Below are positions 1 through 39,879 of a stretch of DNA of 39,879 bases, piece by piece (positions within the stretch are counted from its first letter, which is position 1; each line of letters opens with the position of its first letter). Source of the DNA: Rubrivivax sp. Its GTDB lineage: Bacteria; Pseudomonadota; Gammaproteobacteria; Burkholderiales; Burkholderiaceae_C. Both the position numbers and the translations under genes were made by a program. The DNA is taken from NCBI GenBank assembly GCA_018780805.1, contig JADMJD010000151.1, positions 1 through 39,879 of the forward strand. Reading direction: 5' to 3'. The notes under the pieces were generated by a model. That model had not been told where the DNA came from. It worked only from the letters and a program-made list of their open reading frames with translations, and searched no databases.

Positions 1-830
1 CCACCGGCCGCCTGGGCCTGCTGGAGCTGCGCGCCTTCGAGATGCCGCCGCATGCACGCATGAGCCTGGCGCAGCAGCTGCTGCTGCGCGCGCTGCTGGC
101 CTGGTTCTGGCGCGAGCCCTACACCGGCCGTGGCACCACGCTGCTCACGCGCTGGGGCACGGGGCTGCACGACCGTTTCATGCTGCCGACGTTTGTCGAG
201 CAGGACTTTGCCGACGTGCTGGCCGAGCTGCGTGGCGAGGGTTATGCGTTTGACGACGCCTGGTTTGCGCCGCACTTCGAGTTCCGCTTCCCGCTCATCG
301 GCGAGCTGGCCACGGCGGGTGTGCACTTGACGCTGCGCACCGCGCTCGAACCCTGGCATGTGATGGGCGAAGAGACCAGCTCCACCGGCACGGCGCGGTA
401 CGTGGATTCGTCGCTGGAGCGGCTGGAGGTCAAGGTCACGGGCCTGAACGGCAACCGGCACGTGGTGGCTGTCAACGGCCAGGCGCTGCCGCTGCAGCCC
501 ACCGGCCGCATCGGAGAATTTGTCTGCGGCGTGCGTTACCGCGCGTGGCAGCCGCCGTCGGCGTTGCATCCGACGATCCCGTCGCACGCGCCGCTCACCA
601 TCGACGTGGTCGACAACTGGCTGGAGCGCAGCCTGGGCGGCTGCCGCTACCACGTGGCGCACCCAGGTGGCCGCAGCTACGAGACCTTCCCGATCAACGC
701 CTACGAAGCTGAAAGCCGGCGGCTCGCGCGGTTCTTCCGCTACGGCCACACCCCGGGGCGCATGAAGGTCGCGCCAGCGCAGGCCAGCCTGGAATTCCCG
801 TTCACGCTGGACCTGCGCAAGGCATCGTAG
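1..830 (+). CDS. DUF2126 / transglutaminase-like protein, C-terminal part (5' end outside window)
   Basis: The frame is open from the first bases of the window (codons begin at position 3) and ends at TAG 828-830, so only about 275 C-terminal residues are seen. The segment contains motifs I associate with the DUF2126 region of large (about 1100 aa) transglutaminase-like proteins, such as [15 protein letters not shown] and [12 protein letters not shown], followed by FFRYGHTPG close to the end. The N-terminal transglutaminase core with its Cys-His-Asp triad would lie upstream and cannot be checked. The stop is 4 bp from the GTG start of the next gene, so the two are almost surely cotranscribed. 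Proteins of this type sit beside permuted ATP-grasp and alpha-E genes in a predicted peptide-synthesis cluster; their biochemical role is unknown. An internal Met at 42 is not the true start. Confidence 0.85.
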
Positions 831-834
831 GCCT

Positions 835-3390
835 GTGAACCAGTCGCAGTCCCAGACCTCGCTGCCCTTCGACCCCGCCGGGGCCGGCAGTGCGGCGCTG
901 GACGCGCTGCTGCGCCACGCCGCGCCGCCCGAGCCCGGGGTCTGGGACGAGTTGCGTGGTGCCGATGGCCAGGCGCGTGCCACCTGGCAGCGCTTTGCAT
1001 CGCTGGTGGGCGACGACGCACACGGCCTGGACCGGCGTGTGCACCAGGTCGAACACCAGCTGCGCCAGGACGGTGTCACGCACAACGTCTTCAGCGACAA
1101 CGGCGTGGCGGTGCGGCCCTGGTCGCTGGAGCTGCTGCCCACGTTGATCGAGCCGGCCGACTGGGCCACCATCGAAGCCGGCGTGCTGCAGCGCGCCGAG
1201 CTGGCCGAGGCGATGTTGGGCGACCTCTATGGCCCGCGCCGGCTGCTGCACGAGGGCCTGATGCCCCCGGCGCTGCTGCTGCGTCACCCGGGTTACCTGC
1301 GGCCGCTGCACGGTGTGGTGCCGGCCGGCGGCCAGCGCCTGCACATCGTGGCCTTCGACATCGCCCGTGGCCCCGAGGGCGGCTGGTGGGTCGTGGCGCA
1401 GCGCACCCAGGGCCCGTCGGGCCTGGGCTACGTGATGCACAACCGGCTCACGATCTCGCGCCAGTTCCCCGATGCCTTCCGCGAGCTGCGGGTGCAGCAC
1501 ATCGCGTCCAGCTACCGGCGCCTGATCGACGCGCTGGACCAGCGGGCACGCGATGTGGCGGGTGGCCACGCGCCCCGCATCGTGCTGCTCACGCCCGGCC
1601 TGTACAGCGAGACCTATTTCGAGCAGGCCTACCTGGCGCGTTACCTGGGCCTGCCGCTGGTGGAAGGCGGCGACCTGACGGTGCGTGCCGACCGCCTGTT
1701 CCTGAAGACCGTCGAAGGCCTGGAGCCGGTGCACGGTGTGCTGCGCCGGGTGGACGACGACTGGTGCGACCCGCTGGAGCTGCGGCCCGATTCCGCGCTG
1801 GGTGTGCCCGGCCTGCTGCGCGCCGCCCGCGCCGGCCACGTGGTGCTGGCCAACGCGCTGGGCAGCGGTTTCCTGGAAACACCGGCGCTGCAGGGTTTTT
1901 TGCCCGGCATCGCGCAGCGCCTGCTGGACCAGGAGTTGTTGATGCCGGCCCTGCCCACCTGGTGGTGCGGCGAGGCCGCGTCCTGGGCCAATGTGCGGCA
2001 CGACATGGCCGACAAGCTGCTGCGCAGCGCCTTCCCGCGGGGCGGCCGCACCTCGCAGGTGCACGACGCCCTGAAAGCGGACGTGGACGCCGACCCCGAC
2101 GCCTGGACGGTGCAGGGCCGGCTGGCCTTCTCGCGCACCCCCATCTGGCAACGTGGCCGCACCGCGCCGCGGCCGGCCCTGGTGCGGGTCTACGCCATCG
2201 CCGATGCCTTTGGCCGCTGGCATGTGCTGCCCGGTGGCATGACCCGGGTGGCCCAGCGCGCCGACGCCAGTGTGTCGATGCAGCGCGGCGGCTCCAGCCT
2301 GGACACCTGGGTCATGACCACCGGCCGGGTCGACGTGTTTTCGATGCTGCCGGCGCGGCTGCAGGTGGACGACATCGCCAACCGCCGCCGCCCGGTCACC
2401 AGCCGCACCGGCGAGAACCTGTTCTGGCTGGGCCGCTACACCGAGCGCACCGAACAGCTGGTGCGCCTGGCGCGGGTGACGCTGAACCTGATCGACGCCG
2501 ACAACGACGCCGACGAACCGGTGCTCGCCGCGTTGTCGGCGCTGGCCGTGCGCAAGGGCCTGGCGCCGGATGGCGTGCCCACGCTGGTGCAGTCCCCGCC
2601 GGTGTTTGAACGTGCCGTGCTGGCCGCGCTGGGCGACACCGAAGGCGGCAAAGGCGCCTGCAGCGTGGCCTACAACCTGCAGGCCCTGGCGCGCGCGTCG
2701 CAGGCGCTGCGCGAGCGGCTGTCGTCCGAGCAATGGGGGCTGATGCGCCAGATGGGCGAAAACTTCACCCAGGCGCTGGCGCCGCGCCTGCCCGGTGAGC
2801 TGCCGACGCTGCCGCAGGTGCTGCCGGCGCTCGACCGGCTGGCCGTGCAGCTGGCCGCCGTGACCGGCGCGCAGACCGACCGCATGACCCGCGACCACGG
2901 CTGGCGGCTGCTGACCGTGGGCCGTTTGATCGACCGGTTGATCGGCGTGACCGCACGTTTTGAGCAGTTCCTGGTCGGCCGTGCACTCGGCAGCGTGGCC
3001 GGCATCGACCTGCTGCTGGAGCTCTTCGACAGCGCCATCACCTTCCGTGCGCGTTACCAGCGCCACGAAGACCTGCTCGCGCTGACCGACCTGCTGGTGC
3101 TGGACAACACCAACCCGCGCGCCTACGCCGGTGTGCTGCGCCGGCTGCGCACCGAGCTGCGCAAGCTGCCCGGTGGCGACGACGCCATCGCCCCGCTGCT
3201 GGCGCTGTTGCCGGCCGAAGGTGCCGGGCTGTCGCTGGAAGACCTGCGTGGCGCCAGCGAAGCGCAGATCGCCGACAAGCTGCTGGCCTTGTCGCTGCAA
3301 CTGGGCCAGGCCGGTGTGCAACTGGCCGATGCCATCGGCGAGCGTTATTTCACGCTGGCCACCGACGAACACCGCATCCAGCAAGTCTGA
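835..3390 (+). CDS. Circularly permuted ATP-grasp (DUF404/DUF407) fused to alpha-E domain (DUF403)
   Basis: This is an 851-residue, two-domain protein starting at GTG 835. Residues about 70-500 form a circularly permuted ATP-grasp ligase-like domain (VLLTPGLYSETYFEQAYLAR, RRVDDDW, PGGMTRVA). Residues about 520-845 form an alpha-helical alpha-E domain that opens with SRTGENLFWLGRYTERTEQL. The family is predicted to make amide bonds in a peptide or peptide-like product; no substrate is known. Compared with the stand-alone paralogue at 4381, residues expected to bind ATP and metal are changed. The EDN before the PSG motif is AQR here (residues 188-190), and the lysine of the VVKEVHG loop is Arg397 followed by a different loop. 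It may therefore be a non-catalytic or altered partner. It lies between the DUF2126 gene (4-bp gap) and the transglutaminase gene (4-bp gap). Confidence 0.88.
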   Translation: MNQSQSQTSLPFDPAGAGSAALDALLRHAAPPEPGVWDELRGADGQARATWQRFASLVGDDAHGLDRRVHQVEHQLRQDGVTHNVFSDNGVAVRPWSLELLPTLIEPADWATIEAGVLQRAELAEAMLGDLYGPRRLLHEGLMPPALLLRHPGYLRPLHGVVPAGGQRLHIVAFDIARGPEGGWWVVAQRTQGPSGLGYVMHNRLTISRQFPDAFRELRVQHIASSYRRLIDALDQRARDVAGGHAPRIVLLTPGLYSETYFEQAYLARYLGLPLVEGGDLTVRADRLFLKTVEGLEPVHGVLRRVDDDWCDPLELRPDSALGVPGLLRAARAGHVVLANALGSGFLETPALQGFLPGIAQRLLDQELLMPALPTWWCGEAASWANVRHDMADKLLRSAFPRGGRTSQVHDALKADVDADPDAWTVQGRLAFSRTPIWQRGRTAPRPALVRVYAIADAFGRWHVLPGGMTRVAQRADASVSMQRGGSSLDTWVMTTGRVDVFSMLPARLQVDDIANRRRPVTSRTGENLFWLGRYTERTEQLVRLARVTLNLIDADNDADEPVLAALSALAVRKGLAPDGVPTLVQSPPVFERAVLAALGDTEGGKGACSVAYNLQALARASQALRERLSSEQWGLMRQMGENFTQALAPRLPGELPTLPQVLPALDRLAVQLAAVTGAQTDRMTRDHGWRLLTVGRLIDRLIGVTARFEQFLVGRALGSVAGIDLLLELFDSAITFRARYQRHEDLLALTDLLVLDNTNPRAYAGVLRRLRTELRKLPGGDDAIAPLLALLPAEGAGLSLEDLRGASEAQIADKLLALSLQLGQAGVQLADAIGERYFTLATDEHRIQQV

Positions 3391-3394
3391 CGGC

Positions 3395-4384
3395 ATGACG
3401 ACGCTGCTCGAAGTCACGCACACCACGCGCTACCGCTATGCGGTGCCGGTGTCGCCCGCTTTGCACCTGGCGCATCTGCAGCCGCTGGCCGATGCGCACC
3501 AGGCGCTGCTGGATTTCGATCTCGGCGTGGACCCTGCGCCCGACGAGCTCAGCACCGAAACCGATGTCTGGGGCAATGTGCGCAGCCTGTTTGCGGTGGT
3601 GGCGGCGCACCGCGAGTTGGTGGTGCGCGCCACCAGCCGTGTCGCGCTGCAACCGCGCTTTGCCGGTCTGCAGCCGGCCGAAGGCCCCGCCTGGGAGGCC
3701 GTGGCGCGGCGCCTGCAATACGTGGCGCGCAGCCCCTGGGAGCCGGCGGTGGAGTTTGTGCAGCCGTCGCCCTTTGTGCCGCGGCTGGAGGTCTTGCGCA
3801 GTTATGCCCGCAGCAGCTTTCCCAAAGGCAGGCCGGTGGCCGAAGCGGCGCTGGACCTGATGCACCGCATCCACGCCGACTTCCGCTACGACGGCACGGC
3901 CACGCAGATCGACACGCCGCTGGCCCAGGCTTTTGCGCAGCGCAGCGGTGTGTGCCAGGACTTCGCCCATGTGCTGGCCGGCTGCCTGCGCATGCTGGGC
4001 CTGCCGGCACGTTATGTCAGCGGTTACCTGCTCACCACACCAGCCGGCGGCGAGCCGGCCTTCGTCGGCGCCGATGCCTCTCACGCCTGGGTGCAGGCCT
4101 GGGTGCCGGGCACACCCGGTGTGCCCGCCGACGGCTGGCTGGACCTGGACCCGACCAACGACCTGGTGCCACACACCGGCCATGTGCGCGTGGCCGTGGG
4201 CCGCGACTTTGGCGACGTGACACCACTGCGCGGCGTCATCCGTGGCGGTGGTCGCCACACGCTGACGGTGGGTGTGCACACCCGCACGCTGGACAAAAAC
4301 ACCGGGGTGGGCCCGGGAATTGCTCAAGGCATCGACAAAAGCGGCGCCGACAAAGACCCCCAGGGGCAGGAGATGCTTCGATGA
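3395..4384 (+). CDS. Transglutaminase-like cysteine peptidase/ligase (COG1305) with N-terminal transglutaminase-associated domain
   Basis: The protein has 329 residues. I chose ATG 3395, 4 bp after the preceding stop, because it starts directly with the typical N-terminal beta-domain (TTLLEVTHTTRYRYAVPV, residues 2-19). The papain-like core carries the full catalytic set: Cys187 in SGVCQDFAH, His230 in DASHAWVQAW and the Asp of the DLDPTND motif near residue 250. No signal peptide or membrane segment is seen, so it is likely cytoplasmic. Its last codons overlap the start of the next ATP-grasp gene in an ATGA (4381-4384), which indicates translational coupling. Members of this family in this neighbourhood are predicted to hydrolyse or transfer the peptide made by the ATP-grasp ligase; that role is inferred from context only. 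Confidence 0.9.
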   Translation: MTTLLEVTHTTRYRYAVPVSPALHLAHLQPLADAHQALLDFDLGVDPAPDELSTETDVWGNVRSLFAVVAAHRELVVRATSRVALQPRFAGLQPAEGPAWEAVARRLQYVARSPWEPAVEFVQPSPFVPRLEVLRSYARSSFPKGRPVAEAALDLMHRIHADFRYDGTATQIDTPLAQAFAQRSGVCQDFAHVLAGCLRMLGLPARYVSGYLLTTPAGGEPAFVGADASHAWVQAWVPGTPGVPADGWLDLDPTNDLVPHTGHVRVAVGRDFGDVTPLRGVIRGGGRHTLTVGVHTRTLDKNTGVGPGIAQGIDKSGADKDPQGQEMLR

Positions 4385-5817
4385 AGCCATTCGACGAGAT
4401 GCATGCCGCCGACGGTGCGGTGCGTGAACATTACGAAACCTATGCGCGCTGGCTCGCCAAACAACCGGCCGAGGTGATGCGCGCCCAGCGCGAGGAGGCG
4501 GAGCTGATCTTTCGCCGCGTCGGCATCACCTTCGCGGTCTACGGCGCCAAGGACGAAGACGGTGCCGGCACCGAACGCCTGATCCCGTTTGACCTCATCC
4601 CGCGGGTGATTCCTGGCCCCGAGTGGCGCGACATGCAGGCCGGCCTGCGCCAGCGCGTGACGGCACTCAACCGCTTCATCCACGACGTCTACCACGACCA
4701 GGAGATCCTGAAGGCCGGCATCGTGCCCGCCGAGCAGGTGCTGAAAAACGCGCAGTACCGGCCCGAGATGGTGGGCGTGAAGGTGCCGGGCGACGTGTAC
4801 TCGCACATCTCCGGCATCGACATCGTGCGTGCCGCCGACGCCGCCGGCACCGGCCACTACTACGTGCTGGAAGACAACCTGCGCGTGCCCAGCGGCGTGA
4901 GCTACATGCTGGAAAACCGCAAGATGACGATGCGGCTGTTCCCCGAGCTGTTCAGCCTGCACCGCATCGCGCCGGTGGCGCACTACCCCGACCTGCTGCT
5001 GGAAACCCTGCGCGCCGTGGCACCGGCCGGTGTCAACGAACCCAACGTCGTGGTGCTCACACCCGGCATGTACAACAGCGCCTACTTCGAACACGCCTTC
5101 CTGGCGCAGCAGATGGGCGTGGAGCTGGTCGAAGGCCAGGACCTGTTCGTCAAGGACAACTTCGTCTACATGCGCACCACGCAGGGCCCCAAACGTGTGG
5201 ACGTGGTCTACCGCCGCGTCGACGACGACTTCCTGGATCCCAAGGCCTTCCGCCCCGACAGCACGCTGGGCTGTGCCGGCCTGCTGGACGTCTACCGCCA
5301 GGGCAACATCACGCTGTCCAACGCCATCGGCACCGGCATCGCGGACGACAAGAGCATCTACCCGTATGTGCCGAAGATGATCGAGTTCTACCTCGGCGAA
5401 AAACCCATCCTGAACAACGTGCCGACCTACCTGTGCCGCGAGGCCGACGACCTGAAATACGTGCTGGACCACATGGCCGAGCTGGTGGTGAAGGAGGTGC
5501 ATGGCGCGGGTGGTTACGGCATGCTGGTGGGCCCGGCGGCCACCAAGGCCGAGATCGCCGAGTTTGCGGCCGTGGTCAAGGCCAACCCCACCAACTACAT
5601 CGCGCAGCCCACGCTGGCGCTGTCCACCTGCCCGACCTATGTGGAAAGCGGCATCGCGCCGCGCCACATCGATTTGCGGCCGTATGTGCTGAGCTCGGGC
5701 CAGGGGGTGCAGACGGTGCCCGGCGGCCTCACGCGGGTGGCGTTGAAAGAAGGTTCTCTGGTGGTCAACTCGTCGCAGGGCGGGGGCACCAAGGACACCT
5801 GGGTTCTTGAAGACTGA
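4381..5817 (+). CDS. Circularly permuted ATP-grasp peptide-ligase-like protein (DUF404/DUF407)
   Basis: The protein has 478 residues. ATG 4381 overlaps the upstream stop. The whole protein is one circularly permuted ATP-grasp unit. Visible motifs are EDNLRVPSG (residues 164-172, probable metal/ATP site), VVVLTPGMYNSAYFEHAFLA, YRRVDDDFLDP, the lysine loop VVKEVHGAGGYGM (Lys371), the HIDLRPYVL strand and the C-terminal PGGLTRVALKEGSLVVNSSQ. All appear intact, unlike the fused paralogue at 835. The family is expected to ligate a carboxylate to an amine using ATP. It is followed 15 bp later by the stand-alone alpha-E gene, so the fused gene and this pair look like products of one duplication. The actual substrate is unknown. 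Confidence 0.9.
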   Translation: MKPFDEMHAADGAVREHYETYARWLAKQPAEVMRAQREEAELIFRRVGITFAVYGAKDEDGAGTERLIPFDLIPRVIPGPEWRDMQAGLRQRVTALNRFIHDVYHDQEILKAGIVPAEQVLKNAQYRPEMVGVKVPGDVYSHISGIDIVRAADAAGTGHYYVLEDNLRVPSGVSYMLENRKMTMRLFPELFSLHRIAPVAHYPDLLLETLRAVAPAGVNEPNVVVLTPGMYNSAYFEHAFLAQQMGVELVEGQDLFVKDNFVYMRTTQGPKRVDVVYRRVDDDFLDPKAFRPDSTLGCAGLLDVYRQGNITLSNAIGTGIADDKSIYPYVPKMIEFYLGEKPILNNVPTYLCREADDLKYVLDHMAELVVKEVHGAGGYGMLVGPAATKAEIAEFAAVVKANPTNYIAQPTLALSTCPTYVESGIAPRHIDLRPYVLSSGQGVQTVPGGLTRVALKEGSLVVNSSQGGGTKDTWVLED

Positions 5818-5832
5818 ACGGGAGGACGGACC

Positions 5833-6813
5833 ATGCTTTCAAGAACTGCCGACCACCTTTTCTGGATGGCGCGTTACATGGAGCGCGCGGAAAACACCGC
5901 GCGCATGCTGAACGTCAGCTACGAAACCTCGCTGCTGCCGCAGTCGGCCGACATGGCCGAAGCCGGCTGGCGCGGGCTGCTGTCGATCAGCGAACTGACG
6001 CCGTTTTTCCACAAGAAACACGCCGAGGTCAACGCGCGCAACGTCATGGACTTCATGGTCCGCGACGAGACCAACTTCTCCAGCATCTGGTGCTGCCTGC
6101 GGGCCGCGCGCGAAAACGCCCGCGCGGTGCGCGGCAGCCTGACCACCGAGGTCTGGGAGACGCAGAACCAGACCTGGCTGGAGTTCAACCGCCTGCTCAA
6201 ACAAGGCGCCTTCGAGCAGGACCCCGCCGAGTTTTTCGAGTGGGTCAAGTTCCGCTCACACCTGAGCCGCGGCGTGACGGTGGGCACGATGCTGATGGAC
6301 GAGGCGCTGCACTTCCTGCGCATCGGCACCTTCCTGGAGCGGGCCGACAACACCGCGCGGCTGATCGACGTGAAGTTCCACGCGCTCACGGCCGGCAAGG
6401 ACTTCTTCGGCCCGGCCGGTGTGGCCGGCCCCGGCGCGCAGCCGCAGGAGGTGGACTTCTACCACTGGAGCGCCGTGCTGCGCTCGGTCTCGGGTTTCGA
6501 GATCTACCGCAAGGTCTACCGCAACGTGATCCGGCCTGAAAAGGTGGCCGAGCTGCTGGTGCTGCGCCCGGACATGCCGCGTTCGCTGGCCGCCTGCATG
6601 AACGAGGTGCAGGCCAACCTGCGCCTGGTGGCCAACCAGCAGAGCGCCGAAACCATCCGCCGCTCCGGGCGCCTGTGTTCCGACCTGCAGTACGCCCGCA
6701 TCGACGAGATCCTGGCCACCGGCCTGCACGCCTACCTGACGCAGTTCCTGGACCGCGTGAACGACCTGGGCGCCGGCATCGGGCGCGACTTCCTGGTGCC
6801 TGTGGCGGCGTGA
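5833..6813 (+). CDS. Alpha-E domain protein (DUF403)
   Basis: The protein has 326 residues. ATG 5833 is preceded by a GGAGG ribosome-binding site at 5821-5825. It is an all-helical protein starting with the diagnostic N-terminus LSRTADHLFWMARYMERAEN and repeating the related helix RIGTFLERADNTARLIDVKF near residue 160. It corresponds to the C-terminal half of the fusion protein at 835. Alpha-E proteins accompany permuted ATP-grasp ligases almost everywhere and are thought to act as partner or scaffold; no enzymatic activity has been shown to my knowledge. It is the last gene of the cluster; a GC-rich hairpin lies 3 bp after its stop. Confidence 0.9.
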   Translation: MLSRTADHLFWMARYMERAENTARMLNVSYETSLLPQSADMAEAGWRGLLSISELTPFFHKKHAEVNARNVMDFMVRDETNFSSIWCCLRAARENARAVRGSLTTEVWETQNQTWLEFNRLLKQGAFEQDPAEFFEWVKFRSHLSRGVTVGTMLMDEALHFLRIGTFLERADNTARLIDVKFHALTAGKDFFGPAGVAGPGAQPQEVDFYHWSAVLRSVSGFEIYRKVYRNVIRPEKVAELLVLRPDMPRSLAACMNEVQANLRLVANQQSAETIRRSGRLCSDLQYARIDEILATGLHAYLTQFLDRVNDLGAGIGRDFLVPVAA

Positions 6814-6815
6814 TC

Positions 6816-6836
6816 GGCCCGCTCTGCAGGCGGGCC
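6816..6836. terminator. GC-rich hairpin between convergent genes
   Basis: A perfect 7-bp inverted repeat (GGCCCGC / GCGGGCC) with a 7-nt loop starts 3 bp after the stop of the alpha-E gene and lies just before the stop of the convergent transglycosylase gene. There is no T-tract on either side, so it is terminator-like rather than a textbook intrinsic terminator. Confidence 0.5.
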
Positions 6837-6847
6837 TACAGGTTGCT

Positions 6848-7855
6848 CTACAGACTGCGCTTGACCGCCTCACCCAGCGCCAGCACCGCCAGCGCGTAGT
6901 AGCTGCTGCGGTTGTAGCGCGTCAGCGCGTAGAAGTTGGCCGTGCCGGCGGTGTAGCTGGGCGGCAGGTGGCCGTTTTCCACCATCACCAGCGCCAGCAG
7001 GCCGGTGTGTGCGCGGCCGGCGTCGCTCAGTGCGGCACCAGCGGCTTCCAGCGCGGTGGCGTCGAAGCTGGGCACGATGTCGGGTGCCAGCAGGCGCGAC
7101 AGCGCGGCGGCGTCGGCGGGTGGTGTCACCGGGTGCGTGGCCGGCAGGCCGCGCTGCCAGCCGTGCACGGCCAGGAACTGCGCGATGCTGCCGATGGCAT
7201 CGGCCGTGCTGCTGCGCAGGTCCACGTGGCCGTCGCCGTCGAAGTCCAGCGCGTGGCGGTTGATGCTGCCGGGCATGAACTGGCCCAGGCCGATGGCGCC
7301 GGCAAACGAGCCCGTCAGCGATGCCGGGGCGATCTTCTCGCGCTGCGCCAGCACCAGCAGCTCTTCCAGCTCCTCGCGGAAGTAGGTGCTGCGGTCGCTG
7401 CGGCCCGAGGGAAAGTCGAAGGCCAGCGTGGCCAGCACGTCCAGAGCCCGGAAGTTACCCATCACGCGGCCGTAGAAGGTCTCGACACCGACGATGCCCA
7501 CCACCACCTCGGGCGCGACGCCAAACCGTTCCTCGGCGCGTGCCAGCGCCGCGGCGTTCGCCTTCCAGAATTCGGCGCCGGCCAGGATGCGGCGCGGCTC
7601 GACAAAACGGTCGCGGTAAGCGGCCCAATTCTTGGGCTGGCCCACCGGCGGCGGCATGATGAGTTTCTGCGCCGCGGGCCGGGGCTTGGCTTCGCGCAGC
7701 TGCTGCAGCACCCACGCGGGGTCCAGCTTGCGGCGCTCGGCGACATCGGCCGCAAAGGCACGGGCTTCGGGGCGGGTGTCGTAGCCGGTGGCGGCGGCCA
7801 GCGCGGTGGCCGGCAGCAGGCCGGCCAGGACAACGAGGGCGATGCGCAACTGCAT
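6848..7855 (-). CDS. mltB: Lytic murein transglycosylase, MltB family
   Basis: The protein has 335 residues. The N-terminus (MQLRIALVVLAGLLPATALA) is a Sec signal peptide with an AxA-type cleavage site and no lipobox cysteine. The product should therefore be soluble in the periplasm, unlike the lipoprotein MltB of E. coli. The catalytic glutamate is Glu125 in GIVGVETFYGR. The SLT fold is completed by GAIGLGQFMPGSI and by the EF-hand-like loop DFDGDGHVDL, both typical of MltB. It cleaves the MurNAc-GlcNAc bond of peptidoglycan, leaving 1,6-anhydro-MurNAc. Its start is 15 bp from the stop of the neighbouring dioxygenase gene, but there is no functional link between them. Confidence 0.93.
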   Translation of the reverse strand: MQLRIALVVLAGLLPATALAAATGYDTRPEARAFAADVAERRKLDPAWVLQQLREAKPRPAAQKLIMPPPVGQPKNWAAYRDRFVEPRRILAGAEFWKANAAALARAEERFGVAPEVVVGIVGVETFYGRVMGNFRALDVLATLAFDFPSGRSDRSTYFREELEELLVLAQREKIAPASLTGSFAGAIGLGQFMPGSINRHALDFDGDGHVDLRSSTADAIGSIAQFLAVHGWQRGLPATHPVTPPADAAALSRLLAPDIVPSFDATALEAAGAALSDAGRAHTGLLALVMVENGHLPPSYTAGTANFYALTRYNRSSYYALAVLALGEAVKRSL

Positions 7856-7870
7856 CGCGCCATCATAGGT

Positions 7871-8710
7871 TCAGCCCGCAGGCGCCATCACCAGCAGCCC
7901 GGCGGCGGTGTTGGAGATGGGGATGTGGTAACTCTGGTGCACGCGCGTGGCACCGTCGCCCAGTGCGGCCCGTGCGGCCAGCCACATCAGCAGCTCCACA
8001 CCTTGCGTGCCGGCCTGCTCCACCAGCTGGTGCGTGTCGAACTGCGTGGCCCAGCGCGGGTTGTGCACCAGGCTTTCCAGGAACGCGAGGTCGAAGTCGC
8101 GGTGGATGAAACCGGCGCGTTCACCGTCCAGCTGATGCGACAGCCCGCCGCTGCCGACCACCAGCACGCGCGCGTCGCTGTCCCAGGCGCGCACGGCGCG
8201 GCCCACGGCATCGCCCAGTGCCCAGCAGCGGCGTGCGCTGGGCAGCGGGAACTGCACGGTGTTGATGCAGATGGGCACGATGCGCACCGGCCAGGCGGGG
8301 CCCGGGAACATCAGCTGCATCGGGTTGGTGATGGCGTGGTCGACCCGCATCTCCTGGCAGGTGGTGAGGTCGAAGTCTTCGCCCACCAGCGCGTTGACCA
8401 GATGCCAGGACAGGTCCACCTCGCCGCGAAAGGCCGGCACCTGGGGCAGGCCCCAGCCTTCGTCGGCGTTGCTGTATTCGGGCGTCGCGCCGATGGCGAA
8501 GGTCGGCATCTTGTCGAGGAAGAAGTTCAGCCCGTGGTCGTTGTAGAAGACCACCAGCACGTCGGGCCGGGCCTGTGCCAACCAGCGCTGGGCGGGGCCC
8601 CAGCCGTCGAAGAAGGGTTTCCAGTAGGGTTCTTGCTGCAGCTGCTGGGCGATGGCGCGGCCGATGGCCGGCACGTGCGAGCTGCAGAGGCTGCCGATGA
8701 TCTGTGCCAT
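7871..8710 (-). CDS. ligB: Class III extradiol dioxygenase catalytic (beta) subunit, protocatechuate 4,5-dioxygenase type
   Basis: The protein has 279 residues. I chose the ATG at 8710 because translation then begins MAQIIGSLCSSHVP, the standard LigB N-terminus with the iron-binding His12. The second ligand is His59 in YNDHGLNFF, the acid/base histidine is in GSGGLSHQL, and the glutamate ligand is probably in GVELLMW. The family opens the ring of protocatechuate or related catechols (gallate, other 3,4-dihydroxy acids) between C4 and C5 using Fe(II) and O2. The alpha subunit gene precedes it by 13 bp. None of the usual downstream genes (semialdehyde dehydrogenase, lactonase, hydratase) is nearby, so the exact substrate is uncertain. 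Confidence 0.9.
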   Translation of the reverse strand: MAQIIGSLCSSHVPAIGRAIAQQLQQEPYWKPFFDGWGPAQRWLAQARPDVLVVFYNDHGLNFFLDKMPTFAIGATPEYSNADEGWGLPQVPAFRGEVDLSWHLVNALVGEDFDLTTCQEMRVDHAITNPMQLMFPGPAWPVRIVPICINTVQFPLPSARRCWALGDAVGRAVRAWDSDARVLVVGSGGLSHQLDGERAGFIHRDFDLAFLESLVHNPRWATQFDTHQLVEQAGTQGVELLMWLAARAALGDGATRVHQSYHIPISNTAAGLLVMAPAG

Positions 8711-8723
8711 GGTGTGCCTCCGC

Positions 8724-9062
8724 TCAGCCCGCGTGCGCCGCCAGTCGGGCCTGGAACTCGGCCTTCGAGAGGCCGGTCTGCTGGGCGCCGATGTCCTGCA
8801 CGTCCAGCCCGAAGGTGCCGGCCAGCTTGGCCAGGTAGTAGATGTTGCCGCCGGCGGCCAGCAGGGCCAGCACGTTGCGCGAGGCCACCGCGGCCCGCTG
8901 CGCCTCATCCAGGTCGTACTGCTGGCAGTAGGCGGCTTCATCGGCCAGGAACGCCGCGCGGTTGGCCGCGTCGTTGAAGGAAAAACACAGGCGGTTCAGC
9001 GCGTAACCTTTGCGGGCCTGCGCGCCGTCGAACAACGTGGTGCCGGGGATGGTCGGGCGCAT
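8724..9062 (-). CDS. ligA: Protocatechuate 4,5-dioxygenase alpha (small) subunit
   Basis: The protein has 112 residues and is the small subunit that caps the active site of the LigB-type partner. Recognisable features are RLCFSFNDAANRAAFLADE near residue 24, the YDLDEAQRAAV segment, and GGNIYYLAKLAGTFGLDVQD, the most conserved LigA motif. The gene is first of a two-gene operon with ligB and is transcribed away from the LysR gene at 9159. A palindromic candidate operator lies in the 96 bp between them. It lacks the N-terminal extension found in some longer LigA/PmdA proteins, which is a normal variant. Confidence 0.88.
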   Translation of the reverse strand: MRPTIPGTTLFDGAQARKGYALNRLCFSFNDAANRAAFLADEAAYCQQYDLDEAQRAAVASRNVLALLAAGGNIYYLAKLAGTFGLDVQDIGAQQTGLSKAEFQARLAAHAG

Positions 9063-9132
9063 GGGGCTTGTCTCGGGCGGGTTTGATGCAGCGCAGTGTG
9101 ATGGCCGCGAGGGCTGCGATAAAGCACGGGTG

Positions 9133-9151
9133 TTTCATGTCATCCATGAAA
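9133..9151. promoter_or_regulatory. Perfect 19-bp palindrome, candidate LysR operator
   Basis: TTTCATG-TCATC-CATGAAA: 7-bp perfect arms around a 5-bp centre, AT-rich in a GC-rich setting, containing a T-N11-A box as expected for LysR regulators. It ends 7 bp before the LysR start codon and 71 bp from the ligA start. It could mediate both autorepression and control of ligAB. No binding evidence is available. Confidence 0.6.
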
Positions 9152-9158
9152 GCCGTCG

Positions 9159-10076
9159 ATGAATGCAGCCAACCCCCTGGACCTGGACGGCCACGCGCTG
9201 GGCCTGCTGCTGGCGGTGGCCGAGACCGGCTCGGTCACGCGTGCCGCCGAGCGCCTGGGCCTGACGCAGAGCGCCGTCAGCCACGCGCTGGACAAGCTGC
9301 GTGCGATCACCGGTGACGCGCTGTTCGTGCGCTGCGGGCGCGGCATCGTCGCCACGCCGCAGGTGGCGTTGCTGGTGCCGCAGGCGCGGGCGCTGCTGGC
9401 GGGCCTGCAGGCCTTTGGCGCCGGTGCGGCCTTCGACCCGGCGCGCTGGGAAGGGGTGTGCACCATCGCCGCCAACGACCTGCAGCGTGACCTGCTGCTG
9501 CCCGGCCTGCTGCGCCGCCTGCGCGCACAAGCGCCCGGGCTGCGGCTGCGCGTGATCCCCTCCGGTGCACCGCGTGCCGCGCTGCTGCGCGACGGTGGCT
9601 GTGACCTGCTGCTGACGCCACGCCCACCCGAGGGCAGCGACATCCTGCAGCGCCGGCTGTTCGAGGACGGTTACGCCGTGTTCTTCGACCCGCAGCAGCG
9701 GGCCGCGCCGGCCGATGCCGCCGACTGGGCCGCGGCGGACCACGTCAGCGTGGCCTACGACGATGGCCGCGGCCTGGACATCGACGAACACCTGGCCGGG
9801 CAAGGCCACAAGCGCCGCATCGTCGCCACCGTGCCGGGTTTTGCCGGCATCGCCGCGCTGCTGCGTGGCGGGCCCTGGCTGGCCACGCTGCCCTCGCGTC
9901 TGGCCGAAGGCGTGTTGCACGGCCTGGCCACCGCGCCGGTGCCGGTGCCCACGCCGGTGTTGCCGATGTACGCCGTGTGGCACCGGCGCCAGCACGACGA
10001 TCCGGCGCAGCGCTGGTTGCGCGGTGAGTTGCTGCAGGGTCTGTCACCGCCGCAGTCTGGTACGCAGTTCCAGTGA
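9159..10076 (+). CDS. LysR-family transcriptional regulator
   Basis: The protein has 305 residues. The N-terminal winged helix-turn-helix occupies residues 8-65 (LLLAVAETGSVTRAAERLGL, TQSAVSHALDKLR, GDALFVRCGRGIVATPQV). It is followed by the linker helix and a periplasmic-binding-protein-like effector domain up to about residue 300. It is divergent from the ligAB dioxygenase operon, so its effector is probably the aromatic substrate or a ring-cleavage product. A palindrome sits directly upstream of its start, which suggests autoregulation. The stop codon lies inside the left arm of another inverted repeat (10071-10092). Confidence 0.88.
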   Translation: MNAANPLDLDGHALGLLLAVAETGSVTRAAERLGLTQSAVSHALDKLRAITGDALFVRCGRGIVATPQVALLVPQARALLAGLQAFGAGAAFDPARWEGVCTIAANDLQRDLLLPGLLRRLRAQAPGLRLRVIPSGAPRAALLRDGGCDLLLTPRPPEGSDILQRRLFEDGYAVFFDPQQRAAPADAADWAAADHVSVAYDDGRGLDIDEHLAGQGHKRRIVATVPGFAGIAALLRGGPWLATLPSRLAEGVLHGLATAPVPVPTPVLPMYAVWHRRQHDDPAQRWLRGELLQGLSPPQSGTQFQ

Positions 10077-10092
10077 TTCAGGGAAATCACTG
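10071..10092. repeat. 8-bp inverted repeat overlapping the LysR stop codon
   Basis: CAGTGATT and AATCACTG form a perfect 8-bp stem with a 6-nt loop. The LysR stop codon TGA (10074-10076) is in the left arm. It may help terminate the LysR transcript or be an operator for the polyol operon that starts 157 bp later. No T-tract follows. Confidence 0.45.
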
Positions 10093-10098
10093 ATCAAC

Positions 10099-10145
10099 TG
10101 GTGCATTGGCGTATCAATCTCTGCGGCGCCCGTATGAGTGGTGCA
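10099..10145 (+). promoter_or_regulatory. Direct repeats TGGTGCA 40 bp apart upstream of the polyol operon
   Basis: Two identical 7-mers (10099-10105 and 10139-10145) start exactly 40 bp apart, nearly four helical turns, which would place them on the same DNA face. They lie in the 172-bp region between LysR and the transporter operon. An AraC-type activator (gene at 16681) binds direct repeats, so these are candidate half-sites. A TGCAA/TTGCA inverted repeat at 10206-10224 is also present. I see no convincing -35/-10 pair. Confidence 0.3.
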
Positions 10146-10248
10146 CGGTCGGGTGTCTATCGTTGGTTTCGTCGTCCACACCCTGCCGCCATGGGGTCGA
10201 CGCCATGCAACGAGCCCGATTGCACAACGCACCGAGGAGACAAACACC

Positions 10249-11556
10249 ATGAAACTGCCGCACACGCTGGCCCTGTCCTTGTCGCTGGCACTGGCCGCCG
10301 GCGCCCAGGCCGCGACCGAACTGGTCATCGCCACCGTCAACAACGGCCACATGATCGAGATGCAGAAGCTCACGCCGCATTTCGAGAAGGCCCACCCCGA
10401 CATCAAGCTGAAGTGGGTGACGCTGGAAGAAGCCGTGCTGCGCCAGCGCGTGACGACCGACATCGCCACCAAGGGCGGCCAGTTCGACGTCATGACCATC
10501 GGCATGTACGAAACCCCGATCTGGGGCAAGAAGGGCTGGCTCAACGAGCTCAAGCCCGAGGCCGGTTACGACGTGGACGATCTGCTGCCCGCCATGCGCA
10601 ACGGCCTGTCGGTGGACGGCAAGCTCTACGCCGCGCCCTTCTACGGCGAAAGTTCGATGCTGATGTACCGCAAGGACCTGGCCGACAAGGCCGGCATCAA
10701 GTTTGCCGACCGCCCGACCTGGAACGACGTGCGCGACGCCGCCGCCAAGATGCACGACCCCAAGGCCGGTGTCTACGGCATCTGCCTGCGCGGCAAGCCG
10801 GGCTGGGGCGACAACATGGCCTTCTTGTCGACCATGGCCAACAGCTTCGGCGCGCAGTGGTTCGACATGGCCTGGAAGCCGCAACTGGAGAGCAAGGCCT
10901 GGAAGGACGCCGTCACGCTGTACGTCGAGCTGCTGACGAAGTTCGGCCCGCCGGGGTCCAGCGCCAACAGCTTCAACGAGATCCTGGCGCTGTACAACGA
11001 GGGCAAGTGTGCGATGTGGATCGACGCCACCATCGCGGCTTCGTTCATCACCGACCCCAAGCAGAGCAAGGTGGCCGACAAGGTGGCTTTTGCCCAGGGC
11101 CCGTACGCGGCCACGCAGAAGGGTGCGAACTGGCTCTGGGCCTGGGCGCTGGCGGTGCCCGCCGGCTCCAAGAACGCCGCGGCGGCGCAGAAGTTCGTCG
11201 GCTGGGCCACGTCCAAGGACTACATCAACCTGGTGGCCAAGGAGAAGGGCTGGGCCGCCGTGCCCACCGGCACACGCAAGTCCACTTACGCCAACCCCGA
11301 GTTCCTGAAGGCCGCCAAGTTTGCCGAGGCCGAGAAAAAGGCCATCGACAGCGCCAACCCGAACGACAGCACGCTGCCCAAGAGCCCGTACGTGGGCGTG
11401 CAGTTCGCGGCCATCCCGGAGTTCCAGGCCATCGGCATCGCGGTGGGCCAGCAGATGAGCGCGGCCCTGGCCGGCAAGGCCACGGTGGACGCGGCGCTGA
11501 AGGCCTCGCAGACCGCGGCCGACCGTGAAATGCGCAAAGGCGGCTACTACAAGTAA
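10249..11556 (+). CDS. Polyol (mannitol/sorbitol/pentitol) ABC transporter substrate-binding protein
   Basis: The protein has 435 residues. ATG 10249 was chosen over upstream starts because GAGGAGA lies 8 bp before it and a Sec signal peptide follows at once (residues 1-22, cleavage after AQA). The mature protein is a type 1 extracellular solute-binding protein (TELVIATVNNGHMIEMQKLT, FDVMTIGMYETPIWGKKGWL, APFYGESSMLMYRKDL). It is close in style to SmoE/MtlE, the periplasmic receptors for sorbitol and mannitol. The downstream dehydrogenases suggest D-arabinitol, ribitol or xylitol as ligand. A strong hairpin starts 3 bp after its stop, as often seen between an abundant binding protein and its permeases. 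Confidence 0.92.
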   Translation: MKLPHTLALSLSLALAAGAQAATELVIATVNNGHMIEMQKLTPHFEKAHPDIKLKWVTLEEAVLRQRVTTDIATKGGQFDVMTIGMYETPIWGKKGWLNELKPEAGYDVDDLLPAMRNGLSVDGKLYAAPFYGESSMLMYRKDLADKAGIKFADRPTWNDVRDAAAKMHDPKAGVYGICLRGKPGWGDNMAFLSTMANSFGAQWFDMAWKPQLESKAWKDAVTLYVELLTKFGPPGSSANSFNEILALYNEGKCAMWIDATIAASFITDPKQSKVADKVAFAQGPYAATQKGANWLWAWALAVPAGSKNAAAAQKFVGWATSKDYINLVAKEKGWAAVPTGTRKSTYANPEFLKAAKFAEAEKKAIDSANPNDSTLPKSPYVGVQFAAIPEFQAIGIAVGQQMSAALAGKATVDAALKASQTAADREMRKGGYYK

Positions 11557-11558
11557 GA

Positions 11559-11576
11559 AGCAGCCATCGGGCTGCT
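11559..11576 (+). terminator. Stem-loop after binding-protein gene (attenuator / mRNA-stabilising hairpin)
   Basis: AGCAGCC-atcg-GGCTGCT is a perfect 7-bp GC-rich stem with a 4-nt loop, beginning 3 bp after the stop codon. It has no U-tract, so it probably allows partial read-through or protects the upstream mRNA 3' end, giving more binding protein than permease. Confidence 0.5.
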
Positions 11577-11591
11577 GCGCGACCCGATCTG

Positions 11592-11651
11592 GGGCCGGAG
11601 GTCCTCGCCGTACGGCTGTACGGCTGCGGTCCTGCGACCCCACCTCGGCCC
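11592..11651. repeat. Nested inverted repeat (REP-like) between binding protein and permease genes
   Basis: Outer arms GGGCCGGAGGT (11592-11602) and ACCTCGGCCC (11642-11651) pair with a single bulged base. Inside them is a second hairpin GCCGTAC-GGCT-GTACGGC (11607-11624). The region is non-coding. The structure looks like a small dispersed palindromic element, but only one copy is in this window. Confidence 0.45.
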
Positions 11652-11712
11652 GCTCGCGACGCCCGCTGGACACTTCTTCGTGGTGACGAAGGACAGCTTC
11701 GAAGGATCCGTC

Positions 11713-12570
11713 ATGAACCGCACCTTGCCGCGCCTGCTGATGGCGCCCGCCGTGGCCACGCTCTTCCTGTGGATGATCGTGCCGCTGCTGATGACGGTCT
11801 ACTTCTCGCTGGTGCGCTACAACCTGATGCAGCCGGGCGACAAGGACTTCATCGGCCTGGCGAACTTCGAGTTCTTCTTCACCGACCCCGATTTCGGCGC
11901 CGCGGTGTTCAACACGCTCGCGCTGCTGTCGTCGGTGATCGCCATCACCGTGGTGCTGGGCGTGGCGCTGGCGCTGCTGGTGAACGAGGCCTTCCCCGGC
12001 CGCGGCCTGGTGCGGGTGCTGCTGATCTCGCCCTTCTTCGTGATGCCCACGGCCAATGCGCTGCTGTGGAAACACATGATGATGAACCCGGTCTACGGCG
12101 TGCTGGCGCAGGTGGCCCTGTTCTTCGGCCTGGAGCCGGTGGACTGGCTCACCGACCACCCGCTGTTCTCCGTCATCCTGATGGTGTCCTGGCAGTGGCT
12201 GCCGTTTGCCTGCCTGATCTTCATCACCAGCCTGCAGAGCCTGGACCGCGACCAGATGGAAGCCGCCGGCATGGACGGCGCCAACGCCTTCCAGAAGTTC
12301 TGGTTCCTCACGCTGCCGCACCTGGGCCGGCCCATCGCGGTGGTGGTGATGATCGAGATGATCTTCCTGATCGGGGTTTTTGCCGAGATCTTCACCACCA
12401 CAGGCGGCGGGCCGGGCAATGCCAGCACCAACGTGGCGTTCCTGATCTTCAAGCAGGCGCTGATGAACTTCGACGTCGGCGTGGCCTCGGCAGGGGCGCT
12501 GTTTGCGGTGCTGCTGGCCAACATCGCCGCGGTGTTCCTGATCCGCCTGATTGGCAAGAACCTGGACTGA
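11713..12570 (+). CDS. Polyol ABC transporter permease 1 (MalF/SmoF-type)
   Basis: The protein has 285 residues. ATG 11713 follows GAAGGA at 11701-11706 and gives the usual short cytoplasmic N-terminus (MNRTLPRLLMAPAVATLFLW). About six membrane helices are apparent. The EAA loop that docks on the ATPase reads EAAGMDGANAFQKFWFLTLP (residues about 185-204). It is the first of two paired permeases; the second starts 15 bp after its stop. It forms the inner-membrane channel for the polyol delivered by the binding protein at 10249. A further in-frame ATG at 11680 would add 11 residues without a better ribosome-binding site. Confidence 0.92.
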   Translation: MNRTLPRLLMAPAVATLFLWMIVPLLMTVYFSLVRYNLMQPGDKDFIGLANFEFFFTDPDFGAAVFNTLALLSSVIAITVVLGVALALLVNEAFPGRGLVRVLLISPFFVMPTANALLWKHMMMNPVYGVLAQVALFFGLEPVDWLTDHPLFSVILMVSWQWLPFACLIFITSLQSLDRDQMEAAGMDGANAFQKFWFLTLPHLGRPIAVVVMIEMIFLIGVFAEIFTTTGGGPGNASTNVAFLIFKQALMNFDVGVASAGALFAVLLANIAAVFLIRLIGKNLD

Positions 12571-12585
12571 CGCCGGAGCCACCCC

Positions 12586-13401
12586 ATGAAGCACCTGCCC
12601 CTGATTGTGCGCACCGTGGCCGCCTGGGCCATCACCTTGTTGCTCGTGTTCCCGCTCATTTGGCTCGTGATCACGGCCTTCAAGACCGAGCAGCAGGCCA
12701 TCGCCATCCCGCCGCAGCTGTTTTTCACGCCAACCTTGGAGAGCTTCCACGAGGTGAACGAACGCAGCGACTACCTGCTGTTCGCGAAGAACTCCGTCAT
12801 CACCAGTGTGTTGTCCACGCTGATCGGCCTGGCCATCGCGGCACCGGCGGCGTATTCGATGGCCTTCTTCCGCACCCGGCGCACCCGCGACATCCTGATG
12901 TGGATGTTGTCCACCAAGATGATGCCGGCCGTCGGTGCGCTGGTGCCGGTGTACGTGATGGCGCAGACCAGCGGCCTGCTGGACTCGCTGACCGCGTTGA
13001 CCGTGGTCTTCACGCTGTCCAACCTGCCCATCATGGTGTGGATGCTGTATTCCGGCTTCAAGGACATCCCGGGCGACATCCTGGAGGCCGCGCGCATGGA
13101 CGGCGCCACCATCTGGGGCGAGTTCAAACATGTGATCCGGCCGCTGGCGATGGGGCCGCTGGCCTCCACCGCGCTGCTGTGCCTGGTGCTGAGCTGGAAC
13201 GAGGCCTTCTGGTCGCTCAACCTCAGCTCGGCCAAGGCCGGCACGCTGGCCACGCTGATTGCCGGTTATTCCAGCCCCGAAGGCCTGTTCTGGGCCAAGT
13301 TGTCGGCCGCCTCGCTGATGGCCATCGCGCCCATCGTCGTCGTCGGCTGGTTCAGCCAGAAGCAGCTCGTGCAAGGGCTGACCTTCGGCGCCGTGAAGTG
13401 A
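12586..13401 (+). CDS. Polyol ABC transporter permease 2 (MalG/SmoG-type)
   Basis: The protein has 271 residues. It has an N-terminal membrane helix (TVAAWAITLLLVFPLIWLVI), about six helices in total, and the EAA motif EAARMDGATIWGEFKHVIRP (residues about 167-186), which is typical of the carbohydrate-specific MalG-like family. It is the partner of the permease at 11713 and is followed 23 bp later by the ATPase gene. Together they make a CUT1 sugar/polyol importer. Confidence 0.92.
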   Translation: MKHLPLIVRTVAAWAITLLLVFPLIWLVITAFKTEQQAIAIPPQLFFTPTLESFHEVNERSDYLLFAKNSVITSVLSTLIGLAIAAPAAYSMAFFRTRRTRDILMWMLSTKMMPAVGALVPVYVMAQTSGLLDSLTALTVVFTLSNLPIMVWMLYSGFKDIPGDILEAARMDGATIWGEFKHVIRPLAMGPLASTALLCLVLSWNEAFWSLNLSSAKAGTLATLIAGYSSPEGLFWAKLSAASLMAIAPIVVVGWFSQKQLVQGLTFGAVK

Positions 13402-13424
13402 CGAACACCCCCAAGGAGAACCCC

Positions 13425-14447
<1,023 letters not shown>

Positions 14448-14476
14448 GTTGCTGCACCCGACAGGAGGAACTCCCC

Positions 14477-15205
14477 ATGGCCCACGAACTGGAAGGCAGG
14501 GTCGCTGCCGTCACCGGCGCAGCGTCGGGCATCGGTCTGGCCTGCTGCGAGGCCTTGCTCGCGGCCGGCGCACGTGTGGTGCTGATCGACCGCGACAACA
14601 ACGCACTCGCCGCCGCGTGCCAAAGGCTCGGCGCTGCCGCGCTGCCGCTGGTGCTGGACCTGCTGGACCCGGTGGCCTGCGCGCAGCTGGTGCCGCGTGT
14701 GCTCGATGCGGCGGGCCGGATCGACATCTTCCACGCCAATGCCGGCACCTATGTCGGCGGGGACCTGGTGGACGCCGACACCGCGGCCATCGACCGCATG
14801 CTGAACCTGAACATCAACGTCGTGATGAAAAACGTGCACGACGTGCTGCCGCACATGATGGCGCGCGGCAGCGGCGACATCATCGTCACCAGCTCGTTGG
14901 CTGCCCACTTCCCGACACCCTGGGAGCCGGTGTATGCGGCCTCCAAATGGGCCATCGACTGTTTTGTGCAGACCGTGCGGCGCCAGGTGTTCAAACATGG
15001 GCTGCGTGTCGGATCGGTCTCGCCCGGGCCGGTGATCAGCGCCTTGCTCGCCGACTGGCCCGCTGACAAGCTGCAGCAGGCCAAGGCCGCGGGCAGCCTG
15101 CTGGACGCGGCCGACGTGGCCGACGTGGTGCTCTTCATGTTGACCCGGTCGCGTGGCATGACCATCCGCGACGTGGTCATGTTGCCCACGAACTTCGATC
15201 TTTAG
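14477..15205 (+). CDS. rbtD: Short-chain dehydrogenase, ribitol 2-dehydrogenase-like
   Basis: The protein has 242 residues, with a strong AGGAGG site at 14463-14468. It is a classical SDR: cofactor motif TGAASGIG (residues 13-20), Asp at the end of the second strand (LIDRDNN, favouring NAD), NAG, Ser in TSS and the YAASK catalytic pair. From memory it resembles Klebsiella RbtD throughout, for example IDIFHANAGTYVGG, PTPWEPVYAASKWA and the C-terminus MTIRDVVMLPTNFDL. RbtD oxidises ribitol to D-ribulose. No ribulokinase is found here, so xylitol or another polyol oxidised to xylulose is an alternative substrate. It follows the transporter genes and precedes dalD by 24 bp. Confidence 0.85.
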   Translation: MAHELEGRVAAVTGAASGIGLACCEALLAAGARVVLIDRDNNALAAACQRLGAAALPLVLDLLDPVACAQLVPRVLDAAGRIDIFHANAGTYVGGDLVDADTAAIDRMLNLNINVVMKNVHDVLPHMMARGSGDIIVTSSLAAHFPTPWEPVYAASKWAIDCFVQTVRRQVFKHGLRVGSVSPGPVISALLADWPADKLQQAKAAGSLLDAADVADVVLFMLTRSRGMTIRDVVMLPTNFDL

Positions 15206-15229
15206 TCCGGCACCCGCCCGGAGACCCCC

Positions 15230-16636
15230 ATGCCCACCATGCTCCACATCGGCGTCGGTTCGTTCCACCGCGCCCACCAGGCCGTCTACCTGCAGCGGCT
15301 GCACGACAGCGGCGACCACGGCTGGGCCATCGTCGGCGGCAACAGCCGGCCCGACATGGCGCCGACCATGGCCGCACTGGCCGCGCAGCAAGGCCGCTAC
15401 ACGCTGGAGACCGTGACGCCGGCCGGCGTGCGCGCCTACGAGACCATCAGCGCCATCACACGTGTCATCGCCCACACGCCCGACCTGGCCGAGTTGATCG
15501 CCGCTGGCGCCGAGCCCGGCACGGCCATCATCTCCTTCACCGTCACCGAAGCCGGGTACTACCTGGACGCCCAGGACCGGCTGGACCTGTCGGCCGCCGA
15601 CCTGGCCACCGACCTGGCTGCCGCGCGGGCGCGGGACCCGCAGCGCCCCGGCAGCACGGTGTACGCCGTGCTGACGGCGATGCTGCGCGCGCGCATGCAG
15701 GCGGATGCCGGCCCGGTGACGCTGCTCAACTGCGACAACCTGCGCCACAACGGCGACCGCTCGCGCAGCGGCTTGATGCAGTTCATCGCCCTGGTGGGCG
15801 ACGACGCGCTGGCGCAGTGGGTTGCCGCGCACACCAGCAGCCCGAATGCGATGGTCGACCGCATCACGCCGCGGCCCACACCCGACGTGGCCGAGCGTGT
15901 GCTGGCCGCCACCGGCTGGGCCGACGCGGCGCCGGTGATGGCCGAGAGTTTCATCCAGTGGGTCATCGAAGACCGCTTCGTGGCCGGCCGGCCGGCCTGG
16001 GAACGGGTGGGTGTGGAGATGGTCGCCTCTGTGCAGCCCTACGAAGAAGCCAAGATCCGCATCCTCAACGCCACCCACAGCTGCATCGCCTGGGCCGGCA
16101 CCCTGGTGGGCATGACCTTCATCCACGAAGGCACCCAGCACCCGGTCATCCGCGGCTTGGCCCATGCCTATGTCAGCGACGACGTGATGCCTTGCCTTCA
16201 CCGACCCGAACAGCCGAGCCCCATCGACCTGGCGGCTTACCGCGACACGGTGCTCGCGCGCTTCGGCAACCCGGCGGTGCGCGACACCAACCAGCGTGTG
16301 GCGATGGATGGTTTTTCCAAGATCCCGGGTTTCATCCGGCCGACCATCACCGAGCGGCTGGCGCGTGGGGAGACCATCGACAGCACGGCGATGCTGCCCG
16401 CCTTGTTCCTGGCCTTCCTGCAGCGCTGGCACCGCGGGCAGCTGGCCTACAGCTACCAGGACCAGGCCATGGACCCGGCCGTGGCCCACGCACTGTGCGA
16501 CGCCGCCGACCCGGTGGCCGCCTTCTGCAACGACGCCCCGCTGTGGGGCCCGGTCGCGGGTGATGCCCGGCTGGTGGACGCGGTGCGCGCCGCGTCGCAG
16601 CGCGTGGCGCGTTTCGTGGCCGACTGTGGGGGATGA
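15230..16636 (+). CDS. dalD: D-arabinitol 4-dehydrogenase (mannitol dehydrogenase family)
   Basis: The protein has 468 residues and is a polyol-specific long-chain dehydrogenase. The N-terminal Rossmann start is LHIGVGSFHRAHQAVYLQRL. The K-x4-N-x2-H catalytic pattern is present in EEAKIRILNATHSCIAWAGT. From memory the whole length tracks Klebsiella DalD, including TLLNCDNLRHNG, PNAMVDRITPRPTPD and NQRVAMDGFSKIPGFI. It oxidises D-arabinitol to D-xylulose with NAD. Xylulokinase, which would act next, is encoded two genes downstream. D-mannitol to fructose is a possible side activity known in the family. Confidence 0.9.
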   Translation: MPTMLHIGVGSFHRAHQAVYLQRLHDSGDHGWAIVGGNSRPDMAPTMAALAAQQGRYTLETVTPAGVRAYETISAITRVIAHTPDLAELIAAGAEPGTAIISFTVTEAGYYLDAQDRLDLSAADLATDLAAARARDPQRPGSTVYAVLTAMLRARMQADAGPVTLLNCDNLRHNGDRSRSGLMQFIALVGDDALAQWVAAHTSSPNAMVDRITPRPTPDVAERVLAATGWADAAPVMAESFIQWVIEDRFVAGRPAWERVGVEMVASVQPYEEAKIRILNATHSCIAWAGTLVGMTFIHEGTQHPVIRGLAHAYVSDDVMPCLHRPEQPSPIDLAAYRDTVLARFGNPAVRDTNQRVAMDGFSKIPGFIRPTITERLARGETIDSTAMLPALFLAFLQRWHRGQLAYSYQDQAMDPAVAHALCDAADPVAAFCNDAPLWGPVAGDARLVDAVRAASQRVARFVADCGG

Positions 16637-16680
16637 TGTGAGCGGCAACCATCCCTGAAGCCTCTGCCAGAAGACCGCCC

Positions 16681-17625
16681 ATGCCTGCACGTGTCCCGCC
16701 CCTGCACCTGCCGCGGCAGCGCCAGCCCGAGCTGGAGCGTGACCTCACACGCTCGCCGGCGCTGGGTTACGAAGCGGCGGCAGACACCGGCCTCGTGCGT
16801 TGCCTGGCGCATGGTTTCCCCACGCCGCTGGCGCGCTGGCATTGCCACGACGAGTACGAGCTGCACCTGATCACGGCCACCTCGGGCAAGGCCTTCGTGG
16901 GCGACTGGATCGGGCCCTTCCAGCCCGGGCACCTGGTGTTGTGCGGGCCACGCCTGCCGCACAACTGGATCTCGATGGACGTGCCGGCCGGCGGTGTGGC
17001 CGAACGCGACCTGGTGATCCAGTTCGCCCACGGCCCCCTCGTGCATGCGGCCGAGCAGATCCCCGAGCTGACCGAGCTGCTGCCGCTGCTGGAGCGCGCC
17101 CGCCACGGCATCGAGTTCTTCGGCCTGTCGGAGCCTGCGCTGCAGCACTTCCACGCCGTCAAGACCAAGCGGGGCCTGCAGCGCCTGGTGGCCTTTTGTG
17201 CCTACCTGGAGCTGCTGGCGCGCTGCACCGACTACCGGCTGCTGTCCAGCGTCTGCATGCAGGGCGACACCGGCACACCGGAGAACGACCAGGTCAACGC
17301 CCTGGTCGACCGCATCACGCGGGACCTGGCGCAGCCGCTGTCGGCGGCCGGGCTGGCGGCCGAACTCGGCATGAGCGAGAGCCGTTTTTCGCGCTTTTTC
17401 CGCCGCGCCACCGGCAACACCTTCACCGACTTCGTCAACCGCATCCGCGTCAACCGCGCCGGGCAGTTGCTGATGGAAACCGACCGCCTGGTGACGCACA
17501 TCTGCTACGAGGTCGGCTTCAACAACGTGGCCAACTTCAACCGCCGCTTTCTGGAGGTCAAGGGTGTCACGCCCAGCGAGTTCCGGCGCCAGGCGGACCA
17601 CCGCTTCGGCGGCGCACGCGTGTGA
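16681..17625 (+). CDS. AraC-family regulator of the polyol operon
   Basis: The protein has 314 residues. The N-terminal cupin-like sensor occupies residues about 40-110 (LARWHCHDEYELHLITA, GPFQPGHLVLCGPRLPHNW). The C-terminal pair of helix-turn-helix motifs occupies residues about 215-305 (LSAAGLAAELGMSESRFSRF, ICYEVGFNNVANFNRRFLEV). The gene lies inside the operon between dalD and xylB, with xylB starting 2 bp after its stop, so it is very likely the local activator responding to the polyol. Candidate binding repeats lie at 10099-10145. Confidence 0.9.
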   Translation: MPARVPPLHLPRQRQPELERDLTRSPALGYEAAADTGLVRCLAHGFPTPLARWHCHDEYELHLITATSGKAFVGDWIGPFQPGHLVLCGPRLPHNWISMDVPAGGVAERDLVIQFAHGPLVHAAEQIPELTELLPLLERARHGIEFFGLSEPALQHFHAVKTKRGLQRLVAFCAYLELLARCTDYRLLSSVCMQGDTGTPENDQVNALVDRITRDLAQPLSAAGLAAELGMSESRFSRFFRRATGNTFTDFVNRIRVNRAGQLLMETDRLVTHICYEVGFNNVANFNRRFLEVKGVTPSEFRRQADHRFGGARV

Positions 17626-17627
17626 GC

Positions 17628-19118
17628 ATGGCCGTCGGCATGGCCATGTTCCTGGGCATCGACCTCGGCACCTCGGAGCTGAAAGCCCTGCTGCTGGACG
17701 AACGGCAGCAGATCGTGGCGGTCGTCGGCGAGCGGCTGTCGCTGCAGTCACCACAGCCGCTGTGGCGCGAACAACACCCTGCCGACTGGTGGGCCGCGCT
17801 CGACCGCGCGCTGCTGCGGCTGGCGGCCGAACAGCCGGCGGCCATGGCCGCGGTGCAGGCCATCGGCCTGTCGGGCCAGATGCACGGCGCGGTGCTGCTG
17901 GATGCCGAGGGCGAGGTGCTGCGCCCGGCCATCCTGTGGAACGACGGCCGCAGCACCGACGCCTGCAGCACGCTGGAAGCCGCGGTGCCGCACCTGCACG
18001 CCATCACCGGCAACCTGGCCATGCCGGGGTTCACCGCGCCCAAGCTGGGCTGGGTGCGTGCCCATGAACCGGCGGTGTTCGACCGTTTGCGCAGCGTGTT
18101 GCTGCCCAAGGACTGGCTGCGCTGGCGGCTCACGGGTGAACAGGTCAGTGAGATGTCCGACGCGTCCGGCACGCTGTGGCTGGATGTCGGCCGGCGCGCC
18201 TGGTCGGCAGAGGTGCTGGCCGCCACCGGCCTGGGCCTCGGGCACATGCCGCGGCTGGTGGAAGGCTGCGCCGTGTCCGGCCCCCTGAGCGCCGAACTGG
18301 CCCGCCGCTGGGGCCTGCCAACGGCCGTGCCGGTGGCAGGCGGCGGCGGCGACAACGCCGCCAGCGCGGTGGGCATCGGTGCCGTGCGGCCGGGCCAGGG
18401 TTTTGTGTCGCTGGGCACCTCGGGTGTGATCTTCCGCGTCACCGGCAGTTTCCAGCCCAACCCTGCGGCGGCGGTGCACAGCTTCTGCCATGCGCTGCCC
18501 GGCACCTGGCACCAGATGTCGGTGATGCTGAGTGCCGCGAGTGCGCTGCGCTGGGCTTGCGAGCTGCTGGGCGCCACCGACGAGGCCACGCTGCTGGCCC
18601 AGGTGGCCGCGCTGGACGAGGCCGGGCGCCGCAGCGCGCCGATCTTCCTGCCCTACCTGAACGGCGAACGCACACCGCACAACAACGCGCAGGCCCAGGG
18701 TGTGCTGTTTGGGCTGACGGCCCAGCATGGCGCGGCCCACATCGGCTTCGCGGTGATCGAGGGTGTGGCCTTCGGCCTGCGCGACGGCTGGGCCGCCTTG
18801 AACGTGGCGCCGGGCACGTCACCCCCGCTGTCGCTGGTGGGGGGTGGTGCGCGCAGTGCGCTGTGGGCGCAGCTGATCGCGTCGGTGCTGGGTGTGGACC
18901 TGGTCACCCACGACGGCGGTGAAGCCGGTGGCGCGCTGGGCGCGGCGCGCCTGGCGTGGCTGGCCATGGGCGGTGGGCTGGCCACCGTGTGCACAGCCCC
19001 GCCGCTGCGCCAGCACTTCCAGCCGCTGGCGGCGCAGGCGGCGCTGCATGAACCGCGTTACCAGCGCTTCCGCGCGTTGTACCCGGCGGTGCAGGGGCTG
19101 TACCCGAAGGCGGTCTGA
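17628..19118 (+). CDS. xylB: Xylulokinase (FGGY family)
   Basis: The protein has 496 residues from ATG 17628; ATG 17646 (MFLGIDLGTSELK) fits the E. coli N-terminus better and would give 490 residues. It is an FGGY kinase with the phosphate-1 motif GIDLGTS, the xylulokinase-specific GLSGQMHGAVLLD, ILWNDGRSTDAC, MPGFTAPKLGWVRAHEP and the adenosine motif GGGARSALWAQ. The similarity to E. coli XylB is strong along its whole length. It phosphorylates D-xylulose to xylulose-5-phosphate, completing the route from D-arabinitol or xylitol into the pentose phosphate pathway. It is coupled to the AraC gene (2-bp gap) and is the last intact gene of the operon. Confidence 0.93.
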   Translation: MAVGMAMFLGIDLGTSELKALLLDERQQIVAVVGERLSLQSPQPLWREQHPADWWAALDRALLRLAAEQPAAMAAVQAIGLSGQMHGAVLLDAEGEVLRPAILWNDGRSTDACSTLEAAVPHLHAITGNLAMPGFTAPKLGWVRAHEPAVFDRLRSVLLPKDWLRWRLTGEQVSEMSDASGTLWLDVGRRAWSAEVLAATGLGLGHMPRLVEGCAVSGPLSAELARRWGLPTAVPVAGGGGDNAASAVGIGAVRPGQGFVSLGTSGVIFRVTGSFQPNPAAAVHSFCHALPGTWHQMSVMLSAASALRWACELLGATDEATLLAQVAALDEAGRRSAPIFLPYLNGERTPHNNAQAQGVLFGLTAQHGAAHIGFAVIEGVAFGLRDGWAALNVAPGTSPPLSLVGGGARSALWAQLIASVLGVDLVTHDGGEAGGALGAARLAWLAMGGGLATVCTAPPLRQHFQPLAAQAALHEPRYQRFRALYPAVQGLYPKAV

Positions 19119-19122
19119 TCAA

Positions 19123-19293
19123 GGGCCGGTGCGGCCCAGCCTGACCACCATGCACCTGCCCACCGACGAGGTCTGGACGCGCGCGGGCGAGTACCTGGTG
19201 AACACGCTCAACGGCCTGCCGACGACCCCGCACTACGAGGTGGAGGCCACGCTGGTGGTGCGGGAGTCCACCGGCCCGGCGCCGGTGATCTGA
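19123..19293 (+). pseudogene. C-terminal remnant of a LacI-family regulator
   Basis: After the xylB stop, one frame reads about 56 residues to TGA 19291-19293. It matches the last part of a LacI regulator: RPSLTTMHLPTDEVWTRAGE, then a helix, then VEATLVVRESTGPAP, the classic LacI C-terminus. The DNA-binding domain and most of the ligand domain are absent; the upstream sequence is intact xylB. ATG 19150 could start a 47-residue peptide, but this looks like decay. The regulator may have been lost when the AraC gene took over, or the xylB region may have been joined here by recombination. Confidence 0.65.
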
Positions 19294-19302
19294 CAGCCGG
19301 GC

Positions 19303-20697
19303 TCAGGCCCAGGCCGGCGCGTCCTGCAAGGCCACCGGCCGCAGAAAGCGGTCCAGCGCTGCATCGCCCACCGAGGTGCTGAAGGGTTCGGTCGACGACG
19401 GCCAAGGCCCGCCATGCTGCTGGCCGGCAGAGACGGCCACACCCGTGGGCACACCGCCGAACAGCACACGTCCGGCGATGGCACGCGCCGCGCGCAGCAG
19501 CCGGCGGTTCGCGGGCGTGTCGTCGCCAGCGCCCCAGAGCGTGACGGTCAGGCTGCCGGCGATGGCGGCCAGCACCTGCTCCACTTCTTCCAGCGAGGCA
19601 CAACGCAGCACCAGCGCGGCGGGGCCGAAGACCTCGTGGCGCAGGGCCTCGTCGGCGACGAACTGCGCTACCGTCACCTGTGTCAGCACCGGCCGCGGCG
19701 CCAGGCCCACACCCGGCTCGTGCAGCAGCGCTTGTGCGCCCGCCGCATGCCAGGCCGCGGTGCCAGCGTCGAAGGCGCTGCGCATGCCGGCGGTCAGCAT
19801 CGCGTGCGGCTGCGCAGCACGCAGCGCGGTGGTCAGCGTGGCGATGAACCCATCGTTGATGGCCGTGCCGTCCCCACCATCCAGGAGCACCAGCACACCG
19901 GGGCTGGTGCAGAACTGCCCGCAACCCATGGTGATGGAGCCGGCCAGCGTCTGCGCCAGCGTGTCGTTCAAGGCTGGCGGCAGCGCAACGATGGGGTTGA
20001 TCGAACCCAGCTCGCCGTAGAACGGGATCGGCCGCGGCCGCGCGCGCGCTTCGGCCTGCAGCGCCGCACCACCGCGTGTGGAGCCGGTGAAGGCGCAGGC
20101 CGCGATGGCGGGTTCACGGATCAGTGCCAGGCCTTCGTCCACACCGCCTTGCACCAGGCCGATCAGCCCGGCCGGCAGGCCTTGTTGCGCCAGCACCTGC
20201 TGGATCAGCTCGAACGTGCGCAGCGTCAGCTGCGGGTGGCCGGGGTGGCCTTTGACCACCACGCTGCAGCCGGCCGCCAGCGCGGATGCCGTGTCGCCCC
20301 CCAGCACGCTGAAGGCAAACGGGAAGTTGCTGGCGCTGAACATCGCCACCGGGCCCAGCGGCACGCGCACACGCCGCAGCGCCGGGTGGCCGGTGGGTGG
20401 CGGGCCGGCCACGGCGGGGTCGTCCACCGCCTGGAATGGGATGCCGCGTTCGGCGATGTCGGCAAAACGCCGCAGCTGGAAGGCGGTGCGGTCCAGTTCG
20501 CCGTTCAGGCGCGCCGGGCCCAGGTGGGTTTCGTCGTCGGCCAGCGGCACCAGGGTCTCGCGTTGTGCTTCCAGCGCGGCGGCCAGGGCGCGCAGCAGCA
20601 TGGCGCGCTGCGCGCCGCTGCTGTCCTGCCAGGTTTCGAACGCCGATGCCGCCTGGCTCGCGGCTTGTTGGGCGATGTTCATGGCGGCCTTCATCAT
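19303..20697 (-). CDS. Aldehyde dehydrogenase, 2-oxoglutarate semialdehyde dehydrogenase-like (short N-terminus)
   Basis: The protein has 464 residues. The ATG at 20697 overlaps the stop of the upstream receptor gene (ATGA), so translation is coupled. It belongs to the NADP-type ketoglutarate semialdehyde dehydrogenase group: GPVAMFSASNFPFAFSVLGG, FTGSTRGGAAL, catalytic Glu in FYGELGSINP, catalytic Cys in GCGQFCTSPG, and the ending RFLRPVALQD. Compared with usual 500-525-residue members it lacks about 50 N-terminal residues (the GEMLIG-type strand pair); the upstream sequence in frame is only the shadow of the receptor gene. Expected role: oxidation of 2-oxoglutarate semialdehyde (or glycolaldehyde) at the end of a pentonate pathway. 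Confidence 0.87.
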   Translation of the reverse strand: MMKAAMNIAQQAASQAASAFETWQDSSGAQRAMLLRALAAALEAQRETLVPLADDETHLGPARLNGELDRTAFQLRRFADIAERGIPFQAVDDPAVAGPPPTGHPALRRVRVPLGPVAMFSASNFPFAFSVLGGDTASALAAGCSVVVKGHPGHPQLTLRTFELIQQVLAQQGLPAGLIGLVQGGVDEGLALIREPAIAACAFTGSTRGGAALQAEARARPRPIPFYGELGSINPIVALPPALNDTLAQTLAGSITMGCGQFCTSPGVLVLLDGGDGTAINDGFIATLTTALRAAQPHAMLTAGMRSAFDAGTAAWHAAGAQALLHEPGVGLAPRPVLTQVTVAQFVADEALRHEVFGPAALVLRCASLEEVEQVLAAIAGSLTVTLWGAGDDTPANRRLLRAARAIAGRVLFGGVPTGVAVSAGQQHGGPWPSSTEPFSTSVGDAALDRFLRPVALQDAPAWA

Positions 20698-21692
20698 CAG
20701 TTGACGGTCGCGCCGGACTTCTTCACCAGCGCCGCCCAGCGCGGGATCTCCTTGGCCATCAGCGCGGCCAGGTCGGCCGGTGAGCCGCCCACCACCTCCA
20801 TGCCCAGGCCGACGAGTTTGTCGCGCACCTCGGGTTGTTTCAGCGCGCTGGCGATCTCGGCCGCCAGGCGGTCGACGATGGCCTTGGGCGTGCCCTTGGG
20901 CGCGTACACGGCCTGCCACGAGAACATCTCGAAACCCGGCACCCCGGCTTCGATCATCGTCGGCGTGTTGGGCTGCAGCGGCAGGCGCTTGGCGGTGGTC
21001 ACGGCCAGCAGCTTGAGCTTGCCGGCCTGCATCAGCGGCAGCGCGGCGGTGAGCTGGTCGAACATGAAGGTGACGTTGCCGGCCGACACGTCGATCATCG
21101 CCGGCGGTGTGCCCTTGTAGGCGATGTGTGTCAGCGGCACGCTGATCAGGTCGGCAAACATCTCGCCCGCCAGGTGGGTGGAGGTGCCGGCGCCGCTGGA
21201 GGCAAAGGTGCGGCGCTTTTCGTCCTTCTTCAGCAGCGCGACCAGCTCGGCCACGCTGTTGACGCCGAGGTTGGGATCGACCAGCAGCACGTTGGGCAAA
21301 AAGGCGACCAGCGAGACCGGCTCGAAATCCTTCACCGGGTCGTAGGGCAGGTTCTTGTACAGGCCGGCGTTGATGGCGTGTGTGCTGATGGTGCCGCCCA
21401 TCAGCGTGTAGCCGTCGGCGGGGGACTTGGCCACGTGCGTGGCGCCGATGCCGCCGCCGGTGCCGGCGCGGTTCTCGACGACGACGGTCTGTTTCAGCTG
21501 CTCCTGCAGCTTGGCGGCGATGGTGCGGCCGATCACGTCGGTGCTGCCGCCGGCGGTGAAGGGCACGACGTAGGTGATGGGCTTGCCGGCGGGCCAGGCG
21601 GGGTCGGCGGCGCTGGCGAAGCCGGGCACGGCAGTGGCGATGGCGCCCAGGCCGAGATGGCCCAGAACTTGGCGGCGGGTGGGGGTGGTCAT
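20697..21692 (-). CDS. Tripartite tricarboxylate transporter (Bug-family) substrate-binding receptor
   Basis: The protein has 331 residues. The N-terminus TTPTRRQVLGHLGLGAIATA has a twin-arginine-like RRQVLGH start, with cleavage predicted after FASA, so it is periplasmic. The Bug family signature is clear: PITYVVPFTAGGSTDVIGRT, VVVENRAGTGGGIGATHVAK and ADGYTLMGGTISTHA. Such receptors bind carboxylates for TctAB-type transporters, but no membrane subunits are encoded here. It is therefore an orphan receptor serving a distant transporter or acting as a sensor. It sits between the RraA-like gene and the aldehyde dehydrogenase, so a sugar acid such as arabonate or xylonate is a plausible ligand. 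Confidence 0.9.
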   Translation of the reverse strand: MTTPTRRQVLGHLGLGAIATAVPGFASAADPAWPAGKPITYVVPFTAGGSTDVIGRTIAAKLQEQLKQTVVVENRAGTGGGIGATHVAKSPADGYTLMGGTISTHAINAGLYKNLPYDPVKDFEPVSLVAFLPNVLLVDPNLGVNSVAELVALLKKDEKRRTFASSGAGTSTHLAGEMFADLISVPLTHIAYKGTPPAMIDVSAGNVTFMFDQLTAALPLMQAGKLKLLAVTTAKRLPLQPNTPTMIEAGVPGFEMFSWQAVYAPKGTPKAIVDRLAAEIASALKQPEVRDKLVGLGMEVVGGSPADLAALMAKEIPRWAALVKKSGATVN

Positions 21693-21713
21693 GGTCTTGT
21701 CTCCAGGGGTTGT

Positions 21714-21750
21714 TTCAACGGTTGTGTTCAGCGTGTGTGTTCAACGGTTG
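21714..21750. repeat. Short direct duplication around the RraA-like gene's stop codon
   Basis: TTCAACGGTTG occurs at 21714-21724 and again at 21740-21750, with starts 26 bp apart. On the minus strand the second copy contains the stop codon of the RraA-like gene. It looks like a small tandem duplication in the spacer before the receptor gene. Confidence 0.5.
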
Positions 21751-22451
21751 CGGGCGGCGCGCCACGCGGCAAAGTCGGTGCGGCTCTGTTCTTCGGTCGG
21801 CGGGTACAGGCCCAGGATGGAGCGGCCGGCCAGCACCTGTTCGGTGACGAAGTCTTCGAAGGCCGTCATCTCCACCGCCTCGGCGGCGACCTCGTCGGCG
21901 ATGCCGGCCGGGATCACGATCACACCTTCTGCATCGCCGACGACGATGTCACCCGGCCACACCGCCACGTCACCGCAGCCGATGGGCACATTGATGTCCA
22001 GCGCCTGGTGCAGCGTCAGGTTGGTCGGTGCGCTGGGGCGCGAGTGGTAGGCCGGGATGCTCAGGCGGGCGATCTCGGGGCTGTCGCGGAAACCGCCGTC
22101 GGTCACCACACCGGCCACACCACGCACCATCAGCCGGCTCACCAGGATGCTGCCGGCCGACGCGGCGCGGGCGTCCTTGCGGCTGTCCATCAGCAGCACG
22201 GCGCCGGGCGGGCATTGTTCGACGGCCTGCCGCTGCGGGTGCTGGCGGTCCTGGAACACGGCGATGGTGTTCAGGTCCTCGCGCGCCGGGATGTAGCGCA
22301 GCGTGAAGGCCGGCCCCACCATGTTGGGCAGGCCGGGGTTGAGCGGGCGCACGTCCTGGATGAACTGGTTCTTCAGTCCGCGCTTGAAGAGCGCGGTGCA
22401 GAGCGTGGCGGTGCTGACGGTCATCAGCTGCTGTTGGGTGGTGGGGTTCAT
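21741..22451 (-). CDS. RraA / HMG-CHA aldolase-fold protein of a sugar-acid operon
   Basis: The protein has 236 residues. I chose the ATG at 22451 (MNPTTQQQLMTVSTATLCTA) because the frame upstream of it overlaps the dehydratase gene. It has the RraA fold: VGPAFTLRYIP, VTDGGFRDSPE and CGDVAVWPGDIVVGDAEGVI. The RD-x2-E pattern (RDSPE) is what the metal-dependent HMG/CHA aldolases have, so this is more likely an enzyme than an RNase E inhibitor. It lies 37 bp after the pentonate dehydratase. Possible jobs are cleavage of 2-keto-3-deoxypentonate to pyruvate and glycolaldehyde, its dehydration, or decarboxylation of an oxo-acid. It resembles LigK/PmdF only in fold. Confidence 0.85.
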   Translation of the reverse strand: MNPTTQQQLMTVSTATLCTALFKRGLKNQFIQDVRPLNPGLPNMVGPAFTLRYIPAREDLNTIAVFQDRQHPQRQAVEQCPPGAVLLMDSRKDARAASAGSILVSRLMVRGVAGVVTDGGFRDSPEIARLSIPAYHSRPSAPTNLTLHQALDINVPIGCGDVAVWPGDIVVGDAEGVIVIPAGIADEVAAEAVEMTAFEDFVTEQVLAGRSILGLYPPTEEQSRTDFAAWRAARNR

Positions 22452-22488
22452 CGCAGGGCTTTCAGAAGATGTCGGGTTCGGGCAGGAA

Positions 22489-24231
22489 TCAGTAGATGTC
22501 GGGTTCCCCGACACGGGCCCCGAACGTGGTTTCCAGGAAGTCGAAGTCGCAGCCCTCGTGGGCCTGTTTGATGTGGCGGCCGAACATCCAGCCGTAACCC
22601 CGCTCGTAGCGCGGCGGCGGCGGTGTCCAGGCGGCGCGGCGGGCGGCGAGTTCGTCGTCACTCACCTGCAGGTGGATCGTGCGGGCCGGCACGTCCACGG
22701 TGATGCGGTCGCCGGTCTGCACCAGCGCCAGCGGCCCTCCGATGGCGGCTTCGGGCGAACAGTGCAGCAGGCAGCCGCCGTAGCTGGTGCCGCTCATGCG
22801 CGCATCCGACAGGCGCAGCATGTCCTTCACACCCGCCTTCAGGAGTTTGGTCGGGATCGGCAACATGCCCCATTCCGGCATGCCGGCGCCCAGCGGGCCG
22901 GCGTAACGCAGCACCAGGATGTCGTCGCCGGTCACGTCCAGCTCTGGGTCGTCCACCGCGGCCTTGAGCGCCGGGTAGTTGTCGAACACCAGCGCGCGGC
23001 CGGTGTGCTGCAGCAAATGCGGCGCGCAGGCGCTGGGTTTGATCACCACGCCGTCGGGCGCCAGGTTGCCGCGCAGCACGGCGAGTGCACCTTCGGCGTA
23101 GATCGGGTTGGCCAGCGGGCGGATCACATCGTCCTGGTAGACCTCGGCGCCGGCGATGTTCTCGCCCAGCGTGCGGCCGTTCACCGTCAGCGCCTCGGGC
23201 TGCAGGTGCACGCGGATGCGCTCCAGCAGCGCCGGCAGGCCGCCGGCGTAGAAAAAGTCCTCCATCAGGTAGCGGTCGCCGCTGGGCCGGATGTTGGCGA
23301 TCACCGGCACCTGGCGGCTGGCGGCGTCGAAGTCGTCCAGCGTCACCGGGTGACCGGCTCGGCGCGACATGCCGATCAAGTGGATGATGGCGTTGGTGCT
23401 GCAACCCATGGCCATCGCACAGGCGATGCCGTTCTCGAAATTCGCGCGGCTCAGCAGACGGGACGGCGTCAGGTCTTCCCAGACCATCTCGACGATGCGG
23501 CGGCCGCATTCGGCGCTCATGCGCACATGGTTGGCGTCGGCGGCCGGGATGCTGCTGGCACCGGGCAGCGTGAAGCCGATGGCCTCGGCGATGCCCATCA
23601 TCGTCGCGGCGGTGCCCATGGTCATGCAGGTGCCGTGGCTGCGGGCGATGCCGGCTTCCATCTCCTGCCAGGCCTGGTCACTCAGGCGGCCGGCGCGGCG
23701 TTCATCCCAGTACTTGAAGGCGTCCGAGCCCGAGCCCAGCACCTGGCCGCGCCAGTTGCCGCGCAGCATCGGCCCGGCCGGCAGGTAGATGAAGGGCAGG
23801 CCGGCGCTGAGCGCGCCCATCGTCAGGCCGGGCGTGGTCTTGTCGCAGCCGCCCATCAGCACCGCGCCGTCCACCGGGTGGCTGCGCAGCAGCTCTTCGG
23901 TCTCCATCGCCAGGAAGTTGCGGTAGAGCATCGTGGTGGGTTTCACCATCGATTCGCTCAGGCTGATGGCGGGCAGTTCCAGCGGAAAGCCCCCCGCCTG
24001 CAGCACGCCGCGTTTGACGTCGTCCACGCGCTGCTTGAAGTGGCTGTGGCACTGGTTGGCGTCGCTCCAGGTGTTGACGATGGCGATCACGGGTTTGCCC
24101 ACCCAATCGGTGGGCGCATAACCCATCTGCATCACACGCGAGCGGTGGCCGAAGCTGCGGAAATCGTCGGGGGCGAACCAGCGCGCGCTGCGCAGCCCGG
24201 CTGCCGTCTTGCGGGGGTGAGGTGTCTCCAT
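22489..24231 (-). CDS. IlvD/Edd-family sugar-acid dehydratase, L-arabinonate dehydratase-like
   Basis: The protein has 580 residues, the length of pentonate dehydratases. The three iron-sulfur cysteines are visible: Cys61 (DANQCHSHF), Cys129 (MGGCDKTTPG, with Lys131 the likely carbamylated Mg ligand) and Cys202 (HGTCMTMGTA). The catalytic serine lies in SDARMSGTSYGG. The family removes water from C2-C3 of aldonic acids; this subgroup is best known for L-arabinonate and D-xylonate, giving 2-keto-3-deoxypentonate. It is the first gene of a four-gene minus-strand operon, with the RraA-like protein, Bug receptor and aldehyde dehydrogenase following. It is divergent from a GntR regulator. Confidence 0.9.
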   Translation of the reverse strand: METPHPRKTAAGLRSARWFAPDDFRSFGHRSRVMQMGYAPTDWVGKPVIAIVNTWSDANQCHSHFKQRVDDVKRGVLQAGGFPLELPAISLSESMVKPTTMLYRNFLAMETEELLRSHPVDGAVLMGGCDKTTPGLTMGALSAGLPFIYLPAGPMLRGNWRGQVLGSGSDAFKYWDERRAGRLSDQAWQEMEAGIARSHGTCMTMGTAATMMGIAEAIGFTLPGASSIPAADANHVRMSAECGRRIVEMVWEDLTPSRLLSRANFENGIACAMAMGCSTNAIIHLIGMSRRAGHPVTLDDFDAASRQVPVIANIRPSGDRYLMEDFFYAGGLPALLERIRVHLQPEALTVNGRTLGENIAGAEVYQDDVIRPLANPIYAEGALAVLRGNLAPDGVVIKPSACAPHLLQHTGRALVFDNYPALKAAVDDPELDVTGDDILVLRYAGPLGAGMPEWGMLPIPTKLLKAGVKDMLRLSDARMSGTSYGGCLLHCSPEAAIGGPLALVQTGDRITVDVPARTIHLQVSDDELAARRAAWTPPPPRYERGYGWMFGRHIKQAHEGCDFDFLETTFGARVGEPDIY

Positions 24232-24237
24232 CCTCGG

Positions 24238-24266
24238 AGTAAAGCACTAATACATTAGTACGTCAA
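24238..24266 (-). promoter_or_regulatory. Candidate sigma-70 promoter of the sugar-acid operon
   Basis: On the minus strand TTGACG (24266-24261) and TTTACT (24243-24238) are separated by exactly 17 bp. The 14-bp palindrome lies entirely in that spacer. The -10 hexamer ends 6 bp before the dehydratase ATG, so the message would have little or no leader. The -10 box is only a 4/6 match. Confidence 0.45.
24246..24259. promoter_or_regulatory. 14-bp palindrome, candidate GntR operator
   Basis: ACTAAT-AC-ATTAGT is a perfect 6-bp inverted repeat with a 2-bp centre, AT-rich in GC-rich DNA. It lies between the divergent dehydratase and GntR/FCD genes. Size and symmetry fit FadR-subfamily operators. 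Binding here would block the candidate promoter of the dehydratase operon and, on the other side, the GntR gene's own promoter. Confidence 0.6.
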
Positions 24267-24292
24267 TGCGGGCCGATCCTAGAATGCCGCCG

Positions 24293-24997
24293 ATGGATGT
24301 GTTGCAGAAGATCCCCCGGCTGAAGCTGGACCGCTCGCGCCAGACCGCGCCGCAGGTCTTCGAGGCGCTGCGCGAGCTCATCGTCTCGGTGGTGCTGGAG
24401 CCCGGCACCGTGCTGCCGCGGGCCGAGCTGGCGGCGCATTACGGCATCAGCCAGACGCCGATCCGCGATGCGCTGATGCGCCTGGGCGAAGACGGCCTGG
24501 TGGACATCTTTCCGCAGCACGCCACCGTGGTCAGCCGCATCGACACCACGGCCGCGCTGCAGGCGCACACGCTGCGCCGCGCGATCGAGCTGGAGATCCT
24601 GCACACGCTGTGCGCCTTGCCGCCCGACCTGCTGGCTGCGCTGGTGCAGCGCATGCAGACCCATGTGCGGCGCCAGCGCGAGGCGCTGGAGCCGCTGGAC
24701 CTGCCGGCGTTGTCGCTCGCCGACCAGGCCTTCCACCGCGAGATGTATGACGCCGCCGGCCTGGGCCCGCTGTGGCACCTGGTGCGCCAGCGCAGCGGCC
24801 ACGTGGACCGGCTGCGGCGCCTGAACCTGCCGGCCAAGGGCAAAGCCCAGGCCATCGTGCGCGACCACGCTGCGATCCTGGCCGCGCTGGCCAAAGGTGA
24901 TGCGCCCGCGGCGCAGCAGGCGCTGCGCCAGCACCTAGCGGGCACGCTGTCGTTTGTCAGCGAGATCGTGCAGCGGTATCCGGCGTGGACGGTGTGA
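24293..24997 (+). CDS. GntR-family regulator, FadR/FCD subfamily
   Basis: The protein has 234 residues from ATG 24293; an in-frame ATG at 24266 would add 9. I prefer 24293 because a TAGAAT -10-like box lies at 24280-24285 and neither start has a clear ribosome-binding site. The N-terminal winged helix occupies residues about 15-70 (QVFEALRELIVSVVLEPGTV, LAAHYGISQTPIRDALMRLG). The C-terminal all-helical FCD ligand domain contains the metal-site histidines in FHREMYDAAG and the late HL motif. It is divergent from the pentonate dehydratase operon, so it is probably its repressor with a sugar acid or keto-deoxy acid as effector. Its 3' end overlaps the convergent AraC gene by 41 bp. Confidence 0.88.
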   Translation: MDVLQKIPRLKLDRSRQTAPQVFEALRELIVSVVLEPGTVLPRAELAAHYGISQTPIRDALMRLGEDGLVDIFPQHATVVSRIDTTAALQAHTLRRAIELEILHTLCALPPDLLAALVQRMQTHVRRQREALEPLDLPALSLADQAFHREMYDAAGLGPLWHLVRQRSGHVDRLRRLNLPAKGKAQAIVRDHAAILAALAKGDAPAAQQALRQHLAGTLSFVSEIVQRYPAWTV

Positions 24998-25880
24998 GAC
25001 CACCTGCATTCGTCGCCCGCGCGCGGTAGTCCTTCGGCGAGCACCCCGCCAGCCGCTTGAAGAAGCGCGTGAAGTAGGCCGGGTCCTCGAACCCCAGTTC
25101 GAAGCCGATGCGTGACACCGGCGCGGCCACGTGCACCAGCCGGCGGCAGGCTTCGCGCAACAGGCGGTCATGCAGCAGGGCCTGGGCGTTGTGGCCGGTT
25201 TCGGTGCGCACCAGGCGGTTCAGGCGTTCGGTGCTCAGGCCCAGGGCCTCGGCGTAGCGGGATACCGGCCAGTGTTCGCGGTAATGCGCCTCCAGCAGCA
25301 CCACCCAGCGGGTGTACAGCGCGTCACGGCCGGCCTCGCGCGGCGGGCCGTCGCCGTGGCGCCGGGTCAGCTGCGCCAGCCGCCAGACCACGCTGCGCGC
25401 CAGCCAGGTGGGCACTGGTGACGACTCGTCGGCGCTGGATTCGGCCTGCAAGGCCGTGAACAGCGTCTGCAGCCGGTCGGCTTCGTGCGCGGGCACGGCC
25501 AGCAGCCGGGGCGCGCTGAACAGCGTCTGCAAGGCCGCACCGGTGCCCGCCGCATCGCCCTCGGCCAGTCGGCGTGCGTCCAGCGTGAGCACCATGCCTT
25601 CGGTCTGCGGTGTGAAGCGGAAGGCGTGTGCCACCGGCGGCGGGATCACCACCGCCACAGGGCCTTCCGCGCGGTGCTGGCTGCTGTCCAGCACCGCCTG
25701 GACCGGCCCGCGATGCACCCACAGCACCTGGTGCAGGCCGGGGTGCACATGGGTGTGGATCTCCCAGTCGTAGAGCCGGCTGCGCGAGGCAATGGATTCG
25801 ATGTGCAGCAGGGCCGGCGTGGCCTGCGCCGTCTCGCCGTAGAGCGAAAACGCGGGCAGGGCGCCGCGGCGCCGGGTCAT
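24957..25880 (-). CDS. AraC-family regulator (PobR/AraC-XylS type)
   Basis: The protein has 307 residues. The ATG at 25880 overlaps the stop of the tgpA-like gene (ATGA). The N-terminal cupin sensor covers residues about 20-110 (YDWEIHTHVHPGLHQVLWVH, VAVVIPPPVAHAFRF). The C-terminal helix-turn-helix pair covers residues about 190-290 (VSRYAEALGLSTERLNRLVR, VSRIGFELGFEDPAYFTRFF). The organisation is like that of PobR, the activator for 4-hydroxybenzoate hydroxylase, but no pobA gene is present, so the effector is unknown. The gene appears to be translated from the moxR-DUF58-tgpA message, an odd place for such a regulator. The C-terminus runs into the end of the convergent GntR gene. Confidence 0.88.
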   Translation of the reverse strand: MTRRRGALPAFSLYGETAQATPALLHIESIASRSRLYDWEIHTHVHPGLHQVLWVHRGPVQAVLDSSQHRAEGPVAVVIPPPVAHAFRFTPQTEGMVLTLDARRLAEGDAAGTGAALQTLFSAPRLLAVPAHEADRLQTLFTALQAESSADESSPVPTWLARSVVWRLAQLTRRHGDGPPREAGRDALYTRWVVLLEAHYREHWPVSRYAEALGLSTERLNRLVRTETGHNAQALLHDRLLREACRRLVHVAAPVSRIGFELGFEDPAYFTRFFKRLAGCSPKDYRARATNAGGLTPSTPDTAARSR

Positions 25881-27907
25881 GGCGACCGCTGCGCCGCCGG
25901 CGGTGTGACCACCCGCGCGGCCTCGGCGCGGAACTGGCGCCACCAGCGGCGGTCGGGGCTGTGGCGGCCGGGCCGGCCATAGCGCTGCGCGTCCAGCCGC
26001 TCCAGCGTGCGGGCCAGGGTCTCGCCCGCCGGGCCCAGCACGGCGCGCACGCGGGCCGCGCGGGTGCGGGGCGGGTCGTGCGGCGCCACGGCCACGCCCA
26101 GCTTGGCCAGGCGTTCGGCCACCTGGCGCTGCTGGCGTTGCCACGGGTCCTGGCGGTGGCGGTCCCACAGCGCCCAGCCTGCACCGGCCAGGCTGACGGC
26201 ACTGAGCAGGCCCACCAGCGCGTAGGCCAGGTCCTCCCAGCGCGGGGTCTGCACACCCAGCTCGCGCAGCAGGTCGAACTGGCGCGTGCGCGAGTAGTTC
26301 AGCACCCATTGCGACCAGCCCTGGTCCATCCGCGCCCACAGGCTGCGCAGCGTGGCCGTGATGGCCGGGTTCACGGCGTTCAGCGTGCCGGCCACAAAAC
26401 CCGGCGGCGACAGCAGGCTGCGGCCCAGGCGCACACGGTCGGGTGCGACGGCCGAGGTCGGGTCCACCCGCACCCAGCCTTCGTCTTCGATCCAGACCTC
26501 GGCCCAGGCGTGTGCATTGGACTGGCGCACCACATACCAGCCGTCCACCACCTGCGGGTCGGCGCCCTGGTAACCGGTGACGATGCGGGCCGGGATGTCC
26601 ATCGCCCGCATCACCACCACGAAGGCCGAGGCGAAGTGTTCGCAGAAACCCAGCTTGCGGTCGAACCAGAAGTCGTCGACGACGTTCGGGCCTTCGTAGT
26701 AATCCGGGCTCAGCGTGTAGGTGAAGCCGTCGCTGCGGATGTGCTGCAGCACCGCGTCCACCAGGGCGCGGGGTTCGGCCTGGCGCAGTTCGGGGCGGTT
26801 GCGCAGCTCGTTGGCCCAGACGAGGGTGCGCGGGTTCAGGTTGGGCGGCAGGTCCACATCGTCGCGCAGCGCCAGCGTGGCCGCGCGCGGGCCGTGGCGG
26901 TGGCGTGTCCAGGCCTGGGCCGTCAGCGCCAGCCGGGTGTCGATGGGGCGGTCGCTGGCCCATTGCAGATCGGGCCGCAGCATCAGCTGGAAGTCGTTTT
27001 CGCGGCCAGGCAGCTGGGGCGCCTGGGGCGTCAGCTCCAGCAGGGGCACCAGTGGCAGGCGGCTGGGCTCCAGCAGCATTTCGTAGCGCAGCGGGCGGCC
27101 GGTGAGCTCAGGCGCGGCCATCACGGGTTGGCCGCGGCGGCGTGTCCAGTCGCGGCCGTCGAAGACCGAGAGCACCGGCCCGCGGAAGTACAGCGATTCC
27201 ACCGGCGGCGCGCGGTCCAGGAAACGCACGCGCAGCGCCACGCTGTCGTCGGCCGCCAGTTCGGCCACGCCGCCCATGCTCAGCGAGCCCGACAACCCGG
27301 TGCGCCCGCCGGCATCCTGCGGCAGGCCCCACAGCGGTGCGATGCGCGGGAACAGCAGGAACAGCACGATCATCACCGGCGCGCCGAGCAGCGCCGCGCG
27401 CCCGGCCACACGCGCCGCGGCGCTCAGCGGCGGCAGGCCGACCGGCATGTGCGCCAGCGCCAGCGCGGTGAGCAGGCCCCAGACCGAAACGATCATCGCA
27501 AACGCCGTCAACGGCGACTGCGAGTACAGGAAGTTGGTCAGCACCAGGAAAAATCCGAGCAGGAAGACCACCATCGCGTCGCGCCGCGCGCGCAGCTCCA
27601 GCGTCTTCAGCGCCATCAGCACCACCAGCATCGTGACGCCGGCCTCCTTGCCCAGCAGCGTGCGCTCGGTCAGCAAAGTCAGCCCCACGGCCAGGCCCAG
27701 CACGGCCACCAGGGTCCAGCGGCCGGGCAGGGTGCCGCCGTTGAGCGCCAGGCGGGCGCGTGAGAGCAGGATCACCACCGCCAGCAGCACACACCAGGGT
27801 GCCAGGTGCAGCGCATGCGGCGCGATGGTCCAGCCGATCACGCCCAGCTGGAACAGCGTGTCGCGTGCGTCGCGCGGCAGGTGGCGCCAGCGGTCCAGGA
27901 GTTTCAT
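25877..27907 (-). CDS. TgpA-type membrane transglutaminase (DUF3488, transglutaminase core, DUF4129)
   Basis: The protein has 676 residues. The N-terminal third has several membrane helices (from IGWTIAPHALHLAPWCVLLA onward, DUF3488). A periplasmic transglutaminase core carries Cys422 in LGFCEHFASAF, His466 in NAHAWAEVW and Asp in VRVDPTSAV. A further membrane helix near residue 575 precedes the cytoplasmic DUF4129 tail. It resembles Pseudomonas aeruginosa TgpA, an inner-membrane protein reported as essential there. It is the third gene of a moxR-DUF58-tgpA operon; its start overlaps the DUF58 stop by 4 bp and its stop overlaps the AraC start. The substrate is unknown. Confidence 0.9.
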   Translation of the reverse strand: MKLLDRWRHLPRDARDTLFQLGVIGWTIAPHALHLAPWCVLLAVVILLSRARLALNGGTLPGRWTLVAVLGLAVGLTLLTERTLLGKEAGVTMLVVLMALKTLELRARRDAMVVFLLGFFLVLTNFLYSQSPLTAFAMIVSVWGLLTALALAHMPVGLPPLSAAARVAGRAALLGAPVMIVLFLLFPRIAPLWGLPQDAGGRTGLSGSLSMGGVAELAADDSVALRVRFLDRAPPVESLYFRGPVLSVFDGRDWTRRRGQPVMAAPELTGRPLRYEMLLEPSRLPLVPLLELTPQAPQLPGRENDFQLMLRPDLQWASDRPIDTRLALTAQAWTRHRHGPRAATLALRDDVDLPPNLNPRTLVWANELRNRPELRQAEPRALVDAVLQHIRSDGFTYTLSPDYYEGPNVVDDFWFDRKLGFCEHFASAFVVVMRAMDIPARIVTGYQGADPQVVDGWYVVRQSNAHAWAEVWIEDEGWVRVDPTSAVAPDRVRLGRSLLSPPGFVAGTLNAVNPAITATLRSLWARMDQGWSQWVLNYSRTRQFDLLRELGVQTPRWEDLAYALVGLLSAVSLAGAGWALWDRHRQDPWQRQQRQVAERLAKLGVAVAPHDPPRTRAARVRAVLGPAGETLARTLERLDAQRYGRPGRHSPDRRWWRQFRAEAARVVTPPAAQRSP

Positions 27908-28878
27908 GACCAGGTGGCCAGGCGTTCCAGCGCGTCGCGGCGCTGCGCTTCGCCCTGGCCGGTGGGCAGCTCGCTGCCAGGCAGGCGCAGGCCCCAGGCG
28001 ATGCCGGCCCGCTCGGCGCTGTCCACCCAGGCCGCCAGGCGCGACAGCCGCGCTTCGGGGTCCCCCGCGCCAGTCCCGCCGGTCCCGCCGGCACTGGCGG
28101 CCCAGTCCAGCCAGAGTTCACGGCTGCCGGACGAGGCCGTGTCCCGGCTGACCAGCTCGCCACTGCGGGCCACCTTCTTCCACACCACCTGGCGCAGCGT
28201 GTCGCCACGCCGCCAGGGGCGCACCCCTTCGAGTTCGCTGCCGCTGCTGCGCTGCAGCGCCGCCTGTTCACCCGGCACCGGCTGGGCGCCGGGCAGCGGC
28301 GGCGCCGGGTGTTCGGGCCGCGGCCAGGCCAGCACCCGTGCGGCCGGGCGCCACACCGTCCAGGCGCGGAAGAAGCCGAACGGGAAGCCCGTCTCCAGCA
28401 CCAGCGGCGGCACCGTGTGCCAGCCGCGGGTGGCCGGCACGATGCTCACCGTGGCCGTGGCCTGGCTGCCGGCGGGCACGTCCACCGCGGTGTAGCTGCG
28501 GCCATGCTGCTCGCGGTCGTACAGGCGCAGCGCCAGCGCATAACGCGCGCCGCCGGGGTTGTCGATCACCACGTCCAGTTGTGCCGGGCTGCCGGCAAAC
28601 ACCGGCGGGCCGGGGCGGATGTGCAACGTCAGCCCGCGCAGCATGCCGTGCGTGATGTGCATGGACACCACCGCCGCACCGGCCAGCAAAAAGGCCAGCA
28701 CATAACCCAGGTTCAGCTGGTAGTTGATGGAGGCCAGCAGCATCAGCAGCAGCAAGGCCGCAAATGACGCCCCGCCGCGGGTGGGCACGATGTAGATGTT
28801 GCGCTGGCCGAGTGTCCAGCTGTCGGTCAGCGGCAGGCGGCTGTGCCACCAGGTTTCGATGCGCGAACGCAGGCCCAC
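27904..28878 (-). CDS. DUF58 (von Willebrand A-like) membrane-anchored protein
   Basis: The protein has 324 residues. Two membrane helices near residues 30-75 (FAALLLLMLLASINYQLNLG, VLAFLLAGAAVVSMHITHG) are followed by an extracytoplasmic-type beta region and then the DUF58 motif PWRRGDTLRQVVWKKVARSG near residue 225. DUF58 proteins partner with MoxR ATPases, probably as adaptors or chaperone targets. The gene lies 16 bp after moxR and overlaps tgpA by 4 bp. The precise activity is unknown. Confidence 0.88.
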   Translation of the reverse strand: MGLRSRIETWWHSRLPLTDSWTLGQRNIYIVPTRGGASFAALLLLMLLASINYQLNLGYVLAFLLAGAAVVSMHITHGMLRGLTLHIRPGPPVFAGSPAQLDVVIDNPGGARYALALRLYDREQHGRSYTAVDVPAGSQATATVSIVPATRGWHTVPPLVLETGFPFGFFRAWTVWRPAARVLAWPRPEHPAPPLPGAQPVPGEQAALQRSSGSELEGVRPWRRGDTLRQVVWKKVARSGELVSRDTASSGSRELWLDWAASAGGTGGTGAGDPEARLSRLAAWVDSAERAGIAWGLRLPGSELPTGQGEAQRRDALERLATWS

Positions 28879-28894
28879 GGCGCTTTGCCCGGGC

Positions 28895-29821
<927 letters not shown>

Positions 29822-29856
29822 CCACGCGATCTTGCCCGAAAGTCCGAAGCACCCGC

Positions 29857-30792
29857 ATGAGCACAGCTTTCTTCACGCACACCGAGTGCCGTTTGCACGA
29901 TATGGGTCAGGGCCACCCGGAGTGCCCGCAGCGCCTGGACGCCATCACCGACCACCTGCGCGGCACCGGGCTGGACCTGGCGCTGGATTTCCACGACGCG
30001 CCCGAAGCCACTGCCGACCAGCTGGAGCGCGCGCACAGCACGCACTACGTGACCGAGCTGCGCGACACCATGCAACAGGTGGTGCTGGCCGGTGCGCCCC
30101 GCGCGCTGGATCCGGACACCGTGGTGTGCCCCGGCACCTGGCAGGCCGCCTTGCGTGCGGCCGGTGCGGCGGTGGCCGCCACCGACCGCGTGCTGGCTGG
30201 CCAAGCCCAGAACGCCTTCTGCGCCGTGCGCCCGCCGGGCCACCACGCCACGCGCGACCAGACCATGGGTTTTTGTTTTTTCAACAACGTGGCGGTGGCG
30301 GCGCGCCACGCGCTGGACGTGCACGGCCTGGCGCGCGTGGCCATCATCGACTTTGACGTTCACCACGGCAACGGCACCGAAGACATCGTCGCCGGTGACG
30401 AGCGCATCCTGATGTGCAGCTTCTTCCAGCACCCGCTGTACCCCTACAGCGGCGCCGTGCCCAAGGGCACGAACATGGTCAACGTGCCGGTCGCGCCCTA
30501 CACACGGGGGCCCGAGGTGCGCGAGACCATCGAGGCCATGTGGATGCCGGCGCTGCAGGCCTTCCGCCCGCAGATGGTCTTCATCTCCGCCGGTTTCGAT
30601 GCCCACCGCGAAGACGAACTCGGCCAGATGGGCCTGGTGGAGGCCGACTACGAATGGATCACGCGGCGCCTGATGCAGGTGGCTGATGAACACGCACAAG
30701 GCCGCATCGTGTCCTGCCTGGAAGGTGGTTACGCCTTATCGGCGCTGGCGCGCAGCGTGGCCGCGCACGTGCGGGTTCTGGCCGGAGTCTGA
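29857..30792 (+). CDS. Histone-deacetylase-like amidohydrolase (class II-type)
   Basis: The protein has 311 residues. It is a zinc amidohydrolase of the arginase/deacetylase fold with all key residues: His-His in RPPGHHATRD, the Asp-x-His zinc ligands in IIDFDVHHGNG, the second Asp ligand in SAGFDAHREDELG, and the transition-state Tyr in LEGGYALSAL. Bacterial members deacetylate acetylpolyamines or small acetylated compounds rather than histones. No acetyltransferase or polyamine genes are near, so the substrate is open. The gene is transcribed away from moxR, and mscS follows after a repeat-containing 82-bp gap. Confidence 0.92.
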   Translation: MSTAFFTHTECRLHDMGQGHPECPQRLDAITDHLRGTGLDLALDFHDAPEATADQLERAHSTHYVTELRDTMQQVVLAGAPRALDPDTVVCPGTWQAALRAAGAAVAATDRVLAGQAQNAFCAVRPPGHHATRDQTMGFCFFNNVAVAARHALDVHGLARVAIIDFDVHHGNGTEDIVAGDERILMCSFFQHPLYPYSGAVPKGTNMVNVPVAPYTRGPEVRETIEAMWMPALQAFRPQMVFISAGFDAHREDELGQMGLVEADYEWITRRLMQVADEHAQGRIVSCLEGGYALSALARSVAAHVRVLAGV

Positions 30793-30800
30793 TGACGATG

Positions 30801-30869
30801 GCCCCCAAGCTCACGCCGTTCGCTGCCCCCCGAGGGGGTGCCCTGCCCTTGGGACGGCCCAGCGGGCAC
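30801..30869. repeat. Palindromic intergenic element upstream of mscS
   Basis: The segment carries three nested or adjacent inverted repeats: CCCAAG/CTTGGG (30804-30809, 30848-30853), CCCCC/GGGGG around CGA (about 30827-30838), and GTGCCC/GGGCAC (30838-30843, 30864-30869). It ends 5 bp before the mscS start codon. From memory, elements of this make-up (CCCCCAAGC ... GCCCCCCGAGGGGG ... TTGGGACGGCCC) recur in intergenic DNA of Comamonadaceae; only this copy is in the window. Confidence 0.55.
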
Positions 30870-30874
30870 TGACC

Positions 30875-32128
30875 ATGGCCAAACAACTCTCGGGCGATGA
30901 ACTCGCCCAGCTGGGGCGCTCGCTCGTCACACCCACCGCGCTGACGGAGCTCGCGGTCTTTGCAGGCTGCCTCGCCCTGGCCTGGGCGGTGGTGCGGCTG
31001 CTGCGCGGCCCCGAGGCCGTGCGTGGCTCCATCTGGTTCGGCCGCAACATCGTCGATGGTGTGTTGTTCCCGGTGGCTGCCCTGGTGCTGGCCCTGGTGG
31101 CGCGCCGGCTGCTGCAGGAGGCGCTGCCGCTGGCGGTGTTCCGCCTGGTGGTGCCCATCCTGGTGTCGCTGGTGGCCATCCGCCTGACGGTGCGCGTGCT
31201 GCGGGCGGCTTTCCCCGAATCGCAGCTGATGCGCGTGGTCGAGCGCAGCGTGTCCTGGGTCGCGTGGCTGGGCATGGTGCTCTGGGTCACCGGCATCGGG
31301 CCGGTGCTGCTGGATGAGCTGGACGAGATCCAGTGGAAGATGGGTGGCGCCACGGTCTCGGTGCGCAACCTGATCGAGGGCGTGATCTCCGCCGTCGTCG
31401 TGATGGTGGTGGTGCTGTGGATCGCCGCGGCGCTGGAAGCGCGGCTGCTGCGTGGTGCGGGTGGCAACCTGTCGCTGCGCAAGATGGCCGCCAACGCACT
31501 GCGGGCGCTGCTGATCTTCGTCGGCCTGATGTTCGCGCTCACCGCGGCCGGCATCGACCTGACGGCGCTGGGTGTGCTGGGCGGTGCGGTGGGTGTGGGC
31601 ATTGGCCTGGGCCTGCAGAAGCTGGCGTCCAACTACGTCAGCGGTTTCGTCATCCTGGCCGAGCGCAGCGTGCGCATTGGCGACATGGTGATGGTGGATG
31701 GCTTCGAGGGCCGCATCACCGACATCAACACCCGCTACACCGTGATCCGTGCGCTCTCGGGCAAGGAGTCCATCGTGCCCAACGAGATGCTGATCACGCA
31801 GCGGGTTGAGAACTCTTCGCTGGCCGATCCGAAGGTGCTGCTGAACACCGTGGTGCAGGTGGCCTACGGCACGGACCTGGAGCCGCTGATGGCAGACCTG
31901 GCGCGCGCAGTGGAGGCGGTGCCGCGCGTGCTGGCCGATCCGGCGGTGGGCGTTCGGCTGTCCAGCTTCGCGGCCGACGGCCTGGAGCTGACGGTCTACT
32001 TCTGGATCGCCGACCCGGAAAACGGCAACGGCAATGTGCGCTCCGACGTGAACCTGGCCATCCTGCGCCTGCTCAACCAGCGCGGCGTGGAGATTCCGTT
32101 TCCGCAGCGGGTGGTGCGCACCGGCTGA
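30875..32128 (+). CDS. Mechanosensitive ion channel, MscS family
   Basis: The protein has 417 residues. I chose ATG 30875 (MAKQLSGDELAQLGRSLV); sequence upstream in frame is shadow of the previous gene. There are about five membrane helices before the pore helix. The MscS core starts with LTALGVLGGAVGVGIGLGLQ (Gly/Ala-rich pore helix TM3, residues about 230-249), followed by KLASNYVSGFVILAERSVRI, IGDMVMVDGFEGRITDINTR and the beta domain with SIVPNEMLITQRVENSS. It opens under membrane tension to release solutes on osmotic downshock. The extra N-terminal helices make it larger than E. coli MscS (286 aa). Confidence 0.92.
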   Translation: MAKQLSGDELAQLGRSLVTPTALTELAVFAGCLALAWAVVRLLRGPEAVRGSIWFGRNIVDGVLFPVAALVLALVARRLLQEALPLAVFRLVVPILVSLVAIRLTVRVLRAAFPESQLMRVVERSVSWVAWLGMVLWVTGIGPVLLDELDEIQWKMGGATVSVRNLIEGVISAVVVMVVVLWIAAALEARLLRGAGGNLSLRKMAANALRALLIFVGLMFALTAAGIDLTALGVLGGAVGVGIGLGLQKLASNYVSGFVILAERSVRIGDMVMVDGFEGRITDINTRYTVIRALSGKESIVPNEMLITQRVENSSLADPKVLLNTVVQVAYGTDLEPLMADLARAVEAVPRVLADPAVGVRLSSFAADGLELTVYFWIADPENGNGNVRSDVNLAILRLLNQRGVEIPFPQRVVRTG

Positions 32129-32177
32129 CGCTCCGCGGGCTCAAGTTCGGCCGCGGCGGGCCGATGAACCCGTGGCC

Positions 32178-32651
32178 ATGGTCCTGCGCTCCCGCTTCAG
32201 CCGTTTCCTGTCACGCGGCCTCACCGCTGTCGAGCTGACGCTCACGTTGGGCATCATTGCGGTGCTGGCGGTGATCGGGCTGCAGGTCTACCAGGGCTGG
32301 CAGGACAAGGCCAAGACCCAGACGGCACAGGCCGACATCATCGAGCTGTCGCTGCTGATCGACGACGTCTTTGCCGACACCGGCGAGTTGCCCGACAGTC
32401 TGGCCGACATCGGCAAGGCTGGCCATCGGGACCCCTGGGGCGGTGCCTACGTCTACGTGAACCTGATGACCAGCAAGGGCAACGGCAAGGCGCGCAAGGA
32501 CAAATCGCTGGTGCCGCTGAACAGCGACTACGACCTGTACAGCAAGGGCCCGGACGGTGCGTCGGCCACCCCGCTCACGGCCAAGGCCAGCCGCGACGAC
32601 ATCCTGCGCGCCAACAACGGCCGCTTCGTCGGACCGGCGTCGCAGTACTGA
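32178..32651 (+). CDS. Type II secretion/type IV pilin-like protein (GspG-like pseudopilin), orphan
   Basis: The protein has 157 residues from ATG 32178; GTG 32172 would add two. The class III signal is SRFLSRG|LTAVELTLTLGII, cleaved after Gly14, with Leu at +1 and the conserved Glu at +5, then a single hydrophobic helix. The C-terminal half has the GspG-style sequence DPWGGAYVYV, a Tyr-rich YDLYSKGPDG loop and a DDILRANNGRFVG end, resembling the calcium-binding end of major pseudopilins. No secretion or pilus genes flank it, so a distant prepilin peptidase must process it. The GGDEF/EAL gene starts 8 bp after its stop, implying joint expression. Confidence 0.85.
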   Translation: MVLRSRFSRFLSRGLTAVELTLTLGIIAVLAVIGLQVYQGWQDKAKTQTAQADIIELSLLIDDVFADTGELPDSLADIGKAGHRDPWGGAYVYVNLMTSKGNGKARKDKSLVPLNSDYDLYSKGPDGASATPLTAKASRDDILRANNGRFVGPASQY

Positions 32652-32659
32652 ACCTGCCC

Positions 32660-35419
32660 ATGCGCATCCGCGGCCTGTTCCTGCACAGCCACGTGGCGCG
32701 CCGGGTCTTCTGGGTGCTGCTGCTGGCGGCGTTGTTGCCGCTGGCGGTGTTTGCCGTGCTCGCGGCCCAGGCCTGGGCCGTGCACCAGGCCCAGCAGCAG
32801 CGCTGGGCCGACAACGAGTACCGCAAGCAGGTCGGCCTGCGTGCCTTCGACAAGCTGGTGGCCGCCCGTGCCACGCTGGCGGCCCACGCTGCCAGCACCC
32901 CGGCCGAACGGCCGGCAGCGGCCGACCCGGCCGTGCGGGCCGTGCTGGCCCGCGTGGCCACGGTGTCCAGCGCCGACGGGTCGGTCAGCGGCGATCCGGC
33001 CTTGGCCGAGCTCTGGCGCGCACAGACCCAGCGCGAGCCGACCGATGCCACGCGCCTGTCGCCGCGCGCCGCACAGCGGATGCTGTGGTGGCTGCCCGCG
33101 GGGCCCGGCAGACCCGCCGTGGTCTTGCTGGCCCAACGTGACCTGGACCACCAACGCTGGTGGGTGGCCGAGGTGCAGGCGGACTTCCTGTGGGCCGACT
33201 TCGTGGCCGATGGCGCCGCCGCCACCTTGTGCGTCACCGACGCGCAGGGCGCTGCCTTGCGCTGCCCGCCCGGCGCCGACACCGGGTCGCGGGGTTGGCC
33301 GCTGTTCCTGGACGCCGGTTTTGGTAGCCCCGACTGGACGGTGCACGGCGACCCGCCCCTGGATGAGTTCATCGGCCCGGTGGCGCTGGGCCAGTCGCTG
33401 GTGCTGGGGGCGGTGGCCACCCTGTTGATGATCGTGGCGCTGGCCCTGGTGATGGTGCGCCGCACCTTGGTGCCGCTGGAGCAGTTGAACACCGGGACGC
33501 TGCGCCTGGCCGCTGGCGATTGGCAGGCGCGGGTGCCCGAGGGCCGCAGCGATGAGTTCGGGCAGCTGGCCGCGTCGTTCAACACCATGGCACAGCGCAT
33601 TGGCCGCCAGGTGCAGACGCTGGAGGTGCAGGCCCAGATCGACCGCGAAATCCTGGGCGGGCTGGACGCCGGCCGTGCCATCCAGCGTGTGGCGCAGCGT
33701 ATGCAAGCGGTGTTGCCCGGCGCGCCGGTGGCCGTTCTGGTGCGGGTTCTGGCCCGCGACCCGGCCCGTGAACAGAGCCGCGATGCGACCAGCAGCGCCT
33801 GGTGGGCCTACGACGGCAGCGGCCACGCGCCGCGCCCGCTGCAACTCGACCTGAGCGAGGTCTGCGCCACCGGAGGCGGGGCCTTGAACGGGCACTCGCT
33901 GGCGGCGGGGCCGTGGGCCCGTGCCGCGCTGGGCCAGACCGGCACACTGCCGACGGTGCGCGCCTGGTGCGCCAGCTGGCAAGACGAACGGCTGGCCCTG
34001 TTGCTGGCGGCACCGCAGGCCGAACTCGACGGCGCCACGCAGCAGGAGCTGTGCGACCTGCGCGACCGCACCGCCGTGACGCTGGCCGCGGCCGAGCGCG
34101 AGCACCGGCTGCGCGAGCGCGCGGTGCGCGACACCTTGACCGGGCTGCTGAACCGGCATGGCCTGCACGACGCCTGCGACCAACTGCTGCAGCAGGGCCA
34201 GGCCTGCAGCCTGTTGTTCGTGGACCTGGACGGCTTCAAGGAAGTGAACGACGCCCTGGGCCACACGGCGGGCGACGACCTGCTGCGCCAGGTGGCCCAG
34301 CGCCTGCGGGCGGCCGTGCCCGCGCACGCCGTGCTGGCGCGCCCGGGGGGCGACGAGTTTGTGCTGTTGTTGCCCGCTGCGGCCCAGGCCCAGGTGACAC
34401 CCGAAGCCCTGGCGGAGACCTTGTGCGCGCTGCTGGCCCAGCCGGTGGCGGTGCGCGGCCAGCTGCTGCACATCGGCGCCAGCATCGGCGTCGTCAGCAG
34501 CCCCGAAGACGGGCAGGACCGCGACGAGCTGCTGCGGCGTGCCGACCTGGCCATGTACGCCGCCAAGGGCGACGGGCGGGGCCGCTGGCGGCGCTTTGAA
34601 CACGCGCTGGACGCCGAGGCCAGCGAACGTGCCTGGATCGTGCGGGACCTGCGCAGCGCGCTGGACGCCGACGCGCTGCTGCTGCACTACCAACCCCGGC
34701 TGCGCGTGGCCGACGGCCAGGTGGCCTCCACCGAGGCCCTGGTGCGCTGGCCGCATCCCACGCGCGGCATGGTGCCGCCTGGCCGTTTTGTGCCGGTGGC
34801 CGAGGACGCCGGCCTGATCGAGCGCCTGGGCACCTTCGTGATGGACACGGCCCTGGCCCAGTTGCGGCGCTGGCGCGACGCCGGCTTGCCGGTGGGTCGC
34901 ATGGCGGTCAACGTCTCGGCCCGCCAACTGCAGGACCCGCAGTTTGCGGCCCAGGTGCTGGCCTGTGTGCGCCGGCATGGCCTGCAGCCGCAGGACCTGG
35001 AAGTGGAGATCACCGAGAGCCTGTTCGCCGGCGATGCTGGTGCCGTGGCGCGGGCGCTTGAGCCGCTGCGCCAGCAGGGCGTGCAGGTGGCGCTGGACGA
35101 CTTCGGCACCGGTTATTCGTCGCTGTCGGCCTTGCAGGACCTGCCGGTGGACGTGCTGAAGATCGACCGCAGCTTCGTGATTCAGCTCGGCCAGCGGCCG
35201 TCGGCCGATGCGGTGGTGCGGGCCATCATCAGCCTGGCCCACGCGCTGGACAAACACGTGGTGGCCGAGGGCGTGGAAACGCTGCTGCAGGAAGAGCGCC
35301 TGCTGGCGCTGGGCTGTGACGAACTGCAGGGTTACCGCTACGCCCGGCCCATGCCCGGGGAGCAGGTGCCAGCGCGCCTGGCGCAGGGTTTCGAACTCGC
35401 GGTGCCGGCGCTGGCCTGA
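32660..35419 (+). CDS. Membrane GGDEF-EAL protein with HAMP domain (c-di-GMP turnover)
   Basis: The protein has 919 residues. Membrane helix 1 (VFWVLLLAALLPLAVFAVLA, residues about 16-35) and helix 2 (near residue 255) bracket a periplasmic sensor region of about 210 residues with no recognised fold. A HAMP linker and a GAF-like region follow. The diguanylate cyclase domain has the intact RPGGDEF motif near residue 562. The phosphodiesterase domain has TEALVRW (Glu692), VNVSARQ, EITES, LDDFGTGYSSL, LKIDRSF and AEGVET, all canonical. Both activities could therefore be functional. It is downstream of an orphan pseudopilin. Its stop overlaps the left arm of a 161-bp palindrome. Confidence 0.93.
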   Translation: MRIRGLFLHSHVARRVFWVLLLAALLPLAVFAVLAAQAWAVHQAQQQRWADNEYRKQVGLRAFDKLVAARATLAAHAASTPAERPAAADPAVRAVLARVATVSSADGSVSGDPALAELWRAQTQREPTDATRLSPRAAQRMLWWLPAGPGRPAVVLLAQRDLDHQRWWVAEVQADFLWADFVADGAAATLCVTDAQGAALRCPPGADTGSRGWPLFLDAGFGSPDWTVHGDPPLDEFIGPVALGQSLVLGAVATLLMIVALALVMVRRTLVPLEQLNTGTLRLAAGDWQARVPEGRSDEFGQLAASFNTMAQRIGRQVQTLEVQAQIDREILGGLDAGRAIQRVAQRMQAVLPGAPVAVLVRVLARDPAREQSRDATSSAWWAYDGSGHAPRPLQLDLSEVCATGGGALNGHSLAAGPWARAALGQTGTLPTVRAWCASWQDERLALLLAAPQAELDGATQQELCDLRDRTAVTLAAAEREHRLRERAVRDTLTGLLNRHGLHDACDQLLQQGQACSLLFVDLDGFKEVNDALGHTAGDDLLRQVAQRLRAAVPAHAVLARPGGDEFVLLLPAAAQAQVTPEALAETLCALLAQPVAVRGQLLHIGASIGVVSSPEDGQDRDELLRRADLAMYAAKGDGRGRWRRFEHALDAEASERAWIVRDLRSALDADALLLHYQPRLRVADGQVASTEALVRWPHPTRGMVPPGRFVPVAEDAGLIERLGTFVMDTALAQLRRWRDAGLPVGRMAVNVSARQLQDPQFAAQVLACVRRHGLQPQDLEVEITESLFAGDAGAVARALEPLRQQGVQVALDDFGTGYSSLSALQDLPVDVLKIDRSFVIQLGQRPSADAVVRAIISLAHALDKHVVAEGVETLLQEERLLALGCDELQGYRYARPMPGEQVPARLAQGFELAVPALA

Positions 35420-35579
35420 GAGCCTGAGAGTCTTTCGCGCATGCCCGCTCGCCACCCCAAAACGCACCCGCTCGGCGTTGCAAATGCTCGCCATAGCCCG
35501 AGCTATGGCTGCGCTTTGCGCCTTGATCGGGCACGTTTTGGCGCGTCGCTCGGGCACGCCCGAAAAATTCTCAGGCTCT
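35419..35579. repeat. 161-bp nested palindrome between convergent genes (probable bidirectional terminator / dispersed element)
   Basis: Perfect 11-bp outer arms AGAGCCTGAGA (35419-35429) and TCTCAGGCTCT (35569-35579) enclose CCAAAACG/CGTTTTGG (35457-35464, 35534-35541), GCAAA/TTTGC (35480-35484, 35515-35519) and a central hairpin CCATAGC-ccga-GCTATGG (35491-35508). The symmetry is centred near 35500. It separates the GGDEF/EAL gene from convergent fumarase and could stop transcripts from both sides. It resembles dispersed palindromes I recall from Burkholderiales genomes. No gene is encoded inside it. Confidence 0.65.
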
Positions 35580-35588
35580 GAGCGCTGT

Positions 35589-37130
35589 TCAGGCCACGGT
35601 GACCGGGATCTTGCCGATCTTGGACTGAGTGATCTTCGCTTGCCATTCACGCGGCCCGGTGTCGTGCACGCTGGTGCCGCTGGCGTCCACCGCCACGGTG
35701 ACCGGCATGTCCTGCACGTCGAACTCGTAGATGGCTTCCATGCCCAGGTCGGCAAAACCCACCACCTGCGCGCCGCGGATGGCCTTGGCCACCAGGTAGG
35801 CCGCACCGCCCACCGCCATCAGGTAGGCGCTGCCGTGTTTTTTGATGGCCTCGATGGCCACCGGGCCACGTTCGGCCTTGCCGATCATGCTGATCAGGCC
35901 GGTCTGCGCCAGCATCATCTCGGTGAACTTGTCCATGCGGGTGGCCGTGGTCGGGCCGGCGGGTCCCACGACTTCGTCACGCACCGGGTCCACCGGGCCG
36001 ACGTAGTAGATGACGCGGTTGGTGAAGTCCACCGGCAGCGGCTCACCCTTGGCCAGCATGTCCTGGATGCGCTTGTGCGCGGCATCCCGGCCGGTCAGCA
36101 TCTTGCCCGACAGCAGCAGCGTCTGGCCAGGCTTCCAGGCTGCGACCTGTTCCTTGGTCAGCGTGTTCAGGTCGACCTTGGTGCTCTTGTTGTAGTCCGG
36201 CGCCCAGTGCACGTCGGGCCACAGGTCCAGACTGGGCGCGTCCAGGTAGCTCGGGCCGGAGCCATCGAGCACGAAGTGCGCGTGCCGCGTGGCGGCGCAG
36301 TTCGGGATCATCGCCACCGGCTTGCTGGCCGCGTGGGTGGGGTAGGTCGCGATCTTGACGTCCAGCACTGTGGTCAGGCCCCCCAGGCCCTGCGCGCCGA
36401 TGCCCAGCGCGTTGACCTTCTCGTACAGCTCGATGCGCAGCTCTTCCAGTTTGTCCTGCGGGCCGCGGGCCAGCAGCTCGTGCATGTCCACCGGGTCCAT
36501 CAGCACTTCCTTGGCCATCAGCATGGCCTTCTCGGCGGTGCCGCCGACGCCGATGCCCAGCATGCCTGGCGGGCACCAGCCGGCGCCCATGGTCGGCACG
36601 GTCTTCAGCACCCAGTCGACCAGGTTGTCGCTGGGGTTGAGCATCACGAACTTGCTCTTGTTTTCGCTGCCACCGCCCTTGGCCGCCACCGTCACGTCGA
36701 GTTTGTTGCCTGGCACCACCGTCATGTGGATCACGGCCGGGGTGTTGTCCTGCGTGTTCTTTCGCGCAAACAGCGGGTCGGACAGCACCGAGCCACGCAG
36801 CGGGTTGTCGCGGTCCAGGTAGGCCTTGCGCACACCGTCGTTGACGGCGTCCTCCACCGAGCCGGGGAAGTTCTCGAAGCGCACATCCATGCCGATCTTC
36901 AGGAACACGTTGACGATGCCGGTGTCCTGGCAGATGGGGCGGCGGCCCTCGGCGCTCATGCGCGAGTTGGTCAGGATCTGCGCGATCGCGTCCTTGGCCG
37001 CCGGGCTCTGCTCACGCTCGTAGGCGCGGGCCAGGTGGGCGATGTAGTCGGCCGGGTGGTAGTACGAGATGTACTGCAGCGCGGCAGCGACGCTGTCGAC
37101 GAGGTCGGCGTGGCGGATGGTGGTGCTCAT
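35589..37130 (-). CDS. Fumarate hydratase, class I (iron-sulfur, FumA-type)
   Basis: The protein has 513 residues, a normal single-chain class I fumarase. The N-terminal alpha-type part contains RRPICQDTGIVNVF (Cys67, an iron-sulfur ligand), KGGGSENKSKF, VPTMGAGWCPPGMLGIGVGG and MIPNCAATRHAHF (further cysteine). The C-terminal beta-type part contains LLLSGKMLTGRDAAHKR, YYVGPVDPV and GPAGPTTATRMDKF. It hydrates fumarate to malate in the TCA cycle using an oxygen-sensitive [4Fe-4S] cluster. Tartrate dehydratase is the main alternative in this superfamily but is usually two separate subunits. An antiporter gene lies 27 bp after the other end, upstream on the same strand. Confidence 0.93.
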   Translation of the reverse strand: MSTTIRHADLVDSVAAALQYISYYHPADYIAHLARAYEREQSPAAKDAIAQILTNSRMSAEGRRPICQDTGIVNVFLKIGMDVRFENFPGSVEDAVNDGVRKAYLDRDNPLRGSVLSDPLFARKNTQDNTPAVIHMTVVPGNKLDVTVAAKGGGSENKSKFVMLNPSDNLVDWVLKTVPTMGAGWCPPGMLGIGVGGTAEKAMLMAKEVLMDPVDMHELLARGPQDKLEELRIELYEKVNALGIGAQGLGGLTTVLDVKIATYPTHAASKPVAMIPNCAATRHAHFVLDGSGPSYLDAPSLDLWPDVHWAPDYNKSTKVDLNTLTKEQVAAWKPGQTLLLSGKMLTGRDAAHKRIQDMLAKGEPLPVDFTNRVIYYVGPVDPVRDEVVGPAGPTTATRMDKFTEMMLAQTGLISMIGKAERGPVAIEAIKKHGSAYLMAVGGAAYLVAKAIRGAQVVGFADLGMEAIYEFDVQDMPVTVAVDASGTSVHDTGPREWQAKITQSKIGKIPVTVA

Positions 37131-37157
37131 GGTGCGACAGTGTAGGGAGTGAGGGGG

Positions 37158-38573
37158 TCAGACAAACCAGATGAAGGTCATCACAACAAACAGCGGTACG
37201 AGCACCGCACATGACCAGACCATGTACCCGAAGAAGCTGGGCATGCGGATGCCACGGTCCTCGGCGATGGCCTTGACCATGAAGTTGGGGGCGTTGCCGA
37301 TGTAGGTGTTGGCACCCATGAACACCGCGCCGGCCGAGATGGCGGCCAGGGTGGGCGCCAGTGTCGTCATCAACACGGCCGGGTCACCCCCCGCCAGGTT
37401 GAAAAACACCAGGTAGGTCGGCGCGTTGTCCAGGAACGAGCTCAGCACGCCGCTGAACCAGAAGTAGGCCCAAGGCAGTGGCTGTCCGTCGTCCCCGGTG
37501 ACGGCACGCGCCACGGCGCCGAAAGCACCGGCTTCGCCGGCCTTCAGCATGGCCAGCACCGGCACCATGGTGACGAAGATACCGATGAAAAGTTTGGCCA
37601 CCTCTTGCATGGGCGCCCAGGAGAACTGGTTGGCCTCGCGCACCGACCGCTGCGTGAGCCACAGCGACAGGCCGGTGACGCCGATCAGCGCGCCGTCGCG
37701 CACCAGCTGCGCCAGGCCCACCTCGGTGCCGGCAATGTTCACCGTCCAGCTGGGCTTCCACAGGCCGCTCATCAGCACCAGGCCCATCACCGCCAGCAGC
37801 AGCAGGAAGTTCACACCACCTTCGATGCCGAAGCGTTGGTCGTCGGGCGTGGGGTCGGCGCGGGTGACACCTTCCTTGCGGTACCACCAGGTGTCGATGA
37901 GCCAGAAGATCAGCAGCAACGCGCCGATCAGCGACAAGGTCTCGGGGAAGATGTGCTGCGCGGTCCAGAAGAAGTCCACGCCCTTGAGGAACCCCAGGAA
38001 CAACGGCGGGTCGCCCAGCGGGGTCAGCGAACCGCCCGCGTTGCTGACGATGAAGATGAAAAAAACCACCACGTGGGCGACATGTTTGCGGTTGTCGTTG
38101 GCGCGGATCAGCGGCCGGATCATCAGCATCGACGCGCCCGTGGTGCCCATGAAGCTGGCCAGCACGGCGCCGATGGCCATCAGCGCCACGTTCAGCCCCG
38201 GGCTGCCGTGCAGGTTGCCCCGGATGTAGATGCCACCGGCCACGGTGAACAGGGCCGTGAGCAGGATGATGAAGGGCAGGTACTCGGCCAGCAGCGTGTG
38301 CGCCAGCACGGCGCCGGTGCCGCCCAGGCCCTGGCTGGCGGCAAAGGGCAGCAGGAACAGCAGCGACCAACCCGCGGCCACCTTGCCAAAGTGGTGGTGC
38401 CAGAAGTGCGGCACGGCCAGCGGCATCACCGCGATGGACAGCAGCATGCCGGCAAACGGGATGCCCCACCAGGCGGCGAGCGTGGCGCCGTCCAGGTCCG
38501 CGGCATGGGCCGGGCCTGTGGTGAGCAGCACGGCACCCAGGAAAAGGGCACGCAGCATCAGGGCAGGAGGCAT
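37158..38573 (-). CDS. NhaD-type Na+/H+ antiporter (ion transporter superfamily)
   Basis: The protein has 471 residues. It has an N-terminal signal-like helix (ALMLRALFLGAVLLTTGPAH) and about 12 further membrane helices. Family motifs include FMGTTGASMLMIRPLIRAND, HVVVFFIFIVSNAGGSLTPL followed by GDPPLFLGFLKGVDFFW, and FSGVLSSFLDNAPTYLVFFN, with conserved charged and polar residues in membrane segments. It would exchange sodium for protons at the inner membrane. Automated pipelines sometimes label such proteins citrate transporters. It lies upstream of fumarase on the same strand with a 27-bp gap and may be cotranscribed, but there is no metabolic link. Confidence 0.85.
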   Translation of the reverse strand: MPPALMLRALFLGAVLLTTGPAHAADLDGATLAAWWGIPFAGMLLSIAVMPLAVPHFWHHHFGKVAAGWSLLFLLPFAASQGLGGTGAVLAHTLLAEYLPFIILLTALFTVAGGIYIRGNLHGSPGLNVALMAIGAVLASFMGTTGASMLMIRPLIRANDNRKHVAHVVVFFIFIVSNAGGSLTPLGDPPLFLGFLKGVDFFWTAQHIFPETLSLIGALLLIFWLIDTWWYRKEGVTRADPTPDDQRFGIEGGVNFLLLLAVMGLVLMSGLWKPSWTVNIAGTEVGLAQLVRDGALIGVTGLSLWLTQRSVREANQFSWAPMQEVAKLFIGIFVTMVPVLAMLKAGEAGAFGAVARAVTGDDGQPLPWAYFWFSGVLSSFLDNAPTYLVFFNLAGGDPAVLMTTLAPTLAAISAGAVFMGANTYIGNAPNFMVKAIAEDRGIRMPSFFGYMVWSCAVLVPLFVVMTFIWFV

Positions 38574-38648
38574 CGTGGCGTCGGCGTCGAAAGAAAACCC
38601 GAATTCTAGGAGCCAGGCCCGCCAACTGCCTGACGCTGGCCGACGTGA

Positions 38649-39716
38649 TCAGCGCGGCCCGGGTGGCCGCACCAGGCTGGCGATGATGGCCACCAGGGTG
38701 AGCGGCGCGACGAAGCCGATCAGGACCTCGGAGAAGGCCCCGATGCCAGCATGCTGCTGCGCCGCCATCAGCAGGTACAAGGTGTAGGCCAGGTAGTAAC
38801 ACAGCAGCACCGCGCCCTCCCAACGCGCAATGCGGCGGCCGGTGATGAACACCGGCAGGCAGGCCAGCGCTGCGGCCAGCATCACCCAGAGGTCGAAGCG
38901 CATCACCGCCGCGGGCACCGGCAGGCCCGCGCTACCGGCCACCAGCGCCGTCAGGCCCAGGCAGCCCAGGATGTTGAAGATGCAGCTGCCGATGACGTTG
39001 CCCACCGCGATGTCACGCTGGCCGCGCCAGGCCGCCATCAGCGATGTGGCCAGCTCCGGCAGCGAGGTGCCGACGGCCACGATGGTCAGGCCGATCACCA
39101 GCTCGCTGAGGCCCAGCTGCAGCGCAAAGGCGGTGGCCGCGGCCACCAGGGCCTGTGCACCCACCACCAGCAGGCCCAGGCCACCCAGCACCATGGCGAC
39201 GCTCAAGCGGATGCGGGTGGCGCCGGCATGGCCGATGTCGGTGGCAAAGTCAGCGTTGGCATCGGCGTCGCTGGCCCGTGATTGGCGCACCAGGAACACT
39301 GTGTACAGCACCAGCAGGCCCAGCAGCAAGGCGCCATCCAGCGGCCCGATGCGGCCGTCCAGCGCCAGCAGCGCCAGCAGCAGGGCACTGCCGATCATCA
39401 CCGGCACCTCCTGCCGGATGACCTGCAGGCTGACCGCCAGCGGCACGATCAGCGCCGACACGCCCAGGATGCCCAGGATGTTGAAGACATTGCTGCCCAC
39501 GACGTTGCCCAGCGCGATGTCGGTGCGGCCATCGAGCGCGGCGCCCACGCTGACGGCCACCTCTGGTGCGCTGGTGCCGAAGGCCACCACCGTGAGGCCG
39601 ATCACCAGCGGCGACAGCCCCCAGCCCAGTGCCAGCCGCGCGGCACCGCGCACCAGCACATCGGCGCCCAGCACCAGGGCCCCCAGGCCGAAGGCGAACT
39701 GCAGCAGGTCGGGCAC
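38649..39716 (-). CDS. Calcium/sodium antiporter (CaCA family, YrbG-like)
   Basis: The protein has 355 residues, with about ten membrane helices in two inverted halves. The two alpha repeats carry the ion-binding motifs: VVAFGTSAPEVAVS with GNVVGSNVFNILGILG (residues about 43-85), and IVAVGTSLPELATS with GNVIGSCIFNILGCLG (residues about 211-252). The central loop (SRASDADANADF) is acidic. It exchanges calcium for sodium (or protons) across the inner membrane. It starts 12 bp after the stop of the truncated UPF0114 gene, so the two are probably cotranscribed. Confidence 0.92.
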   Translation of the reverse strand: MPDLLQFAFGLGALVLGADVLVRGAARLALGWGLSPLVIGLTVVAFGTSAPEVAVSVGAALDGRTDIALGNVVGSNVFNILGILGVSALIVPLAVSLQVIRQEVPVMIGSALLLALLALDGRIGPLDGALLLGLLVLYTVFLVRQSRASDADANADFATDIGHAGATRIRLSVAMVLGGLGLLVVGAQALVAAATAFALQLGLSELVIGLTIVAVGTSLPELATSLMAAWRGQRDIAVGNVIGSCIFNILGCLGLTALVAGSAGLPVPAAVMRFDLWVMLAAALACLPVFITGRRIARWEGAVLLCYYLAYTLYLLMAAQQHAGIGAFSEVLIGFVAPLTLVAIIASLVRPPGPR

Positions 39717-39728
39717 GGCAGGGCGGGT

Positions 39729-39879
39729 TCAGTGTGGGTTGGTGGCTGGCGGCGCCATGACGCGGTCAGCCAGCGCGATGGCCAGCGCCGAGAACAGGAA
39801 GGCGACGTGGATCACCGTCTGCCAGATCAGCACCTTCTCGTCGTAGTTGGCGGCGTTGATGAAGGTCTTCAGCAGGTGG
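39729..39879 (-). CDS. UPF0114 (YqhA-like) membrane protein, C-terminal part (5' end outside window)
   Basis: The minus strand reads 49 residues into the window edge: HLLKTFINAANYDEKVLIW, then a membrane helix IHVAFLFSALAIALADRVM and a short tail ending at TGA (39731-39729). This matches the end of UPF0114/YqhA proteins, small inner-membrane proteins of about 165-190 residues with no established function. The start lies beyond position 39879. Confidence 0.75.
   Translation of the reverse strand, partial: HLLKTFINAANYDEKVLIWQTVIHVAFLFSALAIALADRVMAPPATNPH

Follow-up and report, generated by a model that had tools for sequence, protein, structure and literature searches.

A permuted ATP-grasp, alpha-E and transglutaminase cluster of Rubrivivax sp. 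with a predicted pseudo-ligase and a separately encoded Anbu

Gene layout and domain composition of the cluster

The window, a stretch of 39,879 nucleotides, is contig C232 from base 1 of a Rubrivivax sp. genome (5.18 Mb, 246 contigs, 92% complete). Positions 3-6813 hold five genes that all run on the forward strand with gaps of 4, 4, -4 and 15 bp, in agreement with the initial annotation. The first gene (3..830) encodes 275 residues matching profile positions 559-826 of 826 of Pfam DUF2126. The second (835..3390) encodes G1E, in which a CP_ATPgrasp_2 domain, termed G1 (about 1138-2253) and read below as a pseudo-ATP-grasp, is fused to an Alpha-E domain (about 2398-3351). The third (3395..4384) encodes the transglutaminase TG, which consists of Bact_transglu_N and Transglut_core and carries C187, H230 and D252. 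The fourth (4381..5817) encodes G2, a CP_ATPgrasp_2 protein with intact motifs and a close relative of PDB 3n6x, and the fifth (5833..6813) encodes the Alpha-E protein E2 with an E17-R18 motif. All five proteins have strong Pfam matches and no NCBIfam match at E 0.01. Hydropathy analysis revealed no signal peptide or membrane span in any of them, with a maximal 19-residue value of 1.51, compared to 2.16 for an MltB control.

The cluster had been called complete-looking; however, the contig begins within DUF2126, so the first gene is cut at the contig end. The window holds the last 275 residues of its product, and comparison with relatives indicates that the rest, including a transglutaminase domain, would lie off the contig; a Pfam search found no further DUF2126 piece elsewhere in the genome. 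The relatives encode DUF2126 and an intact transglutaminase domain in a single protein, TG-DUF2126 (tblastn, 62 loci; Pfam on locus L145), with a median length of about 1172 codons (62 loci, naive starts). A stand-alone DUF2126 without the transglutaminase domain is found in locus L096 (5372-7597), with a similar distant DUF2126 match in L097. Downstream of the cluster, and convergent to it, the window encodes an MltB-like lytic transglycosylase (6848-7855, SLT_2), and mltB also lies 3' of the cluster in some relatives. It is followed by LigB and LigA (7874-9062), an aromatic ring-opening dioxygenase pair adjoined by a divergent LysR regulator at 9159.

The permuted ATP-grasp, alpha-E and transglutaminase genes are adjacent and co-directional, and the cluster thus belongs to the known kind that was predicted in 2009 by Iyer et al., as cited in the available parts of PMC6376114 and PMC5666114. 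The description of the locus as a predicted peptide- or tag-building cluster with an undefined product is upheld. By contrast, the system can hardly be called undescribed, given the 2009 prediction and a related ATP-grasp from an Anbu operon that frees phosphate from ATP, according to PMC6376114.

Two ATP-grasp proteins and two transglutaminases

In ATP-grasp enzymes the E-x-N motif is metal-binding. Alignment of the two ATP-grasp proteins with their relatives, after length filters on the G1, G2, E2 and TG rows, revealed that this motif (E164 and N166) is present in 81/81 G2 and 0/146 G1 proteins. The stretch E164-D165-N166 of G2 (4870..4878) belongs to the E-D-N-L-R segment to which A-Q-R-T-Q of G1 (1396..1410) is aligned; position 166 of G1 is Arg in 141/146 and position 168 is Gln in 134/146. 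The glycine-rich loop H374-G380 of G2 (5500..5520) follows the same pattern: glycines 377, 378 and 380 occur together in 81/81 G2 and 2/146 G1, and glycines 375, 377 and 378 in 68/80 and 0/145, respectively, while H374 and G375 are kept in 69/81 G2. Moreover, D165, K371, N463 and K471 are kept in 81/81 G2, compared to 56/146, 91/146, 0/146 and 50/146 in G1. The last 300 residues are distinct in 144 of the 146 G1 rows and 78 of the 81 G2 rows, and the family and named locus sets overlap (L120, L126 and L140 with G032, G087 and G070).

G1 is nevertheless conserved. Residues E237, D286, R433 and W474 are invariant (146/146), indicating that the fold and other sites are kept, and the alpha-E part of G1E has its ER motif in 58/58 family proteins. 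As the catalytic motifs are lost while fold residues and the ER motif are kept, we read G1 as a conserved pseudo-ligase; judged by these motifs, only G2 of the two is predicted to work as an ATP-grasp. The annotation of two ATP-grasps therefore holds for the fold and fails for catalysis, since the catalytic motifs are missing from the alpha-E fusion. Likewise, the proposal that ATP-grasps binding no nucleotide would speak against the system is divided by the motifs: G1 is without the metal motif and G2, with it, is a candidate nucleotide binder. A literature search found no paper on an inactive ATP-grasp, though Iyer et al. 2009 may report one.

The Cys-His-Asp set noted in the transglutaminase is confirmed, with C187 in 118/120, H230 in 120/120 and D252 in 118/120 aligned transglutaminases, and the triad of TG-DUF2126 is invariant (35/35). 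The model of the alpha-E protein is all-helical and good (pLDDT 88.8), with no match to the PDB at E 0.001 or better. The model of the DUF2126 protein is poor (pLDDT 69), and Foldseek search placed the transglutaminase 3isr first (E 2e-8). Glutamine synthetases make up 30 of the 50 matches listed, with a best E of 0.24 and no aligned range given, and 1tt4 is also listed. These low-confidence matches suggest, short of proof, that DUF2126 is weakly glutamine-synthetase-like, assuming that they fall in the DUF2126 part of the model. No mention of DUF2126 was found among the matches listed in the literature search.

Distribution, Anbu and sigma-54 motifs

DUF2126 is found in 80/120 genomes searched of the family, this one included, and in 84/299 Pseudomonadota genomes searched. 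All 84 of the latter carry a permuted ATP-grasp, 79 of them in at least two copies; of the 215 phylum genomes without DUF2126, 77 carry it, 67 in a single copy (4 of the 161 carriers fall below the Pfam cut-off). In a genome of the same genus (G094), no match to any of DUF2126, alpha-E and Anbu was found. A long G1E match is present in 58/62 fetched loci, normally followed by the transglutaminase, and G1E adjoins DUF2126 in 18/20 further phylum loci; of the two exceptions, L195 shows G2 and E2. Among the named loci, the best 80 of at least 593, the core extends from Burkholderiales to Pseudomonas, Marinobacter and metagenome-assembled genomes (MAGs) labelled Acidobacteria and Verrucomicrobiota. 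As the core order recurs across Pseudomonadota, the layout is more than chance. The position of G2 and E2 varies among the 62 loci: upstream, divergent beyond comEC, downstream as in the window, or outside the fetched 20 kb.

Apart from the core genes, the open reading frames clustered in at least 6 of the 62 loci are only comEC, synteny genes and an antisense artefact over alpha-E. The initial annotation had proposed a check for a nearby small ORF or carrier; no conserved one was found in the 62 loci (at least 40 aa, BLAST E 1e-6 to 1e-8, at least 6 loci), a search that could miss short, overlapping or fast-changing peptides. The same clustering gave no conserved structural gene. The comEC gene, assigned by reading the sequence, occurs in 39/62 loci and was set aside as positional because a sigma-54 motif precedes it in only 1/26. 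Peptidase_Mx was considered as an alternative peptidase (alpha-E is present in 44/44 family genomes that carry it; Fisher p 0.001, without correction for relatedness) and rejected, with no match in the Rubrivivax genome. This putative zinc peptidase lies beside the cluster in L169 (6474-7532) and nine other named loci of distant lineages. In L164 and other Pseudomonas loci, an uncharacterised pair, c18 and c19, lies upstream of TG-DUF2126; c19 is hydrophobic, perhaps a membrane protein.

The cluster has protein families in common with the Anbu operon of Pseudomonas and Yersinia, which consists of ATP-grasp, alpha-E, transglutaminase and Anbu. Compared to that operon, the window adds TG-DUF2126 and G1E, and its genome encodes Anbu on a separate contig (G000:C151:54104-54832), found by a search with the Anbu of locus L049, to which it is 59% identical. 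Thus Anbu is present in the genome and absent from the cluster as seen in the window; no second match was found in the genome, the genes before the window contig start being unseen. In L049, the proteins beside the Anbu gene are 78% and 71% identical to G2 and E2 of the window. The same locus (1593-4852) has Anbu, E2 and G2 adjoining TG-DUF2126, so that both systems stand in one locus. The profile PF00227 missed this genome's Anbu and was therefore dropped as a probe. It also gave no match to HslV in this 92% complete genome, compared to matches in 111/120 family genomes.

Anbu is present in 98/120 family genomes, and its presence follows that of alpha-E: 97/105 genomes with alpha-E have it, compared to 1/15 without (Fisher p 7e-12, relatedness not corrected). 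The genomes are related, and such p-values are therefore too small. Within 5 kb of alpha-E, Anbu was counted by eye, among the matches listed, in 3/73 genomes with DUF2126 versus 10/24 without. Anbu loci were fetched from 60 of the 98 genomes with a match. The ORF upstream (at least 120 aa) reads as MutS-like in 43/57 of the fetched loci; the one in the Rubrivivax genome is not MutS-like. A sigma-54 motif precedes the unlinked Anbu in 1/60 (shuffle mean 0.30), so Anbu is not obviously co-regulated with the cluster.

The sigma-54 motif searched was TGG[CT]N7TTGC[AT], with genes having short upstream stretches left out; the shuffles behind the expectations, here and for unlinked Anbu, keep dinucleotides only approximately. 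In the fetched loci the motif lies before DUF2126 in 29/62 (shuffle mean 0.32) and before G2 in 21/45 (0.48), compared to 3/422 for other genes (3.26), 1/57 for G1E and 1/59 for the transglutaminase. The named beta-proteobacterial loci, among which L160 and L166 are counted, have it at DUF2126 in 26/52, at G2 in 15/29 and at other genes in 12/494; in named loci of unclear lineage (MAGs) the counts are 2/4 and 2/3 for DUF2126 and G2. In clearly non-beta named loci, however, they are 0/21, 0/4 and 17/282, which counts against the interpretation preferred below. In six of eight relatives with the window's gene order the motif directly precedes DUF2126; the window itself, where the operon start lies off the contig, shows none. 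NtrC-like boxes (score at least 9 of 12) gave no clear signal and were discarded (DUF2126 12/62, G2 19/45, other genes 108/422).

In Burkholderia cenocepacia H111, I35_5080-5083 encode DUF404/407, DUF403, transglutaminase and large transglutaminase proteins, the last presumably TG-DUF2126. Their order equals that of G2, E2, TG and TG-DUF2126 in the Burkholderia locus L112, whose E2 is 35% identical to that of the window; in the window, by comparison, G2 and E2 are the 3'-terminal genes of the cluster. According to the available part of PMC5491218, loss of ntrC lowers I35_5080-83 by 6.0 to 9.4 fold, and this cluster of matching order requires NtrC and sigma-54. Induction by nitrogen limitation is also reported for the Pseudomonas putida Anbu operon (PMC7801951, PMC3325844, each as far as available): in the accessible data of PMC7801951, PP_2686-88 rise 12.6, 11.0 and 14.7 fold in the wild type and still 14.2, 16.0 and 19.6 fold in an rpoN mutant. 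This persistence argues that sigma-54 is not strictly required in P. putida; on these partial sources, the induction by nitrogen limitation itself stands. The P. putida Anbu gene PP_2685 changes 1.1 fold in the wild type under nitrogen limitation (PMC7801951), and one column of PMC3325844 gives 11.1; PMC8050072, as available, gives log2 4.4 on nitrate, yet its PP_2685 promoter reporter is nitrogen-agnostic. Taken together, nitrogen limitation is probably the inducer of the cluster, by extension also in this organism.

A candidate system for amide ligation and turnover

We tentatively favor, as a real possibility, a cytoplasmic system induced by nitrogen limitation that would form and break amide linkages on peptides or proteins; of its two ATP-grasps one would be live and the other a pseudo-ligase subunit, and Anbu would act in trans. 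In a presumed order of steps, G2 would activate a carboxylate with ATP and couple it to an amine, and the glutamine-synthetase-like part of DUF2126 would serve as a second ligase. The transglutaminase domains, which are papain-like, may cut or transfer amides. G1E, not a ligase itself, appears to keep substrate-side residues and the alpha-E ER motif, and as a scaffold it probably positions the substrate or G2 and E2. Anbu, encoded elsewhere, would hydrolyse the product or tagged protein.

Related biochemistry comes from the Yersinia bercovieri ATP-grasp, a G2 relative from an Anbu operon. As far as PMC6376114 is available, it releases phosphate from ATP, by ligation or plain hydrolysis according to its authors, with no stimulation by Glu, Gln or Anbu; neither a complex nor Anbu peptidase activity was seen. 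A role of Anbu in peptide synthesis was judged less likely in PMC5666114.

A rival explanation, which we consider rather unlikely, is a small-molecule cycle like that of the glutathionylspermidine synthetase/amidase Gss, a ligase paired with a thiol hydrolase: G2 would couple an amine, for instance a polyamine, to an amino acid or peptide, and the product would be hydrolysed by the transglutaminases, in nitrogen scavenging or storage, with Anbu incidental. The solved G2 relative 3n6x entered the PDB as a putative glutathionylspermidine synthase, and E. coli Gss, annotated as a fused amidase/synthetase, has a D318...E330-x-N332 pattern like the E-x-N of G2; however, profile comparison of G2 with Gss gave no significant similarity (hhalign E 0.32, 23 columns). 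Urease and putrescine transport genes are down in the B. cenocepacia ntrC mutant, with one spermidine/putrescine transport gene up (PMC5491218, in part), and the abundance of marine DUF403/404/407 tracks urea-metabolism domains in the accessible part of PMC3597751. The co-occurrence of Anbu with alpha-E would, however, be left unexplained by such a cycle.

A further reading, which we regard as improbable, would be Pup-independent tagging and turnover in nitrogen starvation, in which the glutamine-synthetase-like and ATP-grasp ligases would add an amino-acid tail to proteins, G1E would act as a subunit for recognition, transglutaminase-fold enzymes would trim the tail and the unlinked Anbu would consume the tagged proteins. 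The Pup ligase PafA and the proteasome likewise pair a glutamine-synthetase-like ligase with a proteasome relative. Compared to that system, no conserved small tag ORF was found (at least 40 aa, 62 loci), and the window has an ATP-grasp and a transglutaminase in addition.

It is quite improbable that G1 is a different active enzyme, whose conserved R-x-Q and ETYFE residues would form a new site. The conserved Arg and Gln at the two changed positions make the changes look selected, which speaks for this explanation; against it, the metal positions are without E or N in 146/146 and the three loop glycines are together in just the two G1 proteins mentioned above. Protein cross-linking or storage, with the transglutaminases as main enzymes and the ligases preparing their substrates, is very unlikely: there are two transglutaminase domains per cluster, three in some relatives, with well-kept triads, but neither a membrane span or signal peptide in the five proteins nor a conserved structural gene nearby.

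Overall, the cluster is widespread, and with G2 as the sole keeper of the ATP-grasp motifs, Anbu as the likely partner encoded elsewhere and nitrogen limitation as the likely inducer, it becomes open to direct tests.
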